From Candidatus Poribacteria bacterium (GTDB taxonomy: Bacteria > Poribacteria > WGA-4E > UBA9662): DNA of 64,000 bases. This document shows, one piece after another, positions 1-64,000 of the stretch. The translations under genes and the position numbers were made by a program. Location of the stretch: contig PAQF01000077.1 of the NCBI GenBank assembly GCA_002709695.1, positions 1-64,000 on the forward strand, in the 5' to 3' direction. Numbering within the stretch: position 1 is the first letter of the stretch; each line of letters opens with the position of its first letter. Under the pieces are notes generated by a model. That model did no database searches. It saw nothing but the letters and a program-made list of their open reading frames with translations, and had not been told where the DNA came from.

Positions 1-361
1 GCAGGTCTAGTTTCAGTGCTTTTTGATATGAAGATATAGCTAGGTCATATTTACCTTGTCCTGAATAAGCGTTCCCAAGGTTATTTAGTATATGCAAATT
101 TTGTGGATCTAGTTCCAACGCTTTTTGATATGCGAGTATGGCCAAATTATACTTGTTTTTTGCTAAGTGAATATCCCCTTTTGTTATATACCCACCAAGT
201 TGGCCATCCTGTGTATAACCGGAGTAAATGTGTTTACCAGCTTGTAATTCTAGCTCCTTCAGCATCCGAGAATGTATGAGTGATTGTCTTTGTCTACTAG
301 CATATTCCAATGATACGCATCCAACTGATAACAAGCAACATACAATTACTATTTGATTCAT
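1..361 (-). CDS. TPR-repeat protein, probable lipoprotein (partial, runs off the left edge)
   Basis: Reverse-strand translation from ATG at 361: [26 protein letters not shown]...[53 protein letters not shown] consensus and signal/lipobox-like N-terminus. Absent from the ORF track because it is incomplete. Confidence 0.75.
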
Positions 362-828
362 TTACTATTCCTTGATTTTTTGTAACTGGACGTCAAAAAA
401 TATATAAGTTAGAAACTGATAGTTAATTGATTTTTCACTATTCATCTAAATCTTGAGGTCGTTTTTACCTTTAGCTGATGTGTAGTGGTAGTTGATACCG
501 GATTTTGACAAAGGCTTTAGGGTTTTCAGCTTATAATTATATATCGAGAACCGTGATTTTAGTATATGTCATTATAATCACTGAATTAGCTATGTTAGAA
601 TGAGGAAAGAAAATATAGCTAATATTGATGGTTCCACTAGCAACATGGGTGTATTGCTCTCTTATAATTACAGCTTATTGTAATTATAAAGATTTAGATA
701 AATCGGAGTTACGTTTCATAGGTGTGAACAGGTAGTTTTTTCTAGAAATGAGTAAAGAAAAAAGTTTTGGCTTGAGATTTATATTTCGGTAATTCCATAT
801 TATTCACTAAGAAATGAGGAGCTCACTA

Positions 829-1650
829 ATGAAATTAAGTTGTTTGCCTGTATCTCTCTATGAGGATATTTTTAGTGGTGAAAGATCTGTTTTAGACTGG
901 GTTCGTTTGGGAGGAGATTTGGGGTTGGATGGTATTGATGTTAGTGTGAAATTCTTTCCTTCCAGAGAGAAACAAATGCTAAAAGAAATTTGTAAAGAGG
1001 CAGAACAACTGAATTTAGATCTTTGTACTCTTGTATGTTATCCAGATTTCACCCACCCAGATATAATAGAAAGAGAAAGAGAGATCAACCAGATAACATC
1101 AGATATTCAATTAGCTGCGACTCTTGGTGCCAAGTTTATACGCGTCACAGCCGGGCAAAACCACCCTGGCCTTGAACACGAACAAGCTATCTGTTGGGTA
1201 GTTGAGGGATTTAACCGAATACTTGATGTGGCAGAAAAGTTTGGTGTGATTCTAACATATGAGAATCACACCAAGGGGGCTCCATGGAAGTATTGGGATT
1301 TTTCCCAACCTAAAGATGTATTTCTAGAGATACTTGGGAATTTCACCAATACCTCACTAAGAGTTTGTTTTGATACTGCGAACTCCCTAGTGCTTGGCGA
1401 GGATCCAATTGAACTACTCAAAATTGTTAAAAACGAAGTAGCCACTGTACATGTTTTTGACATTCGTGCTGCGAATTCTTTTGAACCTGTACTTGTTGGT
1501 ACTGGAGCCTCTCCAATCAGAGAGATTCTCTCCTTTTTAAAATATAGTGGTTTTGATGGATGGCTTAGTATTGAGGAGGCCAGCCAGATGGGATACGACG
1601 GTTTTGCCAGAGCGATTTCCTTTGTCCGGGATACTTGGGAGAAGGTCTAG
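829..1650 (+). CDS. Sugar phosphate isomerase/epimerase (xylose isomerase-like TIM barrel)
   Basis: ORF 814..1650; internal ATG at 829 preceded by GAGGAG. Motifs ENHTKG, VCFDTANS, VHVFDI, WLSIEEA typical of the AP_endonuc_2/xylose isomerase-like family. Confidence 0.8.
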   Translation: MKLSCLPVSLYEDIFSGERSVLDWVRLGGDLGLDGIDVSVKFFPSREKQMLKEICKEAEQLNLDLCTLVCYPDFTHPDIIEREREINQITSDIQLAATLGAKFIRVTAGQNHPGLEHEQAICWVVEGFNRILDVAEKFGVILTYENHTKGAPWKYWDFSQPKDVFLEILGNFTNTSLRVCFDTANSLVLGEDPIELLKIVKNEVATVHVFDIRAANSFEPVLVGTGASPIREILSFLKYSGFDGWLSIEEASQMGYDGFARAISFVRDTWEKV

Positions 1651-1695
1651 GAACTGTCGATTCGTATGAAATACTCACTTAATAGCTCAACGTAA

Positions 1696-2675
1696 TTACA
1701 ACCCTTTTCTTGGCAAAATGCATATCAGTTTAAAATGGTTTCTTAACTTTTTAGCGACCATTTTGGGTAGTATGTTGATTATCCAAACATTGTATAGTCT
1801 TTCCATATAACCGGTATTATTGGTATAAGCGCCCTTTGGAAATGGCTTAAAGATGAGTTTCATGTTTAACCAATAATACTCATGATTCTGGTTAATCACA
1901 CTAGAATAGTCAATTAAATTGAAAGCCTTTAGTAAATAAGATGCAAAATCAGCTATGAGCTTGGGAGTCAATTCGTAGAGGGAACTAATATCTTTGAATA
2001 TAAATTGAATTTCATTTAAAACTCTTCGGTGAAAATTTTGCGATTAATAATATCTTATCGTTTCCATCAATATATCTATGGCCCAGTTTTTCCCGTTTCG
2101 ACTAAGGATTGCCAATAATTTTTCTTGTGACTATCGAAATATTCCTCACTTTTTTAGGAAGATATTGATTTTGGGCACTGGATCTGTATTTACCATAGGT
2201 ATGCATGTGTATGGATAATGCTTCCTGCAGATGATGGCATGTAGCCCCACAGATAAGTGGGAAATCTTGCGTTGCGGTCGTTGGCATTGACTGCCAGGAT
2301 ATATTTCCTGCTTGCAACTAGGTTGTTTTGGATCAATTTACTCAAGAATTGATCCAAGTTGAGAAAATGTTCGGTTGTCATGACACCAACCACATGATTC
2401 TCAGAAAATGGGTGCAAATTTGGGAAGATTGTTGTTTCTCCTTCTGTAATTCTACCTGTTTGACAAATACCTGAAGGCAATTCCGTTTTCTGCTCCTTGA
2501 TTTGGAAAGGAAATACACATAGAATTTTTGATCTGTTGATGATTTCACCTAGCTCATCCTTTCCATCGGCTTGTTTAACTTTTTTACCTCTTTGTGGGTT
2601 TATTCTAGATTGTTCAGAAGTTAGAGGGGCTATTCTGTACTCGATGTGGTTTCTAACAAATTTTTGTAGATGCAT
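1696..2675 (-). pseudogene. Decayed GalT-like (galactose-1-phosphate uridylyltransferase-related) gene in several frames
   Basis: Three minus-strand ORF pieces (2190..2675, 2102..2317, 1696..1971) read in order as one GalT-like protein: RIxxGETxxFPNLHPFSENHVVGVMTTEHFL...YLWGYMPSSAGSIIHTH, then SLYELTPKLIADFASYLLKAFNL...YTNNTGYMERL; interrupted by frameshifts and stops. Confidence 0.65.
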
Positions 2676-2901
2676 TGTATGATTATGGAAACTTTAGGAT
2701 AATTATGTATGTGGAAACAACTGTTTGTACGTTTAGTGTATAACAAGTAACTCATCGTATCATGCCTGATGTGTTTTTGTTCATTTAGTTCCTAGCAACT
2801 TCTGTTGATATATATGTTACATTAGTGTAAATACAGTTAAAGTAGTACTAGTCTATTCACCTTGTAATGATTTAGCCTAATCTGCTACAATAATTAAGCC
2901 A

Positions 2902-3804
2902 ATGGCTGTTCATCAATCACGTGTTTTAAAAGATTCTCTGTACACTTTTGTTGCATGGTTTTTTAATGGGTTTGCTTCTCTATTACCCCGAAAGTCGTCA
3001 ATGCTCATCGGCATTGTGATTGGCGAGTTAGTAGCAATTCTTTCCAAAAGAGACCGAGAGCGTGCGATCAATAACATTCAATATAGTCTTCATGTAGGTA
3101 GAGGCGAAGCCAAAAAAATTGCCAAGCTTTGCTACCGGAATGTAGGAAAAAACCTAGTTGAGTTTCTACAGTTTTCAGGCCGTTTGAAGAAGTGGATCCA
3201 TCATGATATTGCTATTGAAGGCAAAGTGTACATTGATCGTGCCTTAGATGAGGGAAAGGGAGCGATTGGTGTATCAGGACATTTAGGAAACTGGGAACTT
3301 CTACCTGTAGTTCTAGCATCACATGGTTACAAAGGTAGAGCAATTACACGTGAATTAAGGTCAAAATGGTTGAATAAATTTGTTCACCAACACCGTGAAA
3401 AAGCAGGTTATATTGCTCTCAATCGTGATAGATCAGTACGGGAAGCACTGAATTGCCTTGATCGAAACGAATTGCTTGGTATCTTAGCGGACATAGATAC
3501 CAAAACGAAGGGTGTGTTTGTCCAGTTTTTTAATCGTTCTGCTTATACGCCGTATGGTCCTATTGCTATTGCGCTCAAAACAGGAACTCCAATTTTGCCA
3601 ATGTTTATCATTCGCCAAGCAGACAACAAGCATCGGTTGGTAGTAGAACCTCCTATGATTTTGCATGAAACTGGGGATTATCAATTGGATTTAGTGACCA
3701 ATACACAGTATTTTACAGAAATAATTGAGTCTTACATTAGACGTTATCCGGAACAATGGATTTGGATGCATGATCGGTGGAAAACACAACCAAAAACACG
3801 CTAG
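2902..3804 (+). CDS. Lipid A biosynthesis acyltransferase (LpxL/HtrB family)
   Basis: HLGNWE (HX4D/E acyltransferase) motif, N-terminal hydrophobic segment, located directly upstream of the lpt genes. Confidence 0.85.
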   Translation: MAVHQSRVLKDSLYTFVAWFFNGFASLLPRKSSMLIGIVIGELVAILSKRDRERAINNIQYSLHVGRGEAKKIAKLCYRNVGKNLVEFLQFSGRLKKWIHHDIAIEGKVYIDRALDEGKGAIGVSGHLGNWELLPVVLASHGYKGRAITRELRSKWLNKFVHQHREKAGYIALNRDRSVREALNCLDRNELLGILADIDTKTKGVFVQFFNRSAYTPYGPIAIALKTGTPILPMFIIRQADNKHRLVVEPPMILHETGDYQLDLVTNTQYFTEIIESYIRRYPEQWIWMHDRWKTQPKTR

Positions 3805-4339
3805 CTTGACCTTGGTAATAGTGTTGGCATTCATCGCTGTTTACTCAGGTTGTAGTACAGGAGAAAACCGGGTTGCTCAAAGCAATCCAAAAGATGCCCC
3901 ACAACAACAGTTAACAAGGTTTTCGACTAGCCACGCAGAAGGTGGTATATTGAAGTGGAAACTTGTTGGGCACTCTGCAATTTCTCATTTAGGTATAACT
4001 TCTGTGGACAACCCAGTGGTGAAAATATTTCAAGATGGTAAACTCGCAGTGACTGTTACAGGTAAACAGGGTGAGCTTACCCAAGCCAACCAAAATGTGA
4101 AAATCTTTGAGGATGTAATTGCTATTAGTCAGGATGGAAAAATGTTTACTGATGAACTACATTGGCTCAATGATCAAGAGAAACTATATGCACCAAATGA
4201 ATCGAGGATTGAGCGTGGTGACTCAGTGATGTTTGGCCATCAAGCAACGGGCGATCCCGATCTGAGAGTGGTTCAGATGAAACAGGTACGTGCAAAACTT
4301 TACCCAAAGGATGAAAAAATTGATGAGACTAATTTATGA
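3770..4339 (+). CDS. lptC: LPS export ABC transporter periplasmic protein LptC-like
   Basis: ATG at 3770 inside ORF 3725..4339; lipoprotein-like signal (VLAFIAVYSGCS), LptC-type repeat text (AEGGILKWKLVG...VTGKQGELTQANQNVKIFEDV), gene order before lptA/lptB. Confidence 0.75.
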   Translation: MIGGKHNQKHASLTLVIVLAFIAVYSGCSTGENRVAQSNPKDAPQQQLTRFSTSHAEGGILKWKLVGHSAISHLGITSVDNPVVKIFQDGKLAVTVTGKQGELTQANQNVKIFEDVIAISQDGKMFTDELHWLNDQEKLYAPNESRIERGDSVMFGHQATGDPDLRVVQMKQVRAKLYPKDEKIDETNL

Positions 4340-4922
4340 TTCGAAAGACTTCGTTCATCACAAAGTGCTAAAAACCTTGATTTTGACCTATGTTGTGTTG
4401 GTTTTGCTTTCAGTTCCTTATCAATTGATTGCTGAAGGAGAACAAACAAAAAAAGATAAACAGGAAGAAAAATCAACTATTAATCAAAAAGGAGAAGAGG
4501 GACTAATTGTTTGCGAACATGCAGATTTCTTTGAGCAAGATGAAGAAACAGGCCTCACTACCTTGACAGGATCAGTCCGAATTCGACAGACGAATGGTTT
4601 TTTAAATGCTGATAAGGTCATCCTTCATCGTGATTTGGATACAGGGGAATATAAAAAGACAGTTGCTGTTGGCAATGTAGAAATGCGTGATACAGATATT
4701 TTTGCTACTTGTGAACATGCAATCATCGACCATGTCGAAGATATTGTGGAACTTAGTGAAGATGTTGTGGTTTTACAAAATGAGGACAGGTTAGAAGCAA
4801 AACAGTTTATGTTTAATCGACGAACCGGAAAAAGAACTGGAAAAGGAGACGTGAAATTTCGTGTTCGAATTAGCAGTAGCAATCAAGAAGATGGTAATGC
4901 ATCATCCAATAAATCAAAATAA
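4311..4922 (+). CDS. lptA: LptA/OstA-like LPS transport protein
   Basis: OstA-like repeats (ADFFEQDEETGLTTLTGSVRIRQTNGFLNADKVILHRD); start chosen at Met 8 of ORF 4290..4922; signal-like segment; followed by lptB. Confidence 0.75.
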   Translation: MKKLMRLIYDSKDFVHHKVLKTLILTYVVLVLLSVPYQLIAEGEQTKKDKQEEKSTINQKGEEGLIVCEHADFFEQDEETGLTTLTGSVRIRQTNGFLNADKVILHRDLDTGEYKKTVAVGNVEMRDTDIFATCEHAIIDHVEDIVELSEDVVVLQNEDRLEAKQFMFNRRTGKRTGKGDVKFRVRISSSNQEDGNASSNKSK

Positions 4923-4945
4923 TTAAGTGCTGATTTGCGAAGATT

Positions 4946-5686
4946 ATGTCAATTAAGTTGAAAACACATGGCCTGATTAAGCGTTATTCTAGAAAAGGGC
5001 GTAACGTTGTTAATGACGTAAGTGTTGAAGTTGGAACAAGTGAAATTGTTGGTTTGTTAGGCCCAAATGGTGCCGGTAAATCGACCACCTTTTACATGAT
5101 TGTGGGGTCAATTAAACCGAATGTAGGAGATATCTCCTATGATGGTCAAATTATCACTAAGTTTCCGATGTTTAGACGTGCGCGACTTGGCATCAGTTAT
5201 CTTCCACAGGACACCTCGATTTTTCAAAAGTTGACAGTTGAAGAAAATATTGAATCTGTTTTGGAAGTGATGGGTATTGATAAACAAATACGGCAGCGAA
5301 GAAAAACGGAACTAATGGATGAACTTGGTATATCACATCTTGCCAAAAGTAAAGCTTATACGCTTTCTGGCGGTGAATGTCGTCGAGCGGAAATTGCTCG
5401 CGCATTAGCGTCCGATCCCTCTTTCATACTTTTAGATGAACCTTTTTCTGGAATTGATCCGATTGCTGTTCAAGATATTAAACAAATTATTTTTCATCTA
5501 CGGGAACGAAAATTAGGTGTGTTGGTAACCGATCATAATGCTGCAGAGATGCTTGAGATCGTTGATCGCGCATACCTGATTACTGATGGGAAGATCACAT
5601 TGGCTGGTTCTCCAGAAGAACTAATCGAAAACGAAATTGCTCGCCAAAGCTACTTTGGGAAACACTTTGAACTTCGTCGTCATTGA
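4946..5686 (+). CDS. lptB: LPS export ABC transporter ATP-binding protein LptB
   Basis: Walker A GPNGAGKS, signature LSGGECRRAEIARALA, Walker B FILLDEPFSGIDP; conserved order lptC-lptA-lptB-rpoN. Confidence 0.93.
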   Translation: MSIKLKTHGLIKRYSRKGRNVVNDVSVEVGTSEIVGLLGPNGAGKSTTFYMIVGSIKPNVGDISYDGQIITKFPMFRRARLGISYLPQDTSIFQKLTVEENIESVLEVMGIDKQIRQRRKTELMDELGISHLAKSKAYTLSGGECRRAEIARALASDPSFILLDEPFSGIDPIAVQDIKQIIFHLRERKLGVLVTDHNAAEMLEIVDRAYLITDGKITLAGSPEELIENEIARQSYFGKHFELRRH

Positions 5687-5718
5687 TGTTGTGACCAAAA
5701 AAAGCAGGAATTGCAATT

Positions 5719-7284
5719 ATGAATTTGGGCCTTAACCAATCCATTAGCCAAAGAGTTGAACAAAAGCTTCAATTTAAATTGTCCCAGAAGATGCAACAAG
5801 CAATCAAGATGTTGTTGATGTCTCGATTGGACCTTACTCAGCATTTAACACAGCAGTTGGAGGAAAATCCCTTCTTGGATGAAGGTTTAGAAGAGGATTT
5901 AGACCAACCAGAGTCTAGCCCCGATGAAATTGTAAATTCAAGTACAGATAATACAGAGAAAAACAGTGAAGAAAATGTAGATTCTTCACCAGTAGAAGAC
6001 AGATTGCTGGAACCTAGTGATCCCGAACCGGACTTCGGCTGGGAGGATTTTTTAGATGACAGTGTTTATCCAAGTGAAAGATTGGCTTTTGAGTCTCATG
6101 AAGACGCTGATAATAGGCTACAAGATCTTGAGAATCACTGGTCTTTGCAGGACTTTCTACTGAACCAAATTGACATCATCTCACTTTCCGAACGCGAGCG
6201 TCAAATAGGAAGTGCAATTATTGGTAACTTAGATGAGGATGGATGTCTTGTAATCTACGAACCGATTGATGATGGTAATACCTATCATTCACAAAGATTA
6301 AACGCAACTGAGGAGATTGCTAAACAAGTTGGTTGTGAAGTTGAGGATGTTGAAGATGTATTAACTTTTATGCAACGACAATTTGAACCTGTTGGCGTCC
6401 CGTTTCGGACAACGGAAGAAACGTTGCTTCTGCAAGCTAAAACATATGGTATTGATGATCCATTGGTAACAAAAATCATTGCTGATCATTTTGAAGCTCT
6501 TAAGCAGAACCAGATTCGTCAAGTTGCACAAGCTCTTCGTGTTAAAACGGATGATGTTTTAGCTGCTCGTGATATTATTAGCACTCTTGATCCATTTCCG
6601 GGCAGGCGTTTTATGTCGTTATCTCGTAAGGGTCGAAGTGCATCGGAACGATCTATTATTCCTGATGTAGTCTTGGAAAAAGGCGATGGTGGTTACAAAG
6701 CAGTAGTAAATGATAGTGGAATGCCTCGGCTTCGTTTAAATCAATTTTATATTAATATGATGCTCAATGATGCTAAAAGACTTGATGACCCAACAAAGGA
6801 GTTCCTTGAAAATTATCGGGCTAGAGCAATTGATTTGTTAAAGAACATCGAGTTAAGACGGCAGACGGTTGCTAGAATTACGGAGGCTGTTTTTGCAGTC
6901 CAAGTTGGTTTTCTCGATAGAGGGGTTGATGGGCTTAAACCTCTCGTTCGTCGTGAAATTGCTGATACCGTTGGGGTTCACGAATCAACGGTAAGTCGCG
7001 CAACCAGCAGCAAATATGTGCAAACACCTCAAGGGGTTTATCCACTGTCTTTCTTTTTTAGTGCTGAACTTGACACTGACTCTGGAACTATATCAACAAC
7101 AACGGTAAAAGATAAAATTGAAAATATGATTGCTAAGGAAAATCTGGCTAAGCCATTAAGTGATCAAGCGATATCAGATTCCTTAGGAGAGCTGGGTATT
7201 CATGCTGCACGAAGAACAGTTGCTAAATATCGGGAACAGCTTGGAATTTTGTCATCGAGTAAACGGCGACGAAAATGGAATTAG
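5719..7284 (+). CDS. rpoN: RNA polymerase sigma-54 factor RpoN
   Basis: Q-rich N-terminal region I (LKLSQKMQQAIKMLLMSRLDL), C-terminal RpoN box ARRTVAKYRE. Confidence 0.95.
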   Translation: MNLGLNQSISQRVEQKLQFKLSQKMQQAIKMLLMSRLDLTQHLTQQLEENPFLDEGLEEDLDQPESSPDEIVNSSTDNTEKNSEENVDSSPVEDRLLEPSDPEPDFGWEDFLDDSVYPSERLAFESHEDADNRLQDLENHWSLQDFLLNQIDIISLSERERQIGSAIIGNLDEDGCLVIYEPIDDGNTYHSQRLNATEEIAKQVGCEVEDVEDVLTFMQRQFEPVGVPFRTTEETLLLQAKTYGIDDPLVTKIIADHFEALKQNQIRQVAQALRVKTDDVLAARDIISTLDPFPGRRFMSLSRKGRSASERSIIPDVVLEKGDGGYKAVVNDSGMPRLRLNQFYINMMLNDAKRLDDPTKEFLENYRARAIDLLKNIELRRQTVARITEAVFAVQVGFLDRGVDGLKPLVRREIADTVGVHESTVSRATSSKYVQTPQGVYPLSFFFSAELDTDSGTISTTTVKDKIENMIAKENLAKPLSDQAISDSLGELGIHAARRTVAKYREQLGILSSSKRRRKWN

Positions 7285-7343
7285 GTTGAACTATGCAAAT
7301 GGCTTACAAAAACAAGGTGCTGGGAAATCATCAGTAGTTAGAA

Positions 7344-8276
7344 ATGGCACATCATATCACTGTTCAGGATCTAGTTGGACGTGCAGGTGCTGATCTCAAA
7401 CTCGGTCTTATTGTAGGTGAAAAAGGATTAAATCGTCAAATAATCTCAGCTGATTCAAATCGGCCGGGGCTTGCTTTATGTGGATACTACGAGCACTTCG
7501 GTTCTGATAGAGTACAGGTTTTTGGGAAAGGTGAAGTTGCTTACCTTCAAGATCTTTCTTCCTCCAACCGATCCGAAGTATTATCTTTGTTTTTTTCATA
7601 TCCAGTTCCCTGTTTGGTTTTTGTTTCAGATTTGCGTGTTCCAAATGTAGTCAAGGCGTTGGCTAGTCAACATCAAATTCCGGTCTTATCGACGCCTTTG
7701 CCTTCGACTATTTTCACTGTCCGATTACTCCGATTTCTGGAAGACGAATTAGGAATTGTTGACTGTATTCATGGTAATCTAGTCGACGTGTTTGGTATTG
7801 GAGTTCTAATTTTAGGTAAGAGCGGTATAGGTAAAAGTGAATGTTCTCTTGAGCTAGTTCAAAAAGGTCATCGCCTAATTGCAGATGATTCTGTTCTGCT
7901 CAAACAAGTTGCGGGTCCTCGTATTCTCGGATTCCGACCAGAATTTTTCAAGCATTATATTGAAGTTCGAGGACTCGGTATTATTGATGTAGTCTCCTTG
8001 TTCGGAGTAACCGCCATTGGAGACCGGAAACAAGTTGAGTTAGTTGTGTTTCTTGAGGAGTGGGATGAGAATCAGGGATATGACCGAATAGGATTTAGTA
8101 ATGAGTCTTATGTCTTTCACGAAGCAGAAGTTAATCAGGTTACAATACCAGTGGCGCCCGGGAGAAACATCTCAAACTTGATTGAGACTGCCGTGGCAAA
8201 TCTATTAAGTCAAAGGTTCGGTATTGACGCACCTAAAAATCTGAATAGTGAGCTGAGTAAAGCTTTAGAAAATTAA
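7344..8276 (+). CDS. hprK: HPr kinase/phosphorylase
   Basis: P-loop GKSGIGKSECSLELVQKGHRLIADD and N-terminal LCGYYEHFGSDRVQVFGKGEVAYL characteristic of HprK. Confidence 0.93.
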   Translation: MAHHITVQDLVGRAGADLKLGLIVGEKGLNRQIISADSNRPGLALCGYYEHFGSDRVQVFGKGEVAYLQDLSSSNRSEVLSLFFSYPVPCLVFVSDLRVPNVVKALASQHQIPVLSTPLPSTIFTVRLLRFLEDELGIVDCIHGNLVDVFGIGVLILGKSGIGKSECSLELVQKGHRLIADDSVLLKQVAGPRILGFRPEFFKHYIEVRGLGIIDVVSLFGVTAIGDRKQVELVVFLEEWDENQGYDRIGFSNESYVFHEAEVNQVTIPVAPGRNISNLIETAVANLLSQRFGIDAPKNLNSELSKALEN

Positions 8277-8357
8277 TAATCGTGCAGTTTGAATCAAGTT
8301 AGGTGTCAGTTACGTTAGTCTCAATATTTAATTTATCATTCATGGTAGAAATTGGCA

Positions 8358-8603
8358 ATGTCTAAAAAAAGTATAGTTGTCAGCGAGCGTGTTGACGTAG
8401 CAAAAGCGAGTAAGATAGCAGATGCCGCCAAGGGTTTTGAATCTAATATATCTCTGCAAAAAGAATTAATGAAAGCTAATGCTAAAAGTGTCATGGGCAT
8501 CATAATGCTAACAGCTGATGAAAACGATGAGCTGGAGATTTCTGCTGACGGTGTTGATAGCGATGCTGCTGTTAAAACGTTGGAAAAACTAATTTCTGGT
8601 TAA
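8358..8603 (+). CDS. HPr-like phosphocarrier family protein lacking His15 (Crh-like)
   Basis: Aligns to HPr through AKGFESNISLQ...ANAKSVMGIIML...LEISADGVDSDAAVKTLEKLI; Ser in KSVMG conserved; His15 position is Asp (GAC 8394-8396). ATG at 8358 within ORF 8352..8603. Confidence 0.85.
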   Translation: MSKKSIVVSERVDVAKASKIADAAKGFESNISLQKELMKANAKSVMGIIMLTADENDELEISADGVDSDAAVKTLEKLISG

Positions 8604-8626
8604 GCCAGATGTGCTCGAAAGAATTT

Positions 8627-8662
8627 GAGCTCTTCTCGTTTTATTACCGAGAGGAGCTTTTT
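8627..8662 (+). terminator. Rho-independent terminator after the HPr-like gene
   Basis: GCTCTTCTCG-TTTTATTAC-CGAGAGGAGC (one G-U pair) followed by TTTTT. Confidence 0.8.
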
Positions 8663-8744
8663 CAATTCAAGAACCTGCTCAAGGCAGTTTCTGAGATACT
8701 TTATTATAATCTAAATACTTAATTTCAAATTAAGGGAAAAAGGA

Positions 8745-11390
8745 ATGACGACGGATATTCCGAAGAATTATTTACCTCAAGAAATCGAGAAGAAATGGTA
8801 TCAATTTTGGCTTGATCGAGATTACTTTCATGCAAAAGATAGGTCCAATAACCCCCCTTTTTCAATTGTCATTCCTCCGCCTAATATTACCGGAAGTTTA
8901 CATACTGGGCATGCGTTGGATAATACACTCCAAGATACATTGATCCGTTGGAAGCGAATGCAAGGCTACAATACGCTTTGGATGCCAGGAACAGATCATG
9001 CCGGTATTGTAACAGAATTGATTATGGAAAGAGCATTAGTCGAAGAGGGAACCAGCCGACAGGAAATTGGACGTGAGAAATTCATTGATCGGATGTGGCA
9101 GTGGAAGGACGAATCACGTGGTAAAATTATTAGTCAGTTGCAAGAAATCGGTAGTTCATGTGATTGGGAGCGTGAGCGATTTACTCTTGATGCAGGTTTA
9201 TCTAAAGCAGTTAGGACTGCATTTGTAAAACTTTACGATCGTGGACTAATATATCGTGGTGATTACATGGTGAACTGGTGTCCAAATTGCCAAACGGCTG
9301 TGTCAGACCTAGAAGTTGTGCCCATCGAAATTGAAGGTAATTTTTATCACATTAAATATAATGTAAAGAACTCAGATGAATTCTTGGTCATTGCGACCAC
9401 ACGCCCGGAAACAATGCTTGGTGACACCGCGGTAGCAGTTCATCCAGAAGATGAGAGGTATAAGCATTTAGTTGGACAAACTGTCATTTTGCCGATCCTT
9501 GAACGAGAGTTGCCCATTATTGCGGATCAATATGTTGATATGGACACAGGCACGGGTGCACTCAAAGTAACACCGGCACATGATCTAAACGACTATGAAA
9601 TTGGCAAACGACATGATTTGGAAACGATCAATATTTTTGATGATAATGGAACTTTGAATGAAAATGCTGGTAAGGAATATGTATCTTTAGACAGATTTGA
9701 CTGTCGCTCAAAATTGATCAAAGACCTTCAGTCCCAACAGTTATTACTCAAGGTTGTTGATCATCTCCATGCTGTTGGGCATCATGATCGATGTGACCAG
9801 ATTATTGAACCTTACATCTCTCCTCAATGGTATGTGGATGTGAAACCGTTGGCCGAACGTGCTATTGAAGCCTCTAAAACTGGGCAGATCACTTTCATCC
9901 CTGATCGTGAAACCAAGCGCTTCCATCAATGGATGGAAGATATTTTGCCATGGTCAATTTCACGGCAACGCTGGTGGGGACACCGGATACCAATATGGTA
10001 TTGTGGAGATTGTCAAGCTCTCACTTGTACTGTGGATACCCCTGACCAGTGTTCCGATTGTAATTCTAAAAATCTCAAACAGGATGAAGATGTATTAGAT
10101 ACTTGGTTCAGTTCCGGACTTTGGCCTTTTTCTACTATGGGTTGGCCCGAAAATACTGAGCTTCTCAAAACTTTTTATCCAACTTCAGTGTTAGTTACAG
10201 GTTGGGATATTCTCTTTTTTTGGGTCTCACGGATGATTATGCTTGGTTTGGAATGTATGGGGCATGTTCCTTTCAATCAAGTTTACTTACATGGATTAGT
10301 TGCTGATGAACATGGAAAAAAGATGAGTAAATCCCGTGGAAATACCATCGACCCTGTAGAAACAATTGACAAATATGGTGCTGATGCCTTTCGTTTTGCT
10401 ATTGTGTACTCGACCATCCCTCTTCCTTATATGCCATTACCGGAATACCAAATTGAGGCGGGGAGACGGTTTGCCAATAAGATATGGAATGCATCGCGGT
10501 TTTTGCTAATGAATTTGGAGGACTATGATCCAGAATCGTCAGTTGAAATTAATCCACAACTAGTTGACAAGTGGATCTGCAGTCGATTTGATACTGCAGT
10601 ACAAAGTATTAATGAAGCATTTGGGCAATTCCGTTTCAGTGATGCTGCACACATCATTTATGAGTTTATGTGGCATGAGTTTTGTGATTGGTACGTAGAA
10701 ATGATTAAGCAACGTCTTTATTATTCTGATGATCCGGTTGCTAAGTACACGGCTCAAACAGTTGCTATCGATATCTTGGACGGAACATTACGCTTATTAC
10801 ATCCAATCATGCCGTTTTTAACCGAGGAGATTTGGCAACAGTTACCTGTTAAGGGAGAAAGTATAACAATTTCATCTTACCCAGAGCCGAATCAGGATTC
10901 CAAAGATGCCGAAGCTGAGATGAAAATGCGAGTCATTATGGACGTTATTGAAGAGATACGAAGTATCCGAGGTGAGATGAATATTCCTCCTTCGACTGAA
11001 ATTGAAATATTAATCCAAGCGCCTAACGCAGATACTCGGCAAATTTTAGAAACGCACCTTGAAGAAAACATGCGATCATTCACCAAATTCATGAAAGTTG
11101 CAATAGCCGAATATCAAGAGAAACCGAAATCTGCTGCTACTGCAATAATTGATGATCTGATTGTATATATTCCGTTATCGGATGTTCTGGATATCGATGA
11201 AGAAAAGAAACGTCTACAGAAAAAACTGGAGAAGACAAGGTCAGAGCTTGAAAATGTGGAGAAGACGTTAGCTAATAAAAATTTTGTTGAACGCGCCCCA
11301 AAGCAGGTTATTGATCAGAAATACGAACGCAAAACTAAACTGGAATCTGAACAAGAAAAGATTTTGCTTAATTTGCATATGTTTGATTGA
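8745..11390 (+). CDS. valS: Valyl-tRNA synthetase
   Basis: Class I signatures PPPNITGSLHTGHAL and KKMSKSRGN, C-terminal coiled coil. Confidence 0.97.
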   Translation: MTTDIPKNYLPQEIEKKWYQFWLDRDYFHAKDRSNNPPFSIVIPPPNITGSLHTGHALDNTLQDTLIRWKRMQGYNTLWMPGTDHAGIVTELIMERALVEEGTSRQEIGREKFIDRMWQWKDESRGKIISQLQEIGSSCDWERERFTLDAGLSKAVRTAFVKLYDRGLIYRGDYMVNWCPNCQTAVSDLEVVPIEIEGNFYHIKYNVKNSDEFLVIATTRPETMLGDTAVAVHPEDERYKHLVGQTVILPILERELPIIADQYVDMDTGTGALKVTPAHDLNDYEIGKRHDLETINIFDDNGTLNENAGKEYVSLDRFDCRSKLIKDLQSQQLLLKVVDHLHAVGHHDRCDQIIEPYISPQWYVDVKPLAERAIEASKTGQITFIPDRETKRFHQWMEDILPWSISRQRWWGHRIPIWYCGDCQALTCTVDTPDQCSDCNSKNLKQDEDVLDTWFSSGLWPFSTMGWPENTELLKTFYPTSVLVTGWDILFFWVSRMIMLGLECMGHVPFNQVYLHGLVADEHGKKMSKSRGNTIDPVETIDKYGADAFRFAIVYSTIPLPYMPLPEYQIEAGRRFANKIWNASRFLLMNLEDYDPESSVEINPQLVDKWICSRFDTAVQSINEAFGQFRFSDAAHIIYEFMWHEFCDWYVEMIKQRLYYSDDPVAKYTAQTVAIDILDGTLRLLHPIMPFLTEEIWQQLPVKGESITISSYPEPNQDSKDAEAEMKMRVIMDVIEEIRSIRGEMNIPPSTEIEILIQAPNADTRQILETHLEENMRSFTKFMKVAIAEYQEKPKSAATAIIDDLIVYIPLSDVLDIDEEKKRLQKKLEKTRSELENVEKTLANKNFVERAPKQVIDQKYERKTKLESEQEKILLNLHMFD

Positions 11391-11395
11391 TCAGC

Positions 11396-12391
11396 CTATT
11401 GTGTAATGAAGAACTTATTCACGATTTGCTGAATGAATTTTTCAGCTAATGCTTTGTATCCTTCTGAGTTTGGGTGCAATTGATCTGGCAACATTTCAAC
11501 CAAGTCGATTCCAAAGATTTGTAAGCCTTCTACATAGTATAATTTCTGGTCTCCATGATCCATTAGATCCTCAACAGCAGTAGCAACCTCTATTCTCATA
11601 TCTTCAAGTGTAAACCCTACTGCGTTCTCCGTTTTTTCACGCGGTGGTGAGTAAATGGGAGATATTAAGACGATTGGGATATTTGTATGTTTTTCCCTGA
11701 TTGTCTGGATTGTTCCGATGAGTGCCTGACGAAAAGATCTCGGGCTTAAGCTGGCTGAACCATAAATATTAATGCCTGCGCAGATAGAAATAAAGTCAGC
11801 TGGTAGGTCTCTGATTAGTTGAGCAATAATCGGGTCGAGGTGGCACTGTCCTCCAAATCCCAAGCAAGTTAGGTTTAGACCTGATTTGCGTGCAACAATT
11901 GCAGGCCATGTTTGACTTGGCGATTCGGCAGCGGAACATTGGGTAATAGAGCTACCATAGGTAATCCAGCGTGGACGATTGTCTTCCACTGTGGTAAAGC
12001 TGGCATCATCAGCTATTTCCAGAGCTTTAAGCTTTAATTCCCCTTTCTGTGGCAACCACAACTCGATTAGTTTGTCAACGTTAGCTAAATCAGAGAAAAC
12101 AAACTTGTCTTTTTGTTTTAAACTAATTGATTTAATAAATATCTCATCACAGTATAAGTCTATTTGGCTTTCTTCCAACTGTGGTTCAATTTTACCTTCA
12201 ATATAGCTAGTATCAGACCTGAAAATGATTCGCACACCCGCTGGCATGGCAGCTCGAATACATAGTTGATGGTAGAAGAGATTTCGAGACTCATATGGTA
12301 TTCGCCATGGTTTAATCCAATCGTCAGTTTTCTCCAACGATACTGTTCCTTGCCATACAGGAAAATTGTGTGATCTGAGTTCCAATTTCAT
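11396..12391 (-). CDS. SGNH/GDSL-type hydrolase
   Basis: WITYGSSITQ (block I), GFGGQCHLDP, ICAGINIYG, and DQLHPNSEGY (block V D-x-x-H). Confidence 0.8.
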   Translation of the reverse strand: MKLELRSHNFPVWQGTVSLEKTDDWIKPWRIPYESRNLFYHQLCIRAAMPAGVRIIFRSDTSYIEGKIEPQLEESQIDLYCDEIFIKSISLKQKDKFVFSDLANVDKLIELWLPQKGELKLKALEIADDASFTTVEDNRPRWITYGSSITQCSAAESPSQTWPAIVARKSGLNLTCLGFGGQCHLDPIIAQLIRDLPADFISICAGINIYGSASLSPRSFRQALIGTIQTIREKHTNIPIVLISPIYSPPREKTENAVGFTLEDMRIEVATAVEDLMDHGDQKLYYVEGLQIFGIDLVEMLPDQLHPNSEGYKALAEKFIQQIVNKFFITQ

Positions 12392-12804
12392 AGATTCTCT
12401 TCTCCATTAATCGATAAGGTCTTTAGAGTTGAAATCATTCTGAAACATAATTATATTACAATTAGAATATAGTTAAAAAGTAAACTTTTCAAAAATTCCA
12501 ATCGTTGCACAAAATTGGTTTTCAACTATGTCTTCTATAGTTTTTTCAATCGAGGGCATTAATTCATGCAATTATTTACAAACTAGTTTAAGTAACCAGA
12601 GGTTTATATCTAAATGGTTGCACCTAAGTACCTTGCCCAGATAAATTCCTTGGTTTTTTATAAATCTATGTATATCAAATATTAGCAATTCGTCGTCAAT
12701 GCAGGAAAGGTATTTAGATTCTTATCTAAAAGCTTCTGTAAGAGATAAGTTTGTTATAAGATATTTGCAAAAACATAGCTAGATTATCGAGGTTTAAAAG
12801 AAAA

Positions 12805-13791
12805 ATGAGTGTAGCTGAAGGACAAAATAGTGAGCAATTTAAAGATTTCGGAGTAAAATTAATCAATGAGATTAACAAGGTTCTAGTTGGTCAAGAAACT
12901 ATGGTTAACCGATTGATGACAGGATTGCTAGCTGGAGGCCATGTGTTGATTGAAGGGATGCCTGGTTTAGCAAAAACAACAGCGGTTAAAGTGCTCTCAG
13001 ACGCTGTTGATACTGGGTTTTCGCGCATCCAATTTACTCCGGATATGTTACCTGCTGATGTCATTGGCACAGAAATATTTAACCCAAAAGAAGGAACATA
13101 TAGCATAAAGAAGGGGCCTATTTTTTCTAATCTTGTCTTAGCAGACGAAATTAATCGAGCTCCAGCTAAGGTTCAAGCAGCTCTTTTAGAAACCATGCAG
13201 GAACGTCAAGCAACCATAGGTGGTCAGACATATCAAATGGATCAACCTTTCATGGTCTTGGCTACTCAAAATCCCATTGATCAAGAAGGAACTTACCCTT
13301 TACCAGAAGCACAGGTAGATCGTTTTATGTTGAAAATCAAAGTGGAGTATCCGAATAAAGATGAGGAACGTAAAATCCTAGACCGCATGTCAGGTACTCA
13401 AATCGAATCAACTGTTAATAAAATAACTTCTCCGGAAGAAATTTTTGCTGCCAGACAGGTAATTGATCAAGTGTTTGTTGACGAAAAGGTACGAAATTAC
13501 ATTGTGGATGTAGTTCAAGCCACACGTGGTGGAACGGTTGATAATCCAGTAGATGATATTGAAAGTATGCTTGAGCATGGTGCTAGTCCTCGAGCTTCGA
13601 TCTACTTAATGCAGGGATCTAAAGTGCATGCTTTTCTGCAAGGCCGAAATTATGTTACTCCTCATGATGTAAAAACGTTGGTTCCGGATGTACTCCGTCA
13701 CCGTATTATGTTGAGCTATGAAGCCGAAGCAGAGGGGAAATCTCCTGAAAGTATTATTCAGACAATTCTTGATTCAGTTTTGGTACCTTAA
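12805..13791 (+). CDS. MoxR-family AAA+ ATPase
   Basis: GMPGLAKT Walker A, LADEINRAPAKVQAALLETMQE, FMVLATQNPIDQEGTYPLPEAQ. Confidence 0.95.
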   Translation: MSVAEGQNSEQFKDFGVKLINEINKVLVGQETMVNRLMTGLLAGGHVLIEGMPGLAKTTAVKVLSDAVDTGFSRIQFTPDMLPADVIGTEIFNPKEGTYSIKKGPIFSNLVLADEINRAPAKVQAALLETMQERQATIGGQTYQMDQPFMVLATQNPIDQEGTYPLPEAQVDRFMLKIKVEYPNKDEERKILDRMSGTQIESTVNKITSPEEIFAARQVIDQVFVDEKVRNYIVDVVQATRGGTVDNPVDDIESMLEHGASPRASIYLMQGSKVHAFLQGRNYVTPHDVKTLVPDVLRHRIMLSYEAEAEGKSPESIIQTILDSVLVP

Positions 13792-13800
13792 CTCTGGAGG

Positions 13801-14793
13801 TTGCCGATGTTAGCAAGTGAAATTATCAGACGTGTTAAGGAAATTCAGATACGTACTGGTCGTCAAGTAGCCGACGTTCTAGCTGGAGAATATATCTCTG
13901 TGTTTAAAGGAGGAGGAATCGAGTTTGATGAAGTAAGGCCTTATGTTCCTGGAGATGATGTTCGGTCTATTGATTGGAATGTAACTGCACGGGTAGGTCA
14001 ACCTTATGTAAAGCGTTATGTTGAGGAGAGACAGCTTACTCTGATGTTAATGGCGGATATCTCACCATCGCAAGATTTTGGTACGAGTAAACGTAGTAAA
14101 CGTGACGTTGCTGCAGAATTTTGTGCTTTGATTGCGTTTTCAGCTATTCAAAATGACGACAAAGTGGGACTGTGCTTATTCCATGGCGACATTGAGCAAT
14201 TTATTCCGCCACGGAAAGGACAGAAACATGCACTACGTGTAGTACGTGAAGTCTTAGCTCATGGACAGGATGTCCCAGAAAGTTTGGGGGAAAATGAAAA
14301 TCAAGATTCCAGCTTATGGCAACGTTTATTTAATACATGGCGAACTGAAAAAGGCAAAAAACGCTTAAGAACTGCAGATAGTAGTACCAATATCGGTCAG
14401 GCTATGGAATTTCTCCTATCAGTTTCAAAAAGGAAATCTGTCTGCTTTTTGGTAAGTGATTTCTTAGATGACGACTACCAACATGCTTTAATGACAGCTA
14501 ATCGGAAACATGATGTCATTGCTGTTCTTATTACTGATCCAAGAGAATTAGAAATGCCTGAAATTGGTTTAATTGCCCTTAAAGATTCTGAAAGCAATGT
14601 TACCCGTCTCTACGATACAAGTTCTAGATCTTTTGCAGAATCAATGTCTTCGGCTGGAAAAGAGCGAGTTACAAATTTAGAACGGAATTTACGGAGAAGA
14701 GGAATTGATTTTATCCACATTGAGGCTTCAGGCTCTGTAGTTGATCCTTTGGTAAATTTCTTCCAGATGAGAGGGAAAAGGTTGCGTCGATGA
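13801..14793 (+). CDS. DUF58 domain protein
   Basis: GGGIEFDEVRPYVPGDDVRSIDWNVTAR is the DUF58 signature; directly follows moxR. Confidence 0.92.
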   Translation: MPMLASEIIRRVKEIQIRTGRQVADVLAGEYISVFKGGGIEFDEVRPYVPGDDVRSIDWNVTARVGQPYVKRYVEERQLTLMLMADISPSQDFGTSKRSKRDVAAEFCALIAFSAIQNDDKVGLCLFHGDIEQFIPPRKGQKHALRVVREVLAHGQDVPESLGENENQDSSLWQRLFNTWRTEKGKKRLRTADSSTNIGQAMEFLLSVSKRKSVCFLVSDFLDDDYQHALMTANRKHDVIAVLITDPRELEMPEIGLIALKDSESNVTRLYDTSSRSFAESMSSAGKERVTNLERNLRRRGIDFIHIEASGSVVDPLVNFFQMRGKRLRR

Positions 14794-15980
14794 TCTTCCG
14801 TAACTCTTTTTGTCTAATAATTTCTTTTTCAATTTTATGTGCCTCCTTGCTTTTGAGTGATACATTGTACGCCGACAATCATAATTTAACTGGGACGAGT
14901 GATGGAAAAAATGGGCAAAAAAACGTCAATGTTGGAAAGACAGGTTCTGATTTTATTCAAGGCTCAGCCCAGCGAGGCCCTGTAAAGGTTTCCGTGACGC
15001 TACATCCTGCAAAACCCATTATCGGTGATATTTTGACATTAACGCTTGAGGTTAGTGCGGAAGAAGGTGTCGAATTACTAATGCCAGAGTTTGGACAATC
15101 TATGGAACGATTCAACATTGTGGATTTTGTGCCGAGAAAAAGTATTGATAATGACGGTCGCTCTTTGGCTACTCATCGATATCGCTTACAAACGCCTAGT
15201 TCTGGGCCTCAGGCAATACCTCCATTAATGATTGAGTTTGTAGATCGTCGACCAGGAAACCGTTTGGCTCCAGAAGGTGAAGATGCATATGAGATTTTAA
15301 CAGAGCGACTTGAATTTAATGTTGAATCTGTTGTACCAACAGGTGCGGCGAATGAAATGAAAGCACCATTGCGAGAGTTAGCTCCTTTGGGCGTTGGTAA
15401 ATCCAAGCTATGGATAGGTTTGATTTCGGTGCTAGTTTTATCATTACTAGGATTCCCGTTTGCTTGGAAAATTTGGCGGAAAAACCGGATTCTGAGTCGG
15501 CGGCGAAGTGCATTTGATATTGCTTATAGCCGGTTAAATAAATTGAGGCTAGGACCAAATCCAGAGGCTGATGAAGTGAGCACGTTTTTTGTCGAGCTTT
15601 CAGATATTGTTCGTCATTATTTGGAAGACCGATTCAATTTGCATGCGCCGGAGCTAACGACGGAAGAGTTTTTAGAAGTTGCTGCGACTTCACCGGATTT
15701 GACTTTAGAACATAAAAGTTTCTTGCAGGAATTCCTGCGTCAAGCAGATCAGGTTAAGTTTGCAAAATATATTCCAGATACGGAATCAATTAATAAAGCT
15801 CTGCGTTCAGCAACCAATTTTATTGAACAAACAAAACAAGATGCTCCACTGCTGGATGAGTCATCTGCTTCTGAATCTTTGAACATACGAGGGAAATCTG
15901 GATTAAAATCAACTCTAAATCCTGTCTCTGGAGAAGAAACAATAGTGTCTAAAGGAGAAAAAGGAATGGGGTATGATTAG
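14790..15980 (+). CDS. Membrane protein of the MoxR/Bat operon (BatD- or DUF4381-like)
   Basis: Signal peptide, oxygen-tolerance-like beta domain, one TM segment, cytosolic helical region; 4-nt overlap with the DUF58 gene. Confidence 0.65.
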   Translation: MIFRNSFCLIISFSILCASLLLSDTLYADNHNLTGTSDGKNGQKNVNVGKTGSDFIQGSAQRGPVKVSVTLHPAKPIIGDILTLTLEVSAEEGVELLMPEFGQSMERFNIVDFVPRKSIDNDGRSLATHRYRLQTPSSGPQAIPPLMIEFVDRRPGNRLAPEGEDAYEILTERLEFNVESVVPTGAANEMKAPLRELAPLGVGKSKLWIGLISVLVLSLLGFPFAWKIWRKNRILSRRRSAFDIAYSRLNKLRLGPNPEADEVSTFFVELSDIVRHYLEDRFNLHAPELTTEEFLEVAATSPDLTLEHKSFLQEFLRQADQVKFAKYIPDTESINKALRSATNFIEQTKQDAPLLDESSASESLNIRGKSGLKSTLNPVSGEETIVSKGEKGMGYD

Positions 15981-17004
15981 TCCAATCGGTTGGGAATTCC
16001 GCGATCCTTTATTTCTACTACTTGGTGCTCTTGCCCCTTTAGTTTACTGGTTGGCAATTCATATCCCATCTTCAGTAACCTACTCTAGTTTGGTATTACC
16101 GGACTCGGCTCAACGAACAGCTCGTGTATACTTATCACATTTACCAGCAGTTTTACTTTCAATAGCCGTATTGTGTATTGCGTTTGCCCTTGCTGGACCT
16201 CGAACAGGAGACGCAACTACGAAAATAAAAAGAGAAGGGATTGCTCTTATTATGGCCATGGATCGATCAGGTTCTATGGATGCTCGGGATTTTGTGGAAG
16301 GTGATTATAGTGTAAGTCGACTGGAAGCACTTAAAAATATATTTAGAGAATTTGTTCTGGGAGGACAAGCAGGGAACGGTAGACCCAATGACCTTGTTGG
16401 TATTGTAAGCTTTGGTACTTATGCGGATGGCATTTGTCCATTGACATTAGACCATAATAATTTGGTTGCTATAATGGATGATATAAAAGTAGCCACTCAG
16501 CAAAAGGAGGCCGCTACAGCTGTAGGTGAAGGTCTAGCGTTATCGGTGGAACGTTTGCGACAGCATGAATCAAAATCTAAAGTGATAGTACTCCTTACTG
16601 ATGGTGTTAACAATGCCGGAGTAATACAACCTTTACATGCTGCAGACTTAGCAGCTGCAAATGACATCAAGGTTTATACAATTGCTGCTGGTATCACAGG
16701 AGTGGCTCCGATGCCAGTAACTATGCAGGACGGAAGTGTATCTCTCCGTAAAGCTAGGGTGGAAATCGATGAACAAACCTTAAGAGACATTGCTGCGAGA
16801 ACTGGTGGGAAGTATTTCCATGCTCGAGATGCTGAGGGGCTAAAAGAAGTATACAAAGAAATAGATGAATTGGAACGTAGTGAAATAACTGAAATTCGTT
16901 ATTTACAGTATCGTGAACATTACAGTGTCTTTGTACTCGCAGCATTGATACTGATCGCAGTATCTTTGTTATCTTCAGGAACGGTATTACGGAGGTTACC
17001 ATGA
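15973..17004 (+). CDS. VWA-domain membrane protein (BatA-like)
   Basis: MIDAS motif AMDRSGSMDARDF, N- and C-terminal TM segments. Confidence 0.88.
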   Translation: MISPIGWEFRDPLFLLLGALAPLVYWLAIHIPSSVTYSSLVLPDSAQRTARVYLSHLPAVLLSIAVLCIAFALAGPRTGDATTKIKREGIALIMAMDRSGSMDARDFVEGDYSVSRLEALKNIFREFVLGGQAGNGRPNDLVGIVSFGTYADGICPLTLDHNNLVAIMDDIKVATQQKEAATAVGEGLALSVERLRQHESKSKVIVLLTDGVNNAGVIQPLHAADLAAANDIKVYTIAAGITGVAPMPVTMQDGSVSLRKARVEIDEQTLRDIAARTGGKYFHARDAEGLKEVYKEIDELERSEITEIRYLQYREHYSVFVLAALILIAVSLLSSGTVLRRLP

Positions 17005-20000
17005 ACAATCTGCATTTTGCGGAGCCACAGTGGTTTCACTTATTTTGGGGAGTTGTGTCTTTGCTTTTTGTAATGATCTGGTTAGAGCGTCGTTTAGGCC
17101 GTGACCTTTCCACATTCATGCACCCAGTTTTACAATCGCGTTTGGTAAAGAATTCTCCACCAGTTAAAAGGTATTTACGTATTATCTTACTTTCTCTTTG
17201 CGGATGTTTCTTGATCCTGTCATTGATGCGACCTCAGTGGGGATTTCAATTTGTTGCTACACCGAGAGTAGGTGCAGAAATAATGGTTTGTCTAGACGTC
17301 TCCAAATCGATGTTGGCTGAAGATGTTGCTCCCAGTCGACTAGAACGAGCAAAAGCGGAGTTAACCGATCTTCTTACTTATTTAGATGGAGATCAAGTTG
17401 GTTTGATTGCTTTTGCTGGTCGCGCTTCCGTATTGTCACCGCTAACCCCAGATTTTGGGTTTTTAAGATTGGTTTTGGATCAAGCTGGTCCTCATACTAT
17501 TACACGTGGAGGAACTCGATTAGAGGAGCCAATTCGTAAAGCCATAGCAGGATTTGGGGATACCGCAGATATTTCAAGGTCTATTTTACTTATTACAGAT
17601 GGTGAAGATCACGATTCTTTCCCTGTTGCAGCTGCTAAAGATGCAGCAGAGAGAGGGGTTCGTATCCTCTCCATTGGATTTGGGGATGAAAATGGTAGTG
17701 AAATAATGATAACAGATCCGAAAACTGGTGCTCGGAGCATATTAAGGGATGATGATGGCAGGATTGTTGAGAGTCGTTTGGACGGCAGCTTGTTACGAGA
17801 AATCGCATTGTTAACAGAAGGTGCTTATATCCCGGCAGGTACCGGTGTGTTGGATCTTAAATCTATATTCGATACTCATATTGCAGGTTTAACTCGAGGG
17901 GAAATGGATGGACGGAGTAGGACTGTTCGGAACGATTCATTTCAGATCACTTTATTACTAGCGTTATTAAGTTTATTGGGTGCTGTTATTAGTACCATGG
18001 GTAGTCGACAAATGAGTTACAGTTCAGGAACTTCATTTCGTACACATAGAATAGTTAGACTCATAATTATATTACTATCACTTGTTTCAGTTGAAACCTT
18101 AGCACAACAAAATGAAAAAAAGCCAGTTGTGGTGTTTGATGAAACTACCTCTTCTTCTGATGAACCAGCGTACCTTGATATAAAGTCAAAGGAAAATGAT
18201 ATAAATTCGCAGGAAAAGGTTCCTAGAACCATTTATAATGAAGCCTTAAAAAAATTCGACACTAATTTATGGGATCAAGCTGATAGATTATTCAGAGAAG
18301 CTAGAAGCCATGCCGGTACCGATGGGACTGTACGATATAATGCTACTTACAACCTCGGCTGGGTAGAAGTCAAAAAATCCGACAGTATATTAGCAACCGA
18401 ACCCAAATCTGCTCTAGAATCTTTATATAAAGCTGCCAATTGGTTTAGGGAAGCTGTTACTTTAAGAGATGATATAAATGCTCGTCACAATTTGGAAATT
18501 GTTTTAAAACGCGCCATGATATTATCTGATTCTCTTATGGATGCTGAAAAAGGCGATTTGTTAAAGAGAGTCAATGAAATTATTGAAATGCAAAGGGGAT
18601 TTTTAGATATTGTTCGGAAGGAAGTAGATTTAGGGGAAACAGAAATGTATACAAATGAACAATCTCGACGAAAGCTTCGATCGTTGGCTATTCAACAATT
18701 GGATGTGCTATCAGAAAGCCAACAAATTACTAGTAATACGGTTCGTGAAGTCGATGGCCTGCGTGGGAAAAATGAGAGCGATCAAACTCCAGAGGATAAG
18801 ATGCGAGTTGCCCAGTTGGAAGGTTTTTTACATTATCTACATCGAGGTCAAGAGCGAATGGGCCAAGCTAGACGTCGCCTCCGAACTTCCCAAGTGGAAA
18901 GAGGGTATCGTCGTGCAGCAACTGCACTTACGGAGCTGAAACGAGGGCGGGATCAATTACTTGATCCGGTTGCACGTATTGATGTATTGTTAAGTGATAG
19001 TATGGAATTGGTTCAGCAAACGAGTATCAAGGCTGATGAAGGAGGAGAGTCCTCACTACAGTCAAATCAGGTTTTGCCGGTTTGGTTAACAGGAAAATAT
19101 CTAATAGATACCCAAACCAGTATGAGTGACCGTACACACGAACTTTTCCAAAGTTTAAGCGCAGGTTTGGAAAACCAGGCAAAACAAGAGATTCCAGAGG
19201 ATCCTAGACACCGGGAACTAGTTGAAAACTTACAAAATGCTGTACCATGGATTGGGAAATCCCATCAGAAATTTTCCGATGCAATTGTACAACTGGAAAG
19301 TTCTTATTATGAGAATGCCATCGGGTTACAAAATGAAGGCATTACTTTCTTGGCTAATGCCCGCGAAATATTTTTGGATTTACGTCAGCTGGTTGAATTG
19401 ATATACCAAGATCAAATGCGAATTCAGCAGTATTTGGATCCATCCACTAATTTAACAACTCGAGGGTTGAGCAAAGTCGAATTTACGCAGCAAATATTGG
19501 AATATATCCCTTTAATCCTAGTATTTCAAGATAAAAATATAGAAAGAGATCTTCGTTTAGAAGACTTAATAGAATCTGCTTTAAATCAAATCGATATCAC
19601 ACAAGAGCAAATGGACAAACAAGCTCAGAATCAGGGCAGGCAAAAATCATCTTCTGGCAAAAACCAAATTGGTAATGTGTCTCCGTTTCTGTCTCAATTA
19701 GATCAAGCCAATGAACTAGAAACAGAAAAAAAACGTTTGGAAGAAGCCCGAAGGTTGCAGAAAAAAATGTCGCAGCAATTTACAGACAATCGAAGACATT
19801 TGGCTAACCTTATTCGAAAGAAAAATGTGAATGCTATTTCTACTTCTTCATTGCGGCCAGTTAACTCTTTAGTAAATAAATCAATTAAAACAACAGAGCA
19901 ATTGCGCCGTCTTTTCTTTTCCTTAATAGAGCATCTTCGGGATACAATTCAGAAGCAAATAGAATTGGGAGATGAAACACAAAATGCTATTACCTTGGCA

Positions 20001-20486
20001 GAAACTGCTAGTAAAACCGAAACGGCTTCGCGCTTAGGCCCCTTATCGGCAAAACAAAGTTCTCTGTCCACAGTAACTGGCACTATAGCAGGCGCTTTAG
20101 CAAAACAATCAGAACATATGGCGCAACAATCAATCCAAAATTCAGGTCAAGATATCGACACAAAGCAGATTCTTGAAAAAATGCAGCAAGCAGGTCTTTT
20201 GGTCAGTGATGCAAAACTAAACATGGATGATGTAGTACATATGATGACGAGAGATGAAATCCCTGTTGACGGTATTGGTTCTCAACAACAGGCAGCCTCC
20301 AAGAACTTAATTCAGGCACTTGCCCTATTGGAACCTCCACAACAACAGGATCAGCAACAACAGGATCAGGGAAATTTAAGTCAGATGCTTCAGGGTGTAC
20401 GTGATCGTGAAGCACAACGTCGTCAAGATCAAGAAGAGAAACAAAAACGGAGTGCTGGTTATGAACCTGTGGAGAAAGATTGGTAA
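17001..20486 (+). CDS. Fused VWA (BatB-like) and TPR/coiled-coil (BatC-like and extended) protein, 1161 aa
   Basis: MIDAS CLDVSKSMLAEDV in the first ~330 aa; a second hydrophobic segment then TPR-like NEALKKFDTNLWDQADRLFREA; long charged/Gln-rich C-terminal region. Confidence 0.8.
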   Translation: MNNLHFAEPQWFHLFWGVVSLLFVMIWLERRLGRDLSTFMHPVLQSRLVKNSPPVKRYLRIILLSLCGCFLILSLMRPQWGFQFVATPRVGAEIMVCLDVSKSMLAEDVAPSRLERAKAELTDLLTYLDGDQVGLIAFAGRASVLSPLTPDFGFLRLVLDQAGPHTITRGGTRLEEPIRKAIAGFGDTADISRSILLITDGEDHDSFPVAAAKDAAERGVRILSIGFGDENGSEIMITDPKTGARSILRDDDGRIVESRLDGSLLREIALLTEGAYIPAGTGVLDLKSIFDTHIAGLTRGEMDGRSRTVRNDSFQITLLLALLSLLGAVISTMGSRQMSYSSGTSFRTHRIVRLIIILLSLVSVETLAQQNEKKPVVVFDETTSSSDEPAYLDIKSKENDINSQEKVPRTIYNEALKKFDTNLWDQADRLFREARSHAGTDGTVRYNATYNLGWVEVKKSDSILATEPKSALESLYKAANWFREAVTLRDDINARHNLEIVLKRAMILSDSLMDAEKGDLLKRVNEIIEMQRGFLDIVRKEVDLGETEMYTNEQSRRKLRSLAIQQLDVLSESQQITSNTVREVDGLRGKNESDQTPEDKMRVAQLEGFLHYLHRGQERMGQARRRLRTSQVERGYRRAATALTELKRGRDQLLDPVARIDVLLSDSMELVQQTSIKADEGGESSLQSNQVLPVWLTGKYLIDTQTSMSDRTHELFQSLSAGLENQAKQEIPEDPRHRELVENLQNAVPWIGKSHQKFSDAIVQLESSYYENAIGLQNEGITFLANAREIFLDLRQLVELIYQDQMRIQQYLDPSTNLTTRGLSKVEFTQQILEYIPLILVFQDKNIERDLRLEDLIESALNQIDITQEQMDKQAQNQGRQKSSSGKNQIGNVSPFLSQLDQANELETEKKRLEEARRLQKKMSQQFTDNRRHLANLIRKKNVNAISTSSLRPVNSLVNKSIKTTEQLRRLFFSLIEHLRDTIQKQIELGDETQNAITLAETASKTETASRLGPLSAKQSSLSTVTGTIAGALAKQSEHMAQQSIQNSGQDIDTKQILEKMQQAGLLVSDAKLNMDDVVHMMTRDEIPVDGIGSQQQAASKNLIQALALLEPPQQQDQQQQDQGNLSQMLQGVRDREAQRRQDQEEKQKRSAGYEPVEKDW

Positions 20487-22291
20487 TGGAAAAGGCATAT
20501 AACCTGAAGTTTTTTACTATAATACTAGTTTTGCTGCTGGTGATATTACTTGATGTATCTAGTGTCCATGGTTGGACTCAATCAGCAAGTCTTCAAACAA
20601 CCCAACGCCCTCCATATTATTCAGGTGTTCCTTTGGAATTGCTGGTTGTTGCAGAAGGGTTCGATGAAACACCCCAGCCAAAGCTTGAATTTGAGCAGCC
20701 ATCAAATGTTTCTTTGGAACTTGTTGGAGTAAGTCCTAACGTCAGCTCCAACATCCAAATTATAAATGGTCGGATGACCCAGAGCCGAAGCGTAGTATTC
20801 AAATATCATCTCCGTTTTCTAGCAAAAAATGTGGGGAATTATCAAGTTGGGCCGTTCGTGGTTGTGCAAGGTAATACCCGAAAACGAGTAGCAGGAGCCA
20901 GAATTGACGTTGGAAAAGTACCAAGGGCTACTAATCAAAATATTAAGTTGATTTTGCCTCCAAGTGATCTTTATGTGGGCCAACGAATACCTATTAGTTT
21001 GGAATGGTGGGTAGAATCCAGCGGTGTCGAAAACCTGATTAATCAACAAGCTCAAGTACCTTTGTTTGATCGTCAGGACGATTTCCAGTTTTATGATGAA
21101 GATAAGCAGGAAGATAATACATTTTCTATATTACTTAATTCAGGACAACAGGCATTCCCAGCTAATGTCAGATCAGACCAGAAACAAAATAAAACGTACG
21201 TCGTGTGGAAGATCGATCGTATTATGGTACCTCTGAAGCCTGGAGAATTCGATATTGAGCCTGCTTCAGTAAATGTAGATGAAGGTTTACGTTGGCAACG
21301 CGATCTATTTGGTAGACGTACTGCAACTCAGTCTCGTAAATTAAGAGTTGATGGCAAGCATCTGAAATTCACGGTATTACCTGTACCAATGAAAGGTCGA
21401 CCTGCTAGTTTTGCTGGTGCCGTTGGTAAAGGTGTTGTTTTGGAGGTTAGCGCCGATCGATCGGTGGTACAAGTCGGAGACCCAATTAACGTAACACTGA
21501 TCTTGAAGGGAGGTGCCGAGGTTGAAAGTGCTTCATTGCCTTCAGTAGCAGATGATTTACCTGATACTGATTTTCGAATCCCTGAGGGTGAAATTGCGGG
21601 GGAATACATTGGTGATGGAAAACGTTTTGAATTGGTAATACGAGTTTTAAACGATGGAATCCGTGAGATTCCTCCCATTTCCTATTCGTGGTTTGATCCT
21701 AATCTGAAAGAATTTCAAACTACACGCTCACGTCCCATAGCTTTGTCAGTAAAAGCTGCGCAAATGGTTTCTGCACAAGACGTAGTGCGAGCCAAAGAAT
21801 TTGAGACAGCATCGGAAGAAAAAGAACTTGAAACCCAACAAGTTACAAAAGAAACACGACCTGCGTTCACCTTAAATAGAGCTGATTTATCCATTAACAA
21901 AGACATTGATTTGTTGACCCATTCATCCGGAAAATTCCTGGGAGGATGGATCCAACAAGGAATGTGTTATACTTTGGCCTTCATGTTTTTGGTCATGGCC
22001 CCATTAATTAAAAGGCGGGCAGATGTAGATCCTACAGTTGTCGGAAAATCAAAGGAATTGCAACTTCAAAGGGAAGCAATTTCAACTGCGGCTAGTCCAG
22101 GAGATCTAAGTGACGCACTTAGACGCATGGCGGTAGTTGCAGACGTCGTTTCTCGGAAGGAATATGAATCTGTTCTAGCTGAATGTGATGCGCTTGAATA
22201 TGCACCTAACGGTGCAAACTCGAAAATCGATACTAATGTTAGGAACCGAGCTCTAGCGTTAGCTGATGAAATGTTAGAAGGAATAATATAA
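20480..22291 (+). CDS. BatD-like (oxygen tolerance family) protein
   Basis: Signal peptide, PYYSGVPLELLVVAEGF, GPFVVVQGNTRKRV, DPINVTLILKG and a C-terminal TM; overlaps the preceding Bat gene. Confidence 0.8.
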   Translation: MVMEKAYNLKFFTIILVLLLVILLDVSSVHGWTQSASLQTTQRPPYYSGVPLELLVVAEGFDETPQPKLEFEQPSNVSLELVGVSPNVSSNIQIINGRMTQSRSVVFKYHLRFLAKNVGNYQVGPFVVVQGNTRKRVAGARIDVGKVPRATNQNIKLILPPSDLYVGQRIPISLEWWVESSGVENLINQQAQVPLFDRQDDFQFYDEDKQEDNTFSILLNSGQQAFPANVRSDQKQNKTYVVWKIDRIMVPLKPGEFDIEPASVNVDEGLRWQRDLFGRRTATQSRKLRVDGKHLKFTVLPVPMKGRPASFAGAVGKGVVLEVSADRSVVQVGDPINVTLILKGGAEVESASLPSVADDLPDTDFRIPEGEIAGEYIGDGKRFELVIRVLNDGIREIPPISYSWFDPNLKEFQTTRSRPIALSVKAAQMVSAQDVVRAKEFETASEEKELETQQVTKETRPAFTLNRADLSINKDIDLLTHSSGKFLGGWIQQGMCYTLAFMFLVMAPLIKRRADVDPTVVGKSKELQLQREAISTAASPGDLSDALRRMAVVADVVSRKEYESVLAECDALEYAPNGANSKIDTNVRNRALALADEMLEGII

Positions 22292-22360
22292 TAAAGCGAA
22301 AACTAAATTCTTTCGAATAACATACTTCCATTCTCAAATAAAGTTTTGGAATAGTCATAA

Positions 22361-23206
22361 ATGAACAATAAAAGCGACATTAGTATAAAAACTTCCGAAT
22401 GCCTGAAATATCTCATAATATCCTCCATAATGGTTTTCTTTATTGAGTTCCAGGTGGAGGCGTCAGGTTCTCTTGAAGACAAAATCAAACAGGCATTTAC
22501 GGCTTATTCTCAAGCACAGCAGGCAACGAAAAGAGAAGCTCGCATGGAAAATTTCCAGAGGGCACAGTACCTCTTCGCTCTGGTGTCTAAGCAAGGAATT
22601 GAAGCTGCCGCACTTTATACCAATATTGGCACAGCTGCTTTGCAAGCGGAAAACCTGGGGGATGCAGTATTGGCTTTTCGGAGAGCACTGGAAATCGACC
22701 CTGATTATCCTCAAGCTTTACAAAACCTGAAACAGGCACGCGAACTTCTTCCCGCTTGGGTGCCTAAGCCTATTGAAGATAGCACTTTGGACAGTTTTTT
22801 CTCGTGGCAAAGGTCGTTATCCACGGCTGAGCAGTCTGGTCTTGCTGCATTATTATTCCTACTTTGTTCCATTGGATTTGCCATATCAATCCGTTGGGAG
22901 CTGATTCTAGCAAGAAACTTAGCCTTTTTACCTTTGTTGTTATGGATGGTATTTGTTGTGTCTTATATAATTGACATTACTACGAATGAGGGTCGAGATG
23001 CGGTGATAATCGTTGACGATACAATTGCAAGGGTTTCAGATTCCGCCAATGCCCCGCAGCGATTCTCCCAACCAATGTCAGCAGGAATGGAAGTCAAAGT
23101 GTTAGAAGTACGAAATGACTCCAATTGGGCCCATGTAAGTTTGTTTAATGGTAGAGATGCTTGGGTTAATTTTGCTAGCTTAGCCTACGTGGATGCCCCT
23201 AATTGA
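22361..23206 (+). CDS. BatE-like protein: TPR, two TM segments, SH3-like domain
   Basis: TPR (LYTNIGTAALQAENLGDAVLAFRRALEIDPDYPQALQNLKQAR) followed by TM segments and SH3b-like VKVLEVRNDSNWAHVSLFNGRDAWVN. Confidence 0.78.
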   Translation: MNNKSDISIKTSECLKYLIISSIMVFFIEFQVEASGSLEDKIKQAFTAYSQAQQATKREARMENFQRAQYLFALVSKQGIEAAALYTNIGTAALQAENLGDAVLAFRRALEIDPDYPQALQNLKQARELLPAWVPKPIEDSTLDSFFSWQRSLSTAEQSGLAALLFLLCSIGFAISIRWELILARNLAFLPLLLWMVFVVSYIIDITTNEGRDAVIIVDDTIARVSDSANAPQRFSQPMSAGMEVKVLEVRNDSNWAHVSLFNGRDAWVNFASLAYVDAPN

Positions 23207-23841
23207 TAAAAGAAGGATTAAGCTAGCCTAAGTCAAGCATCTTCTAGAGTTTTTTATTTGAATAGTACTCAATAACAAAGATCGGAAAAACTGGAGTTTT
23301 CTTTTGTGTGTTTCCTGCAAGCGCTGATTGCATTTTTGCCTGAGAATGAATAGGTATTTAACTGGATGGTTGGGATTCGATGATCCAAAGTAAAAACACA
23401 CTGAAAACCGTAAAAAAAATTCAAGTGTGTGGAAGAATGAAGTAATGCTTTAGCACATTTGGGAGAATCACATTCTATGGTTAATTCATCAGCACGTTGT
23501 AAAGATCAACTTCAATTATTAACATCAGAGAATCTAGGAATTCCTGTTGCCAAACTTGATCAAAGTCTACATTTCCAGTTTTTACATAATCCCTTTGATG
23601 GTAGCTAATGACATTGGAGTAGGATAACAGACGAAACTACACCATTTTTCGCATCGTTGATGGAAGGTGTTAGTTTCTTGCCCCAGCGCAACAGATTTGT
23701 GGAGAGGATGTACGTGGAATTGGTATAGATGCGCACCGATACGATACACAGGTAATACCGAATAGCATTCTAATACAGTGTATCCTCAACAGACAACTTT
23801 GAAACATATTGTTTACTAGTTATAGCTGGAACTGGAGAGCT

Positions 23842-24098
23842 CTGTGTGATTCTAGGATCTCATCTCCCGCCAAGCAATAAACACTGTATCAGGATACGTC
23901 ATTGTTTTTGATATACACACATGGCACGCGTCCTACGGGGGTAGTCAAAATCGGCGTGTGTACAACCTGGACTACTTTCAAAACCCAAATGTTGCCGGCG
24001 AAATTGAATTACCTCGGCAACTTGGTAGATCCCATGCTAGTTTCATCAATCACCTCGACACTAAGTGCAAATTTAACTACTCTAGAAACTGGATATAA
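23842..24098 (+). pseudogene. Degraded phytanoyl-CoA dioxygenase (PhyH) C-terminal remnant
   Basis: GELCVILGSHLPPSNK in one frame, then after a frameshift GYVIVFDIHTWHASYGGSQNRRVYNLDYFQNPNVAGEIELPRQLGRSHASFINHLDTKCKFNYSRNWI-stop (23892-24098). No usable start; not in the ORF track in this frame. Confidence 0.6.
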
Positions 24099-24536
24099 AA
24101 CCCGTACCAAAGTACAATCTGCTAATGCTGAATAGACGAGTTCAACGAAACAGGCTACTTTGATCAACCTAGGGTTGTGGAGCTATAATTCAGCATTCTC
24201 TCAGAGATTGTGGTCTGTTTTAACCGTACAATTTCTGTAATGCAGTTCTGTTTGCCTGGCATTTTTCTTAAAGCAAGATGTCTTGTCAATTACCGTTTGA
24301 TTGACTACTATAAACATCTTGGTTGTTTTGGACAAATGTGACGGATTTTTTTGCTATCCCTGCGTTCGAATGAACAGCAAAGCTCATTTTTAAGCCTATC
24401 AGTCCCAAATTATGTGTGTAATGAATATTTGTTGAGATAAAACAGGGGCAATTCAGCTATTTAAAAATTGAATAAAAAAAACAAGAAACTTGGGTGTTTT
24501 CTCCGTAATCTCGACGCCATTTGATTTTGCAAGAAC

Positions 24537-25430
24537 CTAATAGGTTGCTAGAAATGTCTCTGTCCATTTGGGATGGTAGTTACTTTCAAACAACCAGTCG
24601 AAAGTATCTGGCACGATGTGAGTGCGATCTGGCCGAAGTTTACTACGTAATCTTGGGAAAAAATCCATTACCGCATCGCGTTGATTCTTTGGAAGTCCAC
24701 AGGATACTCCTGTGGCTACCCAAGATGTTCCCATTGCCTTGCGGGGAACATCGTCCTCATTCATCCATGCAGAGTGCAATCCAGCACTACAAAGTATCAA
24801 GATTTGGCCTCGGTGGGCCACAGCAGGGCTTGGATCCTGTTGTATCCAAGGGGTGCTATTGTACATATCTGGTATGTATTCTGGAAATGCAGGGGTATTT
24901 TTCGAAACCGGAGCCGGCCGCAGACCGTGTACCCGAGGCAGTTGGGCTTTGTGGTCCGGTTGAAGTATCCGACTCCAGTGTTCCATGATGTGACGATGAC
25001 TACCAGGTAGTATGCGCATTGCACCACGATGGGCTGGTACGTCGTTGAGCCAGAACCACAGCTCAGCACGCATCCGGCGAGGCGTTGCTTCGAAGTCTTC
25101 TAGCGTTGCTTGAATGTCTATGTGGCATCCATTTGCCCATTGATCTCGGTTACTTGCGTATGGTGGATTGGTTGGTGGACGTTCATGCGGTGCTAGACCC
25201 CACCAAAGGTGCACCGTATTAGCACGAAGCAGTTTTTTAGCGACTTCTTCGAAGTATGGGTGTTGAATAACTTCAATATAATCTGGATCTTCGTATGGCT
25301 CATGTCCGCTTTGCTTTAGCCTATCCCATGCTGCCTCCGCACGGTCTAACTGATCCGTTGTAAATGGACTGTCTATAGTTACCGCCCCGTGTTTTTCATA
25401 TTGTGCTAATTGTGTGTCAGTAAACATCAT
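24537..25430 (-). CDS. Phytanoyl-CoA dioxygenase (PhyH) family protein
   Basis: HID metal motif (GCHIDIQ), PGSHRHIMEHW, distal H...R (GLHSAWMNEDDVPR); ATG at 25430 preceded by GGGAG. Confidence 0.85.
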   Translation of the reverse strand: MMFTDTQLAQYEKHGAVTIDSPFTTDQLDRAEAAWDRLKQSGHEPYEDPDYIEVIQHPYFEEVAKKLLRANTVHLWWGLAPHERPPTNPPYASNRDQWANGCHIDIQATLEDFEATPRRMRAELWFWLNDVPAHRGAMRILPGSHRHIMEHWSRILQPDHKAQLPRVHGLRPAPVSKNTPAFPEYIPDMYNSTPWIQQDPSPAVAHRGQILILCSAGLHSAWMNEDDVPRKAMGTSWVATGVSCGLPKNQRDAVMDFFPRLRSKLRPDRTHIVPDTFDWLFESNYHPKWTETFLATY

Positions 25431-25656
25431 GAAAAATCTCCCTTTGATTATTCTTACTTTAATGGGTTTGGTCAACTAATAATAAGAAATCCAGAAATTT
25501 AATAAGGACCTTATTAACAGCAGATTGAACTGGAATTCAACTCGAGTTCCTATTGTGAATTGATTATTTGTAACAAGCAATTCTTTTTATTTTATTAAAT
25601 CTTGCAATCTCGAAAAAAATAAGAATTCGATTAAATGAGGAAAAACATTTCCTAAA

Positions 25657-27168
25657 TTAGACAAGGTCTAATTCTATAATCGCCTGAATTCCACTATCTA
25701 GTGCTTCAAAAAGCAATGGTAAGCGGCTGTTATCGACGCCAGCGTAAACTATGTTTGGCTCCGATCGGACAAGGTTTTTATCATTAAATAGATAACCGAT
25801 TTTTGGAATAGGCATTGCATGCCCCATCACCTTAAGAAAAACTTTTTCAACTTGACTGGAGATATCTTGATTAAAATACATGCAAATTTTTTCCACAGTA
25901 TCCGCAACAATTTCCTGAGCTCGATCAGTGATAGAATTCAAAAGAATTCTTTGTGTGGAATCAAAACAATAATAGGCGGTGAATACTCTGTAGTTCTCCT
26001 TTATTCGTATTTGTGAAGCATTATCCACGAAACCCATAAAGTGCGGGTCTCCCATGAGAAACTCGTTTTGCCAAAACGAATCTGATTTGACTTTATCGTT
26101 CAAGACAAAATTTATGATTAACCATGGAGCATATTCATTGTCCTTAAAAAGATAACCATCTGGTGGGAAGACGTATTTCAATGCGTGCTTTTGCCCAGCA
26201 TAAATGATCTTTTTAGCTCGATAAACATCAACCGCTCTCTGTTTGATGTTTATAACTTGTACCTCAAAGGCTTCACCTATTTTCTTGATACTTCGGACTA
26301 GATGACTTGTCTTAATATTTTCTTTTGGTAATGTATTTACCATTTTGTTTATGAAATAATAATTTCCTTCTGGAGGGGAGAACAAGCTAACATCCTTAGT
26401 ATAGTAAGGGCGGCACATATAGTAGTGAATTCCAGCTAAAGCCGAAACCTTTTGGGCCTCAGCCCCATAGTCGTCTTTCATCTGGTAGTCGATTCCCCTC
26501 TTAAAATCAGAGGGTAGTGCAAGAGATTTTTGTAGGAATGTAGTAAAACTAATTTCGTTTAATGACCATAATTTTTTGTTGATGAGACGAGTGGGTAGTT
26601 TCATCTCTGGTAAGTAAGGGGACAATAATTTGAGAAAATCATTTTTCAAATTATTAGAGGGTAAGACTTGTTCTTTGAATCCATTCTCAGTTAGGGTTCT
26701 GCTTTCAACCTGAGTTGGGATAAGATATTGGCTATCGACAAAATCCCATAGCCCAATATGGCTATCGTAGAATATTACGCCTAGGTCTTTTAAAAACCGC
26801 AAAGTTTCCTGTCCATAGTATTCGGGATATGCCAAATCATAATGTGCTCCCTGAGAGAAAATTTCCCCTGCATAAGCTTGGCGACTTGAACTCCCTCCGA
26901 GATTCTCTGATAATTCACACAAAACAAAATCTCGGTTACGTATTTGGCAAGCTGATGATAACCCTGCTATTCCACCACCAACAATAAGATAATCTGTCGA
27001 AAAAATATTCCTTGTAGGAAAGGATGTGCTTTCAAAGAGCAGGTGCCCTATACTCATATCAGATCTGATTGATATATCATAGGTTTTGAAGTTTGTAGGA
27101 TCGCACGATTGCGTCAGAATTCCGGTTAAGGAAAGAGAAGAAAGCTTGATAAAGGATCGGCGATTCAT
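25657..27168 (-). CDS. FAD-dependent oxidoreductase, exported (Tat-like/lipoprotein N-terminus)
   Basis: MNRRSFIKLSSLSLTGILTQSC (twin-Arg and lipobox-like), dinucleotide fold DYLIVGGGIAGLSSA, C-terminal NIVYAGVDNSRLPLLFEALDSGI. Confidence 0.75.
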   Translation of the reverse strand: MNRRSFIKLSSLSLTGILTQSCDPTNFKTYDISIRSDMSIGHLLFESTSFPTRNIFSTDYLIVGGGIAGLSSACQIRNRDFVLCELSENLGGSSSRQAYAGEIFSQGAHYDLAYPEYYGQETLRFLKDLGVIFYDSHIGLWDFVDSQYLIPTQVESRTLTENGFKEQVLPSNNLKNDFLKLLSPYLPEMKLPTRLINKKLWSLNEISFTTFLQKSLALPSDFKRGIDYQMKDDYGAEAQKVSALAGIHYYMCRPYYTKDVSLFSPPEGNYYFINKMVNTLPKENIKTSHLVRSIKKIGEAFEVQVINIKQRAVDVYRAKKIIYAGQKHALKYVFPPDGYLFKDNEYAPWLIINFVLNDKVKSDSFWQNEFLMGDPHFMGFVDNASQIRIKENYRVFTAYYCFDSTQRILLNSITDRAQEIVADTVEKICMYFNQDISSQVEKVFLKVMGHAMPIPKIGYLFNDKNLVRSEPNIVYAGVDNSRLPLLFEALDSGIQAIIELDLV

Positions 27169-27181
27169 TTGATTGGAAGTA

Positions 27182-27871
27182 TCAGATCAACATATCTGGA
27201 AAGTTACTGGCAATTCCGGCGATGTTATGTTGAATAATCTTACGAATTTCTTCTGGTCTTTCTTCATGCCATATCATAACTTGAAGTCCTGATCTAGCAC
27301 AAGTTTCCATTAATTCATTTGTTAACAGTATATGGGGAAATGGGTGACGTTCCCAACAGAAATGGATTATATCTGCTTTAGCAGATTTGGCCAATGAAAC
27401 GAAATCAATATCCATTTCTCCAGTTAGTATCGATCCGAGAATGTGCGGTGCTATTTCTTTTGCATGACGCACTTTTCTCCTATCAAAAGACCCTATAATG
27501 ATTTCATCGTCCATTTTATTCTTATTAATTAAATCAATCGTTGGTTGTACAGTATTGTTGCCTTTCAACTCGATATAGAGTTTACAGCGACCTTTTACAC
27601 AATCAATAGCTTGTTGTAATGTGGGAATACGTTCGCCTTTACCTACATCAAATTGTTCCAGCTCAAGAATCGTTAGCTCTTCAATTAGATTCCCTTGAAC
27701 TTTAGAGTCATGAATGACAACTGGTATCTTTTCTTGACACAGGTGTACATCAAGTTCAATCATGTCTGCGCCCATGTTGATTGCCTTTTCAAAAGCCCGG
27801 ATTGTATTATTGGGTTCGTAACCAGAGGCACCTCGATGTGCAATTTTTAAGTATTTGTGTCTATTTTCCAT
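27182..27871 (-). CDS. Glycerophosphodiester phosphodiesterase family protein
   Basis: IAHRGASGYEPNNTIRAFEKAINMGADMIELDVHL, VVIHD, LYIELKG. Confidence 0.88.
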   Translation of the reverse strand: MENRHKYLKIAHRGASGYEPNNTIRAFEKAINMGADMIELDVHLCQEKIPVVIHDSKVQGNLIEELTILELEQFDVGKGERIPTLQQAIDCVKGRCKLYIELKGNNTVQPTIDLINKNKMDDEIIIGSFDRRKVRHAKEIAPHILGSILTGEMDIDFVSLAKSAKADIIHFCWERHPFPHILLTNELMETCARSGLQVMIWHEERPEEIRKIIQHNIAGIASNFPDMLI

Positions 27872-28027
27872 ATCAAGTATTGGTTGTTTTAGATTAGTGT
27901 TTCATTTAATCAAATTTAGTTCGTTTTTGCAAGTTAAACTCTAATATTGACGTTTTTGGATAAAGTCTGCTATTATCTTCCCAAGCCATTTTTAGCTGTC
28001 TGTTCTAATGTAAAAAGGATTCATTGA

Positions 28028-28849
28028 ATGCAATATCGTACACTTGGCCGTACTGGACTCAACGCCTCGGAAATTGGGTTTGGAGGTGGACGCATCCGTT
28101 TAGATCAGGACCCCCAAATAGTTATTGAAATACTACATCAAGCTTTTGATGCTGGTTTGAATTTTATCGATACCGCTCCAACATATGGAGGAGGAACAAG
28201 TGAAAACATCATCGGCAAAGCTATCACTGGAAAACGCAACGAACTTATAATCATGACTAAAACAAAAGCCTATGATTTAAAAGGTATTATTGCTAGTGTA
28301 GAAGAAAGCTTAACACGGCTCAATACGGATGTAATTGATATCCTGCAATTTCATGGCGGTTGGTTTACATCCTCGGAAACATCACAAGTCTTGAATCAGG
28401 GAGGGTTAGAAGCCTATAAAAAACTTCAGACTCAGGGGAAAATTCGATTCATCGGTTTTTCTGCAGATGGACCTTCAGCGGGTGTTGAACAGATGATTGC
28501 CACTAATGAATTCGATGTAATACAAATTCATTACAATTTAATGTATCAGAGTACTTACGATGCGTTTGGTAATCAAGGCATAATAGCTGATGCTAACAGT
28601 CGAGAGATGGGGATTGTACTAATGCGGTCGACCACGAGCCAAGCCTTTCAACGTTTGATGCACCATAGTTTCCCTGATCAAATACCAGAAACTGCAATTG
28701 ACAGGTTTCTGTTGAATTACGTATTATCTAATTCACTAGTTGATGTCGCCTTAATGAGTTTACAAAGTTCTGAGGATGTTGCTTGGACAAATGCGGTTTC
28801 TAATGCAACAGATACGCGGATTGATCTGCAAAAAATTCACGGCCGATGA
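28028..28849 (+). CDS. Aldo/keto reductase
   Basis: YRTLGRTGLNASEIGFGG, NFIDTAPTYGGGTSENIIG, DILQFHG. Confidence 0.92.
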   Translation: MQYRTLGRTGLNASEIGFGGGRIRLDQDPQIVIEILHQAFDAGLNFIDTAPTYGGGTSENIIGKAITGKRNELIIMTKTKAYDLKGIIASVEESLTRLNTDVIDILQFHGGWFTSSETSQVLNQGGLEAYKKLQTQGKIRFIGFSADGPSAGVEQMIATNEFDVIQIHYNLMYQSTYDAFGNQGIIADANSREMGIVLMRSTTSQAFQRLMHHSFPDQIPETAIDRFLLNYVLSNSLVDVALMSLQSSEDVAWTNAVSNATDTRIDLQKIHGR

Positions 28850-28862
28850 TTGTTCTTCACGA

Positions 28863-29951
28863 TCAAATAGCAGCTTGAAGAACTGCCAAGTAGGTTCGTC
28901 CAGTCAGTTTGAGAGCATTACTTTCCATCTGACCACTGGAAAACCGGCCTTCCAATTGAAACTTAGTATAATCGGTTATCTGTAGACGGGTGCTCATGCT
29001 GATTTGTTGGGCAGAGGTTCTTCCTAGACCAAATTCGTCACTAGAAATATAATAGTCACTGAATCCAGCTGATACCGTCAATGTTGGTGTCGTTGGATAT
29101 TGCAGTTCAAAACCTAATTTTCTTGCGTTCCTGTTGGGAACGTCCATTTGGAAATTAAATTCGGTAACCGGTGGACTTGGTTTCCGCCAACGATGATCAA
29201 GGAAGAAGCTGATTTGTGTTTTCAAAACATTTATCACTAAATTTGAGTGCCATTCCCAAGCGGATCCTTGTTCAAATGATTTGATCCCACCAATTTGATC
29301 CATACCGTAGTCTCTGTATATGAGAGTATTCCGATAAGCAATTGGATGCCTATCAACCTGACTGCCCAATAGGAATTGAATTTGATCACCAGGATCGTAG
29401 CTGAACGTATTCTCGATTATATGGTAGCTACCCGTCTTTCGATAGTTCATTCCTGCGCTCAGCAAAATCGGTTGGAGCATTATAGAACCTATTAGTGATC
29501 CTTCCAAGTTCAATCCTTGACCAAGACGTGCTACATCAACCTCGAATATTTCATGGTATAATTTGTTGGATAACTCTATTTCTCCTCCCTGCAATATATT
29601 CTTTCCTACAGGCAAAGAAATACCTGCCGAAGCGAGGAGATATCCAGTTGGTGATTGATAGTCGAATTTGAGTTTTGTATCACCTAATCCTCGGAGAGTT
29701 TGGTTGTTGCCCTTCATTGTTGCCATTGATCTGGATGCCGATATCATGAGGTTATTAACCAATCTATACTGAAGAAATATCGGGAAAGAATTTTGACGAA
29801 ACCAATTAACTGTTTCCTGTTTTTTTTCAACCTTCCAATATTGGAAAAAAGCTTTTTGTTCAAAACCACCTAAGTTTGATGACATAGAAAAAATTGGCAC
29901 AACAAAGCTGAAGGTCGAAACTAAAATATAAATAGACCATTGCTTATTCAT
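28863..29951 (-). CDS. Predicted outer-membrane beta-barrel protein
   Basis: Signal peptide followed by alternating amphipathic strands (FPIFLQYRLVNNLMISASRSMA..., AGISLPVGKN..., SMSTRLQITDYTKFQLEGRFSSGQ); last gene of a coupled operon. Confidence 0.55.
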   Translation of the reverse strand: MNKQWSIYILVSTFSFVVPIFSMSSNLGGFEQKAFFQYWKVEKKQETVNWFRQNSFPIFLQYRLVNNLMISASRSMATMKGNNQTLRGLGDTKLKFDYQSPTGYLLASAGISLPVGKNILQGGEIELSNKLYHEIFEVDVARLGQGLNLEGSLIGSIMLQPILLSAGMNYRKTGSYHIIENTFSYDPGDQIQFLLGSQVDRHPIAYRNTLIYRDYGMDQIGGIKSFEQGSAWEWHSNLVINVLKTQISFFLDHRWRKPSPPVTEFNFQMDVPNRNARKLGFELQYPTTPTLTVSAGFSDYYISSDEFGLGRTSAQQISMSTRLQITDYTKFQLEGRFSSGQMESNALKLTGRTYLAVLQAAI

Positions 29952-31159
29952 TGAAGTTCAACTCGAATTGATACATCAGTGCCAGGAAACTTGTGGTTGC
30001 CGTTCCCACGAATAGTTGGCGATTCAAAGCTAGAATCCATGGCTTTCAGAAAATTACGGCGATTACTAAGCATTTGTTTTTGCTGATCCCAAATTTTCCC
30101 CGCGCTCATTTTTTTTGAAAATTCTTTTCTGTATTTGACCAATTTTTTTGTGTGTGCAAGAAAGGTTTTTGCACGTGAAAATCCTACAGACCGAGTACTA
30201 GCACGACGGAATCTCTGAATCGCTTTATTATATTCTCCTTTTTCGAGATAATATTGGCCTTTGGTGAAATCCAAAAGCGTGAGTACACTTTCATTATCAA
30301 ATTTATTGGCGATTTCTCCAGTCAAATTTTTCACTTGTGTGGCCAAATCAACGACGGTACCAATGATAGGATCGAATTCCGTGATTTGCCCAATTCTTGT
30401 TTTCACTAGTGTTAAATTTAATTGGAATTGGTTTTCGTCTTTAGTTTCCATCAAAGTGCCGATGACTGCTGAGCCAGCTCCAATTCGACGTGCTATTTCT
30501 GTTCCTAATGTAATATCAATCAAGTCTTCTTCAGGTGCTACTTGTGTAATCATATCTTGAACGATGAGAAAATCAGTTTTTTGAGGATTCGCATATAGTT
30601 CGCTCATCAAATAACTGATACTCTTTGACACTTCAGCAGAACGTGAATTTCCTATTAAGTCAGCAATTGGCATAACCACGATCAATTGGGTATCAACCTC
30701 AACCCTTTCAGCATACATAGATTTAACGTCCCTGCGACGTTTTTCAGGTATCAACTCAAGCAGATAAAAGTCAATAATTTGCCGAACACGAAGATTATCT
30801 ATGTATGGTAGTATCTGATCTGCTGTTTCTTTAACAAGTTGATAATCTCGTAATTTGTACCCAACTGACGTCAGGTATACACCAGCCTTAATATCGGTGT
30901 GATCAAGGCTAAATGCACGCGAAAGCGCCAACCTAGATTCTTCATATTTTCTCAATTTATAGTAGGAAATCCCCAACTGTTGCCAAGCCAATTGATTATT
31001 GGAATTGTCTCGTACGGTCGCACTTAGGTTAAAACCTGCCTCATTGTATTCGCCTTGATTAAATGCCAAATTTCCATAGTAACTTCGACTGACAACACAA
31101 CCGTTTAACAGTAAAAAAATTAAAAACCATTGGTAATTCAAAAATAACTGTTTGATCAT
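29948..31159 (-). CDS. TPR lipoprotein with a CsgG/FlgO-like domain
   Basis: Lipobox LLNGC, TPRs, then LIVVMPIADLIGNSRSAEVSKSISYLMSELYANPQKTDFLIVQDM...IARRIGAGSAVIGTLMETKDENQFQLNLTLVKTRIGQ. Confidence 0.65.
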   Translation of the reverse strand: MIKQLFLNYQWFLIFLLLNGCVVSRSYYGNLAFNQGEYNEAGFNLSATVRDNSNNQLAWQQLGISYYKLRKYEESRLALSRAFSLDHTDIKAGVYLTSVGYKLRDYQLVKETADQILPYIDNLRVRQIIDFYLLELIPEKRRRDVKSMYAERVEVDTQLIVVMPIADLIGNSRSAEVSKSISYLMSELYANPQKTDFLIVQDMITQVAPEEDLIDITLGTEIARRIGAGSAVIGTLMETKDENQFQLNLTLVKTRIGQITEFDPIIGTVVDLATQVKNLTGEIANKFDNESVLTLLDFTKGQYYLEKGEYNKAIQRFRRASTRSVGFSRAKTFLAHTKKLVKYRKEFSKKMSAGKIWDQQKQMLSNRRNFLKAMDSSFESPTIRGNGNHKFPGTDVSIRVELQ

Positions 31160-31965
31160 CTTTCTTTTATTTCAATGGAGATTTCTGCATGGTCGATGAA
31201 CTCAGCAATTGATTCGTAGTTGTCGATTAATTTTCCACTTGCTTTTTCGATTCTAAGCCGATTGTTATCTATCAATCGAATTTTGCTTTCTCCTGCCTGT
31301 TTTGCCCAGAAACGAACGACAGCAATTTCACCAGAGTTCTTTATTTTACCAGATTCGAGTTGTGTAATACCGATATTAAGTTTACCGGGAGAATTATTAT
31401 CAAACTCATGATCAGATATCATTAAAATTTTCTCATCCCACAATTTGCCTTCTACGACGTCGGTAACCTGCAAGAATTCAGGATCGTACTCGAGTTCAAA
31501 TGCAACAGCAAATACATCTTCGGCGTACCGCAGTAAAACCTGTATGCCAAAAGTCTCACCGGCGCTAACAACATTGCTAATCATTTTTAGTTTGATCATT
31601 GGCATAATTGGATTAAGATTGATATTCACCGGCATGTTATTGGTAAAAGACACCTGAGTCTCACCATCGAAAATTAGTTGATTTTCTTTGTCATAGGCCT
31701 CAACTCGGATTTCTTCAGTATCGATTGGAATAGTAAAATCGATACCAAATTCCATTATACTGTCTCTAACTAAAAATTCTTGGGGTAAAAGTTTTCGATT
31801 ATGTCCTTCAATAAAAACAAGTATACGTGAAATCTGAGATTTACCTTCTTCTGGTAAGGAAATTCGAAATTGGGGGATAGAAAGTATGTCAGATTGGTCA
31901 GAATCCGAGCTACAACCAATAATCCAAAAGATCAACATTAAACAAGCAATCCAGATTCTTTTCAT
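31156..31965 (-). CDS. Lipoprotein with a cohesin-like domain
   Basis: Lipobox FWIIGCSS; VVSAGETFGIQVLLRYAEDVFAVAFELEYDPEFLQVTDVVEGKLW...GKLNIGITQLESGKIKNSGEIAVVRFWAKQAGESKIRL fits the cohesin fold family. Confidence 0.7.
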   Translation of the reverse strand: MKRIWIACLMLIFWIIGCSSDSDQSDILSIPQFRISLPEEGKSQISRILVFIEGHNRKLLPQEFLVRDSIMEFGIDFTIPIDTEEIRVEAYDKENQLIFDGETQVSFTNNMPVNINLNPIMPMIKLKMISNVVSAGETFGIQVLLRYAEDVFAVAFELEYDPEFLQVTDVVEGKLWDEKILMISDHEFDNNSPGKLNIGITQLESGKIKNSGEIAVVRFWAKQAGESKIRLIDNNRLRIEKASGKLIDNYESIAEFIDHAEISIEIKER

Positions 31966-32918
31966 TCGAGTGAAGCACCAAAATTGTCTGCTTTAGTTAT
32001 AAAGCAATTTTCAGGTTTCAAACGCAGAAAATGCTTTGTATGTTGGTAGAGATCATCTATGTTTTCACTAAAGGCAAATATAGCTGGCCCCCAACTAGTA
32101 ACACCAGCGCCTAATGCCCCATTATCCAAGAGAAAATCAAGGGTACTTTGTAATACTTCGCCCCTAGCATCGATCTCAACCCTTTTCCAACCAAACGTTT
32201 GAATTTGGTTAATAGCATCACAAAAAGCATGTAAATCAGCCTCGAAAATAGCTGGTATCATTTTCATTAAAATGAGGTGTGATAAACGGCTGGCTGTATA
32301 TTCTGGTTGGGGACAAAGCGTTTTAAAGAGGTTGACCTCAGTTTCGCCTGATATTTGAGGACAATCAGGAATAACTATTAGTATATCCCAATCAGGGAAA
32401 TCACGGCGAATTAGTAAAGGAGGTGGGGTTACCTTCTCAGCAGCAGACGAAGGTAAAAAGGATGATTTTTGATTTGGGTATTTGTGTCCTCCATCGAGAA
32501 TGAACCCTCCCTGCTCAAAAGCAGTAATTCCGATACCCGATGTACCTCCGCGCCCAACGGCTACGGCTAGTTCTTGAACACTTTGCTTCAAATTGTAGAG
32601 TTCGTTGATTGCTTCAGCAATACCAAGCGAAATTTGAGTTCCGGATCCAAAGCCATGATGTGCTGGTATCTCCGAAGAAATATCAATGTTGATACCAGGG
32701 AAATTATATTTTTTTTTTAACTTCTCAACGACCTTTTGTGCACGGTCGTTATATTGGCCAGAATTAATTAAAATACTATCTGCTGTTTGCGCAACAATTC
32801 GAAACTCAGGTTGAGAGATTGTTAAGCCCACGCTACCATCAATTCGACCTACTTCCCCATTAAGATCAATCAGTGAAAAATGGAGTCGTGATGGAGTTCG
32901 TATGGCAACCTGGCTCAT
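31962..32918 (-). CDS. GHMP-superfamily protein, beta-ribofuranosylaminobenzene 5'-phosphate synthase-like (MptG-like)
   Basis: RTPSRLHFSLIDLNGEVGRIDGSVGLTI and HHGFGSGTQISLGIAEAI motifs, LGAGVTSWGPAIFAF near the C-terminus. Confidence 0.78.
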   Translation of the reverse strand: MSQVAIRTPSRLHFSLIDLNGEVGRIDGSVGLTISQPEFRIVAQTADSILINSGQYNDRAQKVVEKLKKKYNFPGINIDISSEIPAHHGFGSGTQISLGIAEAINELYNLKQSVQELAVAVGRGGTSGIGITAFEQGGFILDGGHKYPNQKSSFLPSSAAEKVTPPPLLIRRDFPDWDILIVIPDCPQISGETEVNLFKTLCPQPEYTASRLSHLILMKMIPAIFEADLHAFCDAINQIQTFGWKRVEIDARGEVLQSTLDFLLDNGALGAGVTSWGPAIFAFSENIDDLYQHTKHFLRLKPENCFITKADNFGASLE

Positions 32919-33601
32919 GACGAATCAATTCTTTCATCCTTCGAAATCAATCCATCTCTTAGCTGAATAATGCGTTGAGCATGTTGAGCCACCTCAGGCT
33001 CGTGTGTTACCATAACAAGTGTACTTCCTTTGTCATTAAGTCGTTCAAAGATTGACATAATTTCTTCGCTTGACTTAGTATCTAAATTCCCTGTTGGTTC
33101 ATCCGCAAATATGAGTGAAGGGTTATTGACTAATGCTCGTGCAATTGCAACTCTCTGTATTTGACCACCGGATAATTCGTTTGATTTGTGGTCTACTCTG
33201 TCGGCTAAACCAACAGCTTCTAGCGATTCGAAAGCCTTCTTTCTGCGCTCTTTTCGGCTTGTCCCTCCATATATTAATGGTAGTTCAACATTGTGAAGTG
33301 CTGTTGTTCTGGGAAGGAGATTAAAAGATTGAAAGACAAACCCAATTTTTCTATTTCGAATTTCTGCCAAACGATTGTCCGATAAATTACTAACTTCCTC
33401 ATCCTCAAGATAATATTCGCCGCTCGAGGGTGAAGCCAAACATCCCATAATATCCATCATTGTTGACTTACCTGATCCTGATGGTCCCATAACTGCGATG
33501 AACTCACCTTTCTCAGCAGTGAACGAAACACCTCTTAGTGCTTTAACTTCAATATCCCCCATATGGTAAGTCTTAGTGATATCGCGTATATCAATGATCA
33601 A
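32915..33601 (-). CDS. ABC transporter ATP-binding protein (LolD/MacB type)
   Basis: GPSGSGKSTMMDIMGCL, NELSGGQIQRVAIARALVN, IFADEPTGNLDTKSSEEIM. TTG start with GGAGG 9 nt upstream. Confidence 0.92.
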   Translation of the reverse strand: MIIDIRDITKTYHMGDIEVKALRGVSFTAEKGEFIAVMGPSGSGKSTMMDIMGCLASPSSGEYYLEDEEVSNLSDNRLAEIRNRKIGFVFQSFNLLPRTTALHNVELPLIYGGTSRKERRKKAFESLEAVGLADRVDHKSNELSGGQIQRVAIARALVNNPSLIFADEPTGNLDTKSSEEIMSIFERLNDKGSTLVMVTHEPEVAQHAQRIIQLRDGLISKDERIDSS

Positions 33602-33625
33602 TTCTGGTGACCTCCATCCTGGGTT

Positions 33626-34558
33626 TTACAATTGTTTGACGGGATTTGAAAGTTTACCTAGACCGTCAATTTCAATTTCAACGATGTCTCCATCTGCCAA
33701 TGGCATGTCTTCCGGAGTAATAATACCTGTACCAGTGGAGACAATGGTGCCAAGTGGAATTGGATTGTCACGCGTCAGATACTCAGTTAAAGCTTCAAAT
33801 TTCCAGTTTATCTGTGAAGTATTAACTTCACCTTGGTATATTGATTGGTTCCCACGAAATATTTGGCACTTTATGTTCAAATTATAAGGATCATCCACTT
33901 CAGATGATGTTACGAACATTGGTCCAATGGCACAACATCCAGTAAAGATCTTTGACTGTGGCAGATAAAGTGGGTTCTCACGTTCAATATCCCATGCAGA
34001 AACGTCGTTACAGATTGTATATCCCAGAATTTCGCTGTTAGCACCAAGCACGTATGCCAGCTCTGGCTCAGCTGCAGTAAAAGTCGAGTCGCTCCGAATC
34101 CCAATTGCCCCATTTGGACCAGTGCACCTTGTCGCTGTTCCTTTGAAAAACAGTTCTGGACGCTCGGCATGGTAAACTCTACCGTAAATGTCTTGATCAC
34201 TATCTTGGTCACGCATATCAGCGCTTCGTTTATAAGTAACACCAAATCCCCAAGCTTCTGGAGGGTCTATTGGCATTAGCAAATGAGATGTATCTGAATC
34301 TGGATAATTATTCAAATTATCCAAGTTCAGCTTGTTATTGTCATTATCAGGTCCAGGTACTGTGAAGGTATTTTGTGAAACTTTTTCCTGTATGTCGGCA
34401 AGAATTATACCAACACTGATTCCTTCATTATGAGCCAATTCTAGAAGTTGAAGCACATCAGGTGCTTCCTCGCTTGTAACGTCAATAACTTCCTCGTCCC
34501 TAGTTACGATTCCAATCCGTTTACCAAGACCGGGTTGATGAAATTGGATTAGCTTCAT
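33626..34558 (-). CDS. Fumarylacetoacetate hydrolase (FAH) family protein
   Basis: FFKGTATRCTGPNGAIGIRSDSTFTAAEPELAYVLG, GYTICNDVSAWDIE, GTIVSTGTG. Confidence 0.85.
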   Translation of the reverse strand: MKLIQFHQPGLGKRIGIVTRDEEVIDVTSEEAPDVLQLLELAHNEGISVGIILADIQEKVSQNTFTVPGPDNDNNKLNLDNLNNYPDSDTSHLLMPIDPPEAWGFGVTYKRSADMRDQDSDQDIYGRVYHAERPELFFKGTATRCTGPNGAIGIRSDSTFTAAEPELAYVLGANSEILGYTICNDVSAWDIERENPLYLPQSKIFTGCCAIGPMFVTSSEVDDPYNLNIKCQIFRGNQSIYQGEVNTSQINWKFEALTEYLTRDNPIPLGTIVSTGTGIITPEDMPLADGDIVEIEIDGLGKLSNPVKQL

Positions 34559-34571
34559 TTTTCCTCCTTAA

Positions 34572-35039
34572 TTAAAGTTCTGGACTATAAAGGATTTCAT
34601 CATCGATTCGTTGATATTCGTTTAATTCGTTTGGTTCAAAGAGAATTGCTAACTCTCGCTCAGCGTTTTCAACGGAGTCAGATGCATGTACGACATTGTG
34701 TGTAATATCGATTGAAAAGTCTCCACGGATGCTACCGGGCTGAGCTTCCTCAGGTTTCGTTGCTCCATTTATAATACGAACGATGTCGATAGCATTTGCT
34801 CCCTCCAAACAAATAGCAACGATAGGACTTGACGTCATAAACTCGATTAAATAATCGTAAAAAAATTTCCCTTGGTGAGGTTGATATAATTCCTTTGCTC
34901 TTTCATCAGAAAGTTTAAATAATTTTAATCCAATTAATTTGAGTCCTTTGCGTTCAAAACGATGAACCACTTCACCTACTAATCCTCTCTGAACAGCATC
35001 AGGTTTAATTATAACTAAAGTTCTTTGTATCTCTGTCAT
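34572..35039 (-). CDS. ndk: Nucleoside diphosphate kinase
   Basis: RTLVIIKPDAVQRGLVGEV and active-site HNVVHASDSVENAERE. Confidence 0.95.
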   Translation of the reverse strand: MTEIQRTLVIIKPDAVQRGLVGEVVHRFERKGLKLIGLKLFKLSDERAKELYQPHQGKFFYDYLIEFMTSSPIVAICLEGANAIDIVRIINGATKPEEAQPGSIRGDFSIDITHNVVHASDSVENAERELAILFEPNELNEYQRIDDEILYSPEL

Positions 35040-35042
35040 GTA

Positions 35043-36233
35043 TTATCCATTCAATACTTCTTTTATTCGATCGAGTCCACGGTTAATTTCAGTTTCAGAG
35101 GTGGCAAAGGACAAGCGCATATTTTTGTCCGCTCCGAATCCATCTCCTGGGACAACACCAACCTTAGCGGAATCAAGCAGGAAATTAGCTAGATCTTGTG
35201 ACCCGTTAATCTTAAACCCATCAATCGTACGATTATAATGGTCAGAAAAATCTGGAAAAATATAGAATGCGCCTTGAGGTTTTACATAGGTAACACCATC
35301 AATGTCATCAAATCGTTCGCAGATCAAGTCTCGCCTTTTTTCAAAAGCTGTACACATGCTCTTAACTGCTTCTTGAGAGCTGGATATAGCCATTAAAGCT
35401 GCCTTTTGAGCTATAGATGTTGGATTTGAAGTGCTGTGAGACTGGATTCTGCTCATTGCCGATATTGCGTCCTTTGGACCTGCAGTATATCCGATACGCC
35501 ATCCGGTCATAGAGTAAGCTTTGGAAACACCGTTTACTACAAACGTAATTGCTTGAATATCACTATCAAAAGCAGCAATCGAGCAGTGTTGATTCCCATC
35601 GTACAAAAGCGACTCATAAATTTCATCGGAGATAACATAAAAATTCTTGTCTGTAGCCAACCCTGCTATTTCCCGTAGTGCATCATGGTCATAAACAGTG
35701 CCTGTTGGATTACTAGGGCTATTTATAATAACTGCCTTTGTTTTGTCAGTTACTACAGCAGCAATTTGATCAGCTGTTAAGCAAAAGTTCTGATCGGCTG
35801 TTGTTTCTACAACGATTGGAATACCATCGGCCAGTTTAACCATTTCAATGTAGCTAACCCAATAAGGAGCTGCAAAAATAACTTCGTCTCCCGGATTGCA
35901 AATTGCTTGTAGAATGTTGTAAATGGTATGTTTAGCACCACAGTTAACAATAACCTCGGATGGTTCATAATTTAGATTATTATCGTTTTTGAATTTGGTT
36001 ACTATGGCATTTTTAAGCTCGGAAATACCAGCCACTGGTGTATATTTTGTGAAGCCAGCTTGGATGGAATCGATTCCTGCTTCTTTAATGTGTTCAGGTG
36101 TATCAAAGTCCGGTTCACCGGCACCGAATTTGACAACGTCTAACCCATCAGCAACCATTTGGTTAATCTTTGCTGTAATTGCTAATGTGGAAGATGCTGC
36201 GACCTGTGTACTTCGCTCAGAAAGTGATAACAT
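35043..36233 (-). CDS. Class I aspartate aminotransferase
   Basis: NGVSKAYSMTGWRIGYTAGP, INSPSNPTGTVY, VKFGAGEPDFDTPEHI. Confidence 0.92.
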   Translation of the reverse strand: MLSLSERSTQVAASSTLAITAKINQMVADGLDVVKFGAGEPDFDTPEHIKEAGIDSIQAGFTKYTPVAGISELKNAIVTKFKNDNNLNYEPSEVIVNCGAKHTIYNILQAICNPGDEVIFAAPYWVSYIEMVKLADGIPIVVETTADQNFCLTADQIAAVVTDKTKAVIINSPSNPTGTVYDHDALREIAGLATDKNFYVISDEIYESLLYDGNQHCSIAAFDSDIQAITFVVNGVSKAYSMTGWRIGYTAGPKDAISAMSRIQSHSTSNPTSIAQKAALMAISSSQEAVKSMCTAFEKRRDLICERFDDIDGVTYVKPQGAFYIFPDFSDHYNRTIDGFKINGSQDLANFLLDSAKVGVVPGDGFGADKNMRLSFATSETEINRGLDRIKEVLNG

Positions 36234-36257
36234 GAAATTTTCCTAATAATAATGTAT

Positions 36258-37121
36258 TTACTTTTTAAAAGTCTCAGACAACTCATTAAGGATCATCTTT
36301 TGACGATCGGTCAATCTTTTGGGTACTTCAACTTTGACTTGAATGCGTAGATCTCCCTTCCTTCCTTTATAGTCTGTGATACCATGGCCGCGGAGACGCA
36401 ATTGCTGTCCAGGTTGAGTCCCCGCAGGGATTTTTAGATCTATATCGTTTTTTAAAGTAGGTATTCGAATTTTCCCACCCAATGCTGCCAATGTAAAGGG
36501 GATTTTGGTTATAGTTATCACATCTAAATTCTCACGCTGGAAATTAGGGTGGGATTGAACAGAAATTTCAAGTAGTAGAGTCCCTCGTTTGTTGTTCCCA
36601 ACATTCTGTCCCTGATTTTTGAGGTTCAGTTTGTCTCCATTCTTAATACCAGCTGGTATTTTTACTTTGATAGCTCTACCATTAACTTGGATTTGCTTTT
36701 CACTACCAAGCGCGGCATCTTCGAAAGAAACTTGCAGTTTTGCTTCCATATCGCCGCTTGGCGGGCGACGCCCACCGAACACATCGCCAAAAGCATCACT
36801 GAAATCTCCGAATCCGCCGAAACTACTACGTCCAAAGATGTCGGAGAAATGAGAAAAAATATCTTCTGAACTTTTGAATCCTTGGAAACCTGAATTATTT
36901 ATACCAGCGTGACCATGCATGTCATAAATCTTCCGTTTTTCGGAATCTGATAGCACCTCGTATGCATTAGAAGCCTCTTTGAATTTACTCTCAGCAATCT
37001 TGTCTCCTGGATTCTTATCGGGGTGGAATTTTAGCGCAGTTTTCCGATAAGCTTTTTTAATTTCATCAGGTGAAGCTGACTTACTAAGACCAAGCACTTC
37101 GTAGTAATCTCGCTCTGCCAT
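36258..37121 (-). CDS. DnaJ-class chaperone without zinc finger (CbpA-like)
   Basis: J domain with HPD ([12 protein letters not shown]), GF-rich linker, DnaJ C-terminal domains; no CXXCXGXG repeats. Confidence 0.9.
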
Positions 37122-37157
37122 TATCTTAACTGTATTTGACTTAAGCCTAAACGGTAT

Positions 37158-38168
37158 TTATACTTGGCTTTGATTTAGCATTTCCGCGATTTGAATTGTG
37201 TTCAAGGCCGCGCCTTTTCTCAAGTTATCCGCGACAACCCACAAATTCAACCCGTTTTCAACTGACTTGTCTTCCCGTATCCGGCCAACGTATACATGAT
37301 CTGTCCCTGCAGCATCAACAGCAAGTGGATATTTCTGTTTACTTGGATCATCATTTAGGACTATACCAGGAGCTTCAGAAAGTATCTGTCTCGCTTGGTC
37401 AACTGTAATTTTATCTTCTGTTTCGATGTTTATGGATTCAGAATGTGCATATAGTACTGGAACTCGAACGGTTGTAGCTGATACTCCAATTGAGTCATCG
37501 TCTAAAATTTTGTGAGTTTCGTTAATCATCTTGATCTCTTCTTCATTGTCTCCACTATCAAGGAACGGCCAATCAAAAGCAACGTTAAAAGCCATTTGGT
37601 GGGGGAAATTGTCTAGTTTAATTTCCTGGCCCTCAAGTGCCGAAATTGTCTGACCAATTAATTCATCAACAGCGCTACCCCCTTTACCAGAAACACTCTG
37701 ATATGTTGAAACAACAATCCGCTTTAGGCCAACCTTGTCGTAAATTGGTTTGAGAGCAACAAGCATTTGGATAGTTGAGCAATTCGGGTTTGCAATTAAG
37801 CCTTTGTGACGCAGTGCTGCCTGCATATTGACTTCAGGGATCACTAATGGTACATCGGGATCCATACGAAATGCGCTTGTATTGTCAATGACAAGACAAC
37901 CTTTTTCAACAGCGGTTGGTAGAAACTCTTTACTAACGGACCCACCTGCAGATGCAAGCACAAGATCTATATCTTCAAACGATTGGTGTGTCAGTTCTTC
38001 GACAACGATTGGTTCTTCTCCAAATTCTAAGACATTACCTGCAGACCTGTGTGATGAGAGCAATTTGAGCGAAGAAATAGGGAAATTTCTTTCTTGTAAA
38101 AGTAGCATCATGGTTGCACCAACAGCACCCGTTGCACCCATAATAGCCACCCGGTATTCGCGATCCAT
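37158..38168 (-). CDS. asd: Aspartate-semialdehyde dehydrogenase
   Basis: MGATGAVGATMMLLLQERNFP, IANPNCSTIQM active-site Cys. Confidence 0.93.
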   Translation of the reverse strand: MDREYRVAIMGATGAVGATMMLLLQERNFPISSLKLLSSHRSAGNVLEFGEEPIVVEELTHQSFEDIDLVLASAGGSVSKEFLPTAVEKGCLVIDNTSAFRMDPDVPLVIPEVNMQAALRHKGLIANPNCSTIQMLVALKPIYDKVGLKRIVVSTYQSVSGKGGSAVDELIGQTISALEGQEIKLDNFPHQMAFNVAFDWPFLDSGDNEEEIKMINETHKILDDDSIGVSATTVRVPVLYAHSESINIETEDKITVDQARQILSEAPGIVLNDDPSKQKYPLAVDAAGTDHVYVGRIREDKSVENGLNLWVVADNLRKGAALNTIQIAEMLNQSQV

Positions 38169-38629
38169 TTTTACCTCGTAAATTAATTGGTATAGTAATT
38201 TCAGAGCAACAATTTAATTTTAACACACGTTGAAAGCAAGACGCAATGCAAACGATATACCAATTATCTCCGGGTAATAACTATCGATTCCATATAGGAT
38301 ATCATGGTATATAATCGATCTAATAAATGGTAATTGTAACTGTCATCGTTTTATACTTATGTCTCTTAAAACGATCATCAACTTAGCTCCCAACATAATT
38401 GTAGAGCGCTCAAAAAAACACGTCAAAACCCTTCGTTAAACTAGAGAAATGTCAAATTCCAATTACCTAATACCAATCTATTTATTGGCTACTTGGTAGA
38501 CGTAACAAATAGTTGCCTTTAGTTACAAATTAGTTATTAAAATCAAAAGTAAGTCGTAGTACTAGGGTATGCTCCGGATGTTCTCTTGTTGAAATAGTTC
38601 CATTCAAATTGTCTTCTTCGTTCAATTTC

Positions 38630-38659
38630 CGTCTCTGGAAACCAGAGTTTTCAGAGACG
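38630..38659. other. Intergenic inverted repeat/stem-loop
   Basis: CGTCTCTGGAAA-CCAGAG-TTTTCAGAGACG: 12-bp stem with one G-U pair, 6-nt loop, no following T-run on the + strand. Confidence 0.6.
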
Positions 38660-38932
38660 AAAGGCATTATCCATTATCGAAACCGCAGAATGACGAAAAC
38701 ATTGATATCATTCTTAAAATGGTACTGGGTCCTAACGACACAGAATACACTTGATATTACTTGTTATGTCTGATATTATCCTGCCTGGAATTAGCTGGTT
38801 ATAACTGATAATATAATATCCTAAGCCGTTTAGAGATAATCCACTTAGGTTACGTTTATCTTTTTTTAGTTAAAAGAATCTTAAGCTTTCTCTATTTATT
38901 TTTAAATCAACTTAGTTATAGGGAGTTTTTCA

Positions 38933-39658
38933 ATGATCGAAATAAACAAGTCCCAATTACTTTCTAGCGTAAAGAATAAAAGGGGAACAATTGCAGACCA
39001 GTTGGGAATAACTCGACAAACTTTTTCTAGAAGGATACGAAACCCACAAGAGTTAAGGGTATCTGAAATCAACCAGTTATTAGTACACCTTGTTACAGAC
39101 ACAATTCAGGTTCAAGGGACAGACATACATCACTTGGAAGAGTTGAAGGAAAAAATTCAGGAAATCAAAAAGATCGTTCAGCAAAAGGAAGAACAAATCG
39201 ATCAACTAAAGCATCGTGTTTTTGATTTACAATCTTCTACGACTCAAAGAAAATGGCTAATTGAATACAAAACTCGATATTATCCTGGAAGTAAGAAAGA
39301 TGCGCTGGAAATTTATGAAGGTTACATTCTTCCTTCTAATAATAAGGTAGGAATTGGTTCGCACAAGGAATTGGGCTCAAACGAATGGGACATGATAAAC
39401 TACTTTCAAGCCAATGACGTTAATTACATCAGACACAGCAAATCGATAGCCCCAGAGGCTAACGGTGCGAACTTGGTTAACAGAAATGTTGGCTTGATAG
39501 AACTCTGGGATATATTGCCTGATTCTATAGATACAGATGTTTGGTTGGAATCTTTTGCTGAAACCTGCGGAGGGATAGAAGAGCGTGATGCAATGTGGCG
39601 CGAATATATCGGAATGGTTGACAGAACAGAGTGTGGAGTTTTGAGAAACATATTTTAA
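38933..39658 (+). CDS. Hypothetical protein: N-terminal HTH-like segment, coiled coil, unknown C-terminal domain
   Basis: GTIADQLGITRQTFSRRIRNPQELRVSEI resembles an HTH; coiled coil IHHLEELKEKIQEIKKIVQQKEEQIDQLKHRV; SD GGGAG upstream of ATG. Confidence 0.7.
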   Translation: MIEINKSQLLSSVKNKRGTIADQLGITRQTFSRRIRNPQELRVSEINQLLVHLVTDTIQVQGTDIHHLEELKEKIQEIKKIVQQKEEQIDQLKHRVFDLQSSTTQRKWLIEYKTRYYPGSKKDALEIYEGYILPSNNKVGIGSHKELGSNEWDMINYFQANDVNYIRHSKSIAPEANGANLVNRNVGLIELWDILPDSIDTDVWLESFAETCGGIEERDAMWREYIGMVDRTECGVLRNIF

Positions 39659-39729
39659 CTTGAAACCGCCAATAGCTGCAAACTAGGTTGCAAAGCTACA
39701 CAGAGAAAGGAAGTAAGATATCATGGACT

Positions 39730-40200
39730 TTAGGATCGATCAAGAATAGTTTGGATTATGTTGGTAGTAGATTTTCCTTCGATGTTTAAACCAACGATAA
39801 CTTTGCCCCCGTTTTCTTCAACAACTTCGCGTTCAATAACTTGTTCAATTGTGTAATCACCACCTTTGACATGAATATCGGGTTTGAATTCTGATAACAA
39901 GCTAACCGGTTCAAGTTCAGGAAAGATAACAACGTAGTCCACACAGTTTAATCCTGCTAGCATCTCAGCCCGCTCGTTTTCTGGAATAAGAGGACGTTTT
40001 GCACCTTTTATCTTTCGAACCGAACTATCGCTGTTAACCCCAACAACCAACAAATCACCTAACTTCTTTGCTGCTTGCAAATATCGTAAATGTCCAACGT
40101 GTATTAAGTCGAAACACCCGTTGGTTGTCACAATAGTTTTCTCTTTCTCTTTTTCCTGGGCAATAATTTGAGTCAGCGTCTCACGTGTCTGAATCTTCAC
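39730..40200 (-). CDS. RfaE-type ADP-heptose synthase nucleotidyltransferase domain (HldE C-terminal/RfaE2-like)
   Basis: TTNGCFDLIHVGHLRYLQAAKKLGDLLVVGVNSD, HVKGGDYT; stand-alone domain. Confidence 0.87.
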   Translation of the reverse strand: MKIQTRETLTQIIAQEKEKEKTIVTTNGCFDLIHVGHLRYLQAAKKLGDLLVVGVNSDSSVRKIKGAKRPLIPENERAEMLAGLNCVDYVVIFPELEPVSLLSEFKPDIHVKGGDYTIEQVIEREVVEENGGKVIVGLNIEGKSTTNIIQTILDRS

Positions 40201-40294
40201 TAGAATCCCTAAAGGCTTCTCATTTCTGTCTATCCGAATACTAGACTTTTCCTAAACTTTCTATTACTATCTTGCTATATTAACATTAATAAAA

Positions 40295-40618
40295 TTAAGC
40301 CCTCACATCTAGATTACCACCAATGTCCCGAGACTGGGACTCTTCCTGTTGAGTATCAGATTCTTCTTCAGATTGAGGAGGAGCCTCTGCCTGAGGAGAA
40401 TCTACTTCCTGTTGAGGATTTGTTTCTTGGGGTTCAGGTTGTTCCTGAGGTGGAACTTGTTCAGACCTTCCTTCCTCAGGTGGTGGTGCTTCTGGTGCTT
40501 GGCTTTCATTGACAAAATTTTCAGCTTCATCAGCCCTTTGTTGGTATTGTTCATTATTTGCCTGATGAGTGGACAATGAAAATGAAGTAACACTGTTTTC
40601 TAGGCCTGCGGATCTCAT
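40295..40618 (-). CDS. Low-complexity Pro/Glu/Gln-rich small protein
   Basis: GGAGG 9 nt upstream of ATG; ordered ends (MRSAGLENSVTSFSLS... and ...RDIGGNLDVRA) flank a P/E/Q-rich centre. Confidence 0.65.
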   Translation of the reverse strand: MRSAGLENSVTSFSLSTHQANNEQYQQRADEAENFVNESQAPEAPPPEEGRSEQVPPQEQPEPQETNPQQEVDSPQAEAPPQSEEESDTQQEESQSRDIGGNLDVRA

Positions 40619-40875
40619 ACCAAATTACCTCCGTATGGTGTGGATGTTTGTAAGGTACTTTTTACTATTTCCGTAGAATTTGCTACTAACAATCAGATAC
40701 AGATATAATGACCATTGATTATTTATCGGTCAGAAGAAACAAAAACTTTAGAGTAATCCTGAAGAAACTGTTTTTTTTGCTAACAAACATTGATTAATTT
40801 GAATATTGTATCTGCTTCCTAGCTTTAAAAGCATCATTTTGTAAAGTTTAAGGGCAAAAATAGAGGAACAGCACC

Positions 40876-41742
40876 ATGGAATTTATTCGTCTAACTAATG
40901 AACAACTTCAACACTTCGATGAAAACGGATACCTAGTCGTACCAAAAGCTATTGACCGGGCTGCTGTTGAGAAAATCGTTGAGATAGGTGATCGGTTCAT
41001 GGAATTTGAACTCTGCCGTTCACACAGAGATTCCAAACCGATAAACTATTATTTTAACCGTTATTTTGATCTTACCCAGAATGAAACTCTACTTCAAATT
41101 GTCACCAATTCTAATACAGTCCCATTCGTAGTTCAACTACTTTCTTCAGACATTCGGTTGAGTGGTGGAAACCTTATTTATAAATATCCTCAGCCGGTTT
41201 CACCCACTCCCGTTTACCCTGATGGAGACGGGAGATCCTTTCGAAACTGGCATCGAGATCTAAACAATTTTGCTCCAAACCATCCAATCCGGAACACAGT
41301 TGCTATCAGAGTCACTTACTGCTTAACTGATTTCAGTCAGCCAAATTCTGGTGTAACTTTGCTGGTAGCGGGCAGTCACCATTTGACAAAACCACTACAC
41401 TTTGACAAACAAGATTCCAAACGACCGGAAGCAGATATTTACCCTGATAAAGCAGTAGAACTCTCTTTACGCCCAGGTGATGCTTATTTATTCAGTACTT
41501 TAATTTATCATACTCCGGCGGTGAATTTCACTAATAACGTCGCTAAGGTGTTAATGGCTAACTATGCCTATCGTTGGTGGGGAGAACCTGTTTACCAGAC
41601 AACAGATGAAGTATTCGATAAAGTTGATGAGATTGGAGCCCAACTTCTTGGTAAAAGGATCAGTGGAAATTTGCCATTGACTGAATGGGCAAAAAAACAT
41701 GGCATTCTGTCAGATGAACCACAGATGCGTATTTATGTTTAA
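40876..41742 (+). CDS. Phytanoyl-CoA dioxygenase family protein
   Basis: NWHRDLN metal motif, SQPNSGVTLLVAGSHHL, distal YHTPAVNFTNNVAK. Confidence 0.88.
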   Translation: MEFIRLTNEQLQHFDENGYLVVPKAIDRAAVEKIVEIGDRFMEFELCRSHRDSKPINYYFNRYFDLTQNETLLQIVTNSNTVPFVVQLLSSDIRLSGGNLIYKYPQPVSPTPVYPDGDGRSFRNWHRDLNNFAPNHPIRNTVAIRVTYCLTDFSQPNSGVTLLVAGSHHLTKPLHFDKQDSKRPEADIYPDKAVELSLRPGDAYLFSTLIYHTPAVNFTNNVAKVLMANYAYRWWGEPVYQTTDEVFDKVDEIGAQLLGKRISGNLPLTEWAKKHGILSDEPQMRIYV

Positions 41743-41790
41743 TTTTAAGAAATCAATAAATAATTTTTAACACTGATTCGAGGGGATCTT

Positions 41791-42639
41791 ATGGATTTTG
41801 TTCGGTTAACTGAAAAACAGCGCCAAGTTTTTGAAGAAGATGGCTATCTTATTGTACGAAAAGCCATTGATGCTGAGACCGTTGCAATTCTAGCTAAATC
41901 TGGGGACCAGTTGATGGAATCATTTGAATATGACGGTTTTTATGCGCATAGACGCCACGGGGTAGTACAAGAAGAGCCTTTCTTATCTCTGGTGTCAAAT
42001 TCGAGTACAGTGCCCTTAATCATTCAATTACTAGGTACAAACATTCATATAACAAATACTGCTTTAATTTATAAGCATCCACAGGGTGAAACACTTGTTT
42101 CTGAGAGAAATTGGCATCGTGATGTTGGCGTACATTTAGATTTGGGACACAACGACTTGCCTCGTGTTGGTTTAAAGATTGGTTACTGTCTGACAGATTG
42201 TATGGAACCGAATTCGGGATCAACTTTGTTTGTAGAAGGAAGTAATAATTTGGCTCAGCCACTAGCCATTCCTGCCGAGCAAACGGACCCTAAAGAATTC
42301 CATGAACCGTTTTTGAAGGCCGGGGATGCTTTCTTGTTTGAAAGCCGTACTTACCATGCACCTGCACTTAATTTTACTAATTCTATCGCCAAATCAATCA
42401 TTTATGGTTATCATTATCGTTGGATTAAACCTGATTATTATCTACGATATTATAACGGGAAACAACAGCCAGTACAGGATTTGTTAGAAAAAATGGACGA
42501 TGTTACCAGACAGCTTTTAGGTGCATGTACGGATACAACAGGCCGTACAGCTCCAGATGGCATTGAATGGCCAATAAGAGAGTGGAGCGAAAATTATAAT
42601 ATTGCTTTGAAACAGAGTCCTCAAGTGGATAAGAAATAA
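41791..42639 (+). CDS. Phytanoyl-CoA dioxygenase family protein (tandem paralog)
   Basis: NWHRDVG, MEPNSGSTLFVEGSNNL, YHAPALNFTNSIAK; N-terminus MDFVRLTEKQRQVFEEDGYLIVRKAID parallels the upstream paralog. Confidence 0.88.
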   Translation: MDFVRLTEKQRQVFEEDGYLIVRKAIDAETVAILAKSGDQLMESFEYDGFYAHRRHGVVQEEPFLSLVSNSSTVPLIIQLLGTNIHITNTALIYKHPQGETLVSERNWHRDVGVHLDLGHNDLPRVGLKIGYCLTDCMEPNSGSTLFVEGSNNLAQPLAIPAEQTDPKEFHEPFLKAGDAFLFESRTYHAPALNFTNSIAKSIIYGYHYRWIKPDYYLRYYNGKQQPVQDLLEKMDDVTRQLLGACTDTTGRTAPDGIEWPIREWSENYNIALKQSPQVDKK

Positions 42640-42859
42640 AGAACTAGGTTACGATTGTTCAACCTCTCATTTCCTAGCAGTTTTCAGTCTGCGTAGACAA
42701 ACAAACTTTTCTCTATAAATTCGAAATCCTTTATGTTTTAAGCAGTAAGAAAAAATTAGGTTATCAGGGTACAAGTTTCTGTGATTGACAACGAACTAGT
42801 ACGGGCTGTTAAACTTCATTCAGGTCACCACAAGCCTTTTCTGAGGAATAAAGCTTAGA

Positions 42860-43626
42860 TTATTTCTTGGACTTTATTCGGCTCCAAGTTGTGGCCAGTT
42901 TTGACTGAGGTTCAACAGCAAAAGCATCTGCCCAACCATTTAGCAATTGCCCAATTTCATCAGCTTCTAGAGCCCGATTACAAATGACAATCTCATCTAT
43001 ACCGGGAGTGAATGATTCTGAACCAAACTTAAGTTGTAAAATTGAACCAGGTGCGATAGCTCCACCCTACTCCGGTTTCTAGTCTTTACCACCAGCACCT
43101 AAGGCGCCCTTTTTACTTTCAGGTTCACCAACAACGTACATTTCCACGTTTCTGCCATCATAAGTTTCAGCAACGTGATACCATTTCTCTCGTTCTAACT
43201 CGGTTTTTCCGTAGAAACCAGGAGTGATTCCATTCGAAGTCCAAACTCTAAATGAGAATCCATGTGGCACTGGTTCGCCGCCGGATTGATCTTCTAATAG
43301 GTAAGAGCCATTTTTCTGGGTCCAGTGTCAGAATCAGCATCAACCCGGAACCAAGCGGCAATTGTCATTTCCTTCTCAACACTGAGTAAGCTAGGAGAAT
43401 CTTTAACGTCAATGGCGCCGTCTCCTTTAGCAAAAACCGCATCACCAAATTTACCATTTTTGAAGTTAAAGTCTCCACTGTCTGTCCCTTTATTACTGTT
43501 TCCAGATTCATCTTTATAATCACCATCAAGAAGCCAAACACCAACTATTGCTTTATCATCGGGTTCTAGAGCCCACAGAGACACAGTGATAAAGAAAGCA
43601 CAGGTTACTGCAATAAATTTCCTCAT
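42860..43626 (-). pseudogene. LamG/concanavalin A-like exported protein, disrupted
   Basis: Signal peptide MRKFIAVTCAFFITVSLWA then AIVGVWLLDGDYKDESGN...MTIAAWFRVDADSDTGP; frame lost near the T5 run at 43311-43315; continues as RKNGSYLLEDQSGG...GFYGKTELEREKWYHVAETYDGRNVEMYVVG, then stops near 43079 and 43068, then GIDEIVICNRALEADEIGQLLNGW. Confidence 0.75.
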
Positions 43627-43803
43627 TATAGTTCTCCTTACATTAAGCATCCAATTTGCTTGTTATTATATAATATACTTCAACCAAATAATATTATATA
43701 TAAGTTTCCAACCAAACTTGTAAAAACAGAAAACCTCAATATTGAAAATTGAGTCAAGTATAATTTAGAATTGGTTTCTCAAAACAGTTTAAGGAAATAT
43801 CAA

Positions 43804-44577
43804 ATGAAAATTAATAAATTCTCTTTTTATCAAATTGTTTTCATTCCTAAGCTCATCTGGCTTTTTATGTTTATTCATGAAACTCCTTTGACAGCTGAAA
43901 TTAAGAATAAGAACTCCTCTCGCTATTTGCAGCTAAAGCCACCAAATATGGATGGAATTGGCAAATTCTACTTTGGTCGTGAAATTTCACATGTTATGGG
44001 ACATCAAGGTGCTGAATGGTTAGAACGGCCTGAACGCGAATTCGAAGAGCAACCTGATGTGCTGATTGAATCATTACGTATACAACCACAGGATGTCGTA
44101 GCTGATATAGGAGTTGGCACTGGGTACATTGCTTGGCGTATGGCGAGAAAATTATCAGCTGAAGGTTTAGTCTACGGTGTTGATATTCAGCAGAAGATGC
44201 TTGAGCTGTTCGTCAAAAACATGAAGGACCGAGGATTTACAAATGTTAAAGCAGTGCTTGGTACTGTTACCAACCCAAAATTGCCACCGAACTCAATAGA
44301 TCTTGTCATTATGGTTGATGTCTACCACGAATTCTCATATCCGTATGAAATGATGCAGGGGATTTGCCGTGCGTTAAAAGTTGGTGGACGCGTCGCTTTC
44401 GTCGAGTATCGGGCAGAAGATCCTAGCGTGCCTATTAAACGTCTACATAAGATGACTGAACTGCAAGTGTTAAAAGAAGCCACTCCTCATCCTCTAGAAT
44501 GGGCAGAAACGATTGATGTGTTGCCACGTCAACACTTGATTATCTTCAAGAAAACTTCTTATCGAGAAAATTATTAA
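43804..44577 (+). CDS. SAM-dependent methyltransferase with N-terminal signal/anchor
   Basis: VADIGVGTGYIAWRMARKLSAEGLVYGVDIQ motif I; ATG at 43804 followed by a hydrophobic segment. Confidence 0.85.
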   Translation: MKINKFSFYQIVFIPKLIWLFMFIHETPLTAEIKNKNSSRYLQLKPPNMDGIGKFYFGREISHVMGHQGAEWLERPEREFEEQPDVLIESLRIQPQDVVADIGVGTGYIAWRMARKLSAEGLVYGVDIQQKMLELFVKNMKDRGFTNVKAVLGTVTNPKLPPNSIDLVIMVDVYHEFSYPYEMMQGICRALKVGGRVAFVEYRAEDPSVPIKRLHKMTELQVLKEATPHPLEWAETIDVLPRQHLIIFKKTSYRENY

Positions 44578-44619
44578 ATAATACTTCAATCCTTAACCAA
44601 AACCGAAAAGGAAACTCAT

Positions 44620-45663
44620 ATGCCAATCTTTACGGAGGCAGAACTAACTCAGATCTGCTTAAATATGTTGCAAAGTGTTGGAGTGTTAGAAACAGAGGCT
44701 GAAATTGTAACTAAGTCGATGATTGACGCTAACCTAGTCGGTCACGATTCTCATGGAATCATCCATTTGCCCAAATATATTCAGGGCATCATGGATGCGT
44801 CAATCCGGTTAGATGCAAAAGTGGAAATTGACCAGGAATCTCCATCTACAGCAGTATTAAATGGTAATTGGGGATTAGGCCCCGTAATAGCAAAATATGC
44901 CATGGAATTGGCAGTTCAAAAAGCTGAACAAACTGACATTAGCTCGGTAGCTGTGCGAAATTGCAATGAAGTGGGTCGGTTGGGCGGGTATGGTTTAGTC
45001 GCAACAGATCAAAAGATGATTAGTATTATATCAGTTAATGATCATGGTTCAGGTCAGTGTGTTGTTCCTGACGGTGGAATTGAAGCTAAGCTTTCAACTA
45101 ATCCTATTGTTTATGCTATACCAATTGCTGGACAAGAACCAATTATTTTGGATATGTCAACCAGCGTCGTAGCATCAGGAAAAATCCGGATAAAAAAGAA
45201 CCGAGGAGAGTCAGTTCCCAAAGGATGGATTGTTGATTCAAAAGGTAATTCAACAACAAATGTCGATGATTTTTATGGGCCTCCACCGGGAGCACTCCTG
45301 CCTTTGGGAGGTATTGCTTCCCACAAAGGTTTTGGGCTCAGTTTAATCGTTGATATTTTATCAGGTGCATTGGGCGGAGGCGGTTGTAGTCGAGAGGAAG
45401 CCTCTCGACTTGGTAATGGTTTTTTTGCTATTATTATCAAAGTTGACAGCTTTACAGCGTTTTCAGCTTTTAGTCAAGAAGTTAAACGCTTGATTAAGTA
45501 TGTTAAGTCTACCCAAAGATCATCTGGAGTAGAAGAGGTCTATATACCTGGTGAACGTGGTTTTCGAGAAAGAGACCAACGTTGTCGAAAAGGGATCGTT
45601 ATTGAAGAGGAAACGTGGATAACAATTCAAGCAACAGCAAAGGACTGTCAGGTGCAGCTTTAA
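44620..45663 (+). CDS. Malate/L-lactate dehydrogenase (Ldh_2) family protein, H117E at the presumed catalytic position
   Basis: GHDSHGIIHLPKYI, VRNCNEVGRLGGYG, LSTNPIVYAIP, SHKGFGLSLIVDILSGAL. Confidence 0.88.
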   Translation: MPIFTEAELTQICLNMLQSVGVLETEAEIVTKSMIDANLVGHDSHGIIHLPKYIQGIMDASIRLDAKVEIDQESPSTAVLNGNWGLGPVIAKYAMELAVQKAEQTDISSVAVRNCNEVGRLGGYGLVATDQKMISIISVNDHGSGQCVVPDGGIEAKLSTNPIVYAIPIAGQEPIILDMSTSVVASGKIRIKKNRGESVPKGWIVDSKGNSTTNVDDFYGPPPGALLPLGGIASHKGFGLSLIVDILSGALGGGGCSREEASRLGNGFFAIIIKVDSFTAFSAFSQEVKRLIKYVKSTQRSSGVEEVYIPGERGFRERDQRCRKGIVIEEETWITIQATAKDCQVQL

Positions 45664-45678
45664 AACAAGTGTTTTAAA
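45659..45678. terminator. Possible bidirectional terminator between convergent genes
   Basis: Perfect TTTAAAAC-AAGT-GTTTTAAA hairpin spanning the stops of the convergent genes; AT-rich, so weak. Confidence 0.35.
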
Positions 45679-46996
45679 AGTCATTACTTGTAAGAATATC
45701 CCTTAAAGTTTCAAAGATACGATCTGCTTCACCCTGCGTTAAAATCAAGGGAGGGGCAATAAAAATAATATTCTCTGGTTCATCAACAACATAGCTGATT
45801 TTCCCGATTAAAATACCCTGCTCTTTCATCAAGCGGACGATTGTGTTGGTTTTCATTGTCTCTAGGTTATCTTGATTAGTCTCGATTAACTCAATTCCAA
45901 TCATTAAACCCTTGCCACGAACTTCGCTTACAATTGATAGATTCTGTAGTGATTTCAGCTTCTCTAGTAGATGGGATCCAACCCTTGCTGCATTTTCCCA
46001 TAGCCGTTCTTCAGTCAATATTTTAATGTTTGCCAATCCTGCTGCACACGTAACGGGATGTCCGGCATAGGTACAGACCTGACCAAATTCCTTTTTATCG
46101 CTAGAATCCCCCAGAAAAGCATTAAACACCTCTGTTGTCGTGACGCAGGCCGAGAGTGGTAAATATCCACTTGTTACCCCCTTAGCTAAGGTAATAATAT
46201 CGGGTTGTATATCCCAATGTTCACAGGCAAACATAACCCCTGTTCTTCCAAAACCAGTTATTACTTCATCAATTATCAATAACAGATTATGTTGGTCACA
46301 AATTTCACGCAGTTTTGCAAAATAATCATCAGGAGGCAATATGACGCCTCCTCCTCCAATAATTGGTTCCGCTATAATTGCTATAATTGTCTCTGCACCT
46401 TCCCAACGAATAGTGCGAATAACTTCATCAACACAAGTTGGATGGACGTGATTAAAGCCTGGGACAAGTGGTTCAAACGCTGTCTTTCGTGGAGACTGGC
46501 CTGTTGCTGACATGGCCCCATAGGTAAAGCCATGATACCCACGATAACGGCTAATAATTTTATACCGGTTTTGTCTTGGGTACATTTGGTACCCATATTG
46601 GCGTGCAATCTTAATAGCTGTTTCGTTAGCCTCCGACCCACTATTACTAAAATAGACATGATTCAAATTTCCCGGCAGTAGGTCTGCTAATTGCTTCGCT
46701 AGTAGCGTCGCTGGCATATTGATTTGCGAGTGTGGGTAATAAGATAGTTTTCGCATCTGCTGATAAACAGCATCTGCAATTTCTTGTCGGCCGTAGCCTA
46801 TGTTGACGTTCCAAAGTCCTGAGTAGGCGTCTAGATACTTACGTCCGTCTACATCAGTAATTGTTGTGCCTTGAGCTTCTTCAAATATAGTTAGGTTGGC
46901 CTGTTCCAGATTTTGATGCTGAAAAATTGGATGCCAAACATGATCTCGATCAATGTCCCTGTAGTCCTGCGAGACAAGTTCTTTCTGTTTGTTCAT
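45674..46996 (-). CDS. Class III (omega) PLP-dependent aminotransferase
   Basis: LLIIDEVITGFGRTGVMFACEHWDIQPDIITLAKGVTSGYLPL. Confidence 0.93.
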   Translation of the reverse strand: MNKQKELVSQDYRDIDRDHVWHPIFQHQNLEQANLTIFEEAQGTTITDVDGRKYLDAYSGLWNVNIGYGRQEIADAVYQQMRKLSYYPHSQINMPATLLAKQLADLLPGNLNHVYFSNSGSEANETAIKIARQYGYQMYPRQNRYKIISRYRGYHGFTYGAMSATGQSPRKTAFEPLVPGFNHVHPTCVDEVIRTIRWEGAETIIAIIAEPIIGGGGVILPPDDYFAKLREICDQHNLLLIIDEVITGFGRTGVMFACEHWDIQPDIITLAKGVTSGYLPLSACVTTTEVFNAFLGDSSDKKEFGQVCTYAGHPVTCAAGLANIKILTEERLWENAARVGSHLLEKLKSLQNLSIVSEVRGKGLMIGIELIETNQDNLETMKTNTIVRLMKEQGILIGKISYVVDEPENIIFIAPPLILTQGEADRIFETLRDILTSNDF

Positions 46997-47389
46997 AATA
47001 ATTCCTTTTTAAAGTGTTACCTAAACCCAGAACATAGATTCTAGAGTAAAGTGGCCCATGTTAAAAAACCAACACGGTCATTCTAACATAGGCCATAATA
47101 TCAAGCAATACTGAGCACTAGTGCAGACTTACACATCAACGATTTGAACGGTTTCAGTTTGACTTTCACTAAGTGAAAGCAAGGTATAAATTCCAACTTT
47201 AATTTTTTAAACTACTTTTCAGAGGGATTTTTGTATTTTTGTTCAGTTAAATCCAAACCAATGGTATATTAATGGATAATCTTTATAGGTCGTTTCTGGG
47301 TGAAATAATTTTGAGTCGTGTTAGATTTGTCTCGTTGATTACCCATCCTCAGGCAGAACTTAACACCATATCTAAAAGGTTCGATTTTT

Positions 47390-50032
47390 ATGTTAACTTT
47401 GATCAGTATGCTTTTCACTATTGAAACTCATCCCCTTGGGGGACAAAGTGCTGCGGAGGTCTGGCAATCTCTAAGACGTTTAAATACTACGGGAACAGTA
47501 CTTCATACTACTGCACATCCGGATGATGAAGATGGTGCTTTACTAACGTGGTTGAGTCGGGGACAAGGAATTCGCACCGGATTATTCTCACTCACCAGAG
47601 GCGAAGGTGGTGCCAATCTTATTGGACCTGAGTTGTTCGATGCGCTTGGTATCTTACGAACGGAGGAACAACTGGTAACAGCCCAACATTATGATGTTGA
47701 TCTCTTCTTTGGTAAGACCGTTGATTTTGGTTATTCCAAACGACTAGATGAATCAATAGAAAAATGGGGGCACCAGTTCTTACTGGAAGATACTGTTAGA
47801 ATAATTCGAACTTATCGGCCTCAAGTAATTATTGCGCGCTTCGCAGGTCATTCAGGTGATGGTCATGGTCACCACCAGGCATCTGGGGTAGTGACCCGGG
47901 AAGCATTTAGTATAGCGGCTGACCCAACTCAATTTCCTGAACAGATTCGTGCCGGGTTGCATCCTTGGCAAGCACAAAAATTGTATATAACACCGTCTCG
48001 CTGGCGAAGGGGCAACGACACTGAACCACCAAACTTACTGCGGATTGATACAGGAGAATATGACTCACTGCTTGGGTGTTCTTATCATGAAATTGCCCGC
48101 AGAGGACTAAGTTACCAAAGATCACAAGGTGTCGGACAAAGGCAGGCTTCCAGAGGGAACTGGTTTTCTTCACTCCAACTGGTTGATACAATTCTGCCCG
48201 CAGATAAATTGGAGAAAGGACCTTTTGACGGTATTGATACGACTATTATGGGAATGAGTCGTTTTACCGAACAGAACGTTGATCTAAATGTCATGTTAGT
48301 CAAACTTCAAAGGTCTATTGAAGATGCCTTAGTTACTTGCTCACATCGACAACCATGGGTTGTTTTACCTTACTTGGCTGTGGGTTTGCGACAAACACGG
48401 GAATTGATCGAAACCATTGGAGCTAAGGAACTTCAAGAATTTAATAAGAACCACCTATACTTTCTATTGAAAAACAAAGAAAAAGAGTTTATGTATGCTG
48501 CTAACAAGGCATTGGGAATTTCGATGGAAGTACTAGTTGACCCTCCCTTAGCTGAAGAAGGTACTCCTAGTTTTTTTCGCTCACCAGAAACATTCAATGT
48601 TGCAATTCCAGGTCAAGTGTTTACATTGACGACTAAGATAGTTAATCCAAGTCCGCTAAACATTGAACTGGTTCAATCAACTCTTCATACACCAGAAAAC
48701 TGGGGAGTTCGAAACCTTCGGCAAAATTTGGCTGTGCTGGGTCACAATGGTGAAACCACAGCACATTTTGAAGTACGTGTGCCTGAGGATGCTGATTATT
48801 CCAAACCTTATTGGTCTCGCCAATCGGAATATTATGATGACGTTTACATGGTGGATCAACCTAAGTTTGCTCATTTGCCTTTCCCATCCCCAGAAGTTTT
48901 TGGTGTGTTAACCTACCGAATTGAAGGGATTGAGTTCAAAATGACTCAACCGGCCCAGACCGTGCGAATGATCCAACCCTTGGGTGAACGTCGTCGTTTA
49001 TTGGCTGTAGCTCCCGCTCTCAGCCTGACAGTTTCTCCTCCTATTGGAGTAATTCCGGTTACAACAGAACAACAAATCACAGTACAAGTCGAGGTTTTGA
49101 ACAACGTCAAAGGCATTGCCAAAGGGAAGATCCATCTTAAAACTCCAAAGAGCTGGGTGGTCACACCAAACGAACAGCCCCTTCATTTCACACACGAAGG
49201 GGAAATCCAGACTTTCCCCTTTCAGGTTTCAATCCCTATGAATCTTGAAGTTGGTGTCAATCACACGGTGCAAGCCATGGCTGAATACAACGGCCAAAAA
49301 TATATTGAAGGATATCAAATAATTGATCATCGAGATCTAGAACCACGTCATCTCTATCGTCCCGCATCAATGGAATTACGCACCATTGATGTCAAAGTCA
49401 AGCCGAATTTGAAGCTTGGCTACATCATGGGAGTCGGTGACAAAGTGCCACAAGCATTAGAGCAACTTGGTATCAAAGTCCAAATTCTTGGCAATGAAGA
49501 TCTTGCATTCAGTGATTTGAGTTTGTTTGACACCATTGTTGTTGGCATCCGCGCTTACGCTGTTCGGGTTGACCTCAAAGCTTATAACCGTCGACTACTT
49601 GATTATGTTCACCAAGGTGGGAATCTTATAGTACAATATCAAACCCCAGAGTTTGATGCCGCACCGTATGGACCTTATCCATATAAAATGGGGCGGCGAC
49701 CGGAGGAAGTATCGGAAGAAGAGGCTAAGATTACGATTCTGGAACCTGATCACCCAATGTTCAAAAGCCCCAATCAGATCATGCCTAGTGATTTTGATGG
49801 ATGGGTTGAAGAACGTGGGTCCAAGTTTCTAGCAGAGTGGGATTCCAGCTACAAACCTTTGCTGTCCTGTAATGATAAGGATCAAGAACCACAAAGTGGT
49901 GGCTTACTAGTCGCCCACTATGGAGCTGGTATTTATACTTATGCGGCTTATGCTTTTTATCGGCAGTTGCCTGCGGGAGTTAGCGGAGCCTATAGACTTT
50001 TTTCAAATTTAATTAGCTCTGGTGGTAATTAG
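47390..50032 (+). CDS. PIG-L family deacetylase, large multidomain
   Basis: VLHTTAHPDDEDGALLTWLSRGQGIRTGLFSLTRGEGGANLIG (AHPDDE motif) and HGHHQASG; C-terminal beta-rich and glutamine-amidotransferase-like region. Confidence 0.88.
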   Translation: MLTLISMLFTIETHPLGGQSAAEVWQSLRRLNTTGTVLHTTAHPDDEDGALLTWLSRGQGIRTGLFSLTRGEGGANLIGPELFDALGILRTEEQLVTAQHYDVDLFFGKTVDFGYSKRLDESIEKWGHQFLLEDTVRIIRTYRPQVIIARFAGHSGDGHGHHQASGVVTREAFSIAADPTQFPEQIRAGLHPWQAQKLYITPSRWRRGNDTEPPNLLRIDTGEYDSLLGCSYHEIARRGLSYQRSQGVGQRQASRGNWFSSLQLVDTILPADKLEKGPFDGIDTTIMGMSRFTEQNVDLNVMLVKLQRSIEDALVTCSHRQPWVVLPYLAVGLRQTRELIETIGAKELQEFNKNHLYFLLKNKEKEFMYAANKALGISMEVLVDPPLAEEGTPSFFRSPETFNVAIPGQVFTLTTKIVNPSPLNIELVQSTLHTPENWGVRNLRQNLAVLGHNGETTAHFEVRVPEDADYSKPYWSRQSEYYDDVYMVDQPKFAHLPFPSPEVFGVLTYRIEGIEFKMTQPAQTVRMIQPLGERRRLLAVAPALSLTVSPPIGVIPVTTEQQITVQVEVLNNVKGIAKGKIHLKTPKSWVVTPNEQPLHFTHEGEIQTFPFQVSIPMNLEVGVNHTVQAMAEYNGQKYIEGYQIIDHRDLEPRHLYRPASMELRTIDVKVKPNLKLGYIMGVGDKVPQALEQLGIKVQILGNEDLAFSDLSLFDTIVVGIRAYAVRVDLKAYNRRLLDYVHQGGNLIVQYQTPEFDAAPYGPYPYKMGRRPEEVSEEEAKITILEPDHPMFKSPNQIMPSDFDGWVEERGSKFLAEWDSSYKPLLSCNDKDQEPQSGGLLVAHYGAGIYTYAAYAFYRQLPAGVSGAYRLFSNLISSGGN

Positions 50033-50207
50033 CGGGATTATGCTTATCTTTAGCTCTATAGTAATCCACAATTAACATGAAACGTATGAGAGGCAATAGA
50101 AAACAGCTCGATTTGTTTAAAACTGTAATTATAAAATTAGTTAAGTTATTACATTGATAACTATAATAAAAGTTTGATATTAAAAACTAATATTAGGAAG
50201 TGAAATA

Positions 50208-51830
50208 ATGGCGAAACTCTCTTTAGGACTGGATGCTAGTACCCAGAGTTTATCTGCAGTCATAGTAAATATTGAAAGCGGTGATAAGTCATTTGAGCAT
50301 TCTCTGGACTATAGACGTGATAACAGGTTAAATGATTTCGGTATTCGCTCGGATTACATTATTCCTCCCCGAGTGGATGGAGAAGCTGACCAACCACCAG
50401 AAATGTTTTGGGCAGCTCTCGATGTGATGTTTGACGATATACGTACAGCCGGAATCTCATTAACAGATGTTATGGTTATCAATAACTCTGGACAACAACA
50501 TGGACATGTCTATTTAAACAAGTCAGCAAAAGAGGTTTTCCGTCAGCTAAGACAAAAAGGGAGTGGAGAAAAAGACCTCCTGAGTCTTTTAGAGGGGTGT
50601 CTTTCGTATCTATCGTCGCCTATTTGGATGACGTCGAACACGGTGGATCAAACTGAACATGTTAGAACAGCAGTAGGTGGGAAAAAAAACATGATTCGAC
50701 TTTCTGGTTCAGATGCACCTCTGAGATTTTCTGGCACAGTGATCAGAAGAGTTGCCGAACAGTTTCCTAACACATACACACTGACAGAGAACATCCAATT
50801 AATCAGCAGTCTGATTCCAGCTATACTTACAGGAAATTCGAAAGTCCCTATTGATTATGGCAATGCCTGTGGAATGTCGCTGATGGACTACTGTGATAAA
50901 ACTTGGTCTGTTGAACTGATCAAAGCTACTGCTGAAGGACTACCAGGAGGTCACACGACTTTTGGCAAGAAATTGCCTGATTTAGTTTCTCCGGATACTA
51001 TCGTTGGAAACATCGCTTCATATTTCGTAGAAAAGTATGGGTTCTTGCCCAGTTGCAAGGTTGTTGCGGGGTCCGGAGATAATCCACAGGCCAAGGTTTT
51101 GGTAGCCGGTGACTTGCTCAGTTTGGGTACCAGTTTCGTTAACATGGTTTCCACGGATGGAGATACATTTGATATGGAAGGACTAGCCAATGGTATGTAT
51201 GATGGAGTGGGTAGGCCTTTCATGTTTGGATGTAGGACTAATGGTGCAATGGTTTGGGATGAAGTGAGAGCACTTCACGATTTAGGTAAAGAAGAGTATA
51301 ATCCGGCAGAAAAAGCGTTACAGCGAATTCTCCCAGGATCGTCTGTTTTGTTCTGGCAACCCAAAAACGAGTCTTTCCCACCCTCGGGAAATTTTAATCT
51401 GATTCGTGTTACCGACTCAGAACCAACACTCGAATCTGATTACAGTGGCATTATTGACAGCAGCTTGGCTGCTGTATATATCCACTCAGAAGCTTTCACC
51501 ACGGTCAGTCAAGAATCGTTATATGTTACTGGAGGAGCAACCGATAGCCCCGAAATAATGAATCGTACAGCTGCCATATGGAATAGGGAAGTAGTACCCA
51601 TTGAAAAAGGAGGGCCTGCCTTGGGAGCTGCTGTAGCAGGAGCCTATGCGGTATGTAAAGTAGAGAGCTTATCATTCGATATAGAACAGTTTAGCCAGCA
51701 AGTGCTAAAAAGAGGGAAAGCAATTGCACCCAATCCTGCGACAGTAGCAGCGTACCATAACCCCAATGGCTACTTGGAGCAGTTTAGAATAGAAGAAGCA
51801 AAAATTATTTCCCAACACCCAATTGAATAA
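50208..51830 (+). CDS. FGGY-family carbohydrate kinase (xylulokinase-like)
   Basis: LGLDASTQSLSAVIVNIE, NNSGQQHGHVY, AGSGDNPQAKV, LYVTGGATDSPEIMNRTAAIW. Confidence 0.88.
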   Translation: MAKLSLGLDASTQSLSAVIVNIESGDKSFEHSLDYRRDNRLNDFGIRSDYIIPPRVDGEADQPPEMFWAALDVMFDDIRTAGISLTDVMVINNSGQQHGHVYLNKSAKEVFRQLRQKGSGEKDLLSLLEGCLSYLSSPIWMTSNTVDQTEHVRTAVGGKKNMIRLSGSDAPLRFSGTVIRRVAEQFPNTYTLTENIQLISSLIPAILTGNSKVPIDYGNACGMSLMDYCDKTWSVELIKATAEGLPGGHTTFGKKLPDLVSPDTIVGNIASYFVEKYGFLPSCKVVAGSGDNPQAKVLVAGDLLSLGTSFVNMVSTDGDTFDMEGLANGMYDGVGRPFMFGCRTNGAMVWDEVRALHDLGKEEYNPAEKALQRILPGSSVLFWQPKNESFPPSGNFNLIRVTDSEPTLESDYSGIIDSSLAAVYIHSEAFTTVSQESLYVTGGATDSPEIMNRTAAIWNREVVPIEKGGPALGAAVAGAYAVCKVESLSFDIEQFSQQVLKRGKAIAPNPATVAAYHNPNGYLEQFRIEEAKIISQHPIE

Positions 51831-51963
51831 AACTGTGGACATATTGTACTTCTTTTCTATTCACAAATTGGTTTGTTACAACCGAATAATTTCAAGTTTT
51901 TTCAACCCAGAATGTTCTCTTTGATCACAACTGTTGGGAACTGAAATAAAAATCAACTCAAAA

Positions 51964-53007
51964 TTATAACTTCACTCCTAAATCCTGAGCTACTGTGCAA
52001 ATGTCACTCCAAGTTTCATCTTCTACTGGAATGCCTTCTTTTAATCGATGTATTCGTGTTTTATAGGATCGCTCTCCGGGAACCATTACTTCATCAAATC
52101 CAGGGGCAGGTGTGGTTGATTTTATATAATTGATAAATTGTCCTACTTCAGCTTTGAATTCTACAAGTGGTTTGAAGGCTTCAATCCGGATTGCTTGTAC
52201 AAATAGCGCGTTACCTGACACCTCAGCGTTCATCCGAGAACAACCTGCAGGGGACAATGCTCCGGACAAAATATCCAGCACAATCGCTAGGCCGAACCCT
52301 TTATGTCCAACCGTTCCACCGAAAGGTTGGAGAGAACCTCTTGGATCAGTTACATACGCCGTTGGGTCTGTCGTTGGCCTACCCTTTGCATCCAATAGCC
52401 ATTCTTTGGGAATTTTTTCCCCTCGTTCCAATGCTAATCGAACTTTTCCACCAGCTGCAACAGCTGTTGTTAAATCCAATACAACAGGAAAATCATGATC
52501 AGAAGGAAAAGCCACCGCCAAAGAGTTGGGTGGTAGAATACGTCCAACTCCACCCCATGGAGCCATGGATAAGTCTCCTCCATGTCCGTTATTACTCACA
52601 ATACCTGCCATTCCTTGATTGGTTGCCATTAGAGGGTACCCTCCTAATCGGCCAACATGGTTACATTGATGAACAGTTACTATTCCTATAGAAGCTTCTT
52701 GAGCTTTTTGAATGGCAATTTTCATGGCCTTTACCGCGGTAACGTGTCCAAAGCCCCAATTACCATTTAATATCGCCGTAGTAGGAGTTTCCATTTCGAT
52801 CTCTAGCTTTGCCTTCGGTACGATTTTACCGGTGCGTATACCTGCAACATATTGCAAAAACCGACGTATTCCATGGGAATCATGGCCAGCGAGACTGGAT
52901 TCAACCAATAAATCTACTACAATGGTTGCTTCTTCGGGACTTGCACCCAATTTTTGATATAATTCCTGACCGATGCGTGTTAGTTCTTCCACAGAAATGA
53001 TCGGCAT
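51964..53007 (-). CDS. Malate/L-lactate dehydrogenase (Ldh_2) family protein
   Basis: GHDSHGIRRFLQYV, VHQCNHVGRLGGYP, GHKGFGLAIVLDILSGAL; same length (347 aa) as the 44620 paralog. Confidence 0.92.
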   Translation of the reverse strand: MPIISVEELTRIGQELYQKLGASPEEATIVVDLLVESSLAGHDSHGIRRFLQYVAGIRTGKIVPKAKLEIEMETPTTAILNGNWGFGHVTAVKAMKIAIQKAQEASIGIVTVHQCNHVGRLGGYPLMATNQGMAGIVSNNGHGGDLSMAPWGGVGRILPPNSLAVAFPSDHDFPVVLDLTTAVAAGGKVRLALERGEKIPKEWLLDAKGRPTTDPTAYVTDPRGSLQPFGGTVGHKGFGLAIVLDILSGALSPAGCSRMNAEVSGNALFVQAIRIEAFKPLVEFKAEVGQFINYIKSTTPAPGFDEVMVPGERSYKTRIHRLKEGIPVEDETWSDICTVAQDLGVKL

Positions 53008-53458
53008 TTATTTTTTCACCAAACAGCTAAAATGCAATATTTTAGCATTATGTATTTGTCAGACCTATTTCTATCGACCAAACTGGACGGGTATTCTTCC
53101 CGCATGACTAAAGATGAGATCAAGAAGTTGGGTTAATTCTGAGAAAACGAGATCTTGTAGATGCTGCGCAGAAACATAACGTACAACGAAGCTATTATAG
53201 CATGATTCTAAATTAAACAACCATATGTAGATCAAATAGGAAAAAGTGTATCCCTATTTCCTATTTGAAATGTAAAAGGCTGCCTACGCCTAAATCAATC
53301 ATTGTTTGTTAATCCTATTTCTGATAGAATTCATGCGTGTATTAGTTGTTATATAGTGTCAAAAAAGGAATAAGTGAAGTTATCTATAAGTCTTTTGGAA
53401 TATGAGGTCGCTACGATTTTTAAGTAGAGCAAAATTTTCTCTTCAGAAATAGCAAAAA

Positions 53459-55114
53459 ATGAAAAGGAACGTAATGGAAAACCAAATTCAAAGTGAACTG
53501 AATCTAACTCAACTTTTCATTCGTCGATGCAAACAAAGGGGGCGTCAGGCTAAGATTGCCGATTCTATGGGAATGGAATTAAGTGGTTATAAGCTACTTG
53601 CTGGCTCACTCATCATGCGCGGACTATTGCGTCAACACGTACTTGACACTGATGACGAATGTGTTGGAGTTTTGTTGCCTCCGACAGTGCCATCGGTGAT
53701 TGTTAATCTTGCATTAACACTGGATCGTCGTTCTGCTATTAATCTGAATTATACTGTTACCTCCGAAGTTTTGAATGCTTGTTTGAAACAGTGTAATATT
53801 AAACATGTTATTACCAGTCGCAAGGCTTGGGAAAAGTTCGATCTGGATCTAGAGGCTGAAATTGTCTATTTAGAAGATTTTCGCGAAAACCCTTCTCTCA
53901 AAGCTGGATTGTTCAGCAAGCTGTCAGCATTATTCTCAGCTTGTGTTACCCCAGCACAAGTATTAGAGCGTAATCTAGGATTACATGAAGTCAAGGGGAA
54001 AGATCTGCTGACTATCATTTTCACCTCTGGTTCAACTGGTGTTCCCAAAGGAGTAATGCTGACTCATGCTAATATTGGTTCTAATATCAAGGCTATTGAC
54101 CAAATTGTCAAACTTCGGAATGAAGATGTTATGATTGGCATTTTGCCCTTTTTTCACTCATTTGGATTTACCGCTACTCTTTGGGCTACGATGGCGTTGG
54201 ATATCAAGGCTGCTTATCATTTCAGTCCCTTGGAAGGTAAACAAATTGGGAAATTATGCCAGACACACAAAGGGACGATGCTTTTAGCTACACCAACATT
54301 CCTACGAGGATTCCTGCGTCGCTGTAGTCCGGAAGATTTTGCCTCGGTTGATGTAGTTGTAACTGGTGCTGAAAAATTGCCAAAGGATTTAGCTGATGCT
54401 TTTGAAGAAAAATTTAATATCCGACCGGTTGAAGGATATGGTACTACGGAATTATCACCGCTGGTTTCGGTCAACGTCCCGCCAAGCCGTTCTTCAGGTG
54501 ATTCCAAAATTGATCTGAAAGAAGGAACGGTTGGTTTGCCAGTTCCTGAGGTCACCGCCAAAGTTACTGATTTGGATACTGACGAGGAACTTGGAACTAA
54601 TGCTTCTGGTATGCTCTGGATTCAAGGTCCTAATGTCATGAAAGGTTATTATGGACGTCAAGACTTAACGGATGAGGTGATTGTAGACGGTTGGTATCGA
54701 ACTGGTGATGTCGCCGAAATAGACGATGATGGTTTCATTCGAATCACAGGCCGTGTAAGTCGGTTCTCTAAAATAGGTGGTGAAATGGTGCCCCATGTTC
54801 AGATTGAAGAAATGCTCAATGAGATCATCGAGACTGTTGATGAAGATGTTCTTATGGCAGCTGTTACAGCAGTCCCAGATAAAAAAAGAGGTGAACGGTT
54901 AATCGTCATCCACAGATCATTACAGCAATCTCCAAACGAACTGCGGGAAAAATTGGCAGACGAGAAAGGCCTACCGAATATTTTCATTCCGTCAGCAGAT
55001 AGTTTTTACGAAACCGATGAATTGCCACTGCTAGGAACTGGAAAACTTGACCTGAAAGGAATTAAGGATATGGCTATGCGTCAATTTGGCCCGATCGACA
55101 CGGACGAAGGATAA
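53459..55114 (+). CDS. AMP-dependent acyl-CoA/acyl-ACP synthetase
   Basis: IIFTSGSTGVPKGVMLTHANI, VEGYGTTELSPLVSVN, GWYRTGDVAEIDDDGFIRITGR. Confidence 0.92.
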   Translation: MKRNVMENQIQSELNLTQLFIRRCKQRGRQAKIADSMGMELSGYKLLAGSLIMRGLLRQHVLDTDDECVGVLLPPTVPSVIVNLALTLDRRSAINLNYTVTSEVLNACLKQCNIKHVITSRKAWEKFDLDLEAEIVYLEDFRENPSLKAGLFSKLSALFSACVTPAQVLERNLGLHEVKGKDLLTIIFTSGSTGVPKGVMLTHANIGSNIKAIDQIVKLRNEDVMIGILPFFHSFGFTATLWATMALDIKAAYHFSPLEGKQIGKLCQTHKGTMLLATPTFLRGFLRRCSPEDFASVDVVVTGAEKLPKDLADAFEEKFNIRPVEGYGTTELSPLVSVNVPPSRSSGDSKIDLKEGTVGLPVPEVTAKVTDLDTDEELGTNASGMLWIQGPNVMKGYYGRQDLTDEVIVDGWYRTGDVAEIDDDGFIRITGRVSRFSKIGGEMVPHVQIEEMLNEIIETVDEDVLMAAVTAVPDKKRGERLIVIHRSLQQSPNELREKLADEKGLPNIFIPSADSFYETDELPLLGTGKLDLKGIKDMAMRQFGPIDTDEG

Positions 55115-55257
55115 GTGTTTGGTCTGTGTCTAGTATCAACATCAAACGAAAAAAAACGCACCATGTCATTTCAGGGGAAATTGGGGGGGTAGCCGAAGCC
55201 CTTTCGTTCATGAGCTTCAAATTTTAATGATCCTTATCACATTGTGTAAACGTACAG

Positions 55258-55983
55258 TTATTGGATCATACTTTGCATTCTTTCCGATACCCAATTGACG
55301 GCTACATCTATCATTACTTGACCTTTTTCAGCTGTTGCGAGTTTAGCTTCATGATGGTATTCCCGATCGTTTTTCGCGCGGCTTGGATCAGAGATAGTTA
55401 GCTTAGCATTGTCGTAATTTACATCTTTCCAGTCAACATTGTTCGGAAATGCGGCTAAGGCAAAGGCCGTCTCAAATTCTGAAGCATGTCCTGGGCAATT
55501 GCCAGATGTCATCTGTTCCTCAATCAACTCGCTTGTGTAGGCTTCCCAATACGAATGAAAAGCGATATTAACACCTAAACGCTGGCGGAAATCCTCCAAT
55601 CGTTCATGAACAGGCCCTGCATTTCCTGCATGCCCATTGATAATCAGAACATTTTCAATTCCATGGCGTCTTACACTGTCACAAACATCGTATAATACTT
55701 CCCCAAATACTTCAGGGCGAAGTGTCAAAGTCCCTTTATGATCCATCCAATGTTCTGATATACCTATGGCTAAAGGGGTAGTAACAATGACTTGAGGGTA
55801 CAGCTTCTCTGCTGCCAATTTCGAAACGTGTAAGGCACTAGCTGTATCATGAATCATTGCAAGGTGTTCATTATGCTGTTCAGTACTACCAGTGGGTATA
55901 ATCGCACCTTTTAATTCTCCGGTATCAAGTGCCTCACGAATATATCTTCTTTGGTTTTCCCATAGCAAAACTGATTTAATCAT
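55258..55983 (-). CDS. Creatininase family protein
   Basis: GAIIPTGSTEQHNEHLAMIHDT, HGIENVLIINGHAGNAG, GHASEFETAFALA. Confidence 0.9.
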   Translation of the reverse strand: MIKSVLLWENQRRYIREALDTGELKGAIIPTGSTEQHNEHLAMIHDTASALHVSKLAAEKLYPQVIVTTPLAIGISEHWMDHKGTLTLRPEVFGEVLYDVCDSVRRHGIENVLIINGHAGNAGPVHERLEDFRQRLGVNIAFHSYWEAYTSELIEEQMTSGNCPGHASEFETAFALAAFPNNVDWKDVNYDNAKLTISDPSRAKNDREYHHEAKLATAEKGQVMIDVAVNWVSERMQSMIQ

Positions 55984-56063
55984 TGGCCTTTCTTACTCCA
56001 GTTTTAATATTAAAATAATCTAAATATCAGTTAAATCATCTAGAAGATTTAAACGTATAATGA

Positions 56064-57251
56064 TCATAGATTCCATCTTTCGTTTATTGGTTTTTGATAA
56101 ACTTCAATTTCTCCGGATACAACAGCTTCATAATCAACAACTTGATTGCAAGCACTCGATTCATAAATAGCTTCACAGATTGATTTTGCGCGAAGCCCCA
56201 TTTCCGCGGTGATTTCTGGCGGACGATCATGCTCGATTGCATCAATAAAATCGTAACACTCCAAAACCACACCATCAGTGAAACCATACGGAAATAGACG
56301 TTTTTTTTCCTCCTCGTCTAGACTCGACATATAATCATCTATTAAGTCTTTCATACTGTATTGGGACCCATCTTTAAGTACAATCTCTGCATCATCAAAA
56401 GGACCATGAAAAATGTCACCACTGTCAATAAGTGCTCCTTCAGTACCATAGTAAACGACATGATTAAAATCGTGCCCAGGAGCGGCCCAACTGCAGGTCC
56501 AAAGCCCAGTTACTCCATTTTTGAAATTAATGGTTGCCATCCATGTATCTTCTTGTTCATCCTGTACAAGCTCACCGGATTTGGTGACTTTGCGATCTAC
56601 GATTTGAGATACGCGTCCGTAGATTGTATCAGGATCGCCAAATAAATAGCGAATCGTATCACCGTAATGAGCACCGGAATCCATGACCATGCCACCACCA
56701 CCAAGTGACAGATCGAGCCGCCAATGCCAATTAGCTTCAGGGGTTGGGGCTCGATAACTAGCATGTTGCGCATAAAATGTCGTCATCTCACCAAGCATTT
56801 TCTTTTCATTCATTAACCACCAAGACGCTCGCCTGCTCGGCATCCTGCGGATATTCTCGGCTGTTGCTGCAATTTTATTGTTTGCTGAGGCCGCTGAAAT
56901 AATAGCGTGTGTTGCTTTGACTGTAATTCCCGTTGGTTTCTCAACCATCACATTAACACCTGCGTTCAGGCATTTAGTCGCCGCAATATGATGATAAGCA
57001 TGGGATGTACATATGTCAACACCATCCAAGTTCTCTGCCGATAGCATTTTATCTAGATCATCATAAACTGCCGGCATTCTACCAGTAGCTTCCATGACAC
57101 GAGTGGCAAAATCCTCAGCTCGTTCCTTCACAGCGTCACACATTGCTACCAACTCTACTTTGTCAGGGACAGCGTCACAAATTGTTAAGTAAGCGTTGAG
57201 GTGTCCTCCCGACATACCTCCACAACCGATAATTGCGATTCGAATAGCCAT
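56064..57251 (-). CDS. Gfo/Idh/MocA family oxidoreductase
   Basis: IAIIGCGGMSGGHLNAY Rossmann motif, VMVEKPTGITV, DSGAHYGDTIRYLFGD. Confidence 0.93.
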   Translation of the reverse strand: MAIRIAIIGCGGMSGGHLNAYLTICDAVPDKVELVAMCDAVKERAEDFATRVMEATGRMPAVYDDLDKMLSAENLDGVDICTSHAYHHIAATKCLNAGVNVMVEKPTGITVKATHAIISAASANNKIAATAENIRRMPSRRASWWLMNEKKMLGEMTTFYAQHASYRAPTPEANWHWRLDLSLGGGGMVMDSGAHYGDTIRYLFGDPDTIYGRVSQIVDRKVTKSGELVQDEQEDTWMATINFKNGVTGLWTCSWAAPGHDFNHVVYYGTEGALIDSGDIFHGPFDDAEIVLKDGSQYSMKDLIDDYMSSLDEEEKKRLFPYGFTDGVVLECYDFIDAIEHDRPPEITAEMGLRAKSICEAIYESSACNQVVDYEAVVSGEIEVYQKPINERWNL

Positions 57252-57349
57252 ACGTTACTTCCTTCCATTAGTCATCTGGTTTTCGCTTATTAGTTTCGTT
57301 TTAAAACCTAAGGTATATTGCGTGATTTTCTCCTGATAGAATTCTAGGC

Positions 57350-57371
57350 TAGTGTATAATAATATACTAGC
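57350..57371. promoter_or_regulatory. Operator-like palindrome in a divergent promoter region
   Basis: GCTAGTGTAT / ATACTAGC-type inverted repeat (one mismatch) between the minus-strand oxidoreductase and the plus-strand E2 gene. Confidence 0.4.
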
Positions 57372-57475
57372 ATGTAATTCTTCACAAATGTAGTTTTGAG
57401 AAAATCTATATTCAAGGTTGCATGATCTTCGAGTTATTTCAAATGTGCTTTTGAGTTTCGGTTGAGAATACAGCT

Positions 57476-58825
57476 ATGGCAACAGCAATCCCCCTGCCTA
57501 AATTGGGTCAGTCAGTAGAAAGTTGCATTATTGTTGAATGGCAAAAGAAAGAGGGAGATAAAGTCACCCAAGGAGAGGTCATTTGTGAAATAGAAACTGA
57601 CAAAGCATCCTTGGAGGTAGAAAGTTCGGTATCAGGTGTTGTCTTGGAGATATTCTTTCAGGCAGGGGATGAAGTCCCTGTCCATACTTACATTGCGGCT
57701 GTTGGCGAACTAGGTGAAAGTGTCAGCCACTTTCGGCCTGATAATACGAACCTAACAAGCTGTGGCTCATCATCCAATCGTCAGATTAATGTATCTAGAA
57801 ATACGCAAGCAGTCAATTCCCAATTACTAACAGAACCTATTTTGAAACAATCAGGCTTAGATTCCAAAATATCTCCGCGTGCTGATGCTTTGGCAAAGAA
57901 ATTAGGAATAGATCTCCCAAATGTCCAGGGAACAGGTCCGAGTAACCGAATTATGGAAAAAGACGTACAACTTGCGGCATTAAATCGCCAACCACTAACT
58001 CTATTGGCTAGAATGGTAGCCGCAGAAAAGAATTTAGTCATACCCACATCTGGTTCAGGTATCGGTGGTCGCATCACACTAAATGATTTGGGATCTGAGA
58101 TTTCGCCGTCTACCTCACCTCCCCTTGTCAACGTCCGGAAACAAGCAATTCTCACCCAAAACATGCGAAAGGGTATCGCTGAACGAATGCTGAATTCTGT
58201 TCAGTCTACAGCTCGATTAACCCTAAATTCATCAGCAGACGCACGTAGTTTATTATCCTTTTGCCAACAACTAAAGGAAAATGTAAGGTTACAGCAAATT
58301 ACAATTAACGACCTGATCCTTTTCTTAGTTTCTAGGGTTTTAATTGATTACCCTCAACTTAATCTACTGTTTACCCAAAACTCTATTTCTCGATCCAAAC
58401 ATGTGAATTTAGGGTTTGCAGTAGATACCAAACGTGGTCTAATGATACCAGTACTTAAACATGCTGAATCCTTAAGCTTGGAGGAAATGTTTCTAGAAAC
58501 TAAGCGTTTATCTTCTGCCTGTGTGGAAGGTAAAATTTCTCCTGATGATTTGGAAGATGGAACATTTACGGTAGCTAATCTGGGATCACTAGGAATTGAA
58601 AGTTTTACCCCCATGTTGAATTTTCCACAAGTAGGAATTCTTGGTGTTGGTTACATAGATTCGAAACCTGTAGTTGTTAATGGCAAGCTAGAGTTTATTG
58701 ACCACATAGGGTTATCTTTAACTGTGAACCATCAAACAGTTAGAATGAACCTTGCCTCTAATTTTTTGTATGCTTTTTCACAACAATTGTCAGAGATCGA
58801 TTTGGTTATTGGTAATGAACAATAA
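57476..58825 (+). CDS. 2-oxoacid dehydrogenase E2 (dihydrolipoamide acyltransferase-like)
   Basis: Lipoyl domain GEVICEIETDKASLEVES, peripheral-subunit-binding domain SPRADALAKKLGIDLPNVQGTGPSNRIMEKDV, C-terminal acyltransferase fold FTVANLGSLGIESFTPMLNFPQVGILGVG. Confidence 0.88.
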   Translation: MATAIPLPKLGQSVESCIIVEWQKKEGDKVTQGEVICEIETDKASLEVESSVSGVVLEIFFQAGDEVPVHTYIAAVGELGESVSHFRPDNTNLTSCGSSSNRQINVSRNTQAVNSQLLTEPILKQSGLDSKISPRADALAKKLGIDLPNVQGTGPSNRIMEKDVQLAALNRQPLTLLARMVAAEKNLVIPTSGSGIGGRITLNDLGSEISPSTSPPLVNVRKQAILTQNMRKGIAERMLNSVQSTARLTLNSSADARSLLSFCQQLKENVRLQQITINDLILFLVSRVLIDYPQLNLLFTQNSISRSKHVNLGFAVDTKRGLMIPVLKHAESLSLEEMFLETKRLSSACVEGKISPDDLEDGTFTVANLGSLGIESFTPMLNFPQVGILGVGYIDSKPVVVNGKLEFIDHIGLSLTVNHQTVRMNLASNFLYAFSQQLSEIDLVIGNEQ

Positions 58826-58869
58826 AGATTTTTTAAAACCACAATAATACAAGGAACAAATTAACTTCG

Positions 58870-60222
58870 ATGGAAAAGAACAGATTATATGATTTAGTTG
58901 TCATCGGTGCCGGCCCAGGAGGATATATCGCTGCTGAGAGAGCTGGGACTAGGGGAAAACAGGTGTTATTGGTTGAGAAGGAAGACCTCGGAGGCGTTTG
59001 CCTAAACGCAGGATGTATTCCCAGCAAAACATTGATCAACTCGGGCAAATTGTTTTCCCAAGCTTGCGATTCGGAAATTTATGGTGTGACTGTTGAGAAC
59101 CCACGTTTTGATTTGACGAAAGCGATGGCTTACAAACAGAGGGTAATAAAAACTCTGCGTAGTGGTGTTGAATTTCAAATGAAGCAACGTCAGGTCGATG
59201 TTGTTACAGGGGAAGCCTCTTTTATTAATCAACACACAATTCAGGTTGACGGAAATCAATATCAGGCAAAAAATGTGATTATTGCAACAGGTGCATCACC
59301 TGTGTTACCAGTAATCCCTGGTTTGGAAGAAGCACATGTGGTAACAAGCAAGGAGATTCTTGAAGTTACCAAGTTACCTAACCATTTAGTTGTTATTGGT
59401 GGTGGTGCAATCGGATGTGAATTTGCCTCCTTCTTTTCAAACGTAGGTGTGCAAGTCTCACTGATTGAGGTATTACCGGAAATAATCTCGCCTTTGGACA
59501 ATGAACTAGCTGGGATGTTGCGAAAGGCAATCAAAGGAGTAAGTTTTCAGCTCGAATCTAAAGTTGAGCGTATTACTGCTAATGATCTCGTTTATAATCA
59601 AAATGGAGAATCCAAAACCATATCCTGCGATATGGTTTTGGTATCGATAGGTAGAAAACCTAACGTTAAAGGTCTAGGGCTAGAAAATATTGATATTGAT
59701 TTTGACCAACAAGGTATCAAGGTAAACCAGCTGATGCAAACCAACATCCCTCATATCTACGCTGTGGGCGATGTCACCGGTAGGTCTATGTTAGCTCATT
59801 CGGCTTCACGTATGGGAGAGGTGGCAGTTAGAAATATGTTTGGTGAGCAAGATATCATGCGTTATCATGCAATACCTTGGGTAGTTTACACTAATCCGGA
59901 AGCTGCTTGGGTAGGTATGACTGAAGCAGAAGCAAAAGATAAAGGGATTGCAGTGAAAACAGCTAAACTGCCAATGAATGCTAATGGACGGTTCTTGGTG
60001 GAAAATTCTGGAAAAAGAGGGATTTGCAAGGTAGTAGTAGACGTGCAAAAAGACTTGTTATTGGGTATCCAGATGGTTGGATCAACCTGTTCCGAAATGA
60101 TTTATGGAGCTGCTGCCATGATTGAAGACGAATTTCGAGTTCAGGATATCAAAGATGTTGTTTTCCCTCACCCGACAGTATCAGAGATTTTTAAAGACAC
60201 TTTGTATTATTTACCAACATAG
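58870..60222 (+). CDS. lpdA: Dihydrolipoyl dehydrogenase (E3)
   Basis: VVIGAGPGGYIAAERAGTRGKQVLLVEKEDLGGVCLNAGCIPSKTL redox-disulfide motif; HPTVSEIFKDTLY C-terminus. Confidence 0.93.
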   Translation: MEKNRLYDLVVIGAGPGGYIAAERAGTRGKQVLLVEKEDLGGVCLNAGCIPSKTLINSGKLFSQACDSEIYGVTVENPRFDLTKAMAYKQRVIKTLRSGVEFQMKQRQVDVVTGEASFINQHTIQVDGNQYQAKNVIIATGASPVLPVIPGLEEAHVVTSKEILEVTKLPNHLVVIGGGAIGCEFASFFSNVGVQVSLIEVLPEIISPLDNELAGMLRKAIKGVSFQLESKVERITANDLVYNQNGESKTISCDMVLVSIGRKPNVKGLGLENIDIDFDQQGIKVNQLMQTNIPHIYAVGDVTGRSMLAHSASRMGEVAVRNMFGEQDIMRYHAIPWVVYTNPEAAWVGMTEAEAKDKGIAVKTAKLPMNANGRFLVENSGKRGICKVVVDVQKDLLLGIQMVGSTCSEMIYGAAAMIEDEFRVQDIKDVVFPHPTVSEIFKDTLYYLPT

Positions 60223-60260
60223 ATGAAACGATAGAAAATCACCATTGAGGGAAATCAGGA

Positions 60261-62717
60261 TTGCCTAAATCAATTCCCATTCACCCTGCTAGCATTCGTC
60301 AGAAAGCAGTCATAAAAAGTCCGGAGATACCTGTAAATTTTTACACCCCGAATCCTGGACAGGAAACTCAAAAGTACGGCACAGAAAACTTGGTGCGTAT
60401 GTACCGGGACATGGTCTATATCCGGGAGTTTGAAGTCATGTTGGGTCGGATTAAGAAAGAAGGCATTTATGCAGGAATTAAGTACGATCATCGAGGGCCT
60501 GCACATCTGTCTATCGGACAAGAAGCCGCTGTTGTCGGACAATGTTACCATCTATTGCCAGAGGATTTTATTTTTGGGTCTCATCGTAGCCATGGAGAAA
60601 TTTTGGCCAAAAGTTTTTCTGCTATTGCAGTGTTAGGTCAAGATGAACTAATGGATATCATGGAATCTTATCTGGATGGAATGCCTCTGAAAGTAGTAGA
60701 AACATTTACTCAAGGCAACGTCAAAGACCTTGCTATCAATTATGTCCTTTATGGTACATTAGCCGAGATTTTTGGCAGAGAAAATGGTTTCAACAAAGGG
60801 ATGGGCGGATCGATGCATGCGTTTTTTCCTCCCTTTGGTGTTATGCCAAATAACGCCATTGTTGGTGGTTCCGCTGACATTGCAGCCGGAGCCGCTTTAT
60901 TCAAAAAGGTGAATCGAAAACCTGGGATTGTCATCGCAAATATCGGTGACGCTTCCACGGGGTGCGGCCCGGTTTGGGAAGCAATGACGTTTGTTGCTAT
61001 GGATCAGTATCGTGTGCTGTGGGATCCAAACTTAGGTGGAAATCCACCAATCATTTTCAACTTCATGAATAACTTTTACGGAATGGGCGGACAAACAAAA
61101 GGGGAAACAATGGGATTTGATACCCTAGCTCGAGTTGGGCTAGGTGTTAACCCAGAGGGGATGCATTCCGAATCTGTAGACGGCTATAATCCTCTAGCTG
61201 TAGCAGATGCTATAGAACGTAAACGCGAAATCTTGGATAAAGGACAAGGTCCTGTTTTATTGGATACTCTAACGTACCGATTTTCGGGACATTCTCCTTC
61301 TGATACCTCTTCCTATCGTGACAAGTTGGAAGTAGACCTCTGGCAACAACAGGATGCACTGAAAAGTTATGGGACGTATCTAGCAAACAATGGTCATGCG
61401 AATGACCATTGTTTGCAAAGTTTCGAAGTAGATATTAGAAGCCGTCTAAAAAAGGTATTAAAGGCCTCAAGTTGTTTAGAAACTTCCCCCCGCATTAACA
61501 TTCACGTTGATACTATCGGCAAGATGATGTTTTCTAACCAATATAAAGAACGTATGTTAGATAAGGTGCCAGAAGTTCTTATTCCTCGAGAGGAGAGTCG
61601 CCTGAAAGTAACTTTGAAAAAACATCGTTTTGGGTTACAAGATGGAAAACCGTTACCAAAACTTCAGTGCCTAACATATGCTGAAGCCCTCTTTGAAGCC
61701 TTGATTCACCGTTTTTATGAAGATCCAACCATGATCGCATATGGTGAGGAGAATCGTGATTGGGGAGGCGCATTCAGTGTATATCGTGGTTTGACGGAAT
61801 GTTTGCCTTATCATAGATTGTTCAATTCACCTATTTCTGAGGCTGCTATTGTGGGAACAGCGGTTGGTTATGCACTCTCCGGGGGACGTGTGGTAGCAGA
61901 ATTAATGTATTGCGACTTTATGGGACGAGCCGGGGATGAAATTTTCAATCAGATGGCAAAATGGCAATCAATGTCTGCTAATTTGCTGCAGATGCCACTG
62001 GTCTTGCGTGTTTCAGTAGGGTCTAAGTATGGTGCGCAGCATTCCCAAGATTGGAGTTCAATTGTAGCACATATCCCAGGGCTGAAAGTTATGTTTCCTT
62101 CTACACCTTACGATGCCAAAGGAATGCTGAATCTTGCACTTTGCGGGACAGATCCTGTCGTCTTTTTTGAGAGTCAACGCCTATATTCTGAACCGGAAAT
62201 TCTTGTTGAAGGAGGAGTTCCAATTGACTACTACCAAGTTGAAATGGCTGAACCCATGGTTCGTAGAAATGGCAAAGATATAACTATTCTCACCATTGGA
62301 GCAACCTTATATCGAGCTTTGGACGCGGCTGCAGAGCTGGAGACAAAATATAATATTTCTACAGAGGTGATTGATGCTCGTTTTGTGAATCCATTAAATT
62401 ACGCCAAAATCGTTGATTCGGTGAAAAAGACTGGGAAGATCCTGCTAGCTTCAGATGCTTGCGAACGAGGGTCTTTCCTTCATACGATTGCTTCTAACAT
62501 CAGTCAACTGGCATTCGATTATTTGGATGCTCCTATTAGTGTTGTAGGTTCTCGCAATTGGATTACACCGGCTGCTGAGCTAGAAGAATCATTTTTCCCA
62601 CAGAAAGACTGGATTATTGACACTATCCACGAACGAATCCTGCCGATTCCAGGCTATGAGGTAAGGACACTACAAACTACGGGAGAGATTCTGAGGCGCA
62701 ATCGGTTGGGTATTTAG
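60261..62717 (+). CDS. Fused alpha-beta E1 component of a 2-oxoacid dehydrogenase (TPP-dependent)
   Basis: Alpha part with [12 protein letters not shown] and [14 protein letters not shown]...FNFMNN; beta part with [41 protein letters not shown] start. Confidence 0.9.
61383..61416. repeat. Perfect 15-bp inverted repeat within the E1 CDS
   Basis: GCAAACAATGGTCAT-GCGA-ATGACCATTGTTTGC. Confidence 0.9.
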
Positions 62718-62725
62718 CTATCATT

Positions 62726-64000
62726 TCATCGTGGCAAACTGATGTCCGGCAGTTGAAAGCTGTCGGCAGTGTCGTTAATCCAGCGAGCCAGTAGATTATG
62801 ACAATATTCTTTTGGTTCTTGGTAAGACCAATCGTAAACATAATTGGCTTGTTCGTAGAAGTCTTCAGCAGTATTAAATAGCAACCAATCGTTACCAGGA
62901 GTACAGACATATTTCCATCCGTCTCGGGTAACTACTCCTCTCCAAGCCTTGTTGACCGAATGACGGTGGAACTTACGCGGAATCTGTTGTAGGTAGGCAG
63001 ATTCCGGCTCTTTTTCAGTTTTGGGTGGGCCTTTGTACTCTGGTGCATCAGAATGAATACAGTGTGCCGAATAATCGTATCCTACCATGCTTGCAGGAAC
63101 AGGAATTCCACAAAGCCCCAGTGTTGTTGGGGCAATATCAACATGGTTAATAACTGCTTTAGTGCGTCCAACCTTCATCCCATATCCTCCTCCTACCTTG
63201 GCAATAATACATGGAATGCGAATAGCTTCCTCCCACGGACAGGATTTTCCCCACTGAGCATGGCTGCCAAGCATATCGCCATGGTCAGAAAAAAATACCA
63301 AGTAGGTTTCTCTATCAATTCCCATCTTCTTTAACGATTGACTGATACGGCCTACATTGTAGTCTAAATTTTCAATCATCCGATAATAACCAGCCAAATC
63401 AAGTTCAGCTTTTTCTCGAATCCAAGGCACATTAGGAACATTACTTCGGAATTTGATGTCTTTTGGATGGATGTTTGTCTGATTATATTTCGGATTGACT
63501 GGCGAAGTATAAGGGTCATGAGGTGGTTGCACGGATAGAACAGCCAAGAACGGTTGATAGTTCTCATCCACTCCAACATGATCTTCCAAGTGTTGGATCA
63601 GCATATCGGTCAATGAATCTGTTTCATATCCTGGTAAACGAATTGGGTTTTCACTTCCATGACCATAGACATAACATTCGTTCTGGTTGTTGTTATTCTC
63701 ATAACCCATCCAATATTTAAACCTACCCCTACGCTGAGGGGAAACATAATGCTCCCGGTTGTTAGAGCCATCCAAGTGCCATTTACCAATATAAGCAGTA
63801 TGATAACCAGCTTGGTTAAACGGTTCAGCTATAGTACAAAGAGAAGGAGAAAGCTGAGAGGGTGTTCGATCCGCCCCGTTTTGATGGGGGTACATGCTAG
63901 TCAGCAACGCCCCACGAAAAGGAGTACACCAAGGTGCTCCAGCGACAGCATTATCAAACCGCATGCCACTACGTGCCAAGTTATCAATGTTAGGTGTATA
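62726..64000 (-). CDS. Sulfatase (arylsulfatase family), partial at right edge
   Basis: Cys-type signature C-T-P-F-R-G (PWCTPFRGALLTSMYPHQNG), FFSDHGDMLGSH; frame stays open to 64000 (YTPNIDNLARSG). Confidence 0.92.
   Translation of the reverse strand, partial: YTPNIDNLARSGMRFDNAVAGAPWCTPFRGALLTSMYPHQNGADRTPSQLSPSLCTIAEPFNQAGYHTAYIGKWHLDGSNNREHYVSPQRRGRFKYWMGYENNNNQNECYVYGHGSENPIRLPGYETDSLTDMLIQHLEDHVGVDENYQPFLAVLSVQPPHDPYTSPVNPKYNQTNIHPKDIKFRSNVPNVPWIREKAELDLAGYYRMIENLDYNVGRISQSLKKMGIDRETYLVFFSDHGDMLGSHAQWGKSCPWEEAIRIPCIIAKVGGGYGMKVGRTKAVINHVDIAPTTLGLCGIPVPASMVGYDYSAHCIHSDAPEYKGPPKTEKEPESAYLQQIPRKFHRHSVNKAWRGVVTRDGWKYVCTPGNDWLLFNTAEDFYEQANYVYDWSYQEPKEYCHNLLARWINDTADSFQLPDISLPR

Follow-up and report, generated by a model that had tools for sequence, protein, structure and literature searches.

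A histidine-less HPr beside HprK in a poribacterial lineage: probable conversion of a mannose-type PTS remnant into a serine-only switch

HPr normally answers to two signals, one arriving from EI (PEP) and the other from HprK (ATP, Pi, FBP), and to our knowledge the targets of P-Ser-HPr outside the Firmicutes are poorly known. Incomplete PTSs with a regulatory role are well known (PMC2937029). In the Brucella-type alphaproteobacterial HprK/NPr/EIIA-Man "incomplete" PTS, hprK adjoins an EIIA-Man-like gene and HPr and the system is purely regulatory, much like the locus described here; Brucella, however, keeps EI, EIIAs and the phospho-His, which the poribacterial lineage does not, and its HprK is N-terminally truncated whereas the poribacterial enzyme has both domains. 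Brucella HprK phosphorylates the NPr serine even when the NPr His is mutated (PMC2937029). ptsH can occur without ptsI (PMC2405797), and only HPr and EIIB are predicted in another case (PMC2751442); EI-less HPrs comparable to ours are given there for Ureaplasma, Mycoplasma hominis and Bartonella. These three have small, host-restricted genomes, while the poribacterial ones measure 4–7 Mb and show stepwise losses. The substitution of interest here, His15 to Asp, is familiar from HPr laboratory mutants (E. coli, PDB 1cm2/1cm3/3ccd; Listeria; T. saccharolyticum), which can still be phosphorylated on serine in vitro, as seen for the H15D proteins of Listeria and S. salivarius (PMC3526391); those mutants were engineered and sit in cells with EI, whereas the poribacterial Asp15 is natural and fixed, and the remainder of the active site has changed as well. 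Finally, B. subtilis Crh is a paralog that exists beside a functional HPr and EI and acts with CcpA and against MgsA (PMC13130090). A literature search that was thin on original HPr biochemistry returned no published description of a poribacterial HprK/HPr pair.

The window analyzed here is a 64,000-nucleotide stretch from the genome of Candidatus Poribacteria bacterium, a free-living relative of sponge bacteria, and all features given below lie on its forward strand. The gene string lptCAB-rpoN-hprK-HPr is closed by an HPr-family gene at 8358–8603 that encodes 81 aa from its ATG, with an in-frame TTG at 8352. Its product matches PF00381 (Pfam PTS-HPr; E=2.2e-17, 63 bits vs. a cut-off of 23) and TIGR01003 (NCBIfam HPr; 56 vs. 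47.9), and because both scores exceed their cut-offs we regard it as a genuine HPr and not a chance match. The upstream neighbors lptB (4946–5686; TIGR04406) and rpoN (sigma-54; 5719–7284; TIGR02395) are in conserved synteny. Family f1, to which the window belongs, has no hpf (hibernation factor) at the site between rpoN and hprK where relatives carry it (window 7285–7343; L049 and L050). Downstream, HPr is followed by a strong intrinsic-terminator-like hairpin (8627–8659, or 8627–8664 for the 12-bp stem and the stretch of T behind it; folding energy −19 kcal/mol, z −4.5) and by valS (8745–11390).

The HPr gene starts 81 bases after the end of hprK (7344–8276), so the linkage of the two at an lpt-rpoN locus, as proposed in the initial annotation, is borne out. 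The 310-aa HprK (HPr kinase/phosphorylase) scores 326 bits against TIGR00679 (cut-off 240), has N- and C-terminal domains (PF02603 and PF07475), and aligns with 1ko7 and 1jb1. The His140 region, the Walker A motif GKSGIGKS (7815–7838), the ADD motif, the signature IEVRGLGIID (7959–7988) and a PV..GRN stretch are all present, both in the window genome and across the clade. Walker A and the signature follow the definitions of PMC2937029, where a conserved C-terminal region required for phosphorylase activity is also identified; the PV..GRN stretch probably corresponds to that region. Given that both domains and the catalytic and signature motifs are intact, HprK is likely to act as a kinase on the adjacent HPr. 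The serine phosphorylation reported for H15D HPrs in vitro (PMC3526391) and for Brucella NPr without its His (PMC2937029) points in the same direction.

At the level of single residues, the phospho-His15 column of HPr is filled by Asp (GAC, 8394–8396; D13 counted from the ATG) and the Ser46 column by Ser (AGT, 8487–8489; S44 from the ATG) within the motif MKANAKSVMG, precisely where the initial annotation had placed the replaced histidine and the retained serine block. The gap-free alignment to HPr that it had claimed needs correction: the N-terminal strand can be aligned only by taking two residues out of the loop that precedes residue 15 (VS--ERVD vs. canonical 9-TxxxxGxH-15). From residue 15 to Ser46 the register is right, so that Asp truly fills the His15 column. 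The Arg17 column holds Ala. With Asp at 15 and Ala at 17, the protein has neither the phospho-His15 nor the Arg17 of a phosphocarrier and is therefore an HPr-fold homolog rather than a phosphocarrier.

Two of the checks named in the initial annotation were whether sister orthologs carry His15 and whether a second HPr or a ptsI lies elsewhere in the genome. The family f1 sisters carry Asp instead: Candidatus Poribacteria UWMA-0119 (G013 = L016) has Asp (GAT) at the same codon position, together with the same Ser, and the third member (G012) has Asp at residue 15 too, with an HPr identity of 41%. Aligned orthologs thus have Asp15 in all f1 genomes and an invariant Ser46 across the order. Neither a second HPr nor a ptsI was found in the genome; the gene at 8358–8603 is the sole HPr match, which excludes a redundant paralog. 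Sequencing error or local decay as the source of Asp15 is likewise excluded by the different codon in the sister genome and by low dN/dS.

Between the window and its sister, at a synonymous divergence of ~0.7 changes per site, dN/dS is 0.19 for HPr and 0.12 for hprK, compared with 0.05–0.16 for neighboring genes, and the HPr reading frame is unbroken in all f1 genomes. Purifying selection acts on both genes; HPr is neither a sequencing error nor a pseudogene. That dN/dS in the operon peaks at HPr, that the HPr active site is eroded, and that 59 members of the order have neither gene could suggest a functionless relic in slow decay, heading for the loss seen in sister family f4. We find this hard to credit, as dN/dS remains far below 1 at this divergence with the frame intact, the Ser46 block is near-invariant, and the catalytic motifs of HprK are conserved.

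The erosion is also unevenly spread. In the window HPr only 5 of 15 ancestral residues are kept in the active-site block (residues 12–26), vs. 12 of 17 in the Ser46 block; for the f1 HPrs together the figures are 5/15, 3/15, and 9/15 in the residue-15 block and 12–14 of 17 in the Ser46 block. This is the expectation if recognition by EI and EIIA has been released and recognition by HprK retained. No HPr read in the order lacks Ser46, and the serine block is recognizable in the wider phylum as well. Within block 12–26 of the f1 proteins, only some three positions are conserved, D15 among them.

The surveyed genome (5.2 Mb, ~96% complete) appears to have no PTS around this HPr. Profile searches of it yielded no EI N-domain, and neither EIIA-Man nor EIIA-2 was found; the three family f1 genomes agree on the absence of EI. 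A full-length poribacterial EI used as query against the EI-less genomes gave only partial matches at 24–38% identity in frames of 840–930 aa, compared with 65–85% for true EIs; these partial matches are other PEP-utilizing enzymes, of the PPDK/PPS type. Family-profile and full-length searches together exclude a hidden EI, and the HPr is left with no EI partner in its genome. One might still suppose that a divergent EI or another PEP-dependent (PPDK/PPS-like) enzyme phosphorylates HPr, since EI-related PEP-utilizing domains do occur on two contigs (G000:C26 and C25). These lie in frames of ~880–920 aa, as PPDK or PPS would, such frames coexist with a real EI in G003 and G005, the HPr-binding EI N-domain is in none of them, and the acceptor His is gone; we give this possibility almost no credence. 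Of the order's 14 genomes with HPr, a single one has a fructose/Ntr-type EIIA (G005:C719:3665–4090), possibly from a separate PTS or from contamination.

Of the 73 genomes surveyed in the order, 14 have HPr as well as HprK, and the other 59, all from sister family f4, have neither. The gene order lipid A acyltransferase-lptC-lptA-lptB-rpoN-hpf-hprK-EIIA(Man)-HPr-EI-valS is conserved, and hpf-hprK-EIIA(Man)-HPr-EI is shown to be the ancestral poribacterial locus. EI adjoins HPr in most HPr-bearing genomes of the wider phylum and is present in 4 of the 14 in the order. The full set is retained in G001 and G005 (in the latter the locus is split over two contigs, and the HPr sequence comes from the ends of both), and EI sits between HPr and valS in G001 and G002. 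G002 and G003 have an EI with an intact SHTAI active site (split over contigs in G003), yet their EIIA is broken by an in-frame stop or reduced to fragments despite the retained EI; such relics beside EI are an intermediate stage. The EIIA-Man remnants between hprK and HPr can be located at L038:8601–8888 and L039:1652–1803, in genomes whose EI gene looks intact. G004 and six g7 genomes retain hpf and have neither EIIA nor EI, and in family f1, including the window, hpf, EIIA and EI are all missing at the locus. Family f7 (L056–L059; G082, G079, G080, and G083) has a further divergent variety of HPr, with the motif G[LI]HLHVA, in which Arg17 is replaced by His, and with KS-I/V-MS where other HPrs have KSxMG; most of these genomes still have EI.

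On a tree built from lptB, rpoN and hprK, EI disappears on at least three occasions (f1, G004, and g7), and H15D arose twice, always where EI is missing: at the base of f1 and in G008 and G010 within g7. The latter two (L006/L045 and L007/L047) have the motif GLDARPAG in an otherwise canonical HPr. By simple count, ignoring relatedness, 5 of 10 genomes without EI have Asp15, compared with 0 of 12 that have EI. The His15 of distant orthologs is the ancestral state, and its change follows EI loss on the tree and does not reflect local decay. A contig scan for HprK returned only one close relative and two spirochaetes, in one of which the neighboring HPr (L017) has His15. Five EI-less genomes (G004, G006, G007, G009, and G011; L040, L043, L044, L046, and L048) keep both His15 and Arg17, so loss of EI does not by itself free His15 to change.

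All five non-His15 HPrs carry Asp, from two independent origins, and f1 has held on to it across 41% overall identity. This could be taken to mean that Asp15 is a working phospho-acceptor, with an unknown kinase or small-molecule donor making an acyl phosphate and HPr carrying two signals, Asp-P and Ser-P; E. coli HPr His15Asp reportedly accepts and donates phosphate, according to the literature behind PDB 1cm2/1cm3/3ccd. We consider this very unlikely: EI, the sole known donor, is missing, f1 has lost Arg17 and deleted part of the catalytic loop, and H15D in Listeria cuts PTS activity by over 96% (PMC3526391). The two H15D events are weak evidence in its favor, because His to Asp takes one nucleotide step. 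With EI gone and Arg17 lost, phosphotransfer through Asp15 is itself unlikely.

Asp is a good N-cap residue for helices, and the structural model points to a role along these lines. An AlphaFold model of the window HPr, made from a 3-sequence alignment and with a modest pLDDT of 73.6, has the element order beta-alpha-beta-beta-alpha-beta-alpha of HPr, with helix 1 starting at residue 14, Asp13 at its N-cap, and Ser44 near the start of helix 2. Asp15 can be explained without phosphate chemistry on these grounds, and as modeled it more likely caps the N-terminus of helix 1 than serves as a working acyl-phosphate site. Foldseek matches to the model are HPrs, among them His15Asp HPr (3ccd, 1cm3), the HprK-bound form 1kkl, and the complexes of HPr with glycogen phosphorylase and Rsd (9s8k, 4xwj). 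Alternatively, Asp15 may be a fixed phosphomimic, so that HPr permanently looks His-phosphorylated to its target and Ser46 phosphorylation adds a second layer. In T. saccharolyticum HPr, H15D has been used to mimic phosphorylated His (PMC3526391), and the repeated origin of Asp would suit this idea, but the data fit charge mimicry and helix capping alike, no EIIA-type reader of His-P is left, and in f1 the recognition block around it is eroded. We therefore rate a phosphomimic as improbable, if less so than a phospho-acceptor.

Whatever the role of Asp15, the output of the pair differs from that of Crh. In the 14 genomes of the order that carry HPr, the LacI family (PF00356; CcpA) gave no match over the cut-off and MgsA (TIGR00160) no match, and the three weak LacI matches all fall inside rpoN genes. 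A Crh-type output through CcpA or MgsA is excluded by the lack of both families, and the output must be something other than those documented for Crh. By analogy with E. coli HPr, which binds Rsd and glycogen phosphorylase, a direct enzyme or regulator partner is plausible as the likeliest kind of target. The window HPr shares with Crh the HPr fold, the absence of His15, the retained Ser46, the expected status of HprK substrate, and the lack of a PTS role; it differs in being the only HPr of its genome, with no EI, no LacI-type regulator, and no MgsA, and in having Asp at residue 15 where Crh has Gln. The "Crh-like" label of the initial annotation is thus apt for the residue pattern and fails for paralog status and for the CcpA and MgsA partners. 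Its broader description of an HprK-linked, PTS-uncoupled regulator stands, with one HPr, no EI, intact HprK motifs, and none of the contrary findings set out beforehand; the pair is better seen as what is left of a PTS, turned into a serine-only switch, than as a Crh.

Our main reading, to which we assign a probability of roughly 0.75, is that a vestige of a mannose-type PTS has become a stand-alone, PTS-uncoupled HprK/HPr regulatory switch working through Ser-P. As shown above, the lineage lost EIIA and EI from an ancestral hprK-EIIA(Man)-HPr-EI locus, and its single HPr gave up His15 (for Asp), Arg17, and two loop residues while the Ser46 block stayed. HprK, its catalytic and signature motifs kept and its gene lost or retained together with HPr, would use ATP or PPi to phosphorylate Ser44 (the Ser46 of HPr) and Pi to remove the phosphate again, according to metabolic state. 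Either Ser-P or unmodified HPr would bind some target protein other than CcpA or MgsA, and Asp15 would most likely cap the N-terminus of helix 1 and carry no phosphate. Arg17 and helix-1 residues also help to form partner surfaces in known HPrs. Counting against a serine switch, Arg17 and helix-1 residues are changed here, and HprK would have to tolerate these changes. Also weighing against it are the absence of both known Crh outputs, the EI-less relatives that keep His15, the modest pLDDT of the model, and a genome only ~96% complete, although the three f1 genomes agree. A more far-reaching version, which we hold only tentatively and at clearly less than even odds, would see a complete metabolic switch in Gram-negative-type bacteria, built from HprK and an HPr without the His, involving no PTS, CcpA or MgsA and acting on an undescribed target, in which Asp15 was twice selected as an adaptive replacement of phospho-His after EI loss.

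HPr without EI is already known from a few reduced genomes; what is new is a graded series at whose end the phospho-His is gone while the HprK target persists, in a lineage that has none of the known readers. The natural H15D HPrs found here are also on offer for studying why Asp replaces phospho-His. In these genomes evolution has cleanly removed one input arm of HPr and preserved the intermediates, from the full set through a broken EIIA, loss of EI, and loss of His15 to loss of everything, and it is therefore directly testable whether Ser-P signaling alone is worth keeping and what Ser-P controls outside the Firmicutes.
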